A stretch of 64,000 bases of DNA from an uncultured Pelagibacteraceae bacterium (GTDB lineage Bacteria > Pseudomonadota > Alphaproteobacteria > Pelagibacterales > Pelagibacteraceae): the NCBI GenBank assembly GCA_902583585.1, contig CACHWN010000003.1:77585-141584 (forward strand), read 5' to 3'. Below are positions 1 to 64,000 of this stretch, one piece after another (the stretch's first letter is position 1; each line of letters starts with the position of its first letter). The notes under the pieces are model-generated. The model ran no database searches, had not been told where the DNA came from, and saw only the letters and a program-made list of their open reading frames with translations. The translations under genes and the position numbers were made by a program.

Positions 1-279
1 AACTAAAAAATCTTCAGAAATTAAATTTCTATAATTTGAAGTTCCTTTTAAATAATTTTGTTTTACCAAGCTCTTAATATCAAAACCAAACCATTTTTTA
101 AGATCGTCTAACGGAAGGCTTCCTGAGTTAATTTTTTTAATTTTTTCTTTATTGATGTCATAGCCTACGCATTTTATCTTTTTCTTTGCAAAATAAACCA
201 TTGTTGATAAACCAATATAGCCAGTTCCCCAAACCGCAATTTTAAATTTTTTTGATTTTAGAAGGCTTTTATAATTCAT
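1..279 (-). CDS. Nucleotide-sugar dehydrogenase (UDP-glucose/GDP-mannose dehydrogenase family), N-terminal part
   Basis: Partial gene: only the first 93 codons are in the window, read from the ATG at 279-277 to the window edge. The N-terminus has a Rossmann dinucleotide-binding stretch (AVWGTGYIGLSTMVYFAKKK, residues ~19-38) followed by CVGYDIN, the usual NAD-binding start of enzymes that oxidise UDP-sugars to uronic acids for surface glycans. The gene lies 47 bases downstream of lepA on the same strand and may be read through from it. The substrate cannot be told from this fragment; UDP-GlcNAc-type or UDP-glucose dehydrogenases are equally possible. Family call is firm, the exact enzyme is not. 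Confidence 0.75.
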   Translation of the reverse strand, partial: MNYKSLLKSKKFKIAVWGTGYIGLSTMVYFAKKKIKCVGYDINKEKIKKINSGSLPLDDLKKWFGFDIKSLVKQNYLKGTSNYRNLISEDFLV

Positions 280-326
280 GGTCTCTTATTCATATTATCT
301 AAGAAAAAATCAAGTTATTTTTTATA

Positions 327-2135
327 TCAAGTCTCTTTATTGATTTTTAATACTCCAATGAAAGCTTCTTGTGGTATTTCAACTTTTCCAAATTGTTTTG
401 ATCTTGCTTTACCTTTTTTTTGTTTTTCAAGTAGTTTTCTCTTTCTATCTGTAGCTCCTCCTCCATGAATTTTTGTAAGGACATCTTTTTTAAAACCTTT
501 GATAGACTCACGAGCAACAACCTTTCCACCTATAGCTGCTTGAACAGGTATCATAAAATTGTGTCTTGGTATTAAATCTTTCAATTTCTCACATACTTGC
601 CTTCCGGTTTTTTGTGCAAAATCTTTATGTATGATCATTGCTAATGCATCTACTGGTTCAGAGTTAACTAAAATACCTAATTTGACTAAATTTCCCTCCT
701 TATAATCAGAAATTTCATAATCAAAACTGGCATAGCCACTTGATACAGATTTTAGCCTATCGTTAAAATCAAAAACAACTTCATTAAGAGGTAAGTCATA
801 TGCGAGTACTGCTCTATTCCCAGAATAAGATAAATTTGTTTGAACACCTCTTTTGTCCTGACAAATTTTTATTATTGATCCTAAATATTCGTCAGGAGTT
901 ATAATTGTCGATTTAATCCAAGGTTCCTCGATTTTTTCAATTTGAGATGGATCGGGCATATTAGATGGATTTTGTAAATCAAGGACCTTTTGCTTATTAG
1001 TGTGAACTTTATAGATAACTCCCGGAGTTGTAGTAATTAGGTTTACATCGAATTCTCTTTCTAATCTCTCTGTTGTTATCTCAAGATGTAATAGACCCAA
1101 AAACCCACATCTAAAACCTAAACCCAATGCACTAGATGATTCTGGTTCATATGAAAAACTTGCATCATTTAATTTTAGTTTAGCTAAACCATCCTTTAAC
1201 TTTTGATATTCAGAGCTATCAACTGGAAACAAACCACAAAATACAACTGGTTTACTTGGTTTAAATCCAGCTAATGGGTCGCTTATTGGATTAGCTGCAT
1301 CACATATCGTGTCACCAACTTTTGTTTCCGATAAAGATTTAATCCCAGTAATTATAAATCCTATTGAACCTGAGTTTAATGACTCGATATCATGAGGTTT
1401 CGGTGTAAAAACACCAACTTTTTCAATAATATGCTCTTGATTGTTTGACATTAATTTAATTTTCATTCCTTTTTTTAATTTTCCATCAATTACACGCACT
1501 AAAATTACAACACCTAAATAGCTGTCATACCAACTATCTACTAATAAACATTTTAATTTTTCATTTAATACTCCTCTTGGCGCAGGGAGCTTATTTATAA
1601 TTGCTTCAAGGATATCATCGATTCCTTCACCTGTTTTACCTGAGCAAGGTATCGCATTTATCGTTTCAATACCAACAACATCTTCGATTTCCTTTTTTGT
1701 TTTTTCAATATCTGAAGCTGGTAGATCAATTTTATTCAATATAGGTATAACCTCATGGTTAATCTCTAATGCTTGATAAACGTTTGCTAAAGTTTGTGCC
1801 TCTACACCTTGAGTGCTGTCAACAATTAAGAGAGAACCCTCACATGCTGAGAGAGATCGACTAACTTCGTAACCAAAATCAACATGTCCTGGTGTATCAA
1901 TAATATTCAGAATATAATCATTCCCGTCTTTTGCTTTATAATTTAATTTTACTGTCTGAGCTTTAATTGTGATGCCACGTTCTCTTTCTATATCCATTGA
2001 GTCCAGGACTTGCTGCTTCATCTCGCGATCTGATAATCCTCCACACTTATGAATAATTCTATCTGCAATAGTGGACTTACCATGATCAATATGCGCAATT
2101 ATAGAAAAATTACGTATTCTCTTAATATCTGACAT
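327..2135 (-). CDS. lepA: Elongation factor 4 (LepA), ribosome back-translocation GTPase
   Basis: 602 residues, the normal length for LepA. The GTPase motifs are all visible: G1 AHIDHGKST (~14-22), G2 RGIT (53-56), G3 DTPGH (80-84) and G4 NKID (134-137), followed by the EF-G-like domains and the LepA-specific C-terminal domain ending in a basic segment ([20 protein letters not shown]). LepA is a cytoplasmic GTPase that acts on stalled or mistranslocated ribosomes and in initiation or assembly. The start codon directly abuts the pheT stop codon (no spacer), so it is very probably the distal gene of the thrS-infC-rpmI-rplT-pheST transcript, an unusual but sensible translation-only grouping. Confidence 0.97.
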
Positions 2136-4538
2136 TTAAGACCTAATTGTAGCGCCTGTTTTTTCTTTCACTATCTGAACTATTTTTTTACTTATTTGTT
2201 CAATGTCTTTTTCACTTAAAGTTTTATCTTCAGCTTGTAAAGTAACATTGATAGCAACTGATTTTTTGTCTTTAGGGATATTTTCTCCCTCATAAATATC
2301 AAATGTAGTAACATTTTGAATGATAGAATTATCTATTTCTTTAATTATATTTTCTAATAAACCCACCTTAAAAATTTTATCAATCACAAAAGCAAAATCT
2401 CTCTCGGATTTTTGAAAATCAGAGGCCTTAAAGCTTTTTTTTGTTTGCCTAAGTTTTTTGTTGGGTTCGGGTAAGTTTTTTAGGAAAATCTCAAAACCAT
2501 AGATATTTGTTTCTTTAAAATCTAATTTTTTTATAATTGCTGGATGTATTTCTCCAAAATATGCGAGGTGAGGTCCTTTTTCCGACTTAAGATTTATTGA
2601 GCCTGATCTTCCTGGGTGATAACAATATTTTGTGTTATCGCTTACAAATAAATCTTGTTCAGAAATACCAAGCTCAACTAATGTTTTAACTGTATCACTT
2701 TTGATATCGAATACATCTAAGTCCCTGTCTTTTTCTATCCAACTTTTTCTTCCTACTTTCCCTGACTTCAAGCCACCAACTACGATATGTTGCTCTCCTG
2801 GATTTTTGCCAAAAAATGTTGGACCAATCTCAAACAGAGAAATGTCTTCATAACCCCGATCCTGGTTTTTCTTAAGATAAATTGCTAAATTGGAAAGTAT
2901 TGATCTTCTCAAGACATCAAGATCGCTTGATATAGGGTTTAAAATTGGTATTTCTTTTTCTCCTTTTGAGAAATGCTTATCAATTTTTGAGTCAGTAAAA
3001 GACCAAGTTACTGTTTCTAAATATCCTTTAGATGCAAGAGATCTTTGTGATAAATGAAATAATTTTTGTTTATAATTAAGAGTTTCTTGATATCTTTTCT
3101 TTTCTGGTTCTACGAGTTTTATATTATTAAAACCTTTAATTCTTATAAGCTCCTCAATTAAATCTATATCTTGCAAAATATCTGGTCTCCAAGAAGGAAC
3201 TTCCACGATTAATTCTTTTTTACTTTTTTTGCATTTAAATTCTAATGAAGTCAGTATCTTCACCGCATCATTAGCTGAAATTGATATTCCTATTACACTT
3301 TCAAATTTATCAATTTGTAACTTAATAGTCTTATTTTTTTGACTATACTTTCCTGAAACGACAAATTTACTAGCTTGACCACCACATATTCTTGTAATCA
3401 ATTCTGTAGCTACCTCTAAACCCTCTATTACCGAATGAGGATCAATCCCCCTTTCAAATCTATATTTTGCGTCTGTATTAATACTTAAGTCTCTTGCAGT
3501 TTTCCTAATTGAAGAAGGAATAAAGTATGCAGACTCTAAAAGAATATTCTTTGTCTCAATCTCTGTTGATGTTTTTGTCCCTCCAATAATTCCTCCAAGG
3601 CCTAGAACACTTGATTTGTCCGCTATAACACACATTCCTTTATTAAGTTTATATTTTTTATTATCCAAACCATTAAATTCCTCACCTTCTTTAGAGTCTC
3701 TTACAATTATCTCTTTATCAATTTTATCAGCATCATATGCGTGTAATGGTCGATTTAAATCAAACATTACATAATTTGTAATATCAACTACAGCTGATAT
3801 TGGCTTTTGTCCGATAGCTAAAAGTTTATTTTGTAACCATTCAGGGCTTTCTTGATTAGTGATATTTTTTATATAGCAACTACCAAATACTAAACAGCCT
3901 TGTTTTGGATCATTCTTGATTGATATTTTAATTGAATTCTTAATAGTTTGTTTAAATTTTCTTTTTTTGAGTGGAATTAATTTACCTATGCCAGTTGACG
4001 ACAAATCTCTTGCAATCCCTCTTATTCCTAAACAATCTGCTCTATTAGGTGTTACTGAGATATCTATCGCCTTCTCAGACTTACTGCTAAAGTAACTTTT
4101 TCCAATTTCATTCTCTTTGCCCTTTAATTCAATTATTCCATTACTTTCATCTGAAATGTTAAGCTCACTCTCAGAACATAGCATGCCATGTGACTCTACA
4201 CCTCTGATCTTCGCTATCTTTAATTGAAATTTGGTTTTCGGAATAATAGCACCAGGTGGAGCATAGATTGAAATAAGACCATCTCTTGCATTCGGTGCTC
4301 CGCAAACAACTTTTATAATTTCATTTCCTCCTAAACTTACATCACAAACTTTTAATTTATCTGCATTAGGATGTTTTTGGGCCTTGACAATTTTTGCTAT
4401 TCTAAATTCCTTAAGTTGATCAGATTTTTCTTTAATGCCCTCAACTTCCAAACCGATATTTGTAAGTTTATCAGTTATCTGCGTCTCGCTTGCTTTTGTT
4501 TTTAAATGCTCTTTTAACCAAGGAATAGTGATGATCAT
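2136..4538 (-). CDS. pheT: Phenylalanyl-tRNA synthetase beta subunit
   Basis: 800 residues, typical of bacterial PheT. In order one can see the N-terminal tRNA-binding OB domain (~40-150, e.g. [15 protein letters not shown]), the B3/B4 editing domain (~210-385), the B5 domain (~400-475), a catalytic-like core that lacks aminoacylation motifs, and the C-terminal FDX-ACB anticodon-binding domain (~705-799, beginning near [18 protein letters not shown]). It forms the alpha2-beta2 enzyme with PheS and supplies tRNA binding and proofreading of mischarged tyrosine. It overlaps pheS by four bases (ATGA), which implies translational coupling, and runs straight into lepA. Confidence 0.97.
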
Positions 4539-5602
4539 TTACTTAGTCCCCTATAATTAGTTGGTACATCTAAAGGGTCGAAACCGAAATGATTTAACCA
4601 ACGATAATCGGACTCAAAAAAAGCTCGTAAATCATTTATACCATATTTAAGCATTGCTAATCGATCAATACCCATTCCAAAGGCATATCCTTGATATTTT
4701 TTTGGATCAACTTTAGCATTTTTTAAAACATTTGGGTGAACCATTCCACAGCCTAATATTTCTAGCCATTTGTTTCCTTCGCCAATAACAATTTTTTCAT
4801 TTTCAATTCTATATCCAATATCAACTTCTGCAGAAGGCTCAGTAAAAGGAAAATGACTTGGTCTAAACCTCATTTTGACATTTTTTACCTCGAAAAATTC
4901 TTTGATAAAATAATCTAAGCATCCTTTTAGGTGACCCATAGTAATATCTTTATTTATATGTAAGCCCTCAAGCTGATGGAACATCGGGGCGTGAGTCTGA
5001 TCACTATCACATCTATAAGTCCTACCTGGGACGATAATTTTAAATGGTGGCTTACCATCTAACATGGCTCTTATTTGCACAGGCGAAGTATGAGTTCTTA
5101 ATAATAATTTTTTATTTTTTTCTAAATAAAAAGTGTCATGCATATCTCTAGCGGGATGATCTTCTGGAGTGTTTAAAGCTGTAAAATTGTTATACTCAGT
5201 CTCAACGTCTGGTCCTTCAGCTACTGAAAATCCAATCTCAGAAAAAATTGAAGAAATTTCATCTATAACTTGTGACACTGGATGAATCTTGCCTTGATTA
5301 AAGGGTCTTATTGGTAAAGTTACGTCAACCTTTTCTTTTTTAAGTCTCTCATTAATTTCTAAGTTTTCAATTTCAAAAGACTTTTGTTCTATCTGGTTTG
5401 CACAATCATCTTTTATTTTATTTAGACTAGATGCAAATTCTTTTCTTTTTTCAGGCTCTAAATTTCCTAGAGTTTTGAATTGTTGAGTAATTTGTCCATT
5501 TTTTCCGAAAAACTCAGTTTTTAAATTTTGTAAATCTTCTTTAGTTTTTACAGAATCGATCTTTGCGTTGAATATAGAATTTATTTTATCTAAATCACTC
5601 AT
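4535..5602 (-). CDS. pheS: Phenylalanyl-tRNA synthetase alpha subunit
   Basis: 355 residues. An N-terminal helical/coiled-coil region (~1-90) precedes the class II synthetase core. Motif 2 is visible as [20 protein letters not shown] (from ~residue 187), with the phenylalanine-site segment [14 protein letters not shown], and motif 3 as [13 protein letters not shown] (from ~309). This subunit activates phenylalanine and charges tRNA-Phe. It sits 49 bases after rplT and overlaps pheT by 4 bases. No leader peptide rich in Phe codons is seen in the 49-base gap, so the E. coli-style pheST attenuator appears to be absent here. Confidence 0.97.
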
Positions 5603-5651
5603 TGGGTAATTGATTTTTTATATTAAAGTTTGTGTTAAATCAAAGACCCTT

Positions 5652-6008
5652 TTAATTAAGGGAAGATTGAACCTTTTTAACCACTGATTTAAAGACTTCT
5701 GGATTATTATATGCTAATTCTGCTAAAACTTTTCTATCCAATTTAATTTTAGATTTAGCTAAACCGTTGATAAATTTTGCGTATGTCAAGCCCTCTGCTC
5801 TAACTCCAGCATTTATACGTTGTATCCATAATGATCTAAATTCTCTCTTTTTGGCTTTTCGATCTCGATAAGCGTACTGCATTGCTTTTTCCATCGCCTG
5901 TCGAGCTATACGAATTGTATTTTTTCTTCTTCCGTATTGACCTTTTACTGATTTTAAAACTTTTTTATGTTTTGCTCTACTTACTACACCACGTTTCGTT
6001 CTAGCCAT
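5652..6008 (-). CDS. rplT: Large-subunit ribosomal protein L20
   Basis: 118 residues, the standard length for bL20, with the family's basic start ([19 protein letters not shown]) and the conserved helix-rich core ([39 protein letters not shown]). L20 binds 23S rRNA early in 50S assembly and in many bacteria represses its own operon. It follows rpmI with a single-base spacer, so the two are translated together. I saw no clear L20 leader structure in the 59-base infC-rpmI gap. Confidence 0.97.
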
Positions 6009-6009
6009 A

Positions 6010-6216
6010 TTATCCTCTTAAGTTATATGGCATATACGATTTAACAATTTTAGTGTCTTGCTTTGTCATTATCGTAGTGCCTCTTTGTTTTCTGATTTGA
6101 GAGTTTGTTCTTTTAATCATACCATGACGTTTTCCAGCTTGAGGCATTTTAATTTTACCTGAAGCTGTAAATCTAAATCTTTTTTTTGCTGAGCTTTTTG
6201 TTTTTAGTTTAGGCAT
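6010..6216 (-). CDS. rpmI: Large-subunit ribosomal protein L35
   Basis: 68 residues, a small highly basic protein matching bL35: [20 protein letters not shown] at the start, a KRHGMIKR motif in the middle and a short C-terminal tail. It is a 50S component near the exit side of the subunit. It is 59 bases downstream of infC and one base upstream of rplT, reproducing the widespread infC-rpmI-rplT order. This order is strong independent support for the call. Confidence 0.96.
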
Positions 6217-6275
6217 AAATATTTCGGACTTATATAGGCAATATTCTATGTTATCAAGATGCTTTTATCTTATAT

Positions 6276-6821
6276 TTAAATGGGTTGAATGATCATCACC
6301 ATTTGTTTGCCCTCGAATTTTGGATGGCTTTCCACCTTAGCAATATCTTTAGTTTCTTCGATGATCTTATTCATAAGTTCTTTTCCAAGTTCTGTGTGTT
6401 GCATTTCTCGTCCTTTAAATTTAACTGTAAATTTTACTTTATCTCCTTTGACAATGAATTTTTTTGCATTCTTTATTTTAAAGTTATAATCATGGGTCTC
6501 GGTACCCGGTCTCAATTTAATCTCTTTAAGCGTTGCTGTTTTTTGTTTCTTTTTTGCTTGATTGGCTTTTTTTTGTAAATCATATTTGTACTTACCCATA
6601 TCCATTACTTTACATACAGGTGGATTTGTATTAGGCGAAATCTCGATAAGATCTAAGTCTTCACTCCTTGCTAATTCGATGGCTTTTTTAAGAGGCATGG
6701 GACCTAGGTTAGTTCCATCACTTCCAATTACCTGTACGTCCAAAGCTCGTATTCTTTCATTAGCTCTAGGTCCTTGAGGTTTTGATCTTCTTTGAAAGTA
6801 ATTTGGTTTGGAATTCGACAC
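6276..6821 (-). CDS. infC: Translation initiation factor IF-3
   Basis: 181 residues, normal for bacterial IF-3. The N-domain (ANERIRALDVQVIGSDGTNL, ~20-39; then ALELARSEDLDLIEIS-like sequence) is joined by a Lys-rich linker (AKKKQKTATLKEIKLRPGTE) to the C-domain that binds 30S (VKGDKVKFTVKFKGREMQH). IF-3 keeps 30S subunits free and checks start-codon pairing. In E. coli infC starts at AUU for autoregulation; here the frame has an ordinary ATG that directly follows the thrS stop with no spacer, so this form of control looks absent. An upstream in-frame non-ATG start inside thrS cannot be excluded. Confidence 0.96.
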   Translation of the reverse strand: MSNSKPNYFQRRSKPQGPRANERIRALDVQVIGSDGTNLGPMPLKKAIELARSEDLDLIEISPNTNPPVCKVMDMGKYKYDLQKKANQAKKKQKTATLKEIKLRPGTETHDYNFKIKNAKKFIVKGDKVKFTVKFKGREMQHTELGKELMNKIIEETKDIAKVESHPKFEGKQMVMIIQPI

Positions 6822-8741
6822 TTAATTTAAAGGCAACTTATTTTGGTCTAGCATATTTTTGATTAGCACATCTCTCTTTATATTTTCTTGTTTTTCTGAT
6901 CCGAGTTTTCTAACAGTTACAGTATTTTCTGCAACTTCTTTTTTTCCGCACACTAATATATAAGGAATTTTAGCTAGGGAATGTTCTCGCACTTTATAAT
7001 TTATTTTTTCGTTCCTTAAATCCACTTCACATTTTATACCTTCTTTAAACAAATCTTCAAATAATTTTTTTACATAGTTATTGTTCTCCTCTGCAATAGA
7101 ACATACTACTGCTTGTGATGGAGATAACCAAAAAGGCAATTTTCCTGCATAGTTCTCAATTAAAATACCGATAAATCTTTCAAGTGAACCAAATAAAGCT
7201 CTATGAAGCATAACGGGAACTTTTTTAGTACCATCTTTAGACACATAAGTTGCTCCGAGTCTGCCAGGTAAATTAAGATCTACTTGAAGAGTTCCACATT
7301 GCCAGTCTCTTCCGATTGCATCTCTTAAGACAAACTCAATTTTGGGACCATAAAAAGCTCCCTCACCTTTATTAATTGAATATTCTAATTTTGATTTTTT
7401 TATTGCTGTTAGAAGTGCGGCTTCTGATTTGTCCCAAACACTATCTTCTCCAACCCTTTGGTCAGGTCTATCTGAGTATTTTAAAATTACATTTTTGAAA
7501 CCCAAATCTTTATATATATCTAAAATTAAATTTGTTACTGATAGAGACTCCTCAGTAATTTGATCCTCAGTACAAAAAATATGTGCATCATCTTGCGTGA
7601 AAGCTCTCACTCTTAATAAGCCATGTAGAGCTCCTGATGGTTCGTATCTGTGGACTTTGCCAAATTCTGATAATTTTAATGGTAAATCTCTATAACTTTT
7701 TAATCCTTGATTAAAAATTTGAACACATCCTGGGCAATTCATAGGTTTAACTGCAAAAGTTTTTTCATCTGGAGTTTCAGAGGTGAACATGTGTTCTCCA
7801 AACTTGTCCCAATGGCCAGATTTTTCCCATAATGATTTATCCAAAAGTTCTGGTGTATTTATTTCTTTATAACCTGCCAATCTCTGTTTCATTCTCATAT
7901 ATTCAATGAGCCTTTGAAATAACAACCATCCTTTCTCGTGCCAAAAAACAGAGCCCGGGCTTTCTTCCCTAAAGTGAAAAAGGTCCATTTCCTTACCTAG
8001 CTTTCTGTGGTCTCTCTTTTCAGCTTCTTCTAAGCGATTTAAGTATTCATCTAATTCTTTTTTTGAACTCCAACAAGTACCGTATATTCTTTGTAACATT
8101 TCATTATTAGAGTCTCCCCGCCAGTATGCTCCTGATACTTTAGTAAGCTTAAATGCTTTTCCAATTTTGCTTGAAGAAACTAAGTGGGGGCCTCTACACA
8201 AATCATACCATGTCTCGCCATGATGGTAAACTGAGAGCTCCTCGTTTTCAGGTATACTCTCAATTATTTGTGCTTTGTAATTTTCTCCAATCTTTTTAAA
8301 ATGTTTTATAGCAACTTTCCTATCCCACACCTCTCTTCTTGTTTTTACATCTCTGTCGATTATCTCTGACATTTTTTTTTCAATCTTTTTTAAATCCTCA
8401 CTCGTGAATGGCTCTTTTCTTGCAAAATCATAATAAAAACCATTTTCAATGACGGGGCCTATTGTTACTTGCGTACCAGAAAATAATTCTTGAACAGCCA
8501 TCGCCATTATATGGGCTGCATCATGTCTTATAACTTCTAATCCCTCTTTATCCTTAGAGGTAATAATTCTCACTTTTGAATCTTTTGTAATTTCATAACT
8601 TAGGTCTTTAAGGTTTCCATCTACCTCCATAATTAAGGCTAGTTTCTCAAGTGACTTGCTTATTTTTTTTGCTAATTCAAAACCACTTATTGATTTTGTG
8701 AAAGAAATTTTTTTACCATCTAAAAGTTGAATTTGAGGCAT
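6822..8741 (-). CDS. thrS: Threonyl-tRNA synthetase
   Basis: 639 residues, full length. An N-terminal TGS domain (~1-60) is followed by the editing domain with its HDAAHIMA metal site (H73, H77) and a distal Cys/His pair near DLCRGPH. The class II catalytic core carries the zinc cysteine in VKPMNCPGCVQIF, and the HGxxT-type anticodon-binding domain closes the protein. The enzyme charges tRNA-Thr and hydrolyses Ser-tRNA-Thr. Its start overlaps the stop of the upstream glycosyltransferase by one base (TAATG), and infC begins right after its stop. The order thrS-infC-rpmI-rplT-pheST is the classic one. Confidence 0.97.
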   Translation of the reverse strand: MPQIQLLDGKKISFTKSISGFELAKKISKSLEKLALIMEVDGNLKDLSYEITKDSKVRIITSKDKEGLEVIRHDAAHIMAMAVQELFSGTQVTIGPVIENGFYYDFARKEPFTSEDLKKIEKKMSEIIDRDVKTRREVWDRKVAIKHFKKIGENYKAQIIESIPENEELSVYHHGETWYDLCRGPHLVSSSKIGKAFKLTKVSGAYWRGDSNNEMLQRIYGTCWSSKKELDEYLNRLEEAEKRDHRKLGKEMDLFHFREESPGSVFWHEKGWLLFQRLIEYMRMKQRLAGYKEINTPELLDKSLWEKSGHWDKFGEHMFTSETPDEKTFAVKPMNCPGCVQIFNQGLKSYRDLPLKLSEFGKVHRYEPSGALHGLLRVRAFTQDDAHIFCTEDQITEESLSVTNLILDIYKDLGFKNVILKYSDRPDQRVGEDSVWDKSEAALLTAIKKSKLEYSINKGEGAFYGPKIEFVLRDAIGRDWQCGTLQVDLNLPGRLGATYVSKDGTKKVPVMLHRALFGSLERFIGILIENYAGKLPFWLSPSQAVVCSIAEENNNYVKKLFEDLFKEGIKCEVDLRNEKINYKVREHSLAKIPYILVCGKKEVAENTVTVRKLGSEKQENIKRDVLIKNMLDQNKLPLN

Positions 8742-9895
8742 TATTTAAATAATTTTTTATATTCTCTTAAGTTTGATTCACACATCACTTCTACATCAAA
8801 TTTTTTGGTTACGTTTTTTCTACCCTCATTTCCAATTAATTTTAATTCTTCTTGATTTAACTGCATAACAGTATTTAGATTTTTCGCAAGTTCTCTTGGA
8901 TCATCATGTTTATATAAAAACCCTGATTTTTTATTTAAAATTGTTTCTTTTGAACCACCTATATTGCTTGCAATTATTGGTTTACCCATAGACTGGGACT
9001 CGACAGAAACTCTACCAAAAGCTTCGGGTTCAATTGATGCTGAAACCACTACATCAGCTAAAGAGTATGCTAAAGGCATATCTAAACAATGATTAAGAAA
9101 TTTAATTTTTTTTGTTAAACTATATCGCTCAGCTAAACTTAATAATTTTTTTGAATAAACTTTTCTACCTTGATCTGAACCAAGTAAAATTGCTTGGAAG
9201 TTAGTAACTCCATAATCTTCTACTAATATATTTAATGCATCAATAAATTTTTCTTGGCCTTTCCAATAAGTTAAACGCCCAGGCATTAAAATAATAAATT
9301 TGTTTGCTTCTAAACCCCATTCTTTTTTTAATTTTTCTTGTTTAAGTAAAGAAATATTCTTTTGATTAAAGTAATCCACATTAATCCCTCTAAAAATTAC
9401 TCGAAGCTTTTTATTCTTATTAAGGTACTCGCTATAATTTTCGTTTATATGATTAAAAATAAAGTTTGATCCCGCAATTGTTAATCTAGATCTCAGCATT
9501 ATACTGTTGTAAAATTTTTTTAATCTACTTTTAAAATTATACGTTCCATGAAAAGTAGTTACAAAAATAGTATTAGTTATTAAACAAGCTAAATAACAAG
9601 ACCATGCAGGGGCACGGCTTCTAGCATGGACGATATTTATTTTTTTAAAAATAATAAAAACACTTAATAGTAAAGTGTTTAGAAAAATTAGCAGAGGGTT
9701 TTTTGAATGCACGGGAATTTTGAATACTTTTACTTTATTTTTTTTAATAAATTTTAACAGTTCACCGCCTGACGTGGCAATATAAGAGCCGCAATCTTGT
9801 TCGGATAAATAATGTGCTATATCATAACAGCCAGTTTCGGCACCGCCGTAACCAAGTTTAGGAATTACTTGCAAAACATTAATTTTAGTAGTCAT
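8741..9895 (-). CDS. Glycosyltransferase family 4 (GT-B fold)
   Basis: About 384 residues from the ATG at 9895-9893. An alternative ATG 21 bases upstream exists, but the downstream one gives the canonical start TTKINVLQVIPKLGYGGAET, where GGAE is the acceptor-side loop of GT4 enzymes. The C-terminal donor domain shows GRLTYWKGQEKFIDAL and the E-x7-E motif in EAFGRVSVES followed by MGKPIIASNIGG. It transfers a sugar from a nucleotide-sugar to a lipid- or glycan-linked acceptor at the inner membrane face; the sugars are not predictable. It lies upstream of, and overlaps by one base, thrS, an odd lead gene for a translation operon. It is divergent from the hydrolase at 9931 with a 35-base gap. 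Confidence 0.9.
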   Translation of the reverse strand: MTTKINVLQVIPKLGYGGAETGCYDIAHYLSEQDCGSYIATSGGELLKFIKKNKVKVFKIPVHSKNPLLIFLNTLLLSVFIIFKKINIVHARSRAPAWSCYLACLITNTIFVTTFHGTYNFKSRLKKFYNSIMLRSRLTIAGSNFIFNHINENYSEYLNKNKKLRVIFRGINVDYFNQKNISLLKQEKLKKEWGLEANKFIILMPGRLTYWKGQEKFIDALNILVEDYGVTNFQAILLGSDQGRKVYSKKLLSLAERYSLTKKIKFLNHCLDMPLAYSLADVVVSASIEPEAFGRVSVESQSMGKPIIASNIGGSKETILNKKSGFLYKHDDPRELAKNLNTVMQLNQEELKLIGNEGRKNVTKKFDVEVMCESNLREYKKLFK

Positions 9896-9930
9896 ATTTA
9901 TTATATATAATAGCAAATTAAGAGATCCAT

Positions 9931-10686
9931 ATGAAAAAATTTAAATACCTAAAATTATCAAAAACAAAAAAACTGAGATATATCGACAATTACTTCAAAG
10001 AAAAACTCTATTTAATTTTTCTACCAGGTTTCATGTCTGATATTGAAGGAAAAAAACCTCAGACTTTTTTAAAATATGCTATAAAAAAAAAAATAGGTTT
10101 TTTAAGTTTTGAATATTCGGGCCACGGCAAATCTTCGGGTGTTTTTACAAAAGGCAATATAAGTACTTGGTCTGAAGATGCAAAAAAAGTTATCAAAAAA
10201 ATAATTAAAAATAATAATTTCATTTTAATTGGTTCAAGTATGGGAGCTTGGATCGGACTTAATCAATTTAAATATTTTAAATCTAAAATTAAGGGATTTA
10301 TTGGTATCGGTTCTGCACCAGAATTTTTAACAAAATTGATGTGGAATAAATTTTCAAAAAAAACAAAACAGGAATTACTCAAAAAAGGAAAAATTTTCGT
10401 AAAAAATGGGGGATATGAATATCCAATTACTTTACAGCTGATAAAAGACGGAAAAAAAAATAAAGTTTTAAACAAAAGGATAAACTCGAAGATAAATGTA
10501 ACAATGATACATGGTCAAAAAGATGAAGTTGTTCCAACTTTTTTTTCAAAACAAGTTTTGAAATTATTCAATAAAGCTAAAAAGAAGATTGTAATCATAA
10601 AAAATGGTGATCATAGTTTATCTAATCAAAAACAGCTCCAAAGAATAATTAGGGAATTAGACACTGTTGTTAAAGATATAAGTTAA
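9931..10686 (+). CDS. Alpha/beta-hydrolase fold protein
   Basis: 251 residues. It has an alpha/beta-hydrolase architecture: an early FLPGFMSDIEG oxyanion-region loop (~30-40), a GHGKSSG segment (~64-70), the nucleophile elbow GSSMG (101-105, Ser103), an acid-site region MIHGQKDEVVP and the catalytic His in NGDHSL. There is no signal peptide, so it is cytoplasmic, probably an esterase or acylhydrolase of the small-serine-hydrolase kind. The substrate is unknown. It begins 35 bases from the divergent GT4 start, and its 3' end overlaps the convergent epimerase gene by 30 bases. Very Lys-rich, as expected of A-rich codons. Confidence 0.85.
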   Translation: MKKFKYLKLSKTKKLRYIDNYFKEKLYLIFLPGFMSDIEGKKPQTFLKYAIKKKIGFLSFEYSGHGKSSGVFTKGNISTWSEDAKKVIKKIIKNNNFILIGSSMGAWIGLNQFKYFKSKIKGFIGIGSAPEFLTKLMWNKFSKKTKQELLKKGKIFVKNGGYEYPITLQLIKDGKKNKVLNKRINSKINVTMIHGQKDEVVPTFFSKQVLKLFNKAKKKIVIIKNGDHSLSNQKQLQRIIRELDTVVKDIS

Positions 10687-11535
10687 GCCCTCTTCATAAG
10701 TAGGAAATTTTAAATCATATTTAAAAAAAACTTTCATTTTTTTATTATCTACTTTTTTTGAGTCTTTATAAAAATTTTGCAACATTTCACTTTCAACTTC
10801 TTCAAGTTTTACCTGATTTAGTCTTTTAAGTTTTAATAATTTTGCTCCATAAGCTGCTACTTCGCTTTGCGGGGCAGGTTTATCATCACAAATATTATAT
10901 ATTTCATTTTTTTTAAAATTATTTAAGGAAGTAAATAAAACATTAGCTATGTCATCAACATGGATTCTAGAAAAAAAATGATTCTTTTTATTTACTATTT
11001 GTACATTGCCAGTTTTTAATCTTTTTAGGATATTATGCTCATTTGAATATATTCCAGCTAATCTGAAAATTTGTAATGGATAATTTTTTTCATCCGATAA
11101 ACTTTTCCAAGTATTTTCTGCTTCTAATCTTCTCAAACCGTTAGCAGACGTTGGTTTAGTGATACTATTTTCGTTTACCCACTCACCTTTGTGATCTCCA
11201 TAAACACTTGTAGCTGATAAATAAGTTATCCATTTACAATTTGTTAGATTTATTAAATTTTTATCCAGAAAATTGGCAACAATATCTTTGCCTTCAATAG
11301 GCGGAATAGAAATTAAGATATATTCTGCTTCCTCTAATTTCTTTATGATAGAATTATCGAATTTATCATTATTAAATTGGTAAGATGTTATCTTGGTATT
11401 ATTAAAATCTAACTTATAAGTATCTTGTCTTGAAGTTATATTTAAAACAAAATCTTTTTTTTCTTTAATCAATTTATTAATGAAACTCTCTGCAACTTGA
11501 CCAAAGCCAAAGCAAAAAATATTTGTTTTACTCAT
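10657..11535 (-). CDS. NAD(P)-dependent epimerase/dehydratase-like protein (YeeZ-like SDR)
   Basis: 292 residues. A Rossmann start (TNIFCFGFGQVAESFINKLI) gives the glycine motif GFGQVAE, and the extended-SDR active-site region appears as YLSATSVYGDHKGEWVNEN, with Ser/Thr and Tyr near positions expected for the SDR triad; the usual downstream YxxxK is not clear (GLRRLEAENTW instead), as in the YeeZ subgroup. Its biological role in that subgroup is not established. Its ATG shares one base with the gltB stop (TAATG), so it is co-translated with glutamate synthase, and it is convergent with the hydrolase at 9931. Confidence 0.75.
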   Translation of the reverse strand: MSKTNIFCFGFGQVAESFINKLIKEKKDFVLNITSRQDTYKLDFNNTKITSYQFNNDKFDNSIIKKLEEAEYILISIPPIEGKDIVANFLDKNLINLTNCKWITYLSATSVYGDHKGEWVNENSITKPTSANGLRRLEAENTWKSLSDEKNYPLQIFRLAGIYSNEHNILKRLKTGNVQIVNKKNHFFSRIHVDDIANVLFTSLNNFKKNEIYNICDDKPAPQSEVAAYGAKLLKLKRLNQVKLEEVESEMLQNFYKDSKKVDNKKMKVFFKYDLKFPTYEEGLTYIFNNSV

Positions 11536-14500
11536 TAGCCTGCTTTCTTAGTATGAGATCTTAAAGTAATAGGATTGTCTAATTTATCAAGCATTTCTAT
11601 TGGACACACTTGTTTAAAATTTTCAAGTTCAGACTCAAAATTCTCAAGTATTCTTTTTGCTTTTTGAGAAGATGTATAAGACAAAAAATCTGTTATATTT
11701 TCTTTTAAAAATTTTTTCCAAAAATCTGTTTCTACTGATTGCCAAATAATTGATGCTGGATTTGCAAAGTTTTCAAACTCATTTTTATCATCATAAACAA
11801 AAGCCATGCCGCCTGTCATACCTGCCCCAAAATTATCTCCTACTGCTCCTAATATTATTGCTGTTCCTCCAGTCATATACTCACATCCATGGGCTCCACA
11901 ACCCTCTACAATAGCGAAACTTCCTGAATTTCTTACCGCAAATCTTTCTCCAGCTTGTCCGGAAGCGTAGAGTTTTCCTGATGTTGCGCCGTATAAAACA
12001 GTGTTACCGATAATTGTGTTTTGGTCTGCAATAAATTTACTTTTACTCGAAGTTTTAACAATTATTTTTCCTCCAGATAAACCTTTTCCAACATAATCGT
12101 TACAATCTCCTTCAACTGTCAGGCTTATTCCCTTTGTCAGAAAAGCCCCTAAAGATTGCCCGGCTGAACCAGTTAACTTAATATTTATTGTCTCATCATT
12201 AAGTTTTTCATTTCCAAATTTTTTATAAACGTGATGTGAAAGTCTGGTTCCTACAGATCTGGATGTATTTTCTATTTCATATTCAAAATTATTCTTCTTA
12301 GAGGGATTAATCTTTTCCTTAATATCGGACCATATTTTCTCATCTAAAGTTTCAGGGACTTTATTAATATGATTATCTTTACAGTATCTAAGGTTTTCCC
12401 CAGGATCTGCCTGAACTAATAAAGGATTTAAATCTAAGTCGTCAAGGTTTGCTGCGCCTTTATTAACCTGAGATAGTAAATCTGTTCTACCGATGATTTC
12501 ATTAATAGATCTAAAGCCTAAGGAGGCTAAGATCTCTCTCACCTCTGTTGCAACAAATTTAAACAAGTTTACAACTTTTTCAGGTGTTCCAGTAAATTTC
12601 TCTCTAAGAGAAACATCTTGGCTGCAAACTCCCACAGGACATGTATTAGAGTGGCATTGTCTAACCATTATGCATCCCATCGCAACTAATGATGATGTTC
12701 CCATGCCATATTCTTCCGCACCCATCATAGCTGCAATCACTACATCTCTTCCGGTTTTTAACCCACCATCAGTTCTAAGTGTAATGTTGTGCCTTAAATT
12801 ATTTAAAGTAAGTATTTGATTGGCTTCGGTTAAACCCATTTCCCATGGTATACCTGCGTACTTTATACTTGTTTGTGGGCTAGCTCCAGTTCCACCAGAG
12901 TGTCCAGATATTAAAATAATGTCTGCTTTCGCTTTTGCTACTCCTGCAGCAATTGTACCTATTCCAGTTGAAGCAACAAGTTTGACTCCCACTCTTGCTT
13001 TAGGATTTATTTGTTTTAAATCATAAATTAATTGAGCTAAATCTTCGATTGAATAAATATCATGATGTGGTGGAGGAGAAATTAAAGTAACACCAGGAGT
13101 AGAGTGTCTAAGTCTGGCTATTTCCTCGGTCACTTTAAATCCAGGAAGTTGGCCGCCTTCGCCTGGTTTCGCACCTTGAGCAATTTTAATCTCTATTTCA
13201 TTTGCATTATTTAAATAATCTACAGTAACACCAAATCTTGCAGAGGCAATCTGTTTTACTCTTGAATTTGCACTATCACCGTTTGGAAGAACTTTAAATC
13301 GTTTAGCATCCTCACCTCCTTCACCACTACAAGATGCTCCTTTAATTCTGTTCATTCCAGTAGCTAACGTTTCGTGAGCCTCTGCTGACAAGGCTCCATG
13401 TGACATACTTCCACTTCCGAATCTTTTTAAAATTTCCTCAAGTGGTTCTACTTCATCAATTTTAATTGGTTTTTTAGATTTTTTAAATTCTAGCAAATCC
13501 CTTATGTTAATTGGAGGAAGATTGTGAATACCTGCAGAATATTTTTTATACTGTTCATAAGAACCATTTCCCACCGCACTTTGAAGCAAGTGAATTAATT
13601 TACCTTGATATTGGTGATCTTCTCCACTTTTTCTATACCTATATAATCCTCCGATGGGTAGAGAGAATACATTTTTTGAATTGAATTTTGTGTGAAGTTC
13701 TTTAATTTTTTTCTCTATGCCTATAATACCTATGCCAGATATTCTTGAAGACATTCCTGGAAAATAGTCAGAAACTATAGCTCTACTTAAACCGACCGCT
13801 TCAAAATTACAACCGCCTCTATATGAACTTAAAACAGATATACCCATCTTAGACATTATTTTAAGTAGTCCAGCGTCAATTGATTTTTTAAACTTCACAA
13901 CACAGCTCTCAAAATCTGACTTGCCAAATAATTTTTTTTCAAATCGTTGATAAATACTATCTATAGCTAAGTATGGATTTACAGTTGTTGCTCCTACTCC
14001 AATTAATACAGCGAATGAATGTGTGTCTAGTGCATCTGAACATTCTACGTTTAGTGAGCAATATCCTCTTAAGCCATGCTTTACCAAATGCGAATGTACC
14101 GCTCCAACTGTTAAAATACTCGGAATACTTGCTTTATGATTATTAATATTTTTATCAGACAAAATTAAACATGTACTGCCTTCTCTTACTGAAGTTTCTG
14201 CTTCTTCTCTTATTTCTTCTATCCTATCTTTAAGAGATGAGGAAATGTCAAATGTGCAATCAATAACTTTATTTTTTTTTGAAAAAAATTTTTTAAATTT
14301 TTTAAATTGTGAGTTAGTTAAGATTGGACTATCTAAAACATAAATATTTTCCTCAGTTAAATTATCAAAATCTAAAATGTTTCCTAGGTTTCCAAATCTA
14401 GTTTTCAAACTCATTACTTTATTTTCTCTTAAAGAGTCAATTGGTGGATTAGTTACTTGACTAAAGTTTTGTCTGAAATAGTGTGAAACTGGCCTAAAAT

Positions 14501-16031
14501 GACTTGACAATACTGCTACGGGAGTATCATCTCCCATTGAACCTGAAGCTTCTTTGCCTTCTTCAGCCATAGGATGAAGGATTAATTCTAAATCCTCCAC
14601 ACTTAATCCAGACAAATATTGTCTCTTTTTTAAATCCTCATTAGTAAAATTTGGTTTCTCGTTTTCATCGAAAATCTTCTTCTCTAGATTTATAATTTGT
14701 TTATTATATTTTTTATAATCTTTTGCTAATAAATCTTTAATTGCTTTATCTTTAAATAATTTTCCTTTTTTTAAATCTATTGCAATAATCTGTCCAGGAC
14801 CTAACTTTCCCTTCTCAACAATTTTTTCTTCAGGAATTTTAATCATTCCAGTTTCGGAGCCTGCGAAGAATAAGTCATCCGACGTAATCGTGTATCTTAA
14901 GGGTCTCAAACCGTTTCTATCTGAAGATGCTAAAACCCACTTAGCATCAGTAGCACATATTGCAGCTGGTCCGTCCCAGGGTTCGATTGTACTATTCAAA
15001 AAATTAAATAAATCTTGGTGATTTTTAGGAACTGTTTTGCTTCTCTTAGACCACGCATCAGGTATCATCATTAGCTTAATTAAAGGTGCTAATTTTCCCG
15101 AATGAACCAATAGTTCAAAAACATTGTCAAGTGCACCTGAGTCTGATGAACTTCTAATAACTGGTTTTAAATCTTTTACATTTTTGAATAAGGAACTTGA
15201 CATATCTTGCTCATGAATTTTCATCCAATTGATATTTCCTTTAAGTGTGTTTATTTCACCATTATGTGCTAAAGTTCTGAAAGGTTGCGCTAAATCCCAA
15301 CTCGGAAATGTATTGGTTGAGTATCTTTGATGGAAGACTGCAAACCTAGAAGTTAGTTTCTCATCATTTAGATCTGGATAAAACTCTGAAAGCATCTCAG
15401 CTAAGAACATTCCTTTATAAACAATTGATCTTGAACTAAAAGAGCATATATAAAAATCTTTTAGTTGACTTTCTCTTGCAACTTTTTCTATTTTTTTTCT
15501 AGTTTCGAATAAATCCCTCTCAAGATCATTAGTTTTTAAATTTTCATTTTTTTTAAACATTACTTGTGCTATCTCTGGTCGACTTTGATCTGCTGTTTTT
15601 CCTAGCACACTAGGATTTATTGGAACTTGCCTCCATCCATAAATATAGTAATTACCTTCTAATAAAGCCGTCTCAATTATTTCTCTACATTTTTCCTGTT
15701 CTGAGTAATCAGTTCTTGGAAGAAAGACCATACCAACACAAATTCTTTTTTCTTCGTCAAGTCTGTGGCCTGTGTTTAGAATTTTTTCTTTAAAGAAATC
15801 TGGAGCTATCTCAATTTGGATTCCAGCGCCATCACCAGATTTTCCATCCGCATCCACTGCTCCTCTATGCCAAATCGCTTTTAAGGCTTCAATACCATAC
15901 TCAACTACTTTTCTAGATTTTTTTCCGTTCGTAGAAGCAATTAAACCTACACCACAAGCATCGTGCTCCATCTCAGATTTATAGTTATGACTTTGTTCCA
16001 AAAGGATTTTGTTCTTTTTATAATTATTCAT
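11535..16031 (-). CDS. gltB: Glutamate synthase (NADPH) large subunit
   Basis: 1498 residues, full-length large subunit. The class II glutamine amidotransferase Cys is in MEHDACGVGL (Cys26), implying cleavage of a 25-residue propeptide. The central domain, the FMN/synthase domain with GEGGEDAKRF and HSGGTGASP, the 3Fe-4S cysteines in CIMVRQCHSNTCPVGVC, and the C-terminal beta-helix with repeated Gly motifs (GAHGCEYMTGGTAIILG) are all present. With GltD it makes two glutamates from glutamine and 2-oxoglutarate, the main ammonium assimilation step. It abuts gltD with no spacer. Confidence 0.97.
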   Translation of the reverse strand: MNNYKKNKILLEQSHNYKSEMEHDACGVGLIASTNGKKSRKVVEYGIEALKAIWHRGAVDADGKSGDGAGIQIEIAPDFFKEKILNTGHRLDEEKRICVGMVFLPRTDYSEQEKCREIIETALLEGNYYIYGWRQVPINPSVLGKTADQSRPEIAQVMFKKNENLKTNDLERDLFETRKKIEKVARESQLKDFYICSFSSRSIVYKGMFLAEMLSEFYPDLNDEKLTSRFAVFHQRYSTNTFPSWDLAQPFRTLAHNGEINTLKGNINWMKIHEQDMSSSLFKNVKDLKPVIRSSSDSGALDNVFELLVHSGKLAPLIKLMMIPDAWSKRSKTVPKNHQDLFNFLNSTIEPWDGPAAICATDAKWVLASSDRNGLRPLRYTITSDDLFFAGSETGMIKIPEEKIVEKGKLGPGQIIAIDLKKGKLFKDKAIKDLLAKDYKKYNKQIINLEKKIFDENEKPNFTNEDLKKRQYLSGLSVEDLELILHPMAEEGKEASGSMGDDTPVAVLSSHFRPVSHYFRQNFSQVTNPPIDSLRENKVMSLKTRFGNLGNILDFDNLTEENIYVLDSPILTNSQFKKFKKFFSKKNKVIDCTFDISSSLKDRIEEIREEAETSVREGSTCLILSDKNINNHKASIPSILTVGAVHSHLVKHGLRGYCSLNVECSDALDTHSFAVLIGVGATTVNPYLAIDSIYQRFEKKLFGKSDFESCVVKFKKSIDAGLLKIMSKMGISVLSSYRGGCNFEAVGLSRAIVSDYFPGMSSRISGIGIIGIEKKIKELHTKFNSKNVFSLPIGGLYRYRKSGEDHQYQGKLIHLLQSAVGNGSYEQYKKYSAGIHNLPPINIRDLLEFKKSKKPIKIDEVEPLEEILKRFGSGSMSHGALSAEAHETLATGMNRIKGASCSGEGGEDAKRFKVLPNGDSANSRVKQIASARFGVTVDYLNNANEIEIKIAQGAKPGEGGQLPGFKVTEEIARLRHSTPGVTLISPPPHHDIYSIEDLAQLIYDLKQINPKARVGVKLVASTGIGTIAAGVAKAKADIILISGHSGGTGASPQTSIKYAGIPWEMGLTEANQILTLNNLRHNITLRTDGGLKTGRDVVIAAMMGAEEYGMGTSSLVAMGCIMVRQCHSNTCPVGVCSQDVSLREKFTGTPEKVVNLFKFVATEVREILASLGFRSINEIIGRTDLLSQVNKGAANLDDLDLNPLLVQADPGENLRYCKDNHINKVPETLDEKIWSDIKEKINPSKKNNFEYEIENTSRSVGTRLSHHVYKKFGNEKLNDETINIKLTGSAGQSLGAFLTKGISLTVEGDCNDYVGKGLSGGKIIVKTSSKSKFIADQNTIIGNTVLYGATSGKLYASGQAGERFAVRNSGSFAIVEGCGAHGCEYMTGGTAIILGAVGDNFGAGMTGGMAFVYDDKNEFENFANPASIIWQSVETDFWKKFLKENITDFLSYTSSQKAKRILENFESELENFKQVCPIEMLDKLDNPITLRSHTKKAG

Positions 16032-17477
16032 TTATGCTGCTACAGAGGATTTGTTTTTATCTATTTTTGTTTTCAAATATTTTTCAATTTGTAATGCTGC
16101 ATCTCTTCCGTCTCTTATGGCCCAAACAACTAATGAAGCGCCTCTAACAATATCGCCAGCGGCAAATACACCATCTAAATTAGTTTGCATAGTTTCAAGA
16201 TTAATTTTTATTGTTCCCCATTGTGAAATCGCGAGTTCATCCGCGTTAAATAATTTTGGTAAATCTTCTGGATCGAATCCTAAAGATTTTATCACTAGGT
16301 CAGCTTTTACTTTATACTCTGAACCAACCTGAATTTCAGGTCTTCTCCTACCTGAGGAATCTGGCTCCCCAAGTATCATCTTATTTACCTCTACTGATTC
16401 AACCTTTGTATTACCAATAAAACTTTTAGGACTTGTTAACCATACAAACTCCACACCTTCTTCTATTGCATTACCGACTTCTCTAGCAGATCCTGGCATA
16501 TTTTCTCTATCTCTTCTATATAGACATTTAACTGATTTAGCTTTTTGTCTTACAGAAGTTCTAACACAGTCCATAGCAGTATCTCCGCCACCTATCACAA
16601 CCACATCTTTTCCTTCAGCGTTAAGTGTACCATTATCAAAAAGATCAACTTTGTCACCCAATCCTTTTTTGTTTGATGCAGTGAGGAAATCCATTGCAGG
16701 AAAAATATTTTTAAGATCGTGACCTGGAATATCAATTTCCCTAGCTTTGTATACTCCGGTGGCAATTAAAATTGCATCATGTTTTTTTTTAAGTTCATAC
16801 AGGCTTTTATCTTTACCAACTTCAAAATTTTGAACAAATTTTATACCACTGTCTTTTAAAAGTTTAGTTCTTCTCTCAACAACAAATTTTTCAAGTTTAA
16901 AGTTTGGTATTCCATATATCAAAAGTCCACCTGGTCTGTCATATCTATCGTAGATTGTTACTTGATATCCAGATTTTCTTAATTCTTCTGCACAAGCCAT
17001 TCCTGCTGGACCTGCTCCAATTATCCCGATAGATTGTTTTAATTCTTTTTTAATTTTTAGTGGTTTAACCCAACCTTTTTCCCAAGCTGTATCCGTAATG
17101 TACTTTTCAATTGAACCGATAGTAACTGTTCCATGACCTGATTGCTCGATTACACAATTTCCTTCGCATAACCTATCCTGAGGGCAAATTCTTCCACAAA
17201 CCTCTGGCATATTATTTGTACTTTGGGACAACTCATATGCATCTTGCAATCTCCCTTCTGCCGTAAGTTTTAACCAATCTGGGATGTTATTTCCTAAAGG
17301 ACAATGTATTTGACAAAAGGGGACTCCGCATTGAGAACATCTGCTTGACTGTTCTTTAGCTTTGTCTGTAATAAATTCGTTATAGATCTCGTTAAAGTCA
17401 CCTTTTCTTTTAGATGTACTTCTTTTCTCAGGAGTTTCTTGTTTTAAATCAACAAATTGAAGCATTTTTTTTTTCAT
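16032..17477 (-). CDS. gltD: Glutamate synthase (NADPH) small subunit
   Basis: 481 residues. The N-terminal iron-sulphur region shows two Cys sets (C47, C50, C55, C59 and C94, C98, C104, C108). The FAD site is GIIGAGPAGMACAEEL (~151-166) and the NADPH site VVIGGGDTAMDCVR. It passes electrons from NADPH to GltB. The reading frame has Met at codons 1 and 5, separated by three AAA codons; the 10-A run makes either start possible. It is the first gene of gltD-gltB-epimerase and is divergent from uppP across 163 bases. Confidence 0.97.
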   Translation of the reverse strand: MKKKMLQFVDLKQETPEKRSTSKRKGDFNEIYNEFITDKAKEQSSRCSQCGVPFCQIHCPLGNNIPDWLKLTAEGRLQDAYELSQSTNNMPEVCGRICPQDRLCEGNCVIEQSGHGTVTIGSIEKYITDTAWEKGWVKPLKIKKELKQSIGIIGAGPAGMACAEELRKSGYQVTIYDRYDRPGGLLIYGIPNFKLEKFVVERRTKLLKDSGIKFVQNFEVGKDKSLYELKKKHDAILIATGVYKAREIDIPGHDLKNIFPAMDFLTASNKKGLGDKVDLFDNGTLNAEGKDVVVIGGGDTAMDCVRTSVRQKAKSVKCLYRRDRENMPGSAREVGNAIEEGVEFVWLTSPKSFIGNTKVESVEVNKMILGEPDSSGRRRPEIQVGSEYKVKADLVIKSLGFDPEDLPKLFNADELAISQWGTIKINLETMQTNLDGVFAAGDIVRGASLVVWAIRDGRDAALQIEKYLKTKIDKNKSSVAA

Positions 17478-17541
17478 AAGTCCGTCAAAATAGTTAAAAA
17501 ATCCATTTATTAATAGAGATTTAAGGTCAATATATATTACC

Positions 17542-17622
17542 TATAATTTAAATTTCCTTTATTTTTAATACTATTTAATGCATACCTGATATGCATTTAG
17601 GTTGTCATTAAAAAAACAACCT
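17542..17622 (+). promoter_or_regulatory. Candidate uppP promoter and structured leader with two hairpins
   Basis: The gltD-uppP divergent spacer has a TATAAT at 17542-17547, about 94 bases ahead of the uppP ATG, without a good -35. Downstream lie two back-to-back inverted repeats: AATGCATA/TATGCATT (arms 17577-17584 and 17590-17597, 5-base loop) and AGGTTGT/ACAACCT (17599-17605 and 17616-17622, 10-base loop). No T-run follows on the plus strand, so this is not an ordinary terminator. The repeats could be a leader RNA structure or a protein-binding operator for the divergent promoters. Confidence 0.35.
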
Positions 17623-17640
17623 TAAATTTTAATAAAATAT

Positions 17641-18399
17641 ATGTTTGAAATTTTTATTTTATCTTTAATACAAGGTATTTCTGAATTTATCCCAGTGAGT
17701 TCATCATCACATTTAATTCTAATATCTGATTATATTAAATTTGAGAGTAAAGGCCTCTCAATTGACGTAAGCTTGCATATTGGCTCTTTCCTGGCAGTTA
17801 TATTTTTTTTTCAAAAAGAAATACTTAGTTTTATCAAAAATAAAGAATTATTAATTAAAGTTTTTTTATCATCAATCCCGATTATGATAATGGGTATCAT
17901 CTTGGTTAAAACTGATTTAATAAATAATTTAAGAACAATTGAGATTATCGGATGGACAACTTTGATATTTGGAATTTTACTATACTTTAGTGACAGATTT
18001 AGATTAGATAAAAATTTAAAATCAGACTTCTCTTACAAAGATGCAATTCTCATTGGTATAGTACAAGTACTAGCCTTGATCCCAGGTGTAAGTAGATCAG
18101 GAATAGTTATAACATCAGCAAGATTCTTAGATTTTAATAGAGTGGACTCAGCTAAAATTTCGTTTTTATTATCTATACCAACATTAGCTGCTGTTTCAAT
18201 TTTTGGTCTGTATAACCATATTGAAAATCAAGATTTAAATTTTTCTATCATGAATATTTTTTCTATATTTTTTTCTTTTATTTTTTCACTGATAACTATT
18301 AAGTATTTTTTACATTTTATTAAAAATTTTAGCCTTAAGATTTTCGTAATTTATAGAATTGTTTTGGGAATAGTAATACTTTATTTTGTTTATCTATAA
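17641..18399 (+). CDS. uppP: Undecaprenyl-diphosphatase UppP/BacA
   Basis: 252 residues, slightly short but complete. The two family signatures are visible: QGISEFIPVSSSSHLIL near the N-terminus (~10-26) and PGVSRSG in the middle, with about eight hydrophobic segments. This integral membrane enzyme dephosphorylates undecaprenyl diphosphate and recycles the lipid carrier for peptidoglycan and O-antigen precursors. It starts a plus-strand unit next to a minus-strand set of glycan genes, so it fits an envelope polysaccharide context. No Shine-Dalgarno sequence precedes the ATG. Confidence 0.95.
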   Translation: MFEIFILSLIQGISEFIPVSSSSHLILISDYIKFESKGLSIDVSLHIGSFLAVIFFFQKEILSFIKNKELLIKVFLSSIPIMIMGIILVKTDLINNLRTIEIIGWTTLIFGILLYFSDRFRLDKNLKSDFSYKDAILIGIVQVLALIPGVSRSGIVITSARFLDFNRVDSAKISFLLSIPTLAAVSIFGLYNHIENQDLNFSIMNIFSIFFSFIFSLITIKYFLHFIKNFSLKIFVIYRIVLGIVILYFVYL

Positions 18400-18489
18400 A
18401 AACAAGGTAAGTAAGATTAAAAAAATAAATACGATAACAAAAAAAATAATTACAGCTTTATTCAAAGATAAATTTAAAATTTTTTTCAT
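18394..18489 (-). CDS. Possible 31-residue single-span membrane peptide
   Basis: A short frame from the ATG at 18489-18487 to the TAG at 18396-18394, starting only three bases after the stop of the GT-C gene. It would encode a peptide with a short Lys/Asn N-terminus (MKKILNLSLNK) followed by an unbroken hydrophobic stretch of about 20 residues, a clear transmembrane helix. Its end overlaps the convergent uppP stop. I do not recognise a family. The tight spacing behind the GT-C gene supports it; random AT-rich sequence also yields Phe/Ile/Leu-rich frames, so it is uncertain. Confidence 0.35.
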   Translation of the reverse strand: MKKILNLSLNKAVIIFFVIVFIFLILLTLFL

Positions 18490-18492
18490 CGT

Positions 18493-19707
18493 TTACCAAC
18501 TTGGTTTTATTTTTTTTAAAAACAATAAACTTAATATTATCTGAATTGTCAATAAAGAAAGACTGTATCGAGGTAAAATAAAGAAAATTGAAAAAAGACT
18601 TATGTTTGCTAAATAAAATAATACTACATAATTGTATATGTTAATCTTGAAAGAGAAGGCAACTAAAATACCTAGGAAGGCTCCAGCAGCAAGGATAAGT
18701 TTAGGCAAAATATGAAAAATTGAATAATAATTAGGATATGATGAGTTTATATCTAAAAACATAAATGAAAAAAACTTTTTAAAATATAAACTAATATACT
18801 TTAAGGGCTCTGATTTTATAAAAATTAAAGCCTGATTCATCAATACTTGATCTTGTAACAAATCGTAAGATTTAATAGGACCTAGAGATTTTAACTGTTC
18901 TAAAGGAACTTTGACCTCCGGTATAACTTCTTCAATTTTTAAAAACATTCCGGTTCCCTCAACTTTTGTCCTAGGGTGATTTCCTTTAAGTAAATTATAA
19001 CCTGAAGATTTAGTAATAGTTAACACATTAAATATATTATAATTTCTGTATAAGTAAGGAGATATTATTAAAACTGAAATCAAACTTATAATTAATACTT
19101 TTGATAAATTTTTTTTTTTTAAATAAAGATATATTAACGATAAAATTACAAAAACAAAAAATTCTCCTCTTAAAAGCATAAGCATTCCAGAAGTAGTTGA
19201 GAAGATAATTGAGTATTTGAAATTTATTTCTTTAAATAATTTTATAAAAGAATAAATGAACAAATTAATAAGAAAAACTTGAATAGATATTGAAGATATT
19301 TGAGATACTGCATAAACGTTTAATGGAAATAGGCCAAAAATTAAAGCGCCAATATTGCTCATTTTTTCTGAGAAGAATTCTGAAAGTATTTTTTTAGTAA
19401 ATATTATTGCAATAATTCCAAATATAATTTGGATAAATTGTACAGTCCATAGAAATAAATCTAAATCGTTAAAAAATGTTTTTACAACATAAAGTAATAA
19501 AGGGTAAAGGGGTGGCATGAATATCATTGGAACAGGAACTCCTTGAACCTCGTGCACACTCAAAATATTATTATTTTCTAAATTATTTAATATGATACCC
19601 CATTCGTGATCTAATTGTGTATCTCTAAAAAAAAATACAGCAATAATCCTCGCAAAAAAAGCGAACAAAATAATCATAGAAAAACTATGTTTTGAAAAAA
19701 AAATCAT
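18493..19707 (-). CDS. Membrane glycosyltransferase of the GT-C type (ArnT/PMT-like)
   Basis: 404 residues with about ten hydrophobic segments. After the first membrane segment comes a periplasmic loop FRDTQLDHEWGIILNNLENN, whose acidic residues match the catalytic Asp/Glu loop of GT-C enzymes that use polyprenyl-phosphate sugars; a second family-like stretch is PMIFMPPLYPLLLYV. It probably transfers a lipid-linked sugar to a glycan or lipid at the periplasmic face. It is 52 bases downstream of the FAD oxidase and GT2 genes on the same strand; these three likely supply and use the same polyprenyl-sugar. A run of 12 T (19109-19120) lies inside the gene. Exact family unresolved. Confidence 0.75.
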   Translation of the reverse strand: MIFFSKHSFSMIILFAFFARIIAVFFFRDTQLDHEWGIILNNLENNNILSVHEVQGVPVPMIFMPPLYPLLLYVVKTFFNDLDLFLWTVQFIQIIFGIIAIIFTKKILSEFFSEKMSNIGALIFGLFPLNVYAVSQISSISIQVFLINLFIYSFIKLFKEINFKYSIIFSTTSGMLMLLRGEFFVFVILSLIYLYLKKKNLSKVLIISLISVLIISPYLYRNYNIFNVLTITKSSGYNLLKGNHPRTKVEGTGMFLKIEEVIPEVKVPLEQLKSLGPIKSYDLLQDQVLMNQALIFIKSEPLKYISLYFKKFFSFMFLDINSSYPNYYSIFHILPKLILAAGAFLGILVAFSFKINIYNYVVLFYLANISLFSIFFILPRYSLSLLTIQIILSLLFLKKIKPSW

Positions 19708-19759
19708 TTGTTAAATTATTTTTTTTTAATATTTTTTGAAGTTTTTATAATTAAGTGTT

Positions 19760-21082
19760 TCATAAACCTAGTCGATTTGAAACTTCTGATTGATAAGTCC
19801 TTTTTTTATCAAACTCATAAAGTTTTTCCTTAAACTCGTCAGCATATATATATGTTTTATTGAATGTTTCTTTATTTAATCTTGAGTCTTTAATAATAGA
19901 AGGAATAATTTTATATTTTATACATAATCTATCAATTTCATACATAAATCTTATCGAAGATCTACTTTTTATATAATCAAATGTTAAGCAGACTTTATTA
20001 CCCTCAAACCTTAAAAATTTATGTTCTCCACTCATGTTTTTAAGCGACAACAAAGTAATTATAGGTTTGTAAATTTTTAAAAGTGTTTTAAATTGATTTA
20101 TAAAATCTTGTAAATAAATCTCATCAATTAATAATTGGCTCTCTAGGAAGCCCTTTTGCCCAAAAAAATTGAAGTATTTCTCTTTTCCATAAAATGGAAA
20201 GATCACGCTTAAGAAATCCTCAATCTCTACACTTTTTTTGTTACTATTTACATATTGATAAATTTTATTAATTAATTTTATTGAATATCTATTCCACAAA
20301 GGAAATAAAAATGGTCTTAAACTATAATTATTTTCACTTAGCTTTTGGAATTGTCCCTTATTATTGATATCAATACTATTTTCGAAAATGAAACCCTCTC
20401 CAAATTTTTTGATAGTATCAGCTCGATGCCAAGAATAAATGTATGAGTCGCCTTTTTTTGAAATTATTTTTTGGCACTCCTCAATAGAATTCACTTTTTT
20501 TATTTTAGTTATAAATCTTGTACTTTTTATTTCAATAAGGTTTAGTGTAACATTAATTATACTGCCTGTTAAACCAAGGCCTCCAATTGTTAAATCAAAA
20601 ATATCTTTATTTTCGTTTTCTGAAAGTTTTATTAAACCATGATTTTTATGAAAAAGAAGGATGCTTTTTATGGATTTTCTAATAGCGCCATGTAAACCAC
20701 AAGACTTTCCATGGGAGTTAGATGCAACAGCGCCACCTATTGTTATCGAGGGATATCCAGGTAATTGAGGTATCCACAAGTCATGTTTAAGAGTAAAATT
20801 TAAAAATTCAATTAAAGTAATGCCTGCTTCTACAGTTATTGTTTTATTTTCTTTATCTAATTCAATTATCCTGTTGAACTTTTTGAGATCTATAGAAATA
20901 CCGTCCTCACAAAATCCTAGTGGACTATAAGAAAGATTTGAACCTGCGTTTATAATTTTTCTATGATCTTTACTTATATTTTCTAATGATTTGTATTTAT
21001 CTGGTTGCGCAAAGGAAATAATGCTAGAATATGTTTTGTCGAAAGAAAATACTTTTTTTTTTTCAAGATTTTTATTTTTCAT
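19760..21082 (-). CDS. FAD-linked oxidoreductase (FAD_binding_4; DprE1-like)
   Basis: 440 residues, soluble. The N-terminal FAD-binding PCMH-type domain is seen from NAGSNLSYSPLGFCEDG through TVEAGITLIEFLNFTLKH, PQLPGYPSITIGGAVASNSH and GGLGLTGSI (~45-175). This matches the VAO/PCMH family, closest in layout to decaprenylphosphoryl-ribose 2'-oxidase (DprE1), which oxidises a lipid-linked pentose, although alditol or gulonolactone oxidases share the fold. Context argues for a lipid-linked sugar: it abuts a polyprenyl-phosphate-type GT2 gene upstream and is followed by a GT-C transferase. No DprE2-like reductase is adjacent. Subfamily is inference. Confidence 0.8.
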   Translation of the reverse strand: MKNKNLEKKKVFSFDKTYSSIISFAQPDKYKSLENISKDHRKIINAGSNLSYSPLGFCEDGISIDLKKFNRIIELDKENKTITVEAGITLIEFLNFTLKHDLWIPQLPGYPSITIGGAVASNSHGKSCGLHGAIRKSIKSILLFHKNHGLIKLSENENKDIFDLTIGGLGLTGSIINVTLNLIEIKSTRFITKIKKVNSIEECQKIISKKGDSYIYSWHRADTIKKFGEGFIFENSIDINNKGQFQKLSENNYSLRPFLFPLWNRYSIKLINKIYQYVNSNKKSVEIEDFLSVIFPFYGKEKYFNFFGQKGFLESQLLIDEIYLQDFINQFKTLLKIYKPIITLLSLKNMSGEHKFLRFEGNKVCLTFDYIKSRSSIRFMYEIDRLCIKYKIIPSIIKDSRLNKETFNKTYIYADEFKEKLYEFDKKRTYQSEVSNRLGL

Positions 21083-21784
21083 TTATATTTTAATTTTTAC
21101 AAATAATTTTAACATTTCTTTAATTGTAAGTAATATATTTTTTAGAGTTACTGATGATCCTGAGCCAAAAGTTCTAGGATATGTGTGAATACCCACCTCA
21201 CTTACATTATAACCTTGATACTTGCTTTTTATTGCTAGCTCAGCACCTAAAAAAGGGCTGTTTGAAATCAAATTTATTTTATTTAAGATAGATCTTTTTA
21301 TTAATCTTGAGCCGGTCGAGATATCTCTAAAATTTGTGTGAAATAAAATTCTTAAAATTTTATTATAAACCCATGAAATAACAATTCTGCTTGTTTTGTA
21401 TTTTTTTTTGAGTCTATAAGTTATAACTAGATCTGAGTACTCAGTCTTTTTGATTAGTTTAAGTAGGTCGAAAACGTCATATTCATCGTCCCCATCAGTT
21501 TGAAAAATCCAATCATATTTACAATTTTTTAATCCAGTTTTAATTGCCGCCCCATAACCTAAGTTTTTTCGGTGAAAAATAACTTTTATATTTTTGCTTC
21601 CTTTTGAAATTTTTTTTGCTAAGAGACCTGAGTTTTCGGGACATCCATCATCAACAATTACTATTTCATTATTTTTAATACCACATCTTTTAAGTGCTTT
21701 TTGACTTTTAAAGATCATTTTTTTTACTGTTTTCCTATCTTTAAAAAGTGGGAAAATTATACTAATTGAGCTTATCTTTTTCAT
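21083..21784 (-). CDS. Glycosyltransferase family 2 (polyprenyl-phosphate sugar synthase-like)
   Basis: 233 residues. A GT-A fold with IIFPLFKDRKTV at the start, the first acidic motif in VDDGCPENSG (~45-54), and the metal-binding motif in QTDGDDEYD (~95-103). The overall size and lack of C-terminal membrane spans resemble dolichyl/undecaprenyl-phosphate mannose synthase-like enzymes (DPM1/ArnC type), which load one sugar onto a polyprenyl phosphate. It is the first protein gene of GT2-FAD oxidase-GT-C, all abutting or closely spaced, and its ATG is only seven A residues after the CCA end of tRNA-Arg. Sugar identity unknown. Confidence 0.85.
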   Translation of the reverse strand: MKKISSISIIFPLFKDRKTVKKMIFKSQKALKRCGIKNNEIVIVDDGCPENSGLLAKKISKGSKNIKVIFHRKNLGYGAAIKTGLKNCKYDWIFQTDGDDEYDVFDLLKLIKKTEYSDLVITYRLKKKYKTSRIVISWVYNKILRILFHTNFRDISTGSRLIKRSILNKINLISNSPFLGAELAIKSKYQGYNVSEVGIHTYPRTFGSGSSVTLKNILLTIKEMLKLFVKIKI

Positions 21785-21791
21785 TTTTTTT

Positions 21792-21868
21792 TGGTGCGCC
21801 TGCTAGGATTTGAACCCAGAACCTCCTGGTCCGTAGCCAAGCGCTCTATCCAGTTGAGCTACAGGCGC
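21792..21868 (-). tRNA. tRNA-Arg (anticodon ACG)
   Basis: Read on the minus strand it folds into a full cloverleaf: acceptor GCGCCTG/CAGGCGC, D arm GCTC...GAGC, anticodon stem CTTGG/CCAGG with loop CTACGGA (anticodon ACG), and T arm CTGGG-TTCAAAT-CCTAG. Discriminator is A and the CCA tail is encoded (21794-21792). ACG (inosine at position 34) reads CGN arginine codons. The gene ends seven bases before the GT2 start codon on the same strand. Confidence 0.96.
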
Positions 21869-21948
21869 AGTTTAATGTCATAAGCTAAAAGCCATTTTTT
21901 TGCTAAATTTCATGTTATAAACAAATAACATATTTATTGATAAATTAA

Positions 21949-23295
21949 ATGACTCTATTTTCAAACCGATCAATATTTTTAAATAATTATTTTAGTTTCC
22001 TGCTAGCATTTTTACCAATTAGTTTCATAGCTGGAAATCTGATAATAAACCTAAATATTATAATTTTAATATTATCAGCTCTTTATCTGTTTGGTAAAGA
22101 CATTTTCATAATTAAATATTATTTTTTAGACAAAATATTAATATCGTTTTTTTTTTTAATCTTAATTACTGGTTTTTATAATGATATTTCTATTGGGATC
22201 GATCATAGAGATTTTTCTGATATAAGGGGATATTTTTACACAACAATAAAGTCAATTCTATTTTTTAAATATTTATTAATGTACTTGATAATAAAGTTTT
22301 TAATTGAGAGAGAAATCATAAATATTAAATATTTTTTTATTTCTAGTGCATTAGCATCTATTTTTGTTAGCTGTGATATAATTTTTCAATCTATTAATGG
22401 TAAAGATATTTTTGGATTCGAAGCTAACATGTCTACTAGAAAATTGGGTGGACCTTTCGGAGACGAGCTTATAGCTGGGAGTTATATTCAAAGATTTTCT
22501 TTATTTACGTTTTTTGTTTTACCATTATTTTTTAAAAATAATTTGAATAAGTTTTCTTTTTTCTTAATTCCAATTTTACTTGTCATAATTTTTACAGGTT
22601 TAATTTTATCTGGAAATAGAATGCCTCTAATACTATTTATGTTTATTCTATTTTTAATTGTCATATTTCAAAAACAAACAAGGAAATTTATACTGCCTTT
22701 CTTATTTGCAATTTCTTTAATTTTTTTCTCATTATTTAAATTAAATGAAAATGTTAAAAATAATTTTATCAATTTCTACAAGCAAATTTCTAAAATGACT
22801 GTATTAATTAAATCAAATAGCTTAGGTGAACAAAATACTTCGCAGCAAGAGTCGTTTAAATATTATAAAGAATTTCAGTCGTTCTATGGTCCTTGGTCAA
22901 GTAACAAATTTATAGGAGGAGGTATTAAAAACTTTAGATATTACTGCCACAGTAAAGATTATAAAATTAACCAGACAGGTTTTGTTTGTAATATGCATCC
23001 TCATAATTATTATTTAGAAATTTTAACAGAAACTGGATTAATCGGTTTTTTAATTATCTCAATTGTATTTTTACAGACATTATATTATTCCTTTTTCAAG
23101 AAATATTTTACTACTTCAAATATTCGTATAAATAATTTGATTATTCCATTTATTTTTTTATTTATTGCAGAGATTTTTCCTATAAAGAGTACTGGAAGTT
23201 TTTTTACCACAGGTAACGCGACATACTTATTTTTAATTTTACCCATTATAATAGGCCTAGTTCGTAAGGATATTTCAATTGAAAAAAAAATTTAA
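21949..23295 (+). CDS. O-antigen ligase/polymerase-like membrane protein (Wzy_C family)
   Basis: 448 residues with roughly eleven hydrophobic segments. The region GPFGDELIAGSYIQRFSLF and the long periplasmic loop with GGGIKNFRYYC...CNMHPHNYYLEILTETGLIG carry the HxHNxYLE-type signature of the O-antigen ligase/Wzy_C family (PHNYYLEILTETGLIGF). Such proteins move lipid-linked glycans onto lipid A core or polymerise them in the periplasm. It lies on the plus strand opposite the tRNA-Arg/GT2 unit and next to the glycan genes at 18.5-21.8 kb. An 11-T run sits within the gene at 22147-22157. Ligase versus polymerase cannot be decided by sequence reading. Confidence 0.85.
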   Translation: MTLFSNRSIFLNNYFSFLLAFLPISFIAGNLIINLNIIILILSALYLFGKDIFIIKYYFLDKILISFFFLILITGFYNDISIGIDHRDFSDIRGYFYTTIKSILFFKYLLMYLIIKFLIEREIINIKYFFISSALASIFVSCDIIFQSINGKDIFGFEANMSTRKLGGPFGDELIAGSYIQRFSLFTFFVLPLFFKNNLNKFSFFLIPILLVIIFTGLILSGNRMPLILFMFILFLIVIFQKQTRKFILPFLFAISLIFFSLFKLNENVKNNFINFYKQISKMTVLIKSNSLGEQNTSQQESFKYYKEFQSFYGPWSSNKFIGGGIKNFRYYCHSKDYKINQTGFVCNMHPHNYYLEILTETGLIGFLIISIVFLQTLYYSFFKKYFTTSNIRINNLIIPFIFLFIAEIFPIKSTGSFFTTGNATYLFLILPIIIGLVRKDISIEKKI

Positions 23296-23312
23296 AAATA
23301 CTAATTTAACTT

Positions 23313-24485
23313 ATGAAAAATATAGTCATAACCTCAGCAACAAGAACAGCTATAGGTTCACTAAATAGAAGTTTAAAAAATGTTCAAGGATTTGAATTAG
23401 GTTCTTGTGTAATCAAAGATTCAATTTTGAAGTCAAAAATTAATAATGATGAAGTTGATGAAGTAATACTTGGCCAAGTCTTAACTGGAGGTGCTGGCCA
23501 AAATCCTGCGAGACAAGCTTCCATTCACTCTGGTATACCTAAAGAGAAACCTGCTTATATTGTAAATCAAGTCTGCGGTTCTGGTATAAGGTCTGTGGCG
23601 TCTGGATTTCAAAGTATAAAATCTGGTGACTCAAATATAATTATAGCTGGAGGACAAGAAAGCATGTCGTTAGCTCCTCATGCTATTCATTTAAGAGATG
23701 GACAGAAACTTGGTGATACTGAATTAACTGATACAATGATCAAAGACGGGTTATGGGATGCATTTCATGGTTATCATATGGGTGTAACTGCTGAAAACGT
23801 AGCAGAAAAGTTTCAAGTAACTAGAGAGGAACAAGATAAATTTGCTCTCAAATCTCAAGAGAAAGCTATTAAAGCACAAAAAGAAAATAAATTTAAGAAT
23901 GAAATAGTAAACTTTAAAATTAAATCAAAAAAAGCAGAAATTGATTTTAATAAAGATGAGCACCCTAGAGAGGGAATTAATCTAGATGCCTTAAAAAGAC
24001 TTAAACCTGTATTTAAAAAAGAAGGAACTGTCACAGCTGGAAATGCATCGGGTATTAACGATGGCGCTGCGGCTGTTACATTAATGTCTGAAGATGAAGC
24101 AATAAAAAGAAAATTACAAAAACTAGTGTCAATTAAATCTTGGGCAAGTTGTGGAGTGGAGCCTTCTTTAATGGGAACTGGTCCTATTCCATCGTCAAAA
24201 AAAGCATTAGATTTAGCTGGTTGGTCTGTAAAAGATGTTGATCTTTTCGAAATAAATGAGGCGTTTGCAGCACAAAGTTTAGCAGTTTTAAAAACTCTTT
24301 CTATTCCAGAAGAAAAAGTAAATGTTAACGGCGGAGCTATTGCTATAGGTCACCCCATAGGGGCTTCAGGAACAAGAATTCTTGTAACTCTAATACACGA
24401 AATGATAAAAAGAGACGTAAAAAAAGGTTTAGCGACTCTTTGTATCGGAGGTGGAATGGGGATTGCAATGTGTGTTGAAAGATAA
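23313..24485 (+). CDS. Acetyl-CoA C-acetyltransferase (thiolase)
   Basis: 390 residues, normal thiolase length. The acylated Cys is in VNQVCGSGIRSV (Cys88), the substrate His in GHPIGASGTR, and the C-terminal catalytic Cys in TLCIGGGMG. The family condenses two acetyl-CoA to acetoacetyl-CoA or cleaves it. The PhaA/AtoB (biosynthetic, type II) subgroup fits best. It is 17 bases from the O-antigen ligase-like gene and 14 bases ahead of a deacetylase-like gene. An acetoacetyl-CoA synthetase at 27528 supplies the matching substrate; no PHA synthase or reductase is in the window. Confidence 0.93.
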   Translation: MKNIVITSATRTAIGSLNRSLKNVQGFELGSCVIKDSILKSKINNDEVDEVILGQVLTGGAGQNPARQASIHSGIPKEKPAYIVNQVCGSGIRSVASGFQSIKSGDSNIIIAGGQESMSLAPHAIHLRDGQKLGDTELTDTMIKDGLWDAFHGYHMGVTAENVAEKFQVTREEQDKFALKSQEKAIKAQKENKFKNEIVNFKIKSKKAEIDFNKDEHPREGINLDALKRLKPVFKKEGTVTAGNASGINDGAAAVTLMSEDEAIKRKLQKLVSIKSWASCGVEPSLMGTGPIPSSKKALDLAGWSVKDVDLFEINEAFAAQSLAVLKTLSIPEEKVNVNGGAIAIGHPIGASGTRILVTLIHEMIKRDVKKGLATLCIGGGMGIAMCVER

Positions 24486-24499
24486 AATATTTTCTTTTA

Positions 24500-25393
24500 A
24501 TGGAACTTCCAGTAGTAAATCATCCTGATTACGTCGCAAAAATAAATGATGATAACAAATTTCCTATAAGGAAATTTGGTGCTTTAGCTAATCATCTCTT
24601 AGAAGCCAAAGTAGTTCAGAAATTCTATATTCCTGAAGAATGTTCAGTTGAGACAATGAAAACTTCTCATTCATTAAAATATATAAATGATATTAAGAAT
24701 AAGACCCTAGATATTAAAGCTCAGAAAAAAATTGGTTTCCCAATTAATGATAGCGTTGTAAGGAGATCTTTTGTTGCTACTGGAGGGACTGTGCTAGCTA
24801 GTAAACTTGCTTTAGAGTCTAGGCTTGCTTGTAATACTGCTGGTGGTAGTCATCATGCTACTTTTGATTTTGGAGCAGGATATTGCGTTTTTAATGATAC
24901 TGCTGTTGCGGCCAATTATTTAAAAAACAAGGGGTATGCAAAAAAGATACTAATATTAGATTTAGATGTACATCAAGGCAATGGAAATTCAGAAATATTT
25001 CAAAATGATAAAGATGTTTTAACTTTTAGTATGCATTGTGCTTCAAATTATCCTGCAAAAAAATCTAAAAGCGATATTGATATAGAGCTTAAAGACAATA
25101 TGGAAGATAACGAATACTTAAATGTTTTAAATAAAAATCTAAAGGTGCTAAATAATAACACTTATGATTTTGTTTTCTATGTTGCAGGAGTTGATATTCA
25201 TCATGAAGATAGATTAGGTAAACTCAAAATTACAGATAGTGGTATCAATAAAAGAGATCAAATAGTTATTGAAAACTTTTATTCAAAAAAAATTCCTTTA
25301 TGTGGCGTTCTCGGAGGAGGTTATAATAAAAGTTTTGAAAAATTGATTGAACTTCACTCGATGCTTCATAAAAATTGTGCTGAGTATTTTTAA
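24500..25393 (+). CDS. Histone deacetylase-family metal hydrolase (class IV-like)
   Basis: 297 residues. The arginase/deacetylase fold is recognisable from GGSHHATFDFGAGYCVFND (catalytic His pair and the Gly-rich active-site loop), the zinc-ligand motif DLDVHQGNG, YVAGVDIHHEDRLGKLKI-like sequence and the C-terminal GVLGGGY. Bacterial members deacetylate small molecules such as acetylpolyamines or acetoin-pathway compounds, or acetyl-lysine. Cytoplasmic. It is 14 bases after the thiolase, so the pair is probably co-transcribed; the functional link (acetyl-group metabolism) is an inference. Confidence 0.88.
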   Translation: MELPVVNHPDYVAKINDDNKFPIRKFGALANHLLEAKVVQKFYIPEECSVETMKTSHSLKYINDIKNKTLDIKAQKKIGFPINDSVVRRSFVATGGTVLASKLALESRLACNTAGGSHHATFDFGAGYCVFNDTAVAANYLKNKGYAKKILILDLDVHQGNGNSEIFQNDKDVLTFSMHCASNYPAKKSKSDIDIELKDNMEDNEYLNVLNKNLKVLNNNTYDFVFYVAGVDIHHEDRLGKLKITDSGINKRDQIVIENFYSKKIPLCGVLGGGYNKSFEKLIELHSMLHKNCAEYF

Positions 25394-25398
25394 AGGTC

Positions 25399-25436
25399 CT
25401 GGCTTTAGATGGACTAAACTTAGGGACTAAAGCCAG
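25399..25436. terminator. Hairpin between convergent genes, probable bidirectional terminator
   Basis: A perfect 10-base inverted repeat, CTGGCTTTAG (25399-25408) with CTAAAGCCAG (25427-25436), separated by 18 bases, in the gap between the convergent deacetylase-like and Ala-rich protein genes. The octamer GGACTAAA occurs twice inside (25411-25418, 25424-25431). No T-run follows on either strand, so it may instead be a 3'-end stabilising structure. Confidence 0.45.
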
Positions 25437-25501
25437 AACTTAACTTATTCATAATCTAAATTGTTTTAAATTTTAATAAATAAAACTGACGCGCTACAAT
25501 T

Positions 25502-26587
25502 TTAACAACCGCAGGCCTTTTCTCCAGCTGCTATTGCGTCTGCCTCAGACCCTCCCGCGGCTAAAACTGCTAATGCAGCCGCTATCCCAGCTGCGATCGC
25601 AGCTTCGGAAATACCCATTGAAATAGCTTCTGCTATAGTTTCATCAATTGCAGCTGCAAGCTCACTTTCAAGAGCTTGATCCATTGCTTGACCGGTAGCT
25701 TCCACTAATGCAACATTAAATTCATTTGCTAAAGCCTGGCCTAAAGCCGCATCTAATTGTCTTTGAAGTTCATTTTCAACTGTATTATTAATGCTTGCTT
25801 CAAGAACTTCATCTTTCTTTTCTCCAACTAATTTTTGCAATTCTAAAAAGGCTTTTTCTTCTTTTCTTTTCATTAAGGTTTCGATTTGGGCTATTGAGAC
25901 ATTATGAACTGAAGCAAGTCTAATTTTTGCTTTATCTATTGATTTTTCTATTTGTCTGTCAAAGTGTGAATAATTAAGAGCGATAGTTTTATTTTTGTTA
26001 TAAAGAACAATATAATAGTGAAAAGGTTTTGTTCCCAATCCTAAAACTTGATAGAAATTCGCTTGATGTTTTTTAACATTCCTTAAATCCCAGGTTAAAA
26101 CAGGTACATTAGCTATTCTCAATACTGACTTGGTATTGTTCACTTTTTCAAAATTTATAAGATCATTTGAATTATTGAAATGCTTTAGTCTCAAATTATC
26201 ACCAATAACTGCTAATTGCTTTCCATCAGAAATTCTTTTAACTTTCATTGCACCTGGTCTATGCGTGTAAATCCTAAAGTCGGAGAATATCATTTCCATT
26301 TTTTCAAATTCCTTCGCTCCCTTTGGTTGTTTTTTGAATTTTCTTATTACAAATTGTTTGTCTTCATTTTTCTTTTCTTTAAAAGCTTTTTTTTGAGCTT
26401 TCTCCCTTTTTGATTTTATTTTTTCAAGTTTTATCAGTGCCTCTTTTGCATCTGAATAATCAGATTGAGAAATTAAACCCTCTTTTAAGTACTTATCTAA
26501 TTGATTGATTTTTGTTTCCAAATCATTTGCAAAAGCTGGTGTAATTAAAAATGATATAATTAAAAAAAAAAGATAAAGAATTTTCAT
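25502..26587 (-). CDS. Exported protein of unknown function with Ala-rich C-terminus
   Basis: 361 residues, not recognised. A signal peptide (MKILYLFFLIISFLITPAFA, cleavage near residue 20) is followed by a SHOCT-like helical segment (INQLDKYLKEGLISQSDYSD), a Lys-rich coil, a middle region that may be a small beta domain (~85-215, with THRPGAMKVKRISDGKQLAV), and a C-terminal ~100 residues made of Ala/Glu/Gln helices (ELQRQLDAALGQALANEF, AIAAGIAAALAVLAAGGSEA) ending in ACGC. The 3' end of the gene is clearly richer in G+C than its surroundings. The exported polysaccharide-lyase-like gene is 73 bases upstream on the same strand. Confidence 0.75.
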   Translation of the reverse strand: MKILYLFFLIISFLITPAFANDLETKINQLDKYLKEGLISQSDYSDAKEALIKLEKIKSKREKAQKKAFKEKKNEDKQFVIRKFKKQPKGAKEFEKMEMIFSDFRIYTHRPGAMKVKRISDGKQLAVIGDNLRLKHFNNSNDLINFEKVNNTKSVLRIANVPVLTWDLRNVKKHQANFYQVLGLGTKPFHYYIVLYNKNKTIALNYSHFDRQIEKSIDKAKIRLASVHNVSIAQIETLMKRKEEKAFLELQKLVGEKKDEVLEASINNTVENELQRQLDAALGQALANEFNVALVEATGQAMDQALESELAAAIDETIAEAISMGISEAAIAAGIAAALAVLAAGGSEADAIAAGEKACGC

Positions 26588-26660
26588 AGTAAATTTTAAG
26601 ATAATGTTAACATAATATCAAATTTTATGTAAGGAAAAGAAATTTTTAATTTTCTAATAT

Positions 26661-27515
26661 TTATAATTTTTTACTTGTTAATAGCTTACTTCTATTTTTA
26701 TCCATACTAAACCCAGCAAAGTATATTGTGTGGGATGGGAATTGATATCCTTCAGGATAATTAGCACCGCCATATTCAGGATGAGAATATGTACCATATT
26801 TAATATCAACATAATCATGGGAAGCTGTTTTAAATCCTGATCTATTAACTTTTAATTTATCATTAATATAAACTTTTATAAAACCATCATAATCTTTTGA
26901 ATATCTAATATTAAACTCAACTTTGTGCCATTTACCTTTTAGATTTTTTTCATCAATTACATGATTGCCTTCGATAGAGAGTTTTCCGTTGTAAATAGAA
27001 GCAGAAAATTGAGGCGCATAACCGCCCACGGTTTGACCGCCTTTGCGATTAACACTATAAAATTGAGTTATATAAGGTTGTAAAAGTTTGTCTTCTAAAT
27101 TACCAGGTGTGTTAGGCACATAGAAATAGTAACCTACCCATATTTCTTTTGCTTTTTTGCCTATTCTTATATCTCCACTTGAAGCAACTTCAAGTCTTAA
27201 TCTATTACTATTGCAATCAGTAGTTCCAGTTCCTACTTTGACATTATTTTCTCTCCAGAAATGACCTGCTGTGCCACAATCACCTTTTCTAGGACTAAAG
27301 TTTTCAATTAATTTAAAAGGTGATTTGCCTGTAGGATCTTTAATTATAGTATAATTATGCTTACGTAATTCTTTTTTTAAATAATTAGCTATATGAACCT
27401 TGTCAATCTTGCCGCGTTTTAAATAGTTGGGATCTTTAGATACGACATCAGCAAACACAAAGCCGAACATCATAAAAAAAGTTGCATTGATGTAAAATAT
27501 AATCAATCTTTTCAT
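26661..27515 (-). CDS. Exported polysaccharide lyase-like protein (heparin lyase I-type jelly roll)
   Basis: 284 residues. A signal peptide (MKRLIIFYINATFFMMFGFVFA) is followed by a concanavalin-type beta-jelly-roll that resembles the PF14099 polysaccharide-lyase family: NRLRLEVASSGDIRIGKKAK, a EIWVGYYFYVPN strand, LLQPYITQFYS, WHKVEFNIRYSKDYDGFIKV and a C-terminal YFAGFSM strand. Members cleave acidic polysaccharides, though many are uncharacterised. It would act in the periplasm or outside. It lies 12 bases downstream of the acetoacetyl-CoA synthetase gene. Family assignment comes from motif layout only. Confidence 0.65.
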   Translation of the reverse strand: MKRLIIFYINATFFMMFGFVFADVVSKDPNYLKRGKIDKVHIANYLKKELRKHNYTIIKDPTGKSPFKLIENFSPRKGDCGTAGHFWRENNVKVGTGTTDCNSNRLRLEVASSGDIRIGKKAKEIWVGYYFYVPNTPGNLEDKLLQPYITQFYSVNRKGGQTVGGYAPQFSASIYNGKLSIEGNHVIDEKNLKGKWHKVEFNIRYSKDYDGFIKVYINDKLKVNRSGFKTASHDYVDIKYGTYSHPEYGGANYPEGYQFPSHTIYFAGFSMDKNRSKLLTSKKL

Positions 27516-27527
27516 TATTAAATTTTT

Positions 27528-29456
27528 CTAAGATTTTAGTTGTGGCAAATTTTCATAAAACTTTAAAGCTTCAGGATTTGCAATCGCTTGTTTATTATTA
27601 ATTTTTTCTCCATTAATTACCTGTTTTACTGCTAACTCCACAATCTTTCCACTTTTAGTTCTTGGAATTTCTGGAACTTTAATGATAATTGCAGGCACAT
27701 GCTTAGGGGAACAATTTTTTCTTATCCTAGACTTGATTAAATTGATTTTCTCATCGTTTATTTCTTGATTATATTTAGTTGTAACAAATAGAATAATTCT
27801 CACATCGTTATTAAAGTCTTGACCAACAACTAATCCTTCAGTGATAAAATCTATATCTTCTACTTGCTGATAAATTTCAGATGTTCCTATTCTCACACCG
27901 CCTGGGTTTAATGTGGCATCAGATCTACCACGCATTATAAATCCGTTCTTATGAGTTCTCTCAATAAAATCTCCATGATGCCAAATATTTTCAAATTTTG
28001 TAAAGTAAGCTTTGTGATATTTTTGACCATCTTCATCTCCCCAAAACTTTACTGGCATCGAAGGAAAAGGTTGTTTTACAACTAATTCTCCTTTTTCTCC
28101 ATCTACAGTGCTTTTCCCATCATCGGTGAAGACATCAACGTCGATGCCTAAACTTTGACCCTGAATCTCACCTTTAAGAACATCTGAAAAAAGATTGCCT
28201 AGTACTAAACATCCAACTAAATCTGTGCCTCCCGCAATCGAGGCAAGATGTACGTCTTTCTTAATATTGTTGTATACATACTTAAAACTTTCCTCTGCTA
28301 ATGGTGATCCAGTCGAGGTAATAATTTTTACAGAATTTAAATCTAAATTTTTGCTGTTGTATTTTTCATTCTTCAAATGATCTATATATTTTGCACTAAC
28401 ACCGAAAAGGTTTATTTTTTTATTCTGACAATATTCAAGAAGAATATCAATCTTAGGATAAACTGGAGCTCCATCAAAAAGAAAAATCGATGATCCAGTT
28501 GCTAGTCCACCAACCAGCCAATTCCACATCATCCAACCTGTTGTGGTATAGTAAAAAAGCTTTTCGTTTTCTTTAATATCACAATGGAGCATAAATTCTT
28601 TATTATGTTCAATCAACACGTTTCCTGATCCGTGTGTAATACATTTTGGTTTTCCAGTAGTTCCGCTAGAAAAAAGAATATAAATAGGATGATTAAATTC
28701 AAATCTTTCAAAAACTTCGTCTAAGTTACTGTTTAAAGTCTCTTCAAAATCAACGAAATCTTTTAAGTTTTCTTTTTCTTTATTATTATAATTGTATGCA
28801 ATCACTTTTTTAATTGAAGGTATATGCTTAAGAATTTCATCAACTTTACCTAAAATATTTATTTTTTTCCCATTGTAATAATAGTAGTCGCAAGTAATAA
28901 GAACTTTTGGTTCAATCTGTTTAAATCTATCTACAACACCTTGAATTCCAAAGTCTGGAGAGCAAGACGACCAAATTATTCCATTTTTAGAGCAAGCTAA
29001 AAAACAAATAATAGATTCTATTTTATTTGGCACATAAGCTGCTACTCTATCACCTTTCTTGAGATTAAGTTTTTTAAGATAAAATGAAAATTTACAAACT
29101 TTTTTATATAAATCATTCCAAGTAATATTTTCTTCAAATCCTTTTTCAGATAGAAAGTTAATTGCTAGATCATCAGATTTTTTTCTAAGAATATTTTCTG
29201 CATAATTTAATTTTGAGTCTGAAAAGAATATTGTTTTATTAAAAACTTTATTTTTTTTTATTATTTCGTTTCCCTTATCTCCGATAATTTCCGAGTAGTC
29301 CCAGAACTTTGACCAAAACTCTTCTGGATTATCAACTGACCATTTCCAAATCTTTTTAAAATTGTATGAAGATTTAAAATCAATAAATCTACAAAAGTCA
29401 TTTAGTAAGGAATTTTCTTTTAATTTTTCTGAAGGTTGCCAGAGTTGTTTGTTCAT
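27528..29456 (-). CDS. Acetoacetyl-CoA synthetase
   Basis: 642 residues, the length of acetoacetate-CoA ligases. The ANL-family motifs are ILFSSGTTGKPKCITHG (AMP/ATP loop, ~260-276), YTTTGWMMWNWLVGGLATG, WHHGDFIER and the C-terminal catalytic-Lys motif PRTKSGKIVE. The N-terminal ACAS-like region and the long C-terminal tail (ANPEALKFYENLPQL) are characteristic of acetoacetyl-CoA rather than acetyl-CoA synthetase. It activates acetoacetate with ATP and CoA; the thiolase at 23313 could then yield two acetyl-CoA. First gene of a minus-strand unit that continues into two exported proteins. Confidence 0.92.
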   Translation of the reverse strand: MNKQLWQPSEKLKENSLLNDFCRFIDFKSSYNFKKIWKWSVDNPEEFWSKFWDYSEIIGDKGNEIIKKNKVFNKTIFFSDSKLNYAENILRKKSDDLAINFLSEKGFEENITWNDLYKKVCKFSFYLKKLNLKKGDRVAAYVPNKIESIICFLACSKNGIIWSSCSPDFGIQGVVDRFKQIEPKVLITCDYYYYNGKKINILGKVDEILKHIPSIKKVIAYNYNNKEKENLKDFVDFEETLNSNLDEVFERFEFNHPIYILFSSGTTGKPKCITHGSGNVLIEHNKEFMLHCDIKENEKLFYYTTTGWMMWNWLVGGLATGSSIFLFDGAPVYPKIDILLEYCQNKKINLFGVSAKYIDHLKNEKYNSKNLDLNSVKIITSTGSPLAEESFKYVYNNIKKDVHLASIAGGTDLVGCLVLGNLFSDVLKGEIQGQSLGIDVDVFTDDGKSTVDGEKGELVVKQPFPSMPVKFWGDEDGQKYHKAYFTKFENIWHHGDFIERTHKNGFIMRGRSDATLNPGGVRIGTSEIYQQVEDIDFITEGLVVGQDFNNDVRIILFVTTKYNQEINDEKINLIKSRIRKNCSPKHVPAIIIKVPEIPRTKSGKIVELAVKQVINGEKINNKQAIANPEALKFYENLPQLKS

Positions 29457-29605
29457 AAAAGCTAATTTAGCTCTTATGAAATTATCTTAATAGATATTTT
29501 TTTAATAGAAATTTCTGAACAATTTGACCTTGATTGCTTCTTATTTCTTTCTTTTTGAACAATAAATTAATTAGCCATTTCATAGCTTACAGAACCATGC
29601 AGAGG

Positions 29606-29666
29606 TGACAAAAAATGGCAAAAAATGTGTCAAAAATTGAACTATTCAACTAATAGGCGCTATTCT
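29606..29666 (+). promoter_or_regulatory. Candidate aceE promoter with phased A-tract repeats
   Basis: Three similar units, TGACAAAAAA (29606), TGGCAAAAAA (29616) and TGTCAAAAAT (29628), are spaced 10-12 bases apart, i.e. close to one helical turn, which should bend the DNA. They end in TTGAAC (29637-29642), a -35-like box, with TATTCT (29661-29666) as -10 after 18 bases. TTGAA-CTA-TTCAA forms an inverted repeat over the -35. The first and third units also form TGACA/TGTCA. Expected transcript start ~29673, about 50 bases from the ATG. Confidence 0.4.
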
Positions 29667-29723
29667 TTCTAGTTTATTATTCAATAACTTTTTAATATGT
29701 TCCATCCAGTTTATAATAGTGAT

Positions 29724-32700
29724 ATGGCTCAAAATATTTCAGTTCCAGATATTGGTGATTTTAAAGACGTAGAAGTAATAGAAATTTTAGTCAAACCTGG
29801 GGATCAAATAAATAAAAATGATCCGATAGTTACCATTGAAAGTGATAAATCTAGTGTGGAAATTCCATCTCCTTCAGCTGGCCAAATAAAAGATTTAAAA
29901 GTTAAAATAGGAGATAAAGTGTCTGAAGGAAGTTTATTAGCAACTATTGAAAATGGTCAAGCAGCTTCTGCACCAAAACAAGAAATTAAAAAAGAAGTAT
30001 TAAAAGAAGAATTAATCCAAGAAAAACCAAAAACAAACGGCAACTTAAATCCAGTTCAACAAGTTAAAAAAGTTTTTGCAGAACCAGCTTCAAAAGATGA
30101 CATTGATCCAATTGAAACGAATGAATGGATTGAGTCATTAAATTCAGTAATTGAGTCTGATGGAGCACCAAGAGCAAGCTATCTATTAAATAAAGTTATT
30201 GATCAAGCTTATAAATCAGGTTTAGTTTTACCTGATACTAGAACAACGCCGTATATAAATACTATTCCACCCGAGGCAGAGGCTAAATCTCCAGGTGACC
30301 AAAATATTGAAAAGAAATTAAGGGCTATTATTAGATGGAATGCTGCTGCCATGGTAGTTAAAGCAAACAAAAAAAGTTCTGAGCTTGGTGGGCACATAGG
30401 GACTTTTGCGTCAGCGGCGACGTTATATGACGTTGGTATGAACCATTTTTGGAGAGCAAAAAATAATAAGTTTGGCGGAGACTTAATTTATTTTCAAGGT
30501 CACTCAGCACCAGGTATGTACGCGAGAGCATTTTTAGAGGGAAGGCTCTCAGCTAAGCAGTTGGATGGATTTAGACAAGAAGTTGGCAAAGATGGTCTTT
30601 CATCTTATCCTCACCCTTGGTTGATGCCTGACTTTTGGCAGTTTCCAACTGTATCGATGGGTCTTGGTCCTATCATGGCAATTTACCAAGCACGCTTCTT
30701 AAAATATTTAATTAATAGAGGTTTAGTCAAAGATGAAGGTAGAAAAATTTGGGTGTTCCTAGGAGACGGAGAAATGGATGAACCAGAGTCTATGGGAGCG
30801 ATCGGTTTAGCCGCGAGAGAAAAATTAGATAATTTAATCTTTGTAATTAATTGCAACCTTCAAAGACTAGATGGGCCTGTAAGAGGTAATGGAAAAATTA
30901 TTCAAGAACTTGAAGGAAGTTTCAGAGGAACTGGATGGAATGTAATTAAAGTCATTTGGGGATCTTATTGGGATAAGCTTCTAATTAAAGATAAGTCCGG
31001 TCTACTGGTAAAAAGAATGAACGAATGTGTAGATGGAGAGTATCAAGCTTTTAAAGCGAAGGACGGTTTATATGTAAGAGAAAAATTTTTTGGTAAGTAT
31101 CCGGAATTAAAAGAAATGGTCTCTACAATGACAGATAAAGATATATGGAGATTAAATAGAGGAGGTCATGATCCTCATAAGGTCTACGCTGCCTACCATT
31201 CAGCAATGCAGCACACTGGTTCTCCAACTGTTATTCTTGCTAAAACCATAAAAGGTTATGGTATGGGAAAATCTGGTGAAAGTATAAATACAACCCATCA
31301 ACAAAAAAAATTAGATGAAGAGGATTTACTTTATTACAGAGATCGGTTCGGTGTGCCTCTTACTGACAAGCAGGTAAAAAATATTGAGTATTACAAACCA
31401 GATGAGAACTCTGAAGAAATGAAATATCTAAAAGATCAAAGAATAAAGCTCGGTGGTTTTATTCCAGAAAGATCTTCTTTTGCAAAACAAATCAAAGCTC
31501 CACCTACAGAAATTTTTGATAATTTTATGAAATCTACAGGAGATAAAGAAATGTCAACTACTATGGCATTAGTAAGAATGCTCACAGCTTTACTAAGAGA
31601 TAAAAATATATCGCCAAGATTAGTTCCTATTATCCCAGATGAGGCAAGAACCTTTGGGATGGAGGGTTTCTTCCAAAAGATTGGAATATATGCTCATGAA
31701 GGTCAAAAGTATGAGCCAGTAGACTCAGAGCAGTTGAGTTCTTACAGAGAAGATAAAAGTGGCCAAGTATTAGAAGAAGGAATAAACGAGTCAGGAGCAA
31801 TGTCATCTTGGATTGCAGCTGGTACAGCTTACACAAATCATGATTTAGAAATGATACCGATTTATATTTTTTACTCTATGTTTGGTTTTCAAAGGGTTGG
31901 AGATTTGGCTTGGGCCGCTGGAGACTCTCAAGCAAGAGGTTTCTTGATTGGTGCTACTGCAGGAAGAACTACATTAGCCGGAGAAGGGCTTCAACACCAA
32001 GATGGTCATAGTCATTTATTAGCATCAAATATCCCAAATTGTATAAGTTATGATCCAACGTTTGCTTATGAAATGGCTGTAATTTTAAGAGATGGACTAA
32101 AAAGAATGCATGAGAAAAAAGAAAATATTTTCTACTACATCACTGCAATGAATGAAAATTATTCTCACCCAGAAAAACCAAAGGGATCCGATGCAGGCAT
32201 TTTAAAGGGAATGTATTTATTTAAAGAATATAATAATAAGAATAAAACTAAAGTGCAGCTTTTAGGTTCGGGAACAATTTTGAGAGAAATAATTGCTGCT
32301 GCAGAAATTTTATCAAAAGATTATGGAGTAGACTCTGATGTGTGGAGTGTAACTAGCTTCAATGAATTAAGAAAAGATGGTATGGAAACTCAGAGATGGA
32401 ATTTATTAAATCCAAATGAAAAAAAGAAAAAATCATATGTTCAAAAGTGTTTAGAAAAAACAGATGGACCAGTTATTGCTGCATCTGATTACACTAGATC
32501 ATTTTCAGATCAAATAAGACCTTACACGGAAAAACCTTTTTACTCTTTAGGGACAGATGGTTATGGAAGAAGTGATACTAGAAAAAATTTAAGAAAGTTT
32601 TTTGAGGTCGATAAAGAACATATAGTTGCCTATACATTAAGTGCTTTAGCAAAAGAACAATTAATTGAGACCAAGAAAGCTGAAAGTGCGATCAAAAAGT

Positions 32701-32741
32701 TTAAGATTGATAAAGATAGAGATTTTCCGTCTAATTTATAA
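29724..32741 (+). CDS. aceE: Pyruvate dehydrogenase E1 component (homodimeric type) with N-terminal lipoyl domain
   Basis: About 1005 residues from the ATG at 29724; a 9-codon longer frame exists but this start puts the lipoyl domain at the N-terminus as in aceF. Residues ~1-80 are a complete lipoyl domain with the lipoyl-Lys in ESDKSSVE (Lys42), then an Ala/Pro/Lys-rich linker, then an AceE-type E1: TPP site GDGEMDEPES (~347) to NLQRLDGPVRGN (~378). E1 decarboxylates pyruvate and reductively acetylates lipoyl groups on E2. A lipoyl domain on the E1 itself is unusual, and most alphaproteobacteria use heterotetrameric PdhAB. aceF starts two bases later. Confidence 0.95.
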   Translation: MAQNISVPDIGDFKDVEVIEILVKPGDQINKNDPIVTIESDKSSVEIPSPSAGQIKDLKVKIGDKVSEGSLLATIENGQAASAPKQEIKKEVLKEELIQEKPKTNGNLNPVQQVKKVFAEPASKDDIDPIETNEWIESLNSVIESDGAPRASYLLNKVIDQAYKSGLVLPDTRTTPYINTIPPEAEAKSPGDQNIEKKLRAIIRWNAAAMVVKANKKSSELGGHIGTFASAATLYDVGMNHFWRAKNNKFGGDLIYFQGHSAPGMYARAFLEGRLSAKQLDGFRQEVGKDGLSSYPHPWLMPDFWQFPTVSMGLGPIMAIYQARFLKYLINRGLVKDEGRKIWVFLGDGEMDEPESMGAIGLAAREKLDNLIFVINCNLQRLDGPVRGNGKIIQELEGSFRGTGWNVIKVIWGSYWDKLLIKDKSGLLVKRMNECVDGEYQAFKAKDGLYVREKFFGKYPELKEMVSTMTDKDIWRLNRGGHDPHKVYAAYHSAMQHTGSPTVILAKTIKGYGMGKSGESINTTHQQKKLDEEDLLYYRDRFGVPLTDKQVKNIEYYKPDENSEEMKYLKDQRIKLGGFIPERSSFAKQIKAPPTEIFDNFMKSTGDKEMSTTMALVRMLTALLRDKNISPRLVPIIPDEARTFGMEGFFQKIGIYAHEGQKYEPVDSEQLSSYREDKSGQVLEEGINESGAMSSWIAAGTAYTNHDLEMIPIYIFYSMFGFQRVGDLAWAAGDSQARGFLIGATAGRTTLAGEGLQHQDGHSHLLASNIPNCISYDPTFAYEMAVILRDGLKRMHEKKENIFYYITAMNENYSHPEKPKGSDAGILKGMYLFKEYNNKNKTKVQLLGSGTILREIIAAAEILSKDYGVDSDVWSVTSFNELRKDGMETQRWNLLNPNEKKKKSYVQKCLEKTDGPVIAASDYTRSFSDQIRPYTEKPFYSLGTDGYGRSDTRKNLRKFFEVDKEHIVAYTLSALAKEQLIETKKAESAIKKFKIDKDRDFPSNL

Positions 32742-32743
32742 AT

Positions 32744-34003
32744 ATGGCTAGTACAAAAATTTTAGTTCCAGATATGGGTGACTTCAAGGATGTAGAAATT
32801 ATTGAAGTCCTGGTCAAAGAAGGTCAACAAATAAGAAAAAACGACTCTCTTATTACATTGGAAAGTGACAAATCAAGTGTTGAAGTGCCATCAACACACG
32901 AGGGAGTTATTGAAAAAATAAATGTTAAAGTAGGTGATAAAGTTAATAAAGGAGACTTAATTCTTAGTTTGAATGCAGAGAGTGCTACTAAGGAAAAAAA
33001 AGAAGAAGTCATTGAGCAAACAAAAGTAGAGAAGACAGATATAAAAGAAATTAAACCTCAGAAACAAAAAGAAATTATTCCTGTAGTGCCTACATCACAA
33101 TCAGGTAGCAAGTCAGCTAGTCCAAAAGTTAGAAAATTTGCAAGAGAGTTAGGTGCTAATGTAGTTGAAATACCTGGTTCTCAAAGAGGTGGTAGAGTTT
33201 CCGAGGAAGATGTTAAAAATTTTGTAAGATCTCAGGTTACAGTCAGCGGTGGTAAAGTAGAAAAGAAAGTTCATAAAGAAGAGTATCCGCATGAGGAGTT
33301 TGGTGAAATCGAATTAAAAGATATACCAAGAGTGAAAAGATTATCTGGACCTCACCTAGTAAGATCTTGGACTGAAATTCCCCATGTCACACAGCATGAT
33401 GAGGTTGATATAACAGAAATGGAGCAATTTAGATCATCATTATATGATTACTATACTGGTGAGAAAATAAAAGTGACACCTCTTGCTTTTATAGCAAAAG
33501 CTCTTGTAAGTGCCTTAAAGAAATTTCCAAATTTTAATGCTTCAATTGATAGTGCTAACGACAAAATCATTTATAAAAAATATTTTCACGTTGGTTTTGC
33601 AGTAGATACTCCTCATGGTTTAATGGTGCCTAAAATAAGAGATGTTGATCAAATGAGTATAAAAGAAATTGGAAGTGCTTTAAGAAAAACAAGTAGACTT
33701 TGCAGAGATTTGAAAATTGATAAGAAGGAATTTTTTGGCGGTTCAATGACGATATCAAGCTTGGGTGGTATTGGAGGAACTTTCTTTACTCCAATAATAA
33801 ATCCTCCTGAAGTAGCGATACTTGGAGTTGGAAAAAGTTTTGACAGGTTAGTAAAAGTTAAAGACAAATTTGTTTCAAGAAAAATTTTACCAATTTCGCT
33901 TTCATACGATCATAGAATAATTGATGGTGCTGAGGGTGCTAGGTTCTGCGTTTATCTCGGTAAATGCCTTGGCAAAGACTTTGCTTTCAAGCTTGCTGTA
34001 TAG
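32744..34003 (+). CDS. aceF: Pyruvate dehydrogenase E2, dihydrolipoyl acetyltransferase
   Basis: 419 residues. One N-terminal lipoyl domain (Lys43 in ESDKSSVE), a Lys/Glu/Pro-rich linker, a peripheral-subunit-binding domain (SPKVRKFARELGANVVEIPG, ~127-146), and the acetyltransferase core with the catalytic motif SYDHRIIDGAEGARF. It forms the core of the complex and passes acetyl groups to CoA. Its lipoyl domain is near-identical in layout to the one fused to AceE (both VPD-GDFKDVE-IE), suggesting duplication. No E3 (lpd) lies in the window, so E3 must come from elsewhere. Confidence 0.95.
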   Translation: MASTKILVPDMGDFKDVEIIEVLVKEGQQIRKNDSLITLESDKSSVEVPSTHEGVIEKINVKVGDKVNKGDLILSLNAESATKEKKEEVIEQTKVEKTDIKEIKPQKQKEIIPVVPTSQSGSKSASPKVRKFARELGANVVEIPGSQRGGRVSEEDVKNFVRSQVTVSGGKVEKKVHKEEYPHEEFGEIELKDIPRVKRLSGPHLVRSWTEIPHVTQHDEVDITEMEQFRSSLYDYYTGEKIKVTPLAFIAKALVSALKKFPNFNASIDSANDKIIYKKYFHVGFAVDTPHGLMVPKIRDVDQMSIKEIGSALRKTSRLCRDLKIDKKEFFGGSMTISSLGGIGGTFFTPIINPPEVAILGVGKSFDRLVKVKDKFVSRKILPISLSYDHRIIDGAEGARFCVYLGKCLGKDFAFKLAV

Positions 34004-34026
34004 ATCAAATTAAATTAGTAAGGGTC

Positions 34027-34929
34027 ATGAAGAATAATTTAATCCCTATATCTTGTGCCCTTGCGTGTTCGTTTCTTTGGGGAACAACTTTTGTTGCCCA
34101 AGATACAGGAATGGACTTCATTGGACCTTATACATTTTGTGCTGTTAGATTATTTTTAGGATTTTTAGGATTATTGCCTTTTTTTATATATTTTGAATTT
34201 AATGAAATTAAAAAAATCAATTTTAATTTAAAAAAGGTCTTTTTCTTTACATTAATACTAGGCTCAATTTTTGGAATGGCAAATATACTTCAGCAAGTTT
34301 CGCTTCTTTATACGGACATTGCTAACTCTGCAGTCTTTACTGTTCTTTATGTTGTCATAGTCCCGTTAATTTCATATTTTATTTTTTCAATAAAAATTCA
34401 CCCATCTATTTGGCCTTCCGTTACGCTTTGTTTAATAGGTGGATTGCTTTTAAGTGAAATTAAAAATTATGATGTAAGATTTGGTGATATGCTAGTCATC
34501 ATAGGTGCTTTTTTTTGGGCTTTTCACATAATCTTTATTTATAAAGTTTTGAAAATTTTTAATTTTCCAATAGCAATTGCAACTTTTCAATGCTTAGTTG
34601 CAGGTATATTTTGTTCTTTTCCTGCTTTAGCTTTTGAGACAGTGACAATCAATTTAATTTCAAAAGAAATTACAGAATTACTTTACGCTGGAATCTTATC
34701 TAGTGGAGTTGCTTTTATGCTTCAAGCATATGCTCAAAGAGTTTTATCTCCTGCATCTGTAGCAATTATATTTTCGCTTGAGGGAGTGTTTGCCTCAATT
34801 TTTGGATGGATACTTTTAGATCAGTTTTTAAGTGAAATAAAAGTGTTTGGTATAATGATTATTTTATTTGCAGTAATATTTTCACAATTGATACCAATTT
34901 ATGGTAAAAAAAATTATGGACGAATCTAA
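34027..34929 (+). CDS. DMT-superfamily transporter (EamA family)
   Basis: About 300 residues from the ATG at 34027; a longer frame begins inside aceF but the chosen start gives the typical membrane-inserted N-terminus KNNLIPISCALACSFLWGTT. Ten hydrophobic segments in two EamA repeats are visible, with the family's FLWGTTFVAQ and SLEGVFASIFGWILL stretches. Such proteins export or import small metabolites in the inner membrane; the substrate is not predictable. The end overlaps the thioesterase gene by 29 bases. Confidence 0.88.
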   Translation: MKNNLIPISCALACSFLWGTTFVAQDTGMDFIGPYTFCAVRLFLGFLGLLPFFIYFEFNEIKKINFNLKKVFFFTLILGSIFGMANILQQVSLLYTDIANSAVFTVLYVVIVPLISYFIFSIKIHPSIWPSVTLCLIGGLLLSEIKNYDVRFGDMLVIIGAFFWAFHIIFIYKVLKIFNFPIAIATFQCLVAGIFCSFPALAFETVTINLISKEITELLYAGILSSGVAFMLQAYAQRVLSPASVAIIFSLEGVFASIFGWILLDQFLSEIKVFGIMIILFAVIFSQLIPIYGKKNYGRI

Positions 34930-35293
34930 TAAAGGATTTATGAAACATCTCGGCGGGTTAGAGCTAAAAAAAATTAGTGAAAATCAATATGAGTTTACGG
35001 TACAGATTAAAGAAATTCATTTAAACACTGGTAAAATTGCACATGGTGGATTCCTCTCTACTATTGCTGATACTGGTATGGGGACTGCTGCACATAGAGT
35101 TGCTGGGGACAAGAGATGTGTAACAATTAATTTAGATATGAAATTTATCTCAGTAGGCCAACTTGGCGATAAACTTGTTGGAAAAGTAAAAATATTAAAA
35201 AAAACTAAAACACTAGTTTTTATTTCTTGTGAAATTTCTAATTCAAGCGACATAGTTGCCTCTGCAAGTGGTACTTGGAAAATACTACAATAG
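34901..35293 (+). CDS. Hotdog-fold thioesterase (PaaI/4HBT family)
   Basis: 130 residues (or 125 from the second Met at 34916). The single hotdog domain has the PaaI-type signature LNTGKIAHGGFLSTIADTGMG, with the catalytic-region His-Gly-Gly and Asp, then a CVTINLDMKFIS strand and a KTKTLVFISCEI strand. Members hydrolyse aryl- or acyl-CoA thioesters in the cytoplasm. It overlaps the DMT transporter gene and is six bases ahead of the VCBS-repeat gene. Substrate unknown. Confidence 0.85.
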   Translation: MVKKIMDESNKGFMKHLGGLELKKISENQYEFTVQIKEIHLNTGKIAHGGFLSTIADTGMGTAAHRVAGDKRCVTINLDMKFISVGQLGDKLVGKVKILKKTKTLVFISCEISNSSDIVASASGTWKILQ

Positions 35294-35299
35294 TATTTA

Positions 35300-36751
35300 A
35301 TGAAATCAAAAACTGTCTTTGTTTCGCTATTATTTATTTTTATTTCAATTAAAAGTGCGTCTGCAAATTTCTTTAAGAACATTACAGATCTAATAGAAGA
35401 TAACTATGAAAGTCTTAGATATGGTATTTCTGTGGCTGATGTTGATAACGATGGCACTTATGAATTTATTGTAGCTGGTTTTGGAAGTGAAAATTTAGCT
35501 TTGTCATACGAAAATAGTAAACTTATAAATATTATGAATGATGCTAAGTTTGCAGATAAAAGAAGTTTTACTATTGGTGTAGCTGCTTGCGATATTGATT
35601 CTGATGGGTACGAAGAGATTTATTTTTTAAATACTGATACTTATAGTGGTGAAAAGAAATATTCCGACCGATTAATAGATCAAAAAAATACAAAATTTTT
35701 TGATATTTTTGAACAAAAGAAGAATCAAGTAGATTTAAACTTTACAGCTGGTCGTTCCGTTGTTTGTGTAGATAGAAACGGAAATGGTAAATATGGTATT
35801 TATGTTGCTAATTATGGTGGTCCAACAAGATTTTATGAAAAGTTTAAGGGAAGAATAAAAGATAGGGCAGCAGAGTTCGGCTTGGATAAAATAACAGGAG
35901 GAAGAGCAGTCGTTGCTGGACATATATTATCAAACAATATTGATATTTTCGCAGCTAATGAAAGAGGAGTAAATTTTTTATATAAGAATGTTGAAGGTGT
36001 TTTTTATGATGTGGCATCAGGGTACAATGTCTTAGACCCTTATGAAAATGGAAGAGGTACAGCGTTAAGTGATATTTTGTACAGAGGTCAATTAGATATT
36101 GTTAGTGGTAATTGGGAAGGAGAACACCGTATTTTTATAAAGAAAGAAAACTCTTTTAAAGACATTGCTGATAGCAATTTTAAAAGGCCGTCTAAAATTC
36201 GAACGGTTATCTCAGCTGATTTTGATAATGATGGATATGATGAAATATTTCTTAATAATATCGGTGAAGCTAATAAATTATTTAAAATTAAGGAAAATGG
36301 GAAATTAGAGGAAATAGATATCACCTCTAACTCTGAAGCAAATGGTCTTGGAACTGGTGCTGCTGTAGCGGACATTGATAAAGACGGAATTTTAGAATTA
36401 TTGATTGCCCACGGAGAAACAGGAAATCAAATACTTACACTTTACAAAGCAAATGTAAAAAAAGATAAGAATTATTTAAGAATTAAAGCTTTGAATAAAA
36501 ATGGAGCTCCAGCTAGAGGAGCAACGGTGACACTTACATCCAATTTAAGAAAACATTCTAAAACAATAGACTCTGGTTCAGGATATCTATGCCAAATGGA
36601 ACCTGTCGCCCATTATGGAATTAGAAATGGTGAAAAAGACTTTGAAATACAAATTAAATGGACAAACGGAAAAACAAATAATTATAAAATAAAAGAAACA
36701 GGTAAGACTTATATTTTCAAACAAAGCAAAATGACTATCTCGCCATCCTAA
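35300..36751 (+). CDS. Exported VCBS/FG-GAP repeat protein with ASPIC/UnbV C-terminal domain
   Basis: 483 residues. A signal peptide (~1-22, ending SASA) precedes a beta-propeller-like array of Ca-binding-type loops: DVDNDGTYEF (47-56), DIDSDGYEEI (98-107), DRNGNGKYGI (158-167), DFDNDGYDEI (~307) and DIDKDGILEL (~358). The C-terminus (from ~390) has the ASPIC/UnbV features NGAPARGATVTLTS, SGSGYLCQMEP and IQIKWTNGKT. It should be periplasmic or surface-exposed; CRTAC1-like proteins of this type have no firm enzymatic role. Its end overlaps the convergent Cys-rich gene by 17 bases. Confidence 0.85.
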   Translation: MKSKTVFVSLLFIFISIKSASANFFKNITDLIEDNYESLRYGISVADVDNDGTYEFIVAGFGSENLALSYENSKLINIMNDAKFADKRSFTIGVAACDIDSDGYEEIYFLNTDTYSGEKKYSDRLIDQKNTKFFDIFEQKKNQVDLNFTAGRSVVCVDRNGNGKYGIYVANYGGPTRFYEKFKGRIKDRAAEFGLDKITGGRAVVAGHILSNNIDIFAANERGVNFLYKNVEGVFYDVASGYNVLDPYENGRGTALSDILYRGQLDIVSGNWEGEHRIFIKKENSFKDIADSNFKRPSKIRTVISADFDNDGYDEIFLNNIGEANKLFKIKENGKLEEIDITSNSEANGLGTGAAVADIDKDGILELLIAHGETGNQILTLYKANVKKDKNYLRIKALNKNGAPARGATVTLTSNLRKHSKTIDSGSGYLCQMEPVAHYGIRNGEKDFEIQIKWTNGKTNNYKIKETGKTYIFKQSKMTISPS

Positions 36752-37433
36752 TAAAAATATCACCCATACCAATATTCATTTCTTCTAGCGGAATATCGTT
36801 TTTAAAAGCACAAAATCTACCTGTAATTTCATTAGCTTCTATCTTTTTGATATCAGCTTTTTGACATTTTTTGGCTTCATAGAAAAGACCTATCACAAGC
36901 TTACCGTCGACTACAAATACTTCATCATCATTTAATCTTTTATTTTTACAAAAATAGTTTCTATTTACTTCCTCTGGAAAATCTTTTTTTGAACAAGGAT
37001 TGTTAATTAGTAAAACATCAATTTTTTTAGGACCGTCTTTAAACTCGTGTTTAATTTTTTTAACTTTTGTATAATTCATTAGATCACAAGAACAGGGCCA
37101 ACAACATCTATAAAGCTCACCACAAATATTTTTTTGCGTTCTTAATTCTTTAACATAGATATAATCAGGTTTTTCTCCAGGATTGATTAAAGAACCAGAA
37201 ACAGGACAATAAAATTTATTATATTCTTTAAATTCTTCATAAGTTAAGTCTTGATCTATTAAATATTTGAAAAACCTTGGACCTGCAGCATTCCTATTAC
37301 TGTCTGGAAATATTTTAGACCAATTTTTGACTAGGTTTTCGTAATAAAATTTTTTTTGTTGAAAATTTACTTCTGCTGTTGATGATGAGAAGTGAATTAA
37401 TATTAAAAATGATATTTTTAGAAAAAATTTCAT
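36735..37433 (-). CDS. Exported Cys-rich protein of unknown function
   Basis: 232 residues, not recognised. A signal peptide (MKFFLKISFLILIHFSSSTA) is followed by a soluble domain with ten cysteines, including FYCPVSGSLINPGEKPDYIY and the dense cluster GELYRCCWPCSCDLMNY, which contains a thioredoxin-like CWPC. Later single Cys residues (NPC, YFC, KKC, RFC) could pair in disulphides. The cluster suggests metal binding or redox chemistry in the periplasm; this is a guess from composition. It is 58 bases downstream of a tiny zinc-ribbon gene on the same strand, and convergent with the VCBS/UnbV gene. Confidence 0.75.
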   Translation of the reverse strand: MKFFLKISFLILIHFSSSTAEVNFQQKKFYYENLVKNWSKIFPDSNRNAAGPRFFKYLIDQDLTYEEFKEYNKFYCPVSGSLINPGEKPDYIYVKELRTQKNICGELYRCCWPCSCDLMNYTKVKKIKHEFKDGPKKIDVLLINNPCSKKDFPEEVNRNYFCKNKRLNDDEVFVVDGKLVIGLFYEAKKCQKADIKKIEANEITGRFCAFKNDIPLEEMNIGMGDIFIRMAR

Positions 37434-37491
37434 GAATTAAGTTAAATCATTTTCAAGTAAGTTTCACTGTGGTTTTCTTACTTAGCCGATT

Positions 37492-37641
37492 TCAATTTTT
37501 TCGTCTAATTTTTTTAATTCCGCAATCTTTACATTTTATCGTCTCAGTTGAACCTCCTGGTCCAAAACTATAATTAATATCAATTTTTTCATATCTATGA
37601 ATTCCAAATTCACATAACAACAAATACAACCACCTAATCAT
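37492..37641 (-). CDS. 49-residue zinc-ribbon-like micro-protein
   Basis: A complete frame from the ATG at 37641-37639 to the TGA at 37494-37492. The peptide starts MIRWLYLLLCEFGIHRYEKI and continues into FGPGGSTETIKCKDCGIKK. Four likely metal ligands are spaced Cys10-x4-His15 ... Cys37-x2-Cys40, the pattern of short bacterial and phage zinc-ribbon peptides (DUF1660-like). Codon use is that of the neighbours and the frame is open and meaningful throughout, so I consider it real. No Shine-Dalgarno is seen. It precedes the exported Cys-rich gene and diverges from the 18-residue gene at 37688. Confidence 0.7.
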   Translation of the reverse strand: MIRWLYLLLCEFGIHRYEKIDINYSFGPGGSTETIKCKDCGIKKIRRKN

Positions 37642-37674
37642 AATTCTAACAAAAAAATTATTAATTATTATAAC

Positions 37675-37680
37675 AGGAGG
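37675..37680 (+). promoter_or_regulatory. Perfect Shine-Dalgarno sequence
   Basis: AGGAGG sits seven bases before the ATG at 37688. A full-match ribosome-binding site is uncommon in this window, where most genes have none that I can see. It is the main reason to accept the tiny frame that follows as a gene. Confidence 0.7.
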
Positions 37681-37687
37681 TAATTTA

Positions 37688-37744
37688 ATGTCAGGTTGGG
37701 AAATTTTAATAGTTGTAGCTGTTCTTTACGCAATAGTTAATTAA
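37688..37744 (+). CDS. 18-residue membrane micro-peptide
   Basis: ATG at 37688 to TAA at 37742-37744, encoding MSGWEILIVVAVLYAIVN. It is one hydrophobic helix with a short polar start, long enough for a marginal membrane span. The frame is preceded by a perfect AGGAGG at ideal spacing. It stands alone on the plus strand between two minus-strand genes in the only gene-poor gap of the window (37434-37776). Role unknown; it could be a small membrane protein or a toxin-like peptide, though no antisense antitoxin is apparent. Confidence 0.55.
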   Translation: MSGWEILIVVAVLYAIVN

Positions 37745-37776
37745 GCTTATTTTAAAAGCTAGAAAATTAGAAAATT

Positions 37777-40113
37777 TTAATTTGGAGATAATTTTCCAGA
37801 TTTAAGATTCATATATCCAAAAAATACTAAAAATAGTAATGCAAAAGGATAAACTATTGCTTTGTTTGGCCTGTCTGGGTTTTCAATTTTAAAATTACTT
37901 ATAATATCACCCATTTGAATACCAGATTTTTTTGCTTCCCCTTTCCAGTTTAATTTATCAACTGTCAATTGATCGTTCTGGTCTGCCAAAGTCACACCAT
38001 ATTCTTCTAAGTTATAATTATTTTCAAATTTACCTTTATCGATAACAAATAATTTATATCTTTCTCCGTATTCAGTAACTCGAGTGACTTTAATATGAAC
38101 TTCCTTTGACGGGTCAAAAGATAAACTTTGAATAGTTTCCGCCGAAAGTTTTTGCTCATTATATTTAGGGTAGAATTTACTCAAAACATAATCTGGAGCT
38201 AAAAACGATAAAGATATAACTAAGAAAGCTATGATCTCGTACCATCTTAATTTATTTATAAACCATTGTTGTGTAGCAGCAGTAAACACTAAAATTCCGA
38301 TTAGTGAAGTAGCTATGACTAATAAAGCTTGCCAGATACTATCTACTCCAATTAATAACAGTTCGTGATTAAACAAAAAGACAATCGGTAAAATTCCAGT
38401 TCTCAAACTGTACCAAATAGCTTGAAGTCCCGTTCTTAAAGGATCGCCACCAGAAATTGCGGCTGCTGCATAAGAGGCTAAACCAACAGGGGGTGTTACA
38501 TCGGCCATCAATCCAAAATAAAATACGAATAAATGAACAGCAATTAACGGAAAAATAAAGCCCGAAGCATTTCCAACATCAACTAAAACTGTAGCCATTA
38601 GAGAGGCAACTACCACATAGTTTGCAGTTGTAGGGAGACCCATGCCAAGTAACAAACAAAGTATAATAGTTAATAAAATTAATATAATTACGTTGTCTCT
38701 AGCTATCGTCTCAATCACTATGATTAAATTTGTACTTAAACCTGTAGAACCAACGGCGCCAACAATTATACCTGCTGTAGCTATTGCTATCCCTACTCCC
38801 ACCATATTAATAGCACCTTTTTGAAGACCAACTATTGTTTGATTGTACCAATCGATTAAACCAGTTTTAAAATCAGGATTTTTAATTATACGGCTTACCA
38901 AGTTTACTAATATTAAAGATAAAGTCGCGTAGAAGATAGAAAAACCTGCTGTATATCTCATATAAACCAGTAAAAAAATCAAAACAAAAATAGGTATTAA
39001 AAAATGTAAACCAGATAAAAAAGTTTTCTTTAAGTGAGGAACATCAGCATCATCCATCCCTTTTAATCCTAATTTAAGAGCTTCTAAATGAGAGATATAA
39101 AATAAAGCAATGTATGAAATGATAGCTGGTAAAAAAGCATGTTTTACAACTTCAAAATAAGTTACGCCAATAAAGCTTGCCATAACAAAAGCAGCAGCAC
39201 CCATAACCGGTGGCATTATTTGGCCGTTAACTGAAGAAGAAACTTCGATAGCTCCAGCCTTTTCTTGAGAGAAACCAGTTTTTTTCATTATAGGAATTGT
39301 AAAAGTTCCAGTTGTTACAGTATTTGCAATTGATGAACCTGATATCATACCAGTCATTCCAGATCCTAATATTGCGGCCTTAGCTGGTCCTCCTCGCATT
39401 TTTCCAACCATTGCAAAAGCTAAGTCTAAAAAATACTTTCCTCCACCTGCAGTTTCTAACAAAGCTCCAAATAATACGAATAAAAAAATGAAATCTACTG
39501 AAACTCCTATTGGAATTCCAAATATTGCCTCTTGATCAAACCATTGAAATCCTACTAATCTTTTTACAGAAAGTCCGCCGTGAGAAATAATATCAGGAGC
39601 ATATTTTCCAAAATAAGAAAATAAGAGGAAACAGACTGCAATTATAACTAAAGGCAAGCCTATAGCTCGTCTTGTTGCTTCTAATAAAATTAATATACCT
39701 ATGGCCCCAATTATAAGTTCAATTGGAACTTTAAAACCAAATATTTCTTTTACTAAAAGAATACCGCCTCTATTTACTAAATCGTCATAGAAAAAATAAA
39801 TATACAAGCAACTTAATGCCCCTAAAATACTAATGATAATATCGATTACTGAAATCTTTTTTCCTCTAACTGCTGGAAAAATTAAAAAAGCTAAAGTTAA
39901 AGCGAAACCTAAATGAATAGCTCTGGCAGGTAATCCTTTAAACATTCCAAAGTTAAACCAAAAAGGAAATGGAGAGGCATACCAAAGTTGAAAAAATGTC
40001 CAAAGAATAGCAATTCCAAAAACTATTTTTAAATGAATGCCCGATAAATTTCGAGTTGGAGAAATATCTTCTTGTATTTTATCTTTTATCTTACTTTGAA
40101 TGTTTTGATTCAT
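37777..40113 (-). CDS. TRAP transporter fused permease (4TM/12TM, TAXI type) with DUF3394-like C-terminus
   Basis: 778 residues with many hydrophobic segments. It joins the small-permease-like region (N-terminal ~1-150) with the DctM-like domain; DctM motifs include GSGMTGMISGSSIANTVTTG (~251-270), SSVNGQIMPPVMGAAAF and LGMGLPTTANYVVVASL. The C-terminal ~130 residues form a soluble segment with PDZ-like sequence (AKKSGIQMGDIISNF), as in DUF3394, ending in a final membrane span. It imports an organic acid or similar solute with ion symport together with the TAXI binding protein encoded upstream at 40190. A strong hairpin terminator separates the two genes. Confidence 0.93.
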   Translation of the reverse strand: MNQNIQSKIKDKIQEDISPTRNLSGIHLKIVFGIAILWTFFQLWYASPFPFWFNFGMFKGLPARAIHLGFALTLAFLIFPAVRGKKISVIDIIISILGALSCLYIYFFYDDLVNRGGILLVKEIFGFKVPIELIIGAIGILILLEATRRAIGLPLVIIAVCFLLFSYFGKYAPDIISHGGLSVKRLVGFQWFDQEAIFGIPIGVSVDFIFLFVLFGALLETAGGGKYFLDLAFAMVGKMRGGPAKAAILGSGMTGMISGSSIANTVTTGTFTIPIMKKTGFSQEKAGAIEVSSSVNGQIMPPVMGAAAFVMASFIGVTYFEVVKHAFLPAIISYIALFYISHLEALKLGLKGMDDADVPHLKKTFLSGLHFLIPIFVLIFLLVYMRYTAGFSIFYATLSLILVNLVSRIIKNPDFKTGLIDWYNQTIVGLQKGAINMVGVGIAIATAGIIVGAVGSTGLSTNLIIVIETIARDNVIILILLTIILCLLLGMGLPTTANYVVVASLMATVLVDVGNASGFIFPLIAVHLFVFYFGLMADVTPPVGLASYAAAAISGGDPLRTGLQAIWYSLRTGILPIVFLFNHELLLIGVDSIWQALLVIATSLIGILVFTAATQQWFINKLRWYEIIAFLVISLSFLAPDYVLSKFYPKYNEQKLSAETIQSLSFDPSKEVHIKVTRVTEYGERYKLFVIDKGKFENNYNLEEYGVTLADQNDQLTVDKLNWKGEAKKSGIQMGDIISNFKIENPDRPNKAIVYPFALLFLVFFGYMNLKSGKLSPN

Positions 40114-40138
40114 TTTAGCTAAGATACCTTATTCTAAA

Positions 40139-40169
40139 AAAAAAGGCCCAAAAAAATTGGGCCTTTTTT
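40139..40169 (-). terminator. Rho-independent terminator inside the TRAP operon
   Basis: A GC-core hairpin, AAAAGGCCCA (40141-40150) with TGGGCCTTTT (40158-40167), an A-rich loop, and T-runs on both sides, so it can work on either strand. It lies between the binding-protein gene and the permease gene, both minus-strand. It should stop most transcripts after the binding protein and allow partial read-through to the permease, a familiar way to make more binding protein than permease. Confidence 0.85.
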
Positions 40170-40189
40170 AATTAAACTATAAAGTTGAA

Positions 40190-41194
40190 TTACATTAATC
40201 CAGCTTCTTTGTAGTACTTAATTGCACCTGGATGTAATGGAGCTGATAAACCATCAGCTATCATATTTTTCTTTTCCAATGGTCCAAAAGCAGGGTGTTG
40301 AGCTCTGAAATCATCAAAGTTTTCCATTACCGCTTTTGTTACTAAGTATACAAGCTCTTCAGAAACATTTGCGCTTGTAACAACTGTAGCTTTTACACCA
40401 AACGTTGTAGCGTCTTTTTTCTGATTAGAATATGTTCCTTTTGGAATTACAGCTTTTGCATAGTAGTCAGCTCCATCAATTAAGCCTTGTACTGGTGCAC
40501 CAGTTAAATTGATCGGGCTAGCTTTTGCTTTACAAGTAGCTGCTTGCTCCATGGCACCATTTGGAAATCCTACTGAGTATCCAAATGCATCTATTTTTCC
40601 GTCACAAAGAGCTTTTACTTGTTCAGAAGAAGTAAGTTCAGTAGTTGCTTTGAACATACTCATATCTGCTCCCATAGCTTTCATTAATTCTTCCATAGTT
40701 CCTCTTTGGCCAGAACCTGGGTTACCGATGTTTACTGTTTTTCCTTTTAGGCCTTTGAAATTTTTAATTCCAGATTTTTTACTTGCCCAAATTTGGAAAG
40801 GTTCATTGTGAACTGAAAATACAGCTCTTAAGTCGCTAAACTGTTTTCCTTCCCATTTGCTTGAACCATTGTAAGCATGGTACTGCCAGTCTGACTGAGC
40901 AACACCAAATTGAAACTCACCATCTTTGATTTGTCCAATATTGTAGTTAGAACCACCTGTTGAAGGTGCAGTACATCTATATGCTTTAGCTGTACCTTTT
41001 TTTCTACCATGGTCAGCACTAATTGCTGATTTGTGTAACATTTTACAGATGGCGTTACCTGTTTGGAAGTATACTCCAGTTGGTCCGCCTGTTCCTATAG
41101 TGAAGAACTCTGCTGATTTTGCGATTGAAGTAATAGGGCTTGAAAAAGCAAACATTACCAGCACCGCTGAAATCAATGACATCATTTTTTTCAT
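40190..41194 (-). CDS. TAXI-family TRAP transporter solute-binding protein
   Basis: 334 residues. A signal peptide (MKKMMSLISAVLVMFAFSSP to about residue 27, ending KSA) is followed by the TAXI hallmark FFTIGTGGPTGVYFQTGNAI. Further typical stretches are FGVAQSDWQYHAYNG, GKTVNIGNPGSGQRGT and the C-terminal PLHPGAIKYYKEAGLM. It captures the solute in the periplasm for the permease at 37777; TAXI proteins are often annotated for glutamate or other dicarboxylates, but the ligand is not clear. A strong AGAGGAG site five bases before the ATG and the downstream terminator point to high expression. Codons here are more G/C-containing than in neighbours. Confidence 0.94.
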   Translation of the reverse strand: MKKMMSLISAVLVMFAFSSPITSIAKSAEFFTIGTGGPTGVYFQTGNAICKMLHKSAISADHGRKKGTAKAYRCTAPSTGGSNYNIGQIKDGEFQFGVAQSDWQYHAYNGSSKWEGKQFSDLRAVFSVHNEPFQIWASKKSGIKNFKGLKGKTVNIGNPGSGQRGTMEELMKAMGADMSMFKATTELTSSEQVKALCDGKIDAFGYSVGFPNGAMEQAATCKAKASPINLTGAPVQGLIDGADYYAKAVIPKGTYSNQKKDATTFGVKATVVTSANVSEELVYLVTKAVMENFDDFRAQHPAFGPLEKKNMIADGLSAPLHPGAIKYYKEAGLM

Positions 41195-41199
41195 GTGTA

Positions 41200-41206
41200 C
41201 TCCTCT
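41200..41206 (-). promoter_or_regulatory. Strong Shine-Dalgarno of the TAXI binding protein
   Basis: AGAGGAG on the minus strand, five bases before the ATG at 41194. It is one of the few strong ribosome-binding sites in the window and fits a highly expressed periplasmic binding protein. Confidence 0.7.
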
Positions 41207-41257
41207 TTTGTTTATGATTAATTTAACTACGTAATTTGTTATAGGTCAAAGAGATTC

Positions 41258-42496
41258 TTATAAATTTTTGGCCCAATTTGACAGCTTAGTAGTACCCTCG
41301 ACTACATTTGGGGCATACCTCTTGACCATTTCCTGACTAATAGATTTATAATCAGAAACATTTCTAAAAAATTCAACTCCATCAAAGTCTGTATAACTTA
41401 ACCTTGCTAACATTTTTTTTGGATTAAATCCAAAATCTGAACCTGGTAACATTGCTACGCCTGTTTCATTTAAAATAGCTTCACATAATTCAGAAGATGT
41501 TTTATATTTTTTATTCTTAAATTCAGGCATTAAATAAAATGCTCCCTGAGGTGGATTAATTAAAACTTCATTTGATTTTAAGTTATTATAAACATATGTA
41601 CCGACTGCTAATAGAATACTTCGCACTTTCAATTTATATTCTTCATAATCTCCATCATAAGCCTCAACTGCAGCAAACTGGGTTGGTGTATTAACTGTAG
41701 AATAAGACTCGCTTGCTAAAGATTTTAAACTTTTCATAAAATCTTTTAATCCATTTGGTACGGCCAGAAATCCTAATCTCCATCCTCCAGCACCGCACCA
41801 TTTACTTAACCCACCGCTTATAAATGTATAGTGTGGATAAAATTTGGAAATAGATTTATAATTATTATCGAACGATAAATCTGTATAAATTTCATCTGAC
41901 AAAATAATTAATTTATATTTTTTTGCAACTTTAGCTAATTCTTCTAAATTTTCGCAAACTGCACCTGAAGGATTGTTAGGTGAATTTAAAATTAGTATTA
42001 AATTCTTCTTTTTTCCAATTTTTCTTAATTTTTTTTCTAACTCTTTTGCAGTTGGAAACCAATTATTCGATTGAGAAGTTTCTAGCCAATGAACTTTGTT
42101 TAATCCTATTTGTGCTTGAGGTTCATAAGATACCCAACTCGGTGCTGGTGTTAAAATCTCTCCATTAAATGCTACATGCATCAGTAACATTGCTTCTTTT
42201 GATCCGGGTGTAATTAAAATATTTTCTTCTGAAAACTCAACGCCAGTTTTTTTAAACAAATATTTAGATATTTTTTTTCTTAGCTCAGGTAGACCTTGAA
42301 TAGGTAAGTATTCTTTCTTATGAGCGTTCTTTTTTAATATTTCAACAATTTTTTCAGGTATTTGAAAAGGAGATTGTCCAAAACCAAATCTATAAACCTT
42401 TTTGCCTTTTTTAATTAAATTTTTAGATTTTTCATTAATTGCTAATGTCGCAGACTCTCTTAATTTTAAAATATTTTTTTTAACTTTTGACACCAT
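41258..42496 (-). CDS. PLP-dependent aminotransferase, class I/II
   Basis: 412 residues, fold-type I. Motifs: ITPGSKEAMLLM (PLP phosphate area), NSPNNPSGAVC (substrate/PLP loop, ~170-180), ILSDEIYTDLSF (Asp pairing with the PLP nitrogen), the Schiff-base Lys in GGLSKWCGAGGWRLGFLA, and a C-terminal Arg region. The family includes aspartate, aromatic and other amino-acid transaminases; SKWCGAGGWRLG resembles a eukaryote-like/aspartate aminotransferase subgroup. Exact substrate unknown. Separated from the TAXI gene by 63 bases on the same strand, so read-through into the transporter is possible, which might link it to amino or keto acid uptake. Confidence 0.88.
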   Translation of the reverse strand: MVSKVKKNILKLRESATLAINEKSKNLIKKGKKVYRFGFGQSPFQIPEKIVEILKKNAHKKEYLPIQGLPELRKKISKYLFKKTGVEFSEENILITPGSKEAMLLMHVAFNGEILTPAPSWVSYEPQAQIGLNKVHWLETSQSNNWFPTAKELEKKLRKIGKKKNLILILNSPNNPSGAVCENLEELAKVAKKYKLIILSDEIYTDLSFDNNYKSISKFYPHYTFISGGLSKWCGAGGWRLGFLAVPNGLKDFMKSLKSLASESYSTVNTPTQFAAVEAYDGDYEEYKLKVRSILLAVGTYVYNNLKSNEVLINPPQGAFYLMPEFKNKKYKTSSELCEAILNETGVAMLPGSDFGFNPKKMLARLSYTDFDGVEFFRNVSDYKSISQEMVKRYAPNVVEGTTKLSNWAKNL

Positions 42497-42598
42497 CTAA
42501 CTTGAAATACCTATACGGGGACTGCATATTGAAAGTCAAATCAAATATTGAAAATAGGAACATTTGACAAATTGATTCGGTCATGTTTTAATCCTAGT

Positions 42599-42626
42599 TT
42601 GTTCTCAAGTTTGGTCTACATATAGT
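42599..42626 (+). promoter_or_regulatory. Candidate promoter of the helicase-TerB-fdxA-carD unit
   Basis: TTGTTC at 42599-42604 and TATAGT at 42621-42626 with a 16-base spacer, placing a start near 42633, about 20 bases before the helicase ATG. A second possible -35, TTGACA, is at 42564-42569 with a weaker TTTAAT after 17 bases. Both are pattern matches only. Confidence 0.35.
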
Positions 42627-42651
42627 ATAAAAAAATTTAGCTAGCACTATA

Positions 42652-45117
42652 ATGAAAATACAATCTGACAGAATTATCGCATTACTCGGTCCGACTAATA
42701 CTGGAAAAACGCATGTAGCTATAGAAAAAATGCTTATGTTTGAAAGTGGTATTTTTGGATTACCATTAAGACTTTTGGCTAGAGAGGTTTACGATAAATG
42801 TGTCGATAAAGTGGGGGTTGATAAAGTAGCTTTAATTACAGGTGAAGAGAAAATAATTCCACAAGCAGCAAATTATTTTATTTGCACAGTTGAGTCGATG
42901 CCAAAAAATAAAGAAGTTGAATTTGTTGCTATTGATGAAATTCAAATGTGTGCTGATAAAGAAAGAGGACATATATTTACTGAAAGATTACTTGAGTCAC
43001 GTGGAAGTAAACTAACAATGTTTTTAGGTTCTCAGGTTATGGAACATATAATTGGAGAATTAGTTGAAAATGTTGAATTTGAGAAGAAAGAAAGATTTTC
43101 AAAACTTAGCTATTCAGGAATAAAAAAGATATCGAGATTAGATAGAAAAGTGGCAATAATTGCTTTTTCAGTTGAAGAAGTTTATGCAATAGCAGAATTA
43201 GTCAGGAGACAAAAGGGTGGTGCTGCTGTAATAATGGGATCATTAAGTCCTAAGACAAGAAATTCTCAAGTAGGCTTATACCAGTCAGGTGATGTTGATT
43301 ATTTAATTGCTACTGACGCAATTGGAATGGGTCTTAACATGGATATCAATGAAATTTATTTTTCAAATTTAAAAAAATTTGATGGTAAAAAAACCAGAAG
43401 GTTAAACTTGATAGAATTATCACAGATAGCTGGACGAGCTGGTAGGTATAAAAATGATGGAGGATTCGGTACAACAGGAGATTGTGAATCTTTAAACTCA
43501 GATGAAATTGAAAAAATAGAAAAACATCAACTCCCTCATACCAAAATGATTTTTTGGAGAAATTCCCATTTGAATTTCGAAAATCCTGAGAAATTAATAT
43601 CTTCATTGGAATTAAAGCCAAATCAAAAAAATCTTTTAAGGACAAATGATTCGCTTGATGAAAGTGTACTTAGATTTTTTTTAAAAAAAGGCTCAAATAA
43701 TATTATCTATCATAAAAATCTTGAATTACTTTGGGAATGTTGCCAAATACCAGATTTTGAAAAGAAAGCTTATGGGCAACATATAAATGTAATAGATAAG
43801 GTTTTTCAATTTTTAACAACTAGAAAAAATAAAATACCAAGTGCTTTTATGAAAGAACAACTTAAAGGTCTAGAAAAAGATCATGGAAATGTAGATTTAC
43901 TTTCACACAGATTATCTAATGTGAGAACTTGGTCTTACGTAGCTAATAAAAAAAATTGGGTTGAAAATTCAGATTATTGGATACAGCTAACAAAAAATAT
44001 TGAAGATAAATTATCTGATAAATTACATGATGAATTAACAAAAAGTTTTATTGATAAAAAAATTAGTATTCTTTCTAGAAGTTTAAAGCAAGACCTACTT
44101 TTGAATACTGAGATTAACAAAGAAAATAAAATCTATATTGACGGACAGCTTATAGGGGAATTGAAAGGTTTAAAATTTTTAATTGAAGTAACATCTAAAA
44201 CGTTAGATACAGACATTAAATCAATTAAAAAAGCTGCTCGGAAAGGTATTGAGAAGGAATTAGTCAAGAGAGTGGATGAAATTTTAACAAAAGGTGAGAT
44301 TAAAATTGATAACCAAAATAAAATTATTTGGAAAAATAATGCAGTCGCAAGATTAAAAAAAGGTAATGATTATTTAAGTCCTGAGATAGATATTATAGCA
44401 GATGACTCTTTAAACGCAGAGTCTAAATTAAAACTTACCAAATTTTTAAATAAGTGGTTATCTGATTATATAAATGATGTTTTGGGTGATTTAATAAAAT
44501 TAACAAAGCACAAAATATCTAACCAATATTTAAGAGGGCTTGTTTTTCAACTTTACGAAAATAATGGAGTGATAATTAGAAACAATATTAACAAAATTGT
44601 TGACTCAATCCCAGCAGATGAAAGAAAGAGATTATGGGGTATGGGAATTAAGATAGGTAGATATCATATTTATCTGCCAAAAATGCTTAAGCCAAAAGCT
44701 GTGCAATTTAGAATTAATCTATGGAAAATATTTCACAAATTGTCAGATCAAAATACAATTCCTAAATCAGGTTTAAATTTTTTAGCTCATACAAACTTCG
44801 ATAAAAAATTTTTACTTCTATGTGGTTTTGAAAAATTCAAAGAGTTTTTTATAAGAATCGACATTCTGGAAAAGCTATTTCTCAAAATTATTGAGAACTC
44901 AAAAGATAAAAAATTTAAAGTAAACTCTGAAATGATGAACTTATTAGGTTGCTCTAAAGAAAATTTTTACAAATTAATGACTTATATGAATTATAAAAAA
45001 GATAAAGCTATTGATACTTATATTTTTAGGGGAGAAAAAAAGAAAAAAGAGAAAATAATACGATTTGACAAAAAAGAAAATCCATTTAATAAGCTTTTAA
45101 ATTTAAATATAAAATAG
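42652..45117 (+). CDS. SUV3-like ATP-dependent RNA helicase
   Basis: 821 residues. Superfamily 2 motifs: Walker A GPTNTGKT (13-20), the SUV3-typical FGLPLRLLAREVYDK (~35-49), DEIQ motif II (95-98), and motif VI QIAGRAGRY (~258-266). The rest is a long Lys-rich helical C-terminal region, larger than in mitochondrial SUV3, ending in a basic tail. Alphaproteobacteria commonly encode this relative of the mitochondrial RNA-degradosome helicase. It directly abuts the TerB gene and leads a four-gene unit with fdxA and carD. Cytoplasmic RNA metabolism is the likely role. Confidence 0.9.
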   Translation: MKIQSDRIIALLGPTNTGKTHVAIEKMLMFESGIFGLPLRLLAREVYDKCVDKVGVDKVALITGEEKIIPQAANYFICTVESMPKNKEVEFVAIDEIQMCADKERGHIFTERLLESRGSKLTMFLGSQVMEHIIGELVENVEFEKKERFSKLSYSGIKKISRLDRKVAIIAFSVEEVYAIAELVRRQKGGAAVIMGSLSPKTRNSQVGLYQSGDVDYLIATDAIGMGLNMDINEIYFSNLKKFDGKKTRRLNLIELSQIAGRAGRYKNDGGFGTTGDCESLNSDEIEKIEKHQLPHTKMIFWRNSHLNFENPEKLISSLELKPNQKNLLRTNDSLDESVLRFFLKKGSNNIIYHKNLELLWECCQIPDFEKKAYGQHINVIDKVFQFLTTRKNKIPSAFMKEQLKGLEKDHGNVDLLSHRLSNVRTWSYVANKKNWVENSDYWIQLTKNIEDKLSDKLHDELTKSFIDKKISILSRSLKQDLLLNTEINKENKIYIDGQLIGELKGLKFLIEVTSKTLDTDIKSIKKAARKGIEKELVKRVDEILTKGEIKIDNQNKIIWKNNAVARLKKGNDYLSPEIDIIADDSLNAESKLKLTKFLNKWLSDYINDVLGDLIKLTKHKISNQYLRGLVFQLYENNGVIIRNNINKIVDSIPADERKRLWGMGIKIGRYHIYLPKMLKPKAVQFRINLWKIFHKLSDQNTIPKSGLNFLAHTNFDKKFLLLCGFEKFKEFFIRIDILEKLFLKIIENSKDKKFKVNSEMMNLLGCSKENFYKLMTYMNYKKDKAIDTYIFRGEKKKKEKIIRFDKKENPFNKLLNLNIK

Positions 45118-45507
45118 ATGAAGAAATTAGAAAAAGATAGCATAATTGGAATTTCTGCTTTATTAGTTCATGCCGCTAATATTGATGAAATTTACTCTGA
45201 ACAAGAAAAAAATTTAATAAAAGATTTTATTAAGTCTTATTTAACCGATATTGATACTAATGAAATTCTTAAAGAGGCTGAAAATATTGAGAAAAATTCT
45301 AACCAGCTTTTAAATTATACAAGTATAATTAAAAAAAATTCTTTAGATATTAAAAAAGATATTATTGAACATCTTTGGAAAGTTATAATTTCTGATAACT
45401 CAGTTGACCAGTATGAATCGAATTTGATGAGGAGGATTTGTGGTCTAATATACTTTCCTGACAAAGAAAGTGCGGAAATTAAACTAAAACTTTTAAATTC
45501 AAGATGA
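45118..45507 (+). CDS. TerB-family protein
   Basis: 129 residues, all-helical. It has a TerB-like pattern: [20 protein letters not shown] near the start (acidic metal-site region) and a repeat-like [20 protein letters not shown] near the C-terminus, where D/E pairs recur in related positions. TerB domains bind metals and occur both in tellurite-resistance proteins and as stand-alone cytoplasmic proteins of unknown role. It begins directly after the helicase stop and overlaps fdxA by four bases (ATGA), so it is co-translated with both. Confidence 0.75.
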
Positions 45508-45845
45508 CTTATATAGTAAAAGATGAGTGTATTAAATGTAAGTTAACTGATTGTGTTGATGTTTGTCCGGTAGATTGTTTCTATGAAGGTGAAAATATGC
45601 TTGTAATTAATCCGGACGAGTGTATTGATTGTGGAGTATGTGAACCTGAATGTCCAATTGACGCTATTAAAGCTGATACAGATGAAAGTGTAAAAGATAT
45701 GAATAAATGGTTATTGCTTAACAAGAAGTTTTCTGCAATATGGCCTAATATTTCAAAAAAAAAAGAGCCAATGGTCGAACATGAGAAATATAAAAATATC
45801 AAAAATAAATACAAAAGTCATTTCTCTGATAAACCGGGGAAGTAA
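45504..45845 (+). CDS. fdxA: Seven-iron ferredoxin (FdxA family)
   Basis: 113 residues. The N-terminal 60 residues carry Cys9, Cys12, Cys17, Cys21, Cys25 and a classical 4Fe-4S set Cys40-x2-Cys43-x2-Cys46-x3-Cys50-Pro ([12 protein letters not shown]), consistent with one 3Fe-4S and one 4Fe-4S cluster as in Azotobacter ferredoxin I-like proteins. The C-terminal extension ([20 protein letters not shown]) is typical of FdxA. Its electron-transfer partner is unknown. It overlaps the TerB gene by four bases, and carD follows after six bases, a pairing seen across alphaproteobacteria. Confidence 0.93.
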
Positions 45846-45851
45846 TTTAAA

Positions 45852-46544
45852 ATGCTTAAAAAGAAAAAAGTAAAAAAAGTAAAAAAAGTTAAAAAAGTTA
45901 AAAAACTAAAAAAAAATAAAAATCTTAAGCAGATTGATAAATCGAAAAATATTTTAAAAAATGGAGAGAAAAAAAATGTGGCTTTAGGAGCTGACGAAAA
46001 GCCAGAGATTAAAAAAGTAAAAAAACAACCCACTGAAAAGAGAATTTACAACCTGAAAGATTATGTGGTCTATCCAAAACACGGTGTTGGGAAAATAACA
46101 GGAATAGAAAAAGCTAATATTGGAGAAATAGACATTCAATTTTACAAAATTTTAGTAGAAAAGGAAAAACTTACACTCACTGTACCAATTAACCAGCAAT
46201 CAAAATTAAGACCAATTGCTACAATAAATCAAATTAATAAATGTGTTTCAATTTTAAAAACAAAACCAAAAATTAAAAGAACTATGTGGAGTAGAAGAGC
46301 TCAAGAGTACGACCAAAAAATTAATTCAGGGAAAATTTATGATCTAGCAGAAGTAGTGAAAGACCTAAATAAAAATACAGATATAATAGCCGATCAATCC
46401 TACTCGGAAAGACAACTTTTTGAAAAAGCTTATGAAAGATTAAAATCAGAATTTGAAGCTGTTTTGAAAGTAAGTCCAGAGGAAGTTCAGAAAAAGATGG
46501 ATAAAGCTCTTGGAAGAGTAAAAATTTCGGAAGAAATCCAATAA
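45852..46544 (+). CDS. CarD-family transcription regulator with Lys-rich N-terminal tail
   Basis: 230 residues. The CarD/CdnL RNA-polymerase-interacting domain begins near residue 67 (KDYVVYPKHGVGKITGIE) and is followed by the helical DNA-binding part (MWSRRAQEYDQKINSGKIYD, then SYSERQLFEKAYERLKSE). CarD stabilises open promoter complexes, often at rRNA promoters. The first ~65 residues are unusual: KKV repeated four times then KKL, and further Lys-rich sequence, a probable disordered DNA-contacting tail. Last gene of helicase-terB-fdxA-carD. Confidence 0.9.
   Translation: MLKKKKVKKVKKVKKVKKLKKNKNLKQIDKSKNILKNGEKKNVALGADEKPEIKKVKKQPTEKRIYNLKDYVVYPKHGVGKITGIEKANIGEIDIQFYKILVEKEKLTLTVPINQQSKLRPIATINQINKCVSILKTKPKIKRTMWSRRAQEYDQKINSGKIYDLAEVVKDLNKNTDIIADQSYSERQLFEKAYERLKSEFEAVLKVSPEEVQKKMDKALGRVKISEEIQ
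45864..45908 (+). repeat. Five 9-base tandem repeats in the carD tail
   Basis: Five units of the form AAAAAAGTA/AAAAAAGTT (the last AAAAAACTA) encode Lys-Lys-Val x4 and Lys-Lys-Leu at residues 5-19 of the CarD protein. Because the unit is nine bases, copy-number change would lengthen or shorten the tail in frame. Confidence 0.8.
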
Positions 46545-46581
46545 AAAAACGCCCTCTTTAAAATTATAAAAAGGGCGTTTA
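46543..46581 (-). terminator. Rho-independent terminator (best for the minus strand)
   Basis: AAACGCCCT (46547-46555) pairs with AGGGCGTTT (46572-46580). On the minus strand the stem is followed by seven T, making a good terminator for the tiny basic gene at 46595. On the plus strand only TTTA follows, so carD is probably terminated less efficiently. Confidence 0.8.
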
Positions 46582-46594
46582 GTTAAAGAGAAAA

Positions 46595-46666
46595 CTATCT
46601 TCTTCTTCTTCTCTTTTTTGCTTTCTTTTTAGTTTTCTTTTTAGCTTTTTTTCTTCTTTTAGCCAT
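46595..46666 (-). CDS. 23-residue Lys/Arg micro-protein
   Basis: ATG at 46666-46664 to TAG at 46597-46595. The peptide begins MAKRRKKAKKKTKKKAKK and ends in five Arg; apart from Met, three Ala and one Thr, every residue is Lys or Arg. AAGGGAG (46672-46678) is five bases upstream, a clear Shine-Dalgarno, and an efficient terminator follows after 14 bases. So it looks like a complete single-gene transcription unit. Such a charge would bind nucleic acid (histone-H1-like tail) or rRNA; it also recalls very small ribosomal proteins, but no family match is obvious. Confidence 0.65.
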   Translation of the reverse strand: MAKRRKKAKKKTKKKAKKRRRRR

Positions 46667-46707
46667 CTTTTCTCCCTTGTTAGAAACAAATCTTAATGAT
46701 TCGTTTG

Positions 46708-46727
46708 TTAATTAATACATTAATTAA
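46708..46727. promoter_or_regulatory. Perfect palindrome upstream of the 23-residue gene
   Basis: TTAATTAAT and ATTAATTAA are separated by AC, giving a 20-base dyad 42 bases before the micro-gene's start codon. On the minus strand it contains a TGTATTAAT extended -10-like sequence. Simple A/T sequence can form palindromes by chance, so this is tentative. The rest of the 209-base gap to the acyl-CoA ligase shows nothing I can name. Confidence 0.3.
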
Positions 46728-46875
46728 TTAAGAATTCATGTCAAACATAAATTATTTTACAAATTTGATTCAGAATTTAAATTTTTAAATTATTTTTTTA
46801 GTTTTTATGAAAATTAAAAAAAGTTAGTAATATCAATGTTTTTTTAAGCAAATTAAATAAGTTATAATTTAATTT

Positions 46876-48552
46876 TTAATAAAGATTTTCAAGTTGTTGT
46901 TTATAATTTTTAATTATTTCTTTTCTTTTTAACTTTAAAGTTGGTGTAAGCATTCCGTTTTCAATTGTAAATTCTTCGTTAATTACTACAAATTTTTTAA
47001 TTTTTTCTATTAAAGTTAAACTTTTGTTTATATTTTCAATTATAAGTTTAATTTTTTCTTTACTATTTTCTTTATCACTCACGATTAACGCTACCAAATA
47101 ATTTTTCTTATCTCCGTAAACAAATGATTGTTTAATATTCTCATCCAAACATAAAATATTTTCTACTTTACTAGGGGAAATATTATCTCCACCAAGATTT
47201 ACGATAATATCTTTTTTTCTATCCGTAATTTTTAAATAGTTATTATCATCAAGTTCTCCTATATCACCAGTATGAAGCCATCCATCTTTAATTACTTTTT
47301 CTGTCTCCTCTTTCAAATTCCAATATCCCAACATAATGTTTTCACCTTTAATTAGAATTTCTCCATCTTCTGCTATTCTAACTTTATTAGTCCTAAACGG
47401 TGGTCCTACTGATTCGACCTTGACTAAATCTGGTAAATTACAGCTTACAACTGGAGAGGCTTCGGTTAGGCCGTATCCTTGCAGTGTGGGTAAACCAACA
47501 GCATTTAAAAATTCTCCAATATTTTGATCTAAAGCCCCTCCCCCAGATACGAAGGCTTGAAGATTTCCTCCAAACTGGTTTCTGATTTTTTTTCTAACTA
47601 ATTTTTCACACAAAAAATTTATGATTTTTTCGCTTAATTTTAGTTCCTCTTTTTTGAGTATTTTTTTACCTAAATTTAATGTCTGGTTTATAAGTTTTCT
47701 TTTTAATCCAGATTGCTTCTCAAAATTAATATTTATTTTTGTAAAAAGATTTTGATAAAATCTAGGAACGGCTGTCATGATTGTAGGTTTTGCTACTCCC
47801 ATATTGGAAATCAGTTTTTCTAAACTTTCGGCATAGAAAACTTTTGCCCCAACTATGATTTGTATGAATTGAACTGTATGTTCATAAGAATGCGATAAAG
47901 GTAACCAAGTCAAAAATACTGGATCTTTTTTTTTTGTTAAAATTTCTAGTAACTCAACTGCCCCTTCACAGTTTGACAGAATACCGCCATGACTTAAAAC
48001 AACTCCTTTAGGATTTCCTGATGTGCCTGAGGTATAAATTATGCAAGCAGGCATATTTCGTTTTAAATCTTTATTAACTATTTTTTCATTATTTTCCTCA
48101 TTTAATATTTCTTTAATTAATAAACTCTCAGCGTCTATTTCTTCAAAAGATATTATTTTCTTAACATCGCTATTTATAAATTTTTTAATTTTATTAAATT
48201 GATCTTGATTTGATACAAATATCAATGAGGGCTTACAATCGTTTAAAATATATTCATAATCGTTTGCAGAATAAGTTGTAAAAATAGGAACTGAAATACC
48301 GCCTGCATTCATAATAGCAATATCGGTCATTAACCAATATGGTCTATTCTCAGAAAGTATTAAACATCTATCACCTTGTTTTATTAATGATTTAATTTTT
48401 GCAGAAAGTTTATAAATTCTCTCAGTTATATCCTCCCAGTTATAAGTTCGTTTATCTGGTTTTAACCATTTTAAAAATGGTCTTTTACCCTCAACCTCTT
48501 CTGTTTTTTTAAAGTAAAGTTCAACTAAACTATTTATTTTACTTATATCCAT
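46876..48552 (-). CDS. Long-chain acyl-CoA synthetase (AMP-dependent, FadD15-like)
   Basis: 558 residues. ANL-family motifs: CIIYTSGTSGNPKGVVLSHG (~169-188), FLTWLPLSHSYEHTVQ, LQGYGLTEASPVVSCN, GWLHTGDIGELDDNNYLKI and DRKKDIIVNLGGDNISP. The LTWLPLSHSYE and TGDIGELD patterns are those of the long-chain fatty acyl-CoA synthetase group. It activates free fatty acids with ATP and CoA at the inner membrane. The start codon lies four bases after the CCA end of tRNA-Leu with no ribosome-binding site, so it seems to be translated from a transcript shared with the tRNA. Confidence 0.88.
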   Translation of the reverse strand: MDISKINSLVELYFKKTEEVEGKRPFLKWLKPDKRTYNWEDITERIYKLSAKIKSLIKQGDRCLILSENRPYWLMTDIAIMNAGGISVPIFTTYSANDYEYILNDCKPSLIFVSNQDQFNKIKKFINSDVKKIISFEEIDAESLLIKEILNEENNEKIVNKDLKRNMPACIIYTSGTSGNPKGVVLSHGGILSNCEGAVELLEILTKKKDPVFLTWLPLSHSYEHTVQFIQIIVGAKVFYAESLEKLISNMGVAKPTIMTAVPRFYQNLFTKININFEKQSGLKRKLINQTLNLGKKILKKEELKLSEKIINFLCEKLVRKKIRNQFGGNLQAFVSGGGALDQNIGEFLNAVGLPTLQGYGLTEASPVVSCNLPDLVKVESVGPPFRTNKVRIAEDGEILIKGENIMLGYWNLKEETEKVIKDGWLHTGDIGELDDNNYLKITDRKKDIIVNLGGDNISPSKVENILCLDENIKQSFVYGDKKNYLVALIVSDKENSKEKIKLIIENINKSLTLIEKIKKFVVINEEFTIENGMLTPTLKLKRKEIIKNYKQQLENLY

Positions 48553-48556
48553 AACT

Positions 48557-48643
48557 TGGTGGGCGAAGAGAGACTCGAACTCTCAAGGTATTGCTACCAC
48601 CGGATTTTGAGTCCGGCGCGTCTACCAGTTCCACCATTCGCCC
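48557..48643 (-). tRNA. tRNA-Leu (anticodon CAA)
   Basis: On the minus strand: acceptor GGGCGAA/TTCGCCC, discriminator A and encoded CCA (48559-48557); anticodon stem CCGGA/TCCGG with loop CTCAAAA (anticodon CAA, reading UUG); a long variable arm as expected of leucine tRNAs; T arm GAGAG-TTCGAGT-CTCTC. It lies 15 bases after the BASS transporter gene and four bases before the acyl-CoA synthetase start, all on one strand. Confidence 0.96.
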
Positions 48644-48658
48644 TTTTTTTAAGATAAT

Positions 48659-49504
48659 CTAATTGATTTTTCTTACTATGAGAACAAAAATAATAGAGGT
48701 ACAAAACATTATTAAAGCATAGGCTGCAGTTGGTATCATAAATACAATATCATCAAATAATTGTGTTGTTACAAACACTGCTAAAGTTCCATTTTGTAAG
48801 CCACATTCTAATGAAATACATTTTCTTTGTGCAATTCCTGATGTCCAAAATTTTGCAACATAATATCCTACGAAAATCATAGTCATATTTAAAATGAAAG
48901 CTATTAGACCTGCTCTAGTAATATAAGAAACAATCCGATCCCATTCCTCTACCCAAATTGCAATAAATACTATTAAAAATAAAATTACTGATAATCTTTG
49001 AATAATTAGAGTTTTGGAGATAATAAAATTAGTCATTAAACTTCTAACAATCATTCCAAAAATAACAGGAACAGTTACCACAAAAAACATTTTAATTGCT
49101 ATATTAAACATTGATATATCTTTTGCTATTTCAATCCCTAAAAAATCGGCAGAATTAAAAACTATCAAAGGAACGATGAAAATACTTAATAAACTGACAA
49201 TCGCTGTCAAACTGACTGATAGAGCTACATCTCCATCTGCAAACTTAGTAAGGATATTTGAAGTAACACCACCTGGAGCAGCGGCTATTACCATAACTCC
49301 TAAAGCTATTTCTGGTGGAAGTGAAATAATATTAATTAAAATTAAAGCAATTATTGGAAGCAAAATAACCTGACATAAAAAACCTACTAAGAAATCTCTT
49401 GGATTTTTTAAGACCCTTGTAAAATCCCCAATCGTTAAGCCAAGACCTAAACCGAACATAATTATGGCAAGACACACGGGTGCAATTGTAGTTACGATTT
49501 CCAT
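48659..49504 (-). CDS. Bile acid:sodium symporter-family (BASS) transporter
   Basis: 281 residues with nine or ten hydrophobic segments. Family features include the N-terminal MFGLGLGLTIGDFTRVLKNP, the conserved VMVIAAAPGGVTSNILTKFADGDVALS (Gly-rich, Na-binding crossover region) and the C-terminal ECGLQNGTLAVFV. Bacterial BASS proteins import organic acids or related anions with sodium; the substrate cannot be read from sequence. It lies 14 bases after the two-winged-helix protein gene and ahead of tRNA-Leu. Confidence 0.92.
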   Translation of the reverse strand: MEIVTTIAPVCLAIIMFGLGLGLTIGDFTRVLKNPRDFLVGFLCQVILLPIIALILINIISLPPEIALGVMVIAAAPGGVTSNILTKFADGDVALSVSLTAIVSLLSIFIVPLIVFNSADFLGIEIAKDISMFNIAIKMFFVVTVPVIFGMIVRSLMTNFIISKTLIIQRLSVILFLIVFIAIWVEEWDRIVSYITRAGLIAFILNMTMIFVGYYVAKFWTSGIAQRKCISLECGLQNGTLAVFVTTQLFDDIVFMIPTAAYALIMFCTSIIFVLIVRKIN

Positions 49505-49518
49505 AATTTTATAAGCTC

Positions 49519-50568
49519 CTATTCTACTTTAAAGGAAGAGTTTTTCATGAGGTCGAAAATTGTAGTTACGAAACCAGCTTTATGCTTTTGGTTTTGCATG
49601 TAGTTTTCTTCAAAGGATTTGATATTTTTTGGAGAAGGTAAAAGCATATATTCTAGCTTTTTGTTTTTGATAACTAATTTTTGTTTTAAAAGATATTTTA
49701 ATTTTCTAATCACAGTGGCTCTAGGGATCGTTGAAATTTCGGAAATAGAAGATGCATTTATTCCATTTTTAGGAGTATGTCTTAAAAGGTGCAAATATAA
49801 GTCTGCGTAAGTTCTAGGATCTTCAACAACTCTGCCTTTTACTTGTTTTGAATAATCTGTAAATTGTGAGATACCAATCGCACCCCAAACATTCCATGTT
49901 TCTAAATCACCAAAAAAGGTTCTGTGTCTTACTAAAAAAGGAATCTGAAGCCTTAGCCAATGTTGCCAACATATAGTAAAGTATGAATCTAAAAATTTCT
50001 CGATTTCTTCTTTTGAGTATGGTCTTCCAAACCAGTTTTCTTTCCCAAGAATAGAGCTAGTTTTTTCTAGAAAATTTGCCATCATTTTTTTTGAATTAGA
50101 TGGTTTTTGCACACGATTTATTGCATTATTAAAAATAATAGATTTCCCTTTTCTAAAAATTATATTTTGATTTTGCAAAAAATTAACTTTTCTTCTTATT
50201 GTTTCTTTAGGAATATTAAGCTCTTTTGAAATCTCAATAAGGTTAATCTTATCAATATTTAATTCGGTTTTTTCATAAAATTCTTGAAATGTAAGATATT
50301 GAAAACGATCTGAATATTTTTGGAAAACTTGATTTACCAAATAAACTAAAATTAAATAACTATCGTAATCTTTAAAGGTGCTATAAGCATTATTGCACCA
50401 TGATTGTTGTAACTTGAACCACAAAGCAACTGTTTCATTGGAATTATTAGATAAGACTTCGTAAACTTGGTCAGAATTTAATGTATTAAAAATTTTGTTT
50501 TCAAAAGATGGTTTTTTTTTTAAAGGCTCAAAAATGTTTACAGTTTTTAGATCTATTGGCTTAGACAT
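49519..50568 (-). CDS. Putative regulator with two winged-helix segments
   Basis: 349 residues, no family recognised. Two segments look like winged-helix DNA-binding units: ~108-146 (INLIEISKELNIPKETIRRK, then a FRKGKSIIF wing) and ~270-310 (NASSISEISTIPRATVIRKL, then a VIKNKKLEYML wing). Both have the same plan, suggesting internal duplication. The N-terminal ~100 and middle ~180-240 parts contain aromatic helices (CWQHWLRLQIPFLVRHRTFF). A cytoplasmic transcription factor is the simplest reading. The start directly abuts the small membrane gene upstream; the BASS transporter is 14 bases downstream and may be its target. Confidence 0.7.
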   Translation of the reverse strand: MSKPIDLKTVNIFEPLKKKPSFENKIFNTLNSDQVYEVLSNNSNETVALWFKLQQSWCNNAYSTFKDYDSYLILVYLVNQVFQKYSDRFQYLTFQEFYEKTELNIDKINLIEISKELNIPKETIRRKVNFLQNQNIIFRKGKSIIFNNAINRVQKPSNSKKMMANFLEKTSSILGKENWFGRPYSKEEIEKFLDSYFTICWQHWLRLQIPFLVRHRTFFGDLETWNVWGAIGISQFTDYSKQVKGRVVEDPRTYADLYLHLLRHTPKNGINASSISEISTIPRATVIRKLKYLLKQKLVIKNKKLEYMLLPSPKNIKSFEENYMQNQKHKAGFVTTIFDLMKNSSFKVE

Positions 50569-50754
50569 TTATTTTTTCCACGTTACACTTTGATTGATTA
50601 AAATAGCCATCAAAATCCAAATAATAAATGTCCCCTCTGGTGAAAACCCGTAATCAGCACCAAACATTCCTGCAACTATAACGATTGAATAAATGGCAAC
50701 TGTAGATAATATTAAACTTGCCAGATACCTAAGGATTGTGCATTTTAAATTCAT
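50569..50754 (-). CDS. Small two-span membrane protein
   Basis: 61 residues from the ATG at 50754-50752; a longer frame exists upstream but it would run antisense through the YqaA gene. Sequence MNLKCTILRYLASLILSTVA leads into one hydrophobic segment, then a short loop (GADYGFSPEGT) and a second span ending QSVTWKK. No known family. It abuts the regulator gene (no spacer), so it is probably translated with it. Its start codon overlaps the divergent yqaA start codon. Confidence 0.6.
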   Translation of the reverse strand: MNLKCTILRYLASLILSTVAIYSIVIVAGMFGADYGFSPEGTFIIWILMAILINQSVTWKK

Positions 50755-51352
50755 GATTTTAAAAAAATTATACGATAGATGCGTGGAGCTTGCTAGGCAT
50801 AAATTTTCAAAGCCTTTACTAGGTTTTGTAGCATTTATCGAAAGTTTCTTTTTTCCAGTTCCACCTGACTTAATGATTGTTCCAATGGTAGTGGCCAAGA
50901 GAGAGGATTATCTTAAGATATTTCTTATCGCTACGACAGGCTCTGTTTTAGGAGGTTTGTTTGGATATATGCTTGGAGTTTTCTTTTTAGATGCATCGAT
51001 GGTCATTATTGAATTTTATGGTTACGAGGAAAAAGTTTTTGAGATGCAAGATAAGATGTCTACTAAAGGAGGTTTTTTTGCTTGGCTTGGAATTATGTTT
51101 TTAGCTGGGTTTACCCCTCTTCCTTTTAAAGTTTTTACAATTACTAGTGGGGTGATCGCCTATAATCTTCCAGTATTTTTTTTTATATGTTTATTTACTA
51201 GGGGGCTAAGATTTTTCTTAGTTTCTTATTTTACATTTCTTTTTGGAAAAAAATTCGGTGAATTTATCGAAAAAAGAGGTGCGCTATGGTTTACTTTGAC
51301 TGGAATCTTTATTGTAGTTTTGGCTGTCGTCCTTTATATAATTTTTACTTAA
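50753..51352 (+). CDS. YqaA-like DedA/SNARE-associated membrane protein
   Basis: 199 residues from the ATG at 50753, chosen because it gives the family's usual start ILKKLYDRCVELARHKFSKP just ahead of the first membrane segment. The conserved FIESFFFPVPPDLMIVPMVV (VTT/DedA-type P-loop region) and AWLGIMFLAGFTPLPFKVFT are clear. Proteins of this group help lipid scrambling or membrane homeostasis. About four to five membrane spans. The stop shares a base with the dsbB start (TAATG). Confidence 0.85.
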   Translation: MILKKLYDRCVELARHKFSKPLLGFVAFIESFFFPVPPDLMIVPMVVAKREDYLKIFLIATTGSVLGGLFGYMLGVFFLDASMVIIEFYGYEEKVFEMQDKMSTKGGFFAWLGIMFLAGFTPLPFKVFTITSGVIAYNLPVFFFICLFTRGLRFFLVSYFTFLFGKKFGEFIEKRGALWFTLTGIFIVVLAVVLYIIFT

Positions 51353-51834
51353 TGTTGAACAATAATAAGTTTATTTTAAACAGTATTTTAGCTTTTAGTT
51401 TTATATCTTTGGCTATAGCTTATTTCGTTCAATATATATTAGGACATGAACCTTGCAATTTATGCCTAATTGAGAGAATTCCGTATTTAGCGTCTTTAAT
51501 ACTTATCTCAATAATATTCATTATTAACAAATTTGAGAAAGTAATTGCTAGTATTGTACTATTATTTTTTATTTTTGGATCTGTAGTTTCTTTTTACCAT
51601 GTAGGGATAGAACAAGGATTTTTTAGTGAGTCTTTCGTGTGCGATTTGGGTTCATCTGGTGGAGATATTTCTAAAGAAGATTTGCTAAAACAACTTCAGA
51701 ATAAAACTCCAATAAGCTGTAAAGATGTAACTTTTAGGTTTTTTGGACTTTCTCTTGCTACAATAAATACAATTATATCAATTCTATTAAGTGGTATTAT
51801 GATTAAAGTAATTAAAAATTATGGAAAAAACTAA
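51352..51834 (+). CDS. dsbB: Disulfide bond formation protein B
   Basis: 160 residues from the ATG at 51352, which overlaps the yqaA stop by one base; a longer upstream start would lie inside yqaA. Four membrane spans are visible. The quinone-side Cys pair is CNLC (Cys35, Cys38) and the second periplasmic pair is Cys97 and Cys123 (FVCDLG, ISCKDV). DsbB re-oxidises a DsbA-type thiol oxidase and passes electrons to quinone. It overlaps coq7 (ubiquinone synthesis) by 14 bases, a fitting neighbour. Confidence 0.9.
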   Translation: MLNNNKFILNSILAFSFISLAIAYFVQYILGHEPCNLCLIERIPYLASLILISIIFIINKFEKVIASIVLLFFIFGSVVSFYHVGIEQGFFSESFVCDLGSSGGDISKEDLLKQLQNKTPISCKDVTFRFFGLSLATINTIISILLSGIMIKVIKNYGKN

Positions 51835-52354
51835 TAAAAAAACTTTAGAAGAAATTATAAGAGTTGATCACGCTGGAGAGCGTGGGGCTATTAAAATCTA
51901 CGAAGGTCAGTTACTTGCTTTAAAAACTTTCAAACAAAATGCTTCTCTAAAAAGAAAAATTGAGGAAATGAAAGAGCACGAAAGAGAGCATTACGAATAC
52001 TTTGATAGCGAAATAAAAAAGAGAAATATAAAGCCGACTAAACTTTTGCCTCTATGGGATTTAATGGGGGTTACTTTGGGGTTTGGGACTGCCATGCTTG
52101 GCGAGAAAGCAGCTATGTTATGTACTGCTTCGGTTGAAGAGGTAATAGATGGTCATTATAAAGATCAAACTTACAAACTTGGTAAAGATGAAGAAGAATT
52201 AAAAAAGAAAATAATGAAGTTCAGACAAGATGAAATTGACCATAAAGATATAGCTTATGACAATGGAGCAACAAAAAAAGGTTTATTCGGTGTATTAGAT
52301 AAAGTTATCAAAACTTCGTCAAGGATAGCTATAACAATTTCTGAAAAAATTTAA
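51821..52354 (+). CDS. coq7: Demethoxyubiquinone hydroxylase (Coq7/UbiM-type diiron enzyme)
   Basis: 177 residues. The Coq7 di-iron ligands are in place: Glu20 (DHAGERGAIKIYEGQ), Glu54-x2-His57 (EREH), Glu in SVEEVIDGHY (~106-112), and Glu138-x2-His141 (DEIDHKD). It inserts the last ring hydroxyl in ubiquinone biosynthesis at the membrane. Co-translated with dsbB; its stop codon abuts the stop codon of the convergent HNH gene with no spacer. Confidence 0.94.
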   Translation: MEKTNKKTLEEIIRVDHAGERGAIKIYEGQLLALKTFKQNASLKRKIEEMKEHEREHYEYFDSEIKKRNIKPTKLLPLWDLMGVTLGFGTAMLGEKAAMLCTASVEEVIDGHYKDQTYKLGKDEEELKKKIMKFRQDEIDHKDIAYDNGATKKGLFGVLDKVIKTSSRIAITISEKI

Positions 52355-52930
52355 TTACGGTTCTAACTCTATATCCCAATATAGATAATCCATCCAGCTT
52401 TCATGTAAAAAGTTTGGTGGAAAGTTTCTGCCATTTCTATGTAAATCTTCTACGGTTGGGGCATAAGGTTTACTAGTCAGTTTTAAGTCACAGTCTTTGT
52501 AAAGTTTTCCACCTTTTTTAACATTACAACTTGAGCAAGCTGTAACTACGTTGTTCCAGTCTGTAAGACCGCCTTTGGATTTTGGAAGAAGATGATCAAA
52601 AGTTAAATCTTTTTTATCTCCACAATACTGGCAAGCAAACTTATCTCTCAAAAAAACATTAAATCTCGTAAAGTTTGGATTTTTTGATGGTTGTATAAAA
52701 TTTTTTAAAGCTATTACGCTCGGTAAATTCATTTCAAAAGATGGACTTCTAATTTTTCTTTTATAGTTTGAAACGATGCTTACTCTATCTAAAAAAACTG
52801 ATTTAACTGCATCTTGCCAGCACCATATTGATAGGGGATAATAACTCAAAGGCCTAAAATCAGCATTAAGAACCAATGCTGGGCATTTTTCTAACGGAAC
52901 TTTTTCTGCAGAAGAAATAATCATAACCAA
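52355..52930 (-). CDS. HNH endonuclease-family protein
   Basis: 191 residues (or 189 from the second Met, MIISSAEK). The HNH/zinc core is CQYCGDKKDLTFDHLLPKSK (~98-117), followed by WNNVVTACSSCNVKKGG, giving two CxxC pairs and the His-Asn-His set. The N-terminal part (LVLNADFRPLSYYPLSIWCW) is typical of stand-alone chromosomal HNH proteins in alphaproteobacteria and cyanobacteria, which are not linked to mobile elements and have no settled function. It is alone on the minus strand and does not look like part of a restriction system. Confidence 0.88.
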   Translation of the reverse strand: MVMIISSAEKVPLEKCPALVLNADFRPLSYYPLSIWCWQDAVKSVFLDRVSIVSNYKRKIRSPSFEMNLPSVIALKNFIQPSKNPNFTRFNVFLRDKFACQYCGDKKDLTFDHLLPKSKGGLTDWNNVVTACSSCNVKKGGKLYKDCDLKLTSKPYAPTVEDLHRNGRNFPPNFLHESWMDYLYWDIELEP

Positions 52931-52988
52931 AGCTAACTGATAAGAAAAATTTTATCAAGTAATAATTATGTATCAGGTAAAATAGTTA

Positions 52989-53642
52989 TCAATTAAAATG
53001 TCTTTTAATAAATTGTAGACCCAAACTTGACCCTTCAGTTGGTATACGATGTTCACAGTGTTTAAATATTTTTGTTTCAATTTCGTAATTATTTTTTCCA
53101 AAAAAATCTTTTGCCTCTAATAGTGATTCTACTGGGACTACTTGATCAAGATCTCCATGCATTAAGATTATATTAGGTCTAGAAGCTATATTTTTAGAAA
53201 GATGTTCTGTGCTTATAATTCTTCCAGAATATCCAACAATAGAATTTATAGTATCTTTTCTCTTTATTCCAGTTTGTAAAGTTATCATACAACCCTGGCT
53301 AAAGCCTCCAATAATGATTTCATTAGCTTTTAAATTATATTTTTCCTTAACTTCGTCTATAAACTTATTAAGTTTATTCTCAGCTACTAAAGACTTAGAT
53401 AAAATCTGCTCAGGAGTTTGGTCCATTAAGTCAAACCATTGGAACCCTGTTGGGCTTGCTGCACATTTTTCAGGAGCGTCTGGACAAATTATAATAGTGT
53501 CTGGCAAATGTGCTCTCCAATAACTGGCTAAAATCGAAATATCTTTACCGTCTCCACCATAGCCGTGGCAAAGAATTACTGCATTCTTTGGTTTTTCTTT
53601 GGAAAGCGGCTCTAAAATAATTGTATTTAATGAAAAGGTCAT
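52989..53642 (-). CDS. Phospholipase/carboxylesterase-family serine hydrolase
   Basis: 217 residues. Alpha/beta-hydrolase features: AVILCHGYGGDG (~21-32), nucleophile elbow GGFSQGC (Ser115), acid residue in LMHGDLDQVVP, and the final His in FKHCEHRIPTEG. This is the acyl-protein-thioesterase/carboxylesterase group (PF02230). Cytoplasmic; natural substrate unknown. It starts 15 bases from the divergent HIG1-protein gene, so the two share a very short promoter region. Confidence 0.88.
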   Translation of the reverse strand: MTFSLNTIILEPLSKEKPKNAVILCHGYGGDGKDISILASYWRAHLPDTIIICPDAPEKCAASPTGFQWFDLMDQTPEQILSKSLVAENKLNKFIDEVKEKYNLKANEIIIGGFSQGCMITLQTGIKRKDTINSIVGYSGRIISTEHLSKNIASRPNIILMHGDLDQVVPVESLLEAKDFFGKNNYEIETKIFKHCEHRIPTEGSSLGLQFIKRHFN

Positions 53643-53657
53643 ATAGATAAAATATCA

Positions 53658-53858
53658 ATGTCAGAATTTTTATTTAACTTTGTAGGTTTCACTTTATTAG
53701 GAGCAGTAGCCATTGTTTTAATAATGGGTATTTATACTTTATTTAAAGGTGGAAGTACTAGCAAAAAATATTCGAATAAACTTATGCAGTTAAGGGTATT
53801 ATTACAATTTATTGCAGTAATAGTTTTAGTTTTACTTGCTTATTTTTTTAAAAACTAA
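53658..53858 (+). CDS. HIG1-domain twin-transmembrane protein
   Basis: 66 residues with two membrane spans joined by a polar loop. The loop KGGSTSKKYSNKLMQLRVLL carries the HIG1 signature (SNKLMxLRVLLQ). In mitochondria HIG1 proteins associate with respiratory supercomplexes; the bacterial homologues are common in alphaproteobacteria and are assumed to have a related role. The stop codon overlaps the convergent TlpA-like gene by four bases. Confidence 0.85.
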   Translation: MSEFLFNFVGFTLLGAVAIVLIMGIYTLFKGGSTSKKYSNKLMQLRVLLQFIAVIVLVLLAYFFKN

Positions 53859-54382
53859 ATATATTTTCTTAAAAAGTTAATAAATTCATCACTAGCAAAA
53901 TCAATTTCACCAATCACTTTTCCGAATTCTTTTCCTTCTTTATTAATAAGTATACTTGTCGGTAAGCCTCTTAATTTGAACCCTTTTACTAATCTTAATT
54001 CAGGATCATAGTAAGTTTTGAGACCTTTCACTCCTATATCTTTGAAAAATTTATCTACTTTTATATTATTTGGTTTTTCCATATTCACTGCAAAAATATC
54101 AATTTCTGGTAATTTGGCTCCTAGCTTTTCTAAAGAGGGCATTTCTTTTCGACAAGGTGCACACCACGTGGCCCAAAAATTAATTATCATGATCTTGCCT
54201 CTTTTGTTCATTAAATCAACGTCTTGAAGATTTGAGTCTTTAAATCTTAGTTCGCTAATAATTTGGGGTTTTTCATGAATAATAACGTTTTTTGAAAAAT
54301 CTTCTGCTCCAATAAGATTTTGGCTAAGAAGAGATAGAACTATTATGTGAATATAGATTTTAAAAGATTTACTAATTTTCAT
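53855..54382 (-). CDS. TlpA/ResA-like periplasmic thioredoxin
   Basis: 175 residues. An N-terminal signal/anchor segment (IYIHIIVLSLLSQNLIGAED) is followed by a thioredoxin domain with NFWATWCAPCRKEMPSLEKL; the active site is Cys74-x2-Cys77. The cis-Pro region RGLPTSILINKEG completes the fold. Such proteins reduce specific periplasmic disulphides, often during cytochrome maturation. Divergent from argH with 30 bases between the starts. Confidence 0.9.
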   Translation of the reverse strand: MKISKSFKIYIHIIVLSLLSQNLIGAEDFSKNVIIHEKPQIISELRFKDSNLQDVDLMNKRGKIMIINFWATWCAPCRKEMPSLEKLGAKLPEIDIFAVNMEKPNNIKVDKFFKDIGVKGLKTYYDPELRLVKGFKLRGLPTSILINKEGKEFGKVIGEIDFASDEFINFLRKYI

Positions 54383-54412
54383 ATTAATTTAAATTGTAAA
54401 TAACATAGTAAA

Positions 54413-55795
54413 ATGAAAAATAAAACCGTTTGGGCAAATAGACTAAAAGGAAAGACATCACTTTCTTTTCAAAAAATAGGCTCATCAATTGGTGTAGATA
54501 AAAGACTTTATGAGCAAGACATAGCTGCGTCTATTATTCATGCTAAAATGCTCGTTAAACAAAAGATTATTAGTGGCAAAGAAGGATCTAAAATTATTAA
54601 TGGTCTTAAAAAGATTAAGTCACAAATTGATAAAGGAAAGTTTAAATTTCAAGAAAAATTTGAAGATATTCATTTAAATATAGAAAAAAAATTATTTGAA
54701 TTAATTGGTCCTTCAGCGGGTTTTTTGCACACAGCAAGATCAAGAAATGATCAAGTTGTGACAGATTTCAAATTATGGATTAAAAAATCATCAAAAGAAA
54801 TTACAATTATCATTAACTCTTTAATGAAGATTTTAATCAAAAAAGCAGAGAAAAATGTTGATACTGTAATGCCTGGCTTAACACATCTTAAGAATGCTCA
54901 ACCTATTTCATTTGCACATTATCTTCTGTCTTACTTTGAAATGTTTAAAAGAGATATAAAAAGATTTGAAAATAATATAAAACTTTTAGATGAGTGCCCA
55001 TTAGGTTCAGCCGCATTAGCGGGAACTTCTTATAAAATAGATAGACATTATACTTCCAGACAACTGGGTTTTAAGAAACCAACTGATAATTCAATAGACT
55101 CTGTTGCAGACAGAGACTTTGCAGTAGATTTTTTATATGCTTCTGCTTTATGTGCAATGCATTTATCTAGATTAGCTGAAGATTTTATAATTTTTAATTC
55201 AAATGCATTTAATTTAATTTCATTTGATGACAGTATGTTGACTGGCTCATCGATGATGCCTCAAAAGAAAAATCCTGACCCTGCTGAATTAATCAGAGGT
55301 AGAGTTGGTTTGAACTATGGTAATTTAAATTCGATGCTTACTATAATGAAGGGACTTCCAATGTCTTATTTCAAAGATCTTCAAGATGATAAAAAACTTG
55401 TCTTTGATGGATTTGATGCCTTAAATGACTCATTGGTTTTAAGTCTTGAGTTAGTGAATTCAATAAAGCCAAATAAAAAAAATATGCTAAAAATGGCTAA
55501 TGAAGGTTTTACCACGGCTACTGATTTTGCTGATTATTTGGTAAAGGAAAAGAAACTCACTTTTAGAGAGTCTTATGCGATTGCAGCAAAATTAGTGAAT
55601 TACGCCGAAAAGAAAAATAAATTATTATCTGAGTTATCTTTACAAGAAATAATGAAAATTTATAAAAATTTAGATAAAAATGTACTCAAAATATTTGATA
55701 TTAATAATTCTATGAACTCGAAAAAATCCCATGGAGGAACTTCTGCTGCTAATGTTAAAGCAATGATTAAAAAATATAAAAAAGAAGTAAAATGA
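54413..55795 (+). CDS. argH: Argininosuccinate lyase
   Basis: 460 residues, full length. The fumarase-superfamily signature is GSSMMPQKKNPD (~280-291), with the N-terminal SIGVDKRLYEQDIAASIIHA, HTARSRNDQV and TPGLTHL-like (MPGLTHLKNAQPISFAHY) segments. It splits argininosuccinate into arginine and fumarate, the last step of arginine synthesis. It overlaps the small lipoprotein gene by four bases (ATGA) and precedes lysA. Confidence 0.96.
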   Translation: MKNKTVWANRLKGKTSLSFQKIGSSIGVDKRLYEQDIAASIIHAKMLVKQKIISGKEGSKIINGLKKIKSQIDKGKFKFQEKFEDIHLNIEKKLFELIGPSAGFLHTARSRNDQVVTDFKLWIKKSSKEITIIINSLMKILIKKAEKNVDTVMPGLTHLKNAQPISFAHYLLSYFEMFKRDIKRFENNIKLLDECPLGSAALAGTSYKIDRHYTSRQLGFKKPTDNSIDSVADRDFAVDFLYASALCAMHLSRLAEDFIIFNSNAFNLISFDDSMLTGSSMMPQKKNPDPAELIRGRVGLNYGNLNSMLTIMKGLPMSYFKDLQDDKKLVFDGFDALNDSLVLSLELVNSIKPNKKNMLKMANEGFTTATDFADYLVKEKKLTFRESYAIAAKLVNYAEKKNKLLSELSLQEIMKIYKNLDKNVLKIFDINNSMNSKKSHGGTSAANVKAMIKKYKKEVK

Positions 55796-55902
55796 AAATA
55801 TTGGTATTAATTTGTATAATAATTTTAACTCTATCTGGATGTGGAAAGAAATCAGAACCAAAATATCAAGGAAAATTTAATTGTATACAAATAATTTTAT
55901 AA
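55792..55902 (+). CDS. Small lipoprotein, LptM (YifL)-like
   Basis: 36 residues. The ATG at 55792 overlaps the argH stop (ATGA) and the TAA is at 55900-55902, four bases before lysA. The peptide has a hydrophobic signal (MKILVLICIIILTLSGC) with lipobox LSGC, so Cys17 would be lipidated, then GKKSEPKYQGKF. The CG(K/R)K-x-P pattern and the position between argH and lysA match the LptM/YifL family, which helps LptD assembly in the outer membrane. The body is even shorter than usual. Family link is inferred from lipobox, sequence and location. Confidence 0.75.
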   Translation: MKILVLICIIILTLSGCGKKSEPKYQGKFNCIQIIL

Positions 55903-55906
55903 TCTT

Positions 55907-57136
55907 ATGCAAAATTTAAAATATGTGGGTAAAAATTTATTTCTGGAGCGAGTATCTATCCGGAATTTTTTAAAGAAAAATAAAACTCCTTTTTATATTT
56001 ATTCTGAAAATCAAATAGTTTCTAATTATTTAAATTTTGTAAAAACATTTAAAAAAACTAATCCCTTAATATGTTTTGCCGCAAAATCTAATAGCAATAC
56101 TAATATTTTAAGAATTTTGGGTAAACTTGGTGCTGGAGCTGATGTTGTATCCGGCGGAGAACTATTAAAAGCTCTTAAAGCAGGTATAAAACCAAAAAAA
56201 ATTGTTTTTTCGGGAGTTGGTAAGTCTGAGGAAGAATTAAAAATTGCAATTAATAAAAAAATTTTATTGATAAACTGCGAGTCTGAAAGTGAAGCGAAGT
56301 TAATTAATAAAATAGGGAAAAAATTAAGGAAAAAAGTTTCTATTGGTTTCAGATTAAATCCAAATGTTGATGCAAAAACTCATAAAAATATTTCTACTGG
56401 TAAAGCAGATAATAAATTTGGTTTATCAATTAAAAATTTTAAGTCTTTTCTAAAAGAGATAAATAAATTTAAAAATATAAAACTTGAAGCATTAAGTGTT
56501 CATATAGGAAGCCAAATTTTAAATGATAGGCCCTTTAAAAAGACGCTTAATGTAATGAATAAGTTAATTAAAGAACTAAAATTTAATTTAAAGTATATCG
56601 ATTTAGGTGGAGGTTTTGGAATTAATTATAGTGATAATGAAAAACCAATAAATTTAAATAATTACGCAAAATTAGTAAATAATTTTGCAACAAAACTTAA
56701 CTGTAAAATTATTTTTGAACCTGGTAGATCCATAATCGGAAATACGGGCTTACTTATCAGTAAAGTCCAATTTATAAAAAATGGGCCCAATAAAAATTTC
56801 ATAATCTTAGATGCAGGTATGAACGATTTTATGCGACCAGCTTTATACGATGCATTCCATAAAATTATACCCATAACTAAAAATTCATCAATAATGAAAA
56901 GTGTAATAGAATTTGTAGGACCAATTTGTGAAAGCACTTGCAAATTTGGTATTTATAGAAAATATCAAAAATTAAATGAAAATGACTTTGTGGCAATTAC
57001 AAATGTTGGTGCATATGGTTCTTCGTTGTCGTCAAACTATAATACGAGACCTTTAATCGCTGAAATTTTAATCAATAAAAACAAATTTAAATATATAAGA
57101 AAAAAACAAAATTTACTTAAGTTGATAAATTCTTAA
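55907..57136 (+). CDS. lysA: Diaminopimelate decarboxylase
   Basis: 409 residues. The PLP Lys is in CFAAKSNSN (Lys60), with GAGADVVSGGELLKAL just after, the PLP phosphate site in DLGGGFG and EPGRSI, and the C-terminal substrate site with GPICESTCKF and GAYGSSLSSNYN. It makes lysine from meso-diaminopimelate. It is four bases after the small lipoprotein gene, and its stop overlaps the plsC start by one base (TAATG). Confidence 0.95.
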   Translation: MQNLKYVGKNLFLERVSIRNFLKKNKTPFYIYSENQIVSNYLNFVKTFKKTNPLICFAAKSNSNTNILRILGKLGAGADVVSGGELLKALKAGIKPKKIVFSGVGKSEEELKIAINKKILLINCESESEAKLINKIGKKLRKKVSIGFRLNPNVDAKTHKNISTGKADNKFGLSIKNFKSFLKEINKFKNIKLEALSVHIGSQILNDRPFKKTLNVMNKLIKELKFNLKYIDLGGGFGINYSDNEKPINLNNYAKLVNNFATKLNCKIIFEPGRSIIGNTGLLISKVQFIKNGPNKNFIILDAGMNDFMRPALYDAFHKIIPITKNSSIMKSVIEFVGPICESTCKFGIYRKYQKLNENDFVAITNVGAYGSSLSSNYNTRPLIAEILINKNKFKYIRKKQNLLKLINS

Positions 57137-57843
57137 TGCAATTTATTAAATCTTTAATTTTTAATATCTTTCTTTATTTTGGGCTTATTTTAATTTTCAT
57201 ATTAGCAATACCATCATTGATTCTTCCTGATAAAGTTACAATTTTTTTCGGGAGGTTATCAGCAAAATATATTGTTTTAATTTTAAAAATTATAATGAAC
57301 ACTAAAGTAATTTTTCATGGAGAAGAAAATTTAAAAAAATTTGATCGTTATTTTGTAGCCTCTGCCCATCAATCAATGTTTGAAACTTTTGCATTACAAA
57401 TTCCACTAGATGGTCCAATTTTTATTTTAAAAAAAGAACTTTTAAATATACCTTTATTTGGTTGGTATTTGAGAAAAATCGGTTCTATAGCAATCATAAG
57501 AGAGACTACTACAAAAGAAAATTTAAATTTTTTTGATAAAATAAAAGAGAGATTAAAGAAAAATAAAAGACCGCTATTAATATTTCCTCAGGGGACACGA
57601 GTAAAATTAGATGAGAGCCCTCCATTTAAAAAAGGAGTTGGTCGTATATATAAAGCATTAAGTTTACCCTGTATTCCAGTCGCTTTAAATACAGGAAAAA
57701 TTTGGCCGAAAAATAGTTTTATGAAATTCTCAGGAGATATTCATATTTCATTTCTAGATCCTATTATGCCTGGTAAAAATAATGATGAATTTACAAAAGA
57801 AATTGAAAGTAAGATCTATACTGAAATAAAAAAATATTATTAA
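57136..57843 (+). CDS. 1-acyl-sn-glycerol-3-phosphate acyltransferase (PlsC family)
   Basis: 235 residues. An N-terminal membrane segment is followed by the acyltransferase domain. The usual HX4D motif appears as HQSMFE (His78...Glu83), i.e. with Glu in place of Asp, a variant known in some alphaproteobacterial homologues. The acceptor-binding motif FPQGTR (150-155) and the PCIPVALNTG segment are conserved. It adds the second acyl chain to make phosphatidic acid, or acts on a related acceptor. It overlaps lysA by one base; its stop abuts the convergent tyrA-like gene. Confidence 0.88.
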   Translation: MQFIKSLIFNIFLYFGLILIFILAIPSLILPDKVTIFFGRLSAKYIVLILKIIMNTKVIFHGEENLKKFDRYFVASAHQSMFETFALQIPLDGPIFILKKELLNIPLFGWYLRKIGSIAIIRETTTKENLNFFDKIKERLKKNKRPLLIFPQGTRVKLDESPPFKKGVGRIYKALSLPCIPVALNTGKIWPKNSFMKFSGDIHISFLDPIMPGKNNDEFTKEIESKIYTEIKKYY

Positions 57844-58740
57844 TTATTTTCTTCCAAAGTCTGGTTTCTCTGTATCTTGCCCTGCTTCAATAATTTCTTT
57901 TCTCACTTTTTTAGTTGATGAAAATATTTCTAAAAGCTTTTTACTATCTTTGCTTTTAATGGCGCTTTTTATTTCATCTAGATTTTTAGAATAGTTATCT
58001 AGAACTTTTAAAATGTTCTCGCTATTATCAAAAAAAATGTCTTTCCACATCAAAGGGTCTGAAGCAGCAATCCTGGTAAAATCTCTCAATCCCCCTGCGC
58101 TATATTGAATTATATCATTTCTGAACTTATCTCCATTATTTATTGCAGTTCTAACAATACTGTATGCTACCGCGTGGGGAAGATGGCTTGTCAAAGACAA
58201 CACATAATCATGGTCCTCAAACGACATGATTTTGATTTTACTTCCTAGTTTGGACCAAAATTTTTTAAGTTTTTCTAATTTTTCTCTAGTAACTTGATCT
58301 TGAGCTGAAAGGATGCACCATCTGTTTTTAAATAAACTTGAAAATCCTGCTGCAGGACCACTGTGCTCCGTGCCAGCAATAGGATGTGAAGCTATCCAAC
58401 TAATATTTTTTATACCTAAATTATTTACAATTTTATTGACCTCTTTTTTAGCTGAGCCAGTGTCAGTAAGAATAGAACCTTCTTTTAAATTTGATTTTAT
58501 TGAAAGTAAAATTTCTTTATAACTACTCAACGGAGCAGAAATTACTATTAGATCTGCATTTTTAGTAGCCTCAGATATATTAGGACAAATATCAGCTGTA
58601 AAATTTTTTTTCAAATATTCCATGACTTGTTTTGACTTGTCATGTACGCTTATTCTTTTGGCTATCTTTTTTTCCTCAGCTCCTCTCAAAATTGAGGAAC
58701 CAATCAATCCACAACCTATAATACATATTTTATCGAACAT
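57844..58740 (-). CDS. tyrA: Prephenate/cyclohexadienyl dehydrogenase
   Basis: 298 residues. Rossmann motif CIIGCGLIGSSILRG (~5-19), then DTGSAK and the catalytic/substrate segment ASHPIAGTEHSGP, followed by the helical dimerisation domain with SLTSHLPHAVAYSIV and SAGGLRDFTRIAASDP. It oxidatively decarboxylates prephenate (or arogenate) towards tyrosine. Overlaps hisC by 11 bases; hisC-type aminotransferases next to tyrA often also serve aromatic amino acid synthesis. Confidence 0.93.
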   Translation of the reverse strand: MFDKICIIGCGLIGSSILRGAEEKKIAKRISVHDKSKQVMEYLKKNFTADICPNISEATKNADLIVISAPLSSYKEILLSIKSNLKEGSILTDTGSAKKEVNKIVNNLGIKNISWIASHPIAGTEHSGPAAGFSSLFKNRWCILSAQDQVTREKLEKLKKFWSKLGSKIKIMSFEDHDYVLSLTSHLPHAVAYSIVRTAINNGDKFRNDIIQYSAGGLRDFTRIAASDPLMWKDIFFDNSENILKVLDNYSKNLDEIKSAIKSKDSKKLLEIFSSTKKVRKEIIEAGQDTEKPDFGRK

Positions 58741-59815
58741 TCAATATTTTTCTCATTTTTTTTATTAATGCAATATTTTCTGAAGTTGTTCCAATAGTTA
58801 TACGCAAAGAATTTTTAATGCCATAAACATCCATTTTACGGACCAGTATTCCAGATTTTGCAAGTAATCTAAAAACTTTATCAGAGTTTATTTTCACTTT
58901 ATCGAATTTTACTAATAAAAAATTAGTAAAACTTTTATTTGTTTCTATTCTCATTTTTTTAAACTCAGAAAACATTTTTTTACTCCATTTATTTACGTGT
59001 TTAATTTCTTTATTAAGCCATGAATTGTCCCTAACCGCAGCAGAAGCTGCAAATAGAGCTGGTCTACTCACATTAAAAGGTGGCTTAACCCGGTTTAATG
59101 CAGAAATAATTTCTTTTGACCCATAACCCCAGCCAACTCTAAGTCCTGCTAAACCATATATTTTTGAAAAGGTTCTTGTCATAACAACATTTTTAAAGTT
59201 TGTGAAAGTTTTTAAACCAGACAAATAATCTTTTCGTTTTACGTACTCAAAGTATGCGTCATCTACTACTAATAGGATATTGCTTCTCAATTTTTTTCTT
59301 AAAAAATGCAACTCTTTTTTTGAAATATATGTTCCAGTCGGGTTATTAGGATTAGCTAAAAAAACTATTTTGGTTCTCCTTGTAACTTTTTTTAGTATAT
59401 CTTTTACTGATGCAGTAAAATTATCTTCCTTTGAGTAAATGACCTTTGCTCCATTCATCCTGCTGTAAATTCTGTAAATAATAAAACTAAACTTAGGAAC
59501 TATAACTTCATCTCCTTTTTTTAAGAAAGATTTACATATTAGTTCGAATATTTGATCAGAGCCTGATCCTAAGATTATTCTATTTTTATCAATCTTAAAT
59601 TTATTAGCCAAAGTATTTCTTAAAAAAGTTCCATCAGAGTCAGGATATCTTGCAAAGTTTTTTGAAACTTCTAAGTATTGTTTTCTCGCTCTAGGACTGG
59701 GGCCAAGAGCAGACTCATTGGCTGATAATTTAATTTTTGCTAATTTACTTTTAAATAAGCTCATTCCAGCTACATATTTCTCTGCAACAATGTTATTTGG
59801 TTTCGGAAATCTCAT
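58730..59815 (-). CDS. hisC: Histidinol-phosphate (or aromatic) aminotransferase
   Basis: 361 residues, fold-type I PLP enzyme. SANESALGPSPRA near the start, LGSGSDQIFELI (PLP phosphate), NPNNPTGTYI, VVDDAYFEYV and the Schiff-base Lys in TRTFSKIYGLAGLRVGWG are all typical of HisC. It converts imidazole-acetol phosphate to histidinol phosphate. Because it is coupled to tyrA (11-base overlap) it may act mainly on phenylpyruvate/4-hydroxyphenylpyruvate, so the histidine role is uncertain. Its start is 60 bases from the metX promoter, reading the other way. Confidence 0.88.
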   Translation of the reverse strand: MRFPKPNNIVAEKYVAGMSLFKSKLAKIKLSANESALGPSPRARKQYLEVSKNFARYPDSDGTFLRNTLANKFKIDKNRIILGSGSDQIFELICKSFLKKGDEVIVPKFSFIIYRIYSRMNGAKVIYSKEDNFTASVKDILKKVTRRTKIVFLANPNNPTGTYISKKELHFLRKKLRSNILLVVDDAYFEYVKRKDYLSGLKTFTNFKNVVMTRTFSKIYGLAGLRVGWGYGSKEIISALNRVKPPFNVSRPALFAASAAVRDNSWLNKEIKHVNKWSKKMFSEFKKMRIETNKSFTNFLLVKFDKVKINSDKVFRLLAKSGILVRKMDVYGIKNSLRITIGTTSENIALIKKMRKILNVR

Positions 59816-59875
59816 TTTATTAATGTAATATATAAATTGTTTAAGCTTTTCTATAGCACTTTATCGTATATAAAA

Positions 59876-59904
59876 TTGACAAGTTTATGATGATTTAGTA
59901 AACA
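59876..59904 (+). promoter_or_regulatory. metX promoter
   Basis: Consensus TTGACA (59876-59881), a 17-base spacer and TAAACA (59899-59904). The predicted transcription start is ~59910, right at the 5' edge of the SAM-II aptamer, which supports both calls. Confidence 0.65.
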
Positions 59905-59907
59905 TTA

Positions 59908-59960
59908 ATCGCGCTGATTTAACCATATTGCAAGCGCATAATAAATGTAGCTAAAAAGGG
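59908..59960 (+). promoter_or_regulatory. SAM-II riboswitch aptamer
   Basis: The sequence follows the SAM-II consensus closely: TCGCGCTGATTTAACCATAT, then TTGCAAGCGCATAATAAATG and TAGCTAAAAAGGG, differing at few positions. P1 is GCGCT (59911-59915) with AGCGC (59933-59937); the TTTA of the loop can pair with TAAA downstream for the pseudoknot. Binding S-adenosylmethionine should lower expression of the methionine gene metX that follows. SAM-II is typical of alphaproteobacterial methionine genes. Confidence 0.93.
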
Positions 59961-59963
59961 GAT

Positions 59964-59989
59964 GCCCAGTTTAGCTGGGCTTTTTTTTT
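59964..59989 (+). terminator. Riboswitch-controlled terminator ahead of metX
   Basis: Stem GCCCAG (59964-59969)/CTGGGC (59975-59980), loop TTTAG, then nine T (59981-59989), only two bases before the metX ATG at 59992. AGCTAAA in the aptamer's 3' part (59949-59955) is fully complementary to TTTAGCT (59970-59976), which overlaps the terminator's loop and right arm, so it can form a competing antiterminator. Confidence 0.88.
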
Positions 59990-59991
59990 GG

Positions 59992-61131
59992 ATGAATATA
60001 AAACTTGAGAATATTAAGAAATTAAACGTTACTAAACCGCTTAAACTAGACTGCGGGAAATCTATTAAAGATTTTCCTCTCGCTTACGAAACTTACGGAA
60101 AATTGAATGGTAATAAAGATAACGCGATACTAGTGTTTCATGCTTTAACAGGAGATCAGTTTGTGACTGGAACTAATCCTATTACTAATAAAGAAGGTTG
60201 GTGGGTTACTGCAGTAGGACCAGGAAGAGCAATAGATACGAATAAATATTTTGTTATTTGTGCAAATGTGATTGGAGGATGTATGGGTTCTCTAGGTCCT
60301 AAAGATATTAATCCAGTAACAAAAAAACCTTACGGATTGGATTTTCCAGTTATAACAATTAAAGATATGATAAAAGCTCAGGAGTCCTTACTTGAACATC
60401 TAGGAATTAAAAAACTTTTATGTGCGACTGGAGGTTCAATGGGTGGAATGCAACTTTTACAATTCTGTGCAACATTTCCGGATAAAACTTTTTCAGCGGT
60501 GCCGATAGCCTGTAGCTCGAGCCATAGCGCTCAAAATATTGCCCTTAATGAATTAGCTCGTCAAGCAATTATGGCAGATCCTGTATGGGATAATGGAAAG
60601 TATGTTTTAAAAAATGTTCAACCAAAAAATGGCTTAGCAGTTGCAAGAATGGTCGGGCATATAAGTTATTTATCTGAAAAAGGTATGCAGGAAAAATTTG
60701 GTAGAAAATTACAAGAGAAGGCAGATTACGAATTTAGTTTTAATGCTGACTTTCAAGTTGAAAGTTATTTAAGACATCAAGGCTACGCATTTGTTGAAAG
60801 ATTTGATGCTAACTCAGTACTATATATAACAAGAGCGATGGATTATTTTGATCTTTCAAAACAATTTAAAGGAGGTTTAGTAGAAGCATTTAAAAATCAA
60901 AAAACAAAATTCTTAATTATATCATTTTCTTCTGATTGGCTTTACACAACAAAAGATAACAAAGATATAGTAATAGCATTAAATGCGTCAGGTGCAGATG
61001 TCTCTTACTCTGAGATAATTACAGACAAAGGACATGATTCTTTTTTACTTGATGAGCCTGAATTTTTAAAAACACTAAAAGGTTTTATAGATTCTATGTA
61101 TGAAAAATTTAAAAATGAAAAAAGAATTTAA
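59992..61131 (+). CDS. metX: Homoserine O-acetyltransferase
   Basis: 379 residues from the ATG at 59992; an upstream in-frame ATG at 59962 lies in the terminator hairpin and is not a credible start. Alpha/beta-hydrolase fold: PGRAIDTNKYFVICANVIGG, nucleophile GGSMGG (Ser149), and the C-terminal Asp and His in SSDWLY and DKGHDSFLLDEPEF. It makes O-acetylhomoserine for direct sulphhydrylation to methionine. Controlled by the SAM-II riboswitch and terminator. Overlaps metW. Confidence 0.95.
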   Translation: MNIKLENIKKLNVTKPLKLDCGKSIKDFPLAYETYGKLNGNKDNAILVFHALTGDQFVTGTNPITNKEGWWVTAVGPGRAIDTNKYFVICANVIGGCMGSLGPKDINPVTKKPYGLDFPVITIKDMIKAQESLLEHLGIKKLLCATGGSMGGMQLLQFCATFPDKTFSAVPIACSSSHSAQNIALNELARQAIMADPVWDNGKYVLKNVQPKNGLAVARMVGHISYLSEKGMQEKFGRKLQEKADYEFSFNADFQVESYLRHQGYAFVERFDANSVLYITRAMDYFDLSKQFKGGLVEAFKNQKTKFLIISFSSDWLYTTKDNKDIVIALNASGADVSYSEIITDKGHDSFLLDEPEFLKTLKGFIDSMYEKFKNEKRI

Positions 61132-61708
61132 AGTAATTGCAGATTTATTACCTAATAATACAAGGGTTCTTGATATAGGATGTGGAGACGGATCTTTAAT
61201 GCACCTTCTTAGAAAAGAAAAAAATATAGAGGTACGAGGACTAGAGCTTAATCAAGATAATGTTAAAGAATGTATTTATAAAGGCTTGCCAGTTATTCAA
61301 GGGAATGCAGAAACTGAATTGCATCAATTTCCTGATAAATCATTTGACTATGTTGTGCTGAGTCAGACTCTACAAGCATTTTATGAACCAGAGAAAGTTT
61401 TGAAAAATCTTTTAAGAATAGGAAAATCAGTTATTATTTCAATTCCAAATTTTGGCTATTGGAAAGTAAGAACAAAACTTTTACTTTTTGGTGAGATGCC
61501 AGTTACAAAAACGCTGCCAAATACTTGGTATAATACTCCTAATTTACACATGTGCACAATAAAAGATTTATTTAATTTTTGTGATGAAAAAAATATTATT
61601 ATTAAAAAAGTTGTTGGAGTTAATGAAAACAAAACTTCATTAATAAAAAAAAGTAATTTAGAAATTAAAAATCTTTTTTCAAAAGTTGGTATTTTTTTAA
61701 TCAGTTAA
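61115..61708 (+). CDS. metW: Methionine biosynthesis protein MetW
   Basis: 197 residues from the ATG at 61115 (a start five codons earlier at 61100 is also possible); it overlaps the metX end either way. MetW-type SAM-dependent methyltransferase-like fold with RVLDIGCGDGSLMHLL (SAM motif I), IQGNAETELHQFPDKSFDYV and VLSQTLQAF. MetW pairs with MetX in O-acetyl- or O-succinylhomoserine formation in several proteobacteria. The riboswitch upstream should govern both. gloB follows after one base. Confidence 0.93.
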   Translation: MKKEFKVIADLLPNNTRVLDIGCGDGSLMHLLRKEKNIEVRGLELNQDNVKECIYKGLPVIQGNAETELHQFPDKSFDYVVLSQTLQAFYEPEKVLKNLLRIGKSVIISIPNFGYWKVRTKLLLFGEMPVTKTLPNTWYNTPNLHMCTIKDLFNFCDEKNIIIKKVVGVNENKTSLIKKSNLEIKNLFSKVGIFLIS

Positions 61709-61709
61709 T

Positions 61710-62468
61710 ATGAAGGTAGAAATTATTCCATGTTTGAGTGATAACTTTAGTTACTTAATTCACGATAAAGAGTCTGACAAGGTTTCAATAGTAGATCCTG
61801 CAGAATATAAGGCATGTGATAATGCAATTAAAAAATATAAAAAATTAGATTTTATTCTAAATACTCATCATCACGCCGATCATGTTGATGGTAATTTGGA
61901 ATTAAAAAAAAAATACAACTCTAAAATTTTAGGTTTTGAATTAGATAAAGATCGAATTCCTGGGATAGACATCCTGCTTAAAGAAAACCAAAAGCATAGA
62001 ATCGGAAAATTAGAATTTGAGGTAATTTTTGTTCCTGGTCATACAAAAGGCCATGTCGCATTTTTCTTTTTTAAAGAAAAAATAGTTTTTACAGGTGATA
62101 CTTTATTTTCATTAGGATGTGGTAGAGTTTTTGAGGGTACCCACAAAGAAATGTTTAATTCTTTAAGTAAAATAAGAAAACTTCCGCCAGATACAAAAAT
62201 ATATTGTGGACATGAATATACTAAATCAAATTTAAATTTTTGTTTAAAATATGACTCCAAAAACCCTTTTTTAAAAGAGAAAGAAATTGAGATTCAAAAA
62301 AAATTAAGTTCTAATGAGCCAACTATACCAACTACTTTAGGTCAGGAAATTAAAACGAATATTTTTTTTAGGTGTAATGATCCTGAGATTAGGCATACTT
62401 TAGGACTAAAAGATTCATCAGAAGCTGAGGTTTTTTCAAAATTGAGAGATTTAAAGGACTCTTTTTAA
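61710..62468 (+). CDS. gloB: Hydroxyacylglutathione hydrolase (glyoxalase II)
   Basis: 252 residues. Metallo-beta-lactamase fold with NTHHHADHVDGN (His53, His55, Asp57, His58), a later His in VPGHTKGHVAF, TGDTLFSLGCGRVFEGT and the C-terminal glyoxalase-II region (GHEYTKSNLNF). It hydrolyses S-lactoylglutathione in methylglyoxal detoxification. It starts one base after metW, so it may be carried on the same riboswitch-controlled transcript. Confidence 0.94.
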   Translation: MKVEIIPCLSDNFSYLIHDKESDKVSIVDPAEYKACDNAIKKYKKLDFILNTHHHADHVDGNLELKKKYNSKILGFELDKDRIPGIDILLKENQKHRIGKLEFEVIFVPGHTKGHVAFFFFKEKIVFTGDTLFSLGCGRVFEGTHKEMFNSLSKIRKLPPDTKIYCGHEYTKSNLNFCLKYDSKNPFLKEKEIEIQKKLSSNEPTIPTTLGQEIKTNIFFRCNDPEIRHTLGLKDSSEAEVFSKLRDLKDSF

Positions 62469-62479
62469 CTTCTATAATC

Positions 62480-62507
62480 TTGACTTGCTGGCAGTGAAGG
62501 CTATATT
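62480..62507 (+). promoter_or_regulatory. rplU promoter
   Basis: TTGACT (62480-62485), a 16-base spacer and TATATT (62502-62507) in the 63-base gap before rplU. Start of transcription expected near 62514, about 18 bases before the ATG. Fits a strong ribosomal-protein promoter. Confidence 0.6.
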
Positions 62508-62531
62508 GCGTGGAAATTAAAAAAAAAATTT

Positions 62532-62939
62532 ATGTCATTTGCTATAATTGAGACAGGTGGAAAGCAGTATAAAGTATCTGCAAGTAAAATTTTAGAAATA
62601 GAAAAACTAAACGCTAAAGTTGGAGAAACTATTAAATTCAATAACGTTTTACTTTTGAATGATGACAAAAATACTGAAATTGGAAGTCCTAAAATTGAAG
62701 GAGCAACAGTTGAAGCCAAACTTTTAGATAATGTTAAAGATAGAACTGTATTAATTTTTCATAAGAGAAGAAGAAAACACTCAAGAAAAAAAAATGGGCA
62801 TAGACAACGTCATTCTAAAATACAAATCACGAAAATTTTAGCTAAAGGTGGAAAAGTTATAGGTGAAGCTAAAATCGTCGAAAAAAAGAAGCCTATCAAA
62901 GAAGAGAAAAAAGTTGTAAAAAAGGTAACAAAAAAATAG
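62532..62939 (+). CDS. rplU: Large-subunit ribosomal protein L21
   Basis: 135 residues. The bL21 core (FAIIETGGKQYKVSASKILE at the start, IFHKRRRKHSRKKNGHRQRH in the middle) spans ~105 residues; a Lys-rich C-terminal tail of ~30 residues (EKKKPIKEEKKVVKKVTKK) is an extension not present in E. coli but common in alphaproteobacteria. 50S subunit. Eight bases ahead of rpmA. Confidence 0.96.
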   Translation: MSFAIIETGGKQYKVSASKILEIEKLNAKVGETIKFNNVLLLNDDKNTEIGSPKIEGATVEAKLLDNVKDRTVLIFHKRRRKHSRKKNGHRQRHSKIQITKILAKGGKVIGEAKIVEKKKPIKEEKKVVKKVTKK

Positions 62940-62947
62940 GAAATTAA

Positions 62948-63202
62948 ATGGCAACTAAAAAAGCAGGTGGATCATCGAAGAACGGCCGAGATAGTAAAGG
63001 TAGACGTCTTGGAGTTAAAAAATATGGTGACCAAGATGTAATACCTGGAAACATTATAGTAAGACAAAGAGGGACGAAAATTCATCCTGGTGAAAATGTT
63101 GGTATAGGTAAAGACCACTCAATTTTTTCTTTAATTAAAGGAAAAGTAAAATTCAAAAAATCTAAATTAAACAGAACTTTTGTTTCTGTAATTCCCAATT
63201 AA
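62948..63202 (+). CDS. rpmA: Large-subunit ribosomal protein L27
   Basis: 84 residues, standard for bL27, with [20 protein letters not shown] at the N-terminus and [20 protein letters not shown] in the middle. The N-terminal tail reaches the peptidyl-transferase centre. The rplU-rpmA-obgE order is widespread and supports all three calls. Confidence 0.97.
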
Positions 63203-63206
63203 ATAT

Positions 63207-63232
63207 ATATAAATAACCAAACTTATTTATAT
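63207..63232 (+). other. AT hairpin between rpmA and obgE
   Basis: A perfect 10-base stem made of A/T only, ATATAAATAA (63207-63216) with TTATTTATAT (63223-63232), loop CCAAAC, 11 bases before the obgE ATG. No T-run follows. It might be an RNA processing site or weakly dampen obgE translation; chance in AT-rich DNA is possible. Confidence 0.35.
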
Positions 63233-63242
63233 TAAAATAAAA

Positions 63243-64000
63243 ATGAAATTTTTAGATCAAGCAAAGATTTATATTAAAGCTGGGAATGGTGGATCAGGAT
63301 CTGCAAGCTTTAGAAGAGAAAAGTTTGTAGAGTACGGCGGACCAGATGGAGGTGATGGTGGTGACGGGGGATCTATAATTGTCCAATCAGATAGAAACCT
63401 GAATACGTTGATTGATTTCAGGTATGCTCAACATTTTAAAGCACAACATGGAAAACCTGGGAGTAAAAGAAATAAAACTGGAGCTAGTGGAGAAGATTTA
63501 ATTTTAAAAGTTCCATTGGGAACTCAAGTATACGAGGAGGATAATAATACCTTAATTTACGATTTTACAAAAAATAAAGAAAAATATCTTGTGGCATCGG
63601 GAGGCAAAGGTGGGCTTGGCAACGTAAGATTTAAAAGTTCGACAAACAGAGCGCCAAGAAAAAAAACTAATGGAAAGTTAGGTGAAGAATTTTGGATATG
63701 GCTTCAATTAAAAATAATTGCCGATATTGGAATTATTGGTAAGCCAAATGCCGGTAAATCCAGTTTGCTTGCAGCGTTAACAAGAGCAAAGCCAAAAATA
63801 GCAAATTATCCTTTTACAACAATCAATCCAAATTTAGGAGTGTCTTACTACGGAGGGAAAGAGATTATTTTGGCTGATATTCCTGGTTTAGTGGAAGGTG
63901 CACATAAAGGTATTGGTCTTGGAGATAAATTCTTGAGACATATAGAAAGATGTAAAATTTTACTCCATTTAATTGATTTATCAGAAGATGATTTATTAAA
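63243..64000 (+). CDS. obgE: Obg GTPase (CgtA), N-terminal part
   Basis: Partial: ATG at 63243, cut by the window end after about 252 codons. The Gly-rich Obg fold is plain ([54 protein letters not shown]), followed by the G domain with P-loop [14 protein letters not shown] (~163-176), [13 protein letters not shown] and [16 protein letters not shown]. It is a ribosome-associated GTPase of 50S assembly and stress response. Located 40 bases after rpmA. Confidence 0.96.

Follow-up and report, generated by a model that had tools for sequence, protein, structure and literature searches.

A very short reading frame that encodes almost nothing other than lysine and arginine faces carD in the genome of an uncultured Pelagibacteraceae bacterium (G000), and raises the question of whether so small a frame is a gene and, if it is, what its product would do and how its expression would be controlled. 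The frame lies within a window of 64,000 nt (contig CACHWN010000003.1), the whole stretch of DNA that was analysed here. The opposite, plus-strand frame at 46595–46666 reads as a Ser/Phe-rich string, and the strand of the peptide ORF must therefore be given: it is encoded on the minus strand, where translation from 46666 to 46595 yields 23 residues (MAKRRKKAKKKTKKKAKKRRRRR) with 11 Lys and 7 Arg, the same 18 Lys/Arg residues that the initial annotation had counted. The ribosome site AAGGGAG that it placed five bases ahead of the frame is also there, at 46678–46672, with AAAAG before the ATG. The parts of the unit and its neighbour are as follows.

45852–46544, plus strand: carD, the convergent neighbour (Pfam CarD_C and CarD_TRCF_RID)
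46547–46580, minus strand: intrinsic terminator of the peptide gene; the palindrome also lies directly behind the convergent carD
46595–46666, minus strand: ORF of the 23-residue Lys/Arg peptide (ATG 46666–46664, stop TAG 46597–46595)
46672–46678, minus strand: Shine-Dalgarno sequence AAGGGAG, 5 nt (AAAAG) upstream of the ATG
46684–46706, minus strand: leader hairpin AAACGAATC-ATTAA-GATTTGTTT, 9 pairs with one G-U, near the predicted mRNA 5' end
46697–46703, minus strand: CGAATCA, a GANTC site in the extended GcrA/CcrM form (TGATTCG on the opposite strand)
46717–46722, minus strand: likely -10 hexamer TAATGT, predicted from sequence (spacer 16, weak consensus match)
46739–46744, minus strand: -35 hexamer TTGACA, with CGAATCA ~40 nt downstream of its first base

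The initial annotation did not describe the promoter, CGAATCA or the leader hairpin. Its description of an efficient Rho-independent terminator agrees with the fold, as the peptide unit ends at 46580–46547 in a stem of 14 pairs with a run of T behind it, and the 60-nt stretch that contains it has a folding energy of -20.8 kcal/mol (z -5.87), equalled by none of 200 shuffles. There is one terminator-like site on the minus strand here against a mean of 0.1 in shuffles, and such a site is present in 175 of 177 loci. An Rfam scan of the window returned only two tRNAs, with no match at the peptide locus. On the other side of the terminator, the CarD protein itself has a long Lys-rich N-terminal tail (45852–45950, plus strand; MLKKKKVKKVKKVKKVKKLKKNK...), which also occurs in the other Pelagibacteraceae sampled and is shorter in some other alphaproteobacteria.

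Conservation beside carD and selection on the peptide

The initial annotation suggested looking for the peptide with its carD flank in other SAR11 genomes, and it was present at 49 of 49 carD-retrieved Pelagibacteraceae loci, the window's own included. These comprise 30 same-genus loci, fetched from 50 same-genus carD matches, and 19 further loci. The ribosome site and the ORF are intact in 44 of the 49, and in the other five a contig end truncates the locus, which leaves the frame complete in L326 and partial in the rest. Within the genus the ORF is complete in 28 of the 30 loci; in the remaining two (L004 and L014) the contig stops inside the ORF and an in-frame C-terminal part is visible. 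One further Pelagibacteraceae locus, L338 (G217), could not be judged and stands outside the 49. Additionally, a longer counterpart occupies the same slot in the same orientation in all 20 loci fetched, from 32 carD matches, for a second Pelagibacterales family (f2). Outside the Pelagibacterales, no Lys/Arg-rich ORF turned up next to carD in the 26 alphaproteobacterial loci inspected (L085–L110), which were among the best-scoring carD matches and not a random draw; the sequence downstream exceeded 1.4 kb in 22 of the 26 and was limited to 392 nt in L104, 124 nt in L085 and 2 nt in L090, and the carD end was not recognised in L107. It was also observed that several draft contigs (e.g., L004, L014, L325, L331) end within or just beside the peptide gene, and that the g7 orthologue L336 has an apparent GTG start in place of ATG in an otherwise complete unit.

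Searches by pattern gave a similar distribution. A class-wide N-terminal DNA pattern, which overlooks divergent and long forms, matched 4 of 386 genomes, all among the five sampled Pelagibacteraceae. A scan of named genomes returned at least 120 stretches, and all 80 titles listed were SAR11, Pelagibacter, Pelagibacteraceae or Pelagibacterales. A strict pattern matched 60 of the 297 genomes of the order because variants such as MPKKRKKAA escape it. The single match in a viral collection (L232) proved on reading to be an unrelated longer protein, leaving no phage copy with that pattern.

Parsing of 178 loci by script produced 92 different ORF sequences at the DNA level and 61 different peptides with a conserved N-terminus, M-[AP]-K-[RK]-R-K-K. 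After the Met, these 61 peptides consist only of 793 Lys, 373 Arg, 254 Ala, 37 Thr, 13 Pro, 3 Gly and 1 Ser, in a set that omits the 36–38-residue g5 forms, which the script pattern did not catch, and the g8 forms, which were fetched after the composition count and also contain V. Codon changes were counted from codon 10 onward because the retrieval patterns had in many loci dictated the opening seven to nine codons. This gave 47 synonymous and 27 nonsynonymous changes, 24 of the latter exchanges between Lys and Arg, against ~22% synonymous expected if single bases in these ORFs changed at random. Same-length codon comparisons confined to carD-only loci gave six synonymous changes and six that were not (four between Lys and Arg), too few to weigh. 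From these sequence comparisons it is nearly certain that the ORF is a real coding gene under selection, held in a fixed slot convergent to carD. The stand-alone micro-gene of the initial annotation is upheld on both counts, by its retention beside carD in other SAR11 and by selection on its amino acids.

The peptide did not match any curated family. Pfam and NCBIfam returned nothing for the window peptide, NCBIfam returned nothing for 10 members, and a Pfam search with five longer members (30–90 residues) returned one irrelevant match (E 8.5). A profile built from 10 members matched none of 177,635 distinct sequences of solved chains at E <=10, in a search with HMMER, which is weak on low complexity. 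The best-ranked results of a literature search, a body that covers few subscription papers, made no mention of the peptide. Because no curated model and no solved chain matched, membership of a known protein family is not claimed.

Promoter signature and leader hairpin

The carD-retrieved loci were collected without using the CGAATCA motif and provide an independent view of its conservation. CGAATCA is present in 42 of the 43 Pelagibacteraceae (f1) loci with upstream sequence, and wherever both elements occur (39 of 39 loci) it lies 39–41 nt after the start of TTGAC. The sole exception, L324, has CGAATCG in its place and TGATTCG as the other arm. All 20 f2 loci carry CGAATCA, 38–40 nt after the TTGAC start, such that the genes for the short and long forms have a common promoter signature (TTGAC, then CGAATCA). 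In a larger set that was partly retrieved by the motif, the distance is 39–42 nt in 160 of 160 measurable loci. The promoter pattern occurs in 43 of 51 relatives, and the eight without it are genomes where no carD was found; the backward control of the pattern in these relatives gave one match, and one extra match in G005 looks like chance. Across the family, 117 of 143 genomes have the pattern, and two overlapping matches in G220, where no carD was found, look like chance. Of the 26 genomes that lack it, 25 were checked by carD: no carD was found in 12, and 12 of the 13 with carD carry the peptide gene, some of them cut or with another leader, the thirteenth being G217 with its locus L338. 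In the remaining genome, G233, the ORF lies at a contig end (L065). The -10 of the peptide promoter matches the consensus poorly and varies between clades, and a consensus promoter scan of the window did not list this promoter.

At both f1 and f2 loci CGAATCA conforms to the extended GANTC form (TGATTCG or YGAKTCK). In Caulobacter, TGATTCG is described as the extended methylated motif for GcrA activation, and the same study reports that Brevundimonas has no preference for the extended motif (PMC7987155). One timed class of Caulobacter promoters has GANTC between the -35 and -10 (PMC4287350). In the peptide promoter the site is instead ~40 nt after the -35, past the predicted start. The SAR11 unit thus resembles the Caulobacter GcrA/CcrM promoters in its sigma-70-like -35, the extended motif TGATTCG/CGAATCA and the presence of GcrA in the clade, and differs from them in that the motif falls in the predicted first transcribed bases, usually within an RNA hairpin. 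SAR11 has a CcrM homologue, whose conservation pattern GcrA shares (PMC3973325), and in a culture of Pelagibacter NP1 3477 of 3482 GANTC sites were fully methylated, a mark linked to the cell cycle (PMC9516812). GcrA was found in 15 of 21 relatives and in 9 of 13 within the genus; none was seen in G000, the window's genome, which is 83% complete. With GcrA in relatives, a CcrM homologue and GANTC methylation in the clade, the machinery to read CGAATCA therefore exists there. GANTC is scarcer in the window (107 sites) than expected from simulations (184 +- 12 and 180 +- 13), which is weak evidence because similar pentamers range from 90 to 186. TGATTCG occurs at 10 places in G000, four of them inside the window, a count that was not used as evidence.

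The CGAATCA motif opens or touches the leader hairpin. Of 106 distinct leaders, 105 form a stem with six or more pairs, as against 0.8% of shuffles, and the exception (L121) has a stem with one mismatch. The leader in the window folds at -7.0 kcal/mol (z -2.35), with 3 of 200 shuffles as good. CGAATCA is part of the stem in g1, the window's genus, and in g6 and f2. In g1 the DNA palindrome is broken and the RNA pairing is maintained through G-U, and in f2 an inner pair of the stem is exchanged from A-U to C-G. In g5, g7 and g8 the stem is built from other arms, and CGAATCA is kept with most of its bases free or differently paired. The hairpin starts a few bases from the expected mRNA 5' end, and 5'-terminal stem-loops protect and stabilise mRNAs in other bacteria.

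Length series and candidate roles of the peptide

The forms found in the same slot have 19, 21–30, 31, 34–58 and 40–99 residues at a near-constant composition. The same-genus forms span only 21 to 25 residues, the single g10 locus encodes a peptide of 19, the g7 form has 31, and the g5 forms have 36 and 38 counted from a MAKRR start. Within the Pelagibacteraceae, the g8 forms (34 to 58 residues) begin as the short form does (MAKKRKKAAKKKAPAKKRK...) and have a histone-H1-like look, as do the f2 forms (40 to 99 residues, e.g., MEELKVIFAKARKKAKKKAAPKKKRKAAKRKPAKKK...) with their Lys/Ala/Pro repeat. The longer repeat proteins (34–99 residues) are taken as orthologues of the short peptide because of the same slot and the common promoter signature. 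A Lys-rich, Ala/Pro low-complexity composition is present in the f2 and g8 forms, and the window form consists of Lys, Arg, Ala and Thr, without Pro. The f2 and g8 orthologues look similar to AlgP of Pseudomonas and Hc2 of Chlamydia, which are Lys/Ala(/Pro)-rich, of low complexity and variable in size through repeat number; Hc2 ranges from 165 to 237 residues (PMC2848022) and the histone-H1-like AlgP sets the spacing of polyphosphate granules (PMC9239181). In contrast to both, the window peptide has 23 residues, an Arg-rich end, no Pro and no Pfam match, and the SAR11 gene has a GANTC motif in its promoter and a conserved position adjoining carD. The likeness to H1 is drawn from composition and from the longer orthologues, since no library or solved structure matched.

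The explanation that we favour, on an even balance of confidence, is that the locus is a single-gene SAR11 unit for a minimal H1-like nucleic-acid binder, probably of the nucleoid, and plausibly timed in the cell cycle. The peptide would be unstructured and would bind nucleic acid through its charge, with the chromosome as the most likely target and an action of the H1-tail or protamine type. CcrM methylation and the sigma-70 cofactor GcrA may help or time transcription at CGAATCA, placed just after the predicted start site, and the hairpin near the 5' end may stabilise the short mRNA, by analogy with other bacteria. Against the timed, H1-like reading stand a G000 in which no GcrA was seen, a GANTC past the predicted start, the Brevundimonas result, the poor -10 of a promoter that the consensus scan passed over, and the CGAATCG of L324. 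The peptide would bind DNA, and it may be abundant and produced in step with the cell cycle. It is conceivable, if rather doubtful, that a protamine-like micro-protein is gated by replication-dependent CcrM/GcrA methylation of its promoter, with its charge supplied along with DNA synthesis and the carD run on the same switch. Such gating would resemble the eukaryotic S-phase histones, where chromosome-coating charge is likewise supplied in step with DNA synthesis.

Several other explanations compete for parts of this evidence. That CGAATCA and its hairpin act solely at the RNA level, in mRNA stability or the control of initiation, with the GANTC likeness a by-product and no role for GcrA/CcrM, is a serious contender, though we lean against it: the motif sits in the stem in g1, g6 and f2, the G-U pairing of g1 and the variable loops point to RNA, and the hairpin pattern has a single occurrence in G000, yet CGAATCA stays in g5, g7 and g8 where the hairpins use other arms. 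For the peptide itself, an association with the ribosome or RNA, neutralising or holding rRNA, appears unlikely. The small basic ribosomal proteins eL41, bS22 and bTHX are likewise short and very basic, and the narrow 21–25 residues of g1 and the kept N-terminus would suit such a role, but same-slot orthologues of 19 to 99 residues are ill-suited to a fixed ribosomal site, lack a fixed length and a profile match, and hit no solved chain at E <=10, in a search where HMMER is poor on low-complexity queries. A length that varies freely while composition stays nearly constant is less in keeping with a set place in the ribosome than with a disordered polycation that acts on the chromosome in the manner of H1 or protamine.

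A polycation for another anion, either polyphosphate granules or the membrane, has the precedent of AlgP and its granule spacing (PMC9239181), and is improbable, with nothing in the data that speaks for it directly. Far less probable still is a transcript that is mainly a regulatory or structured RNA with an incidental ORF, which would account for a short transcript with hairpins at both ends but not for the synonymous bias, the replacement of Lys by Arg and the reverse, the kept ribosome site, lengths that change by whole codons, or the lack of an Rfam match; selection on the amino acids also speaks against the structured non-coding RNA that the initial annotation had considered in place of a protein. 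Its observation is confirmed and its interpretation partly supported: for the proposed micro-protein, nucleic-acid binding would follow naturally from the composition and from the H1-like counterparts in the same slot, whereas the suggested ribosome association is less supported given the drift in orthologue length.

Significance and further extended GANTC sites

SAR11 bacteria combine a small cell with a small genome that encodes few regulators. A micro-gene found next to carD in all the Pelagibacterales sampled, and unmatched in the family libraries searched, is a promising candidate for a core part of the nucleoid and deserves annotation in Pelagibacterales genomes. The series from 19 to 99 residues shows how small an H1-like protein can become and yet be retained. 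Further, the near-invariant extended GANTC offers a concrete candidate target for GcrA/CcrM in a clade where a 2010 survey reports no ctrA in Pelagibacter (PMC2877005).

Extended sites also occur at other genes. A putative promoter on the plus strand at 42564–42592, TTGACA-AATTGATTCGGTCATGT-TTTAAT, has TGATTCG between the -35 and -10 and serves a helicase-like gene (42652) at the head of the run towards ferredoxin and carD. GATTCGG recurs at this promoter in all 18 Pelagibacteraceae loci fetched and TTGACA in 15 of the 18; the GANTC was not seen in the two f2 loci fetched. Elsewhere in G000 (contig C1), at about position 332 of L234, a TGATTCG immediately precedes the start of a gene (TGATTCGTTATGTCAG) that we take to be clpX-like.
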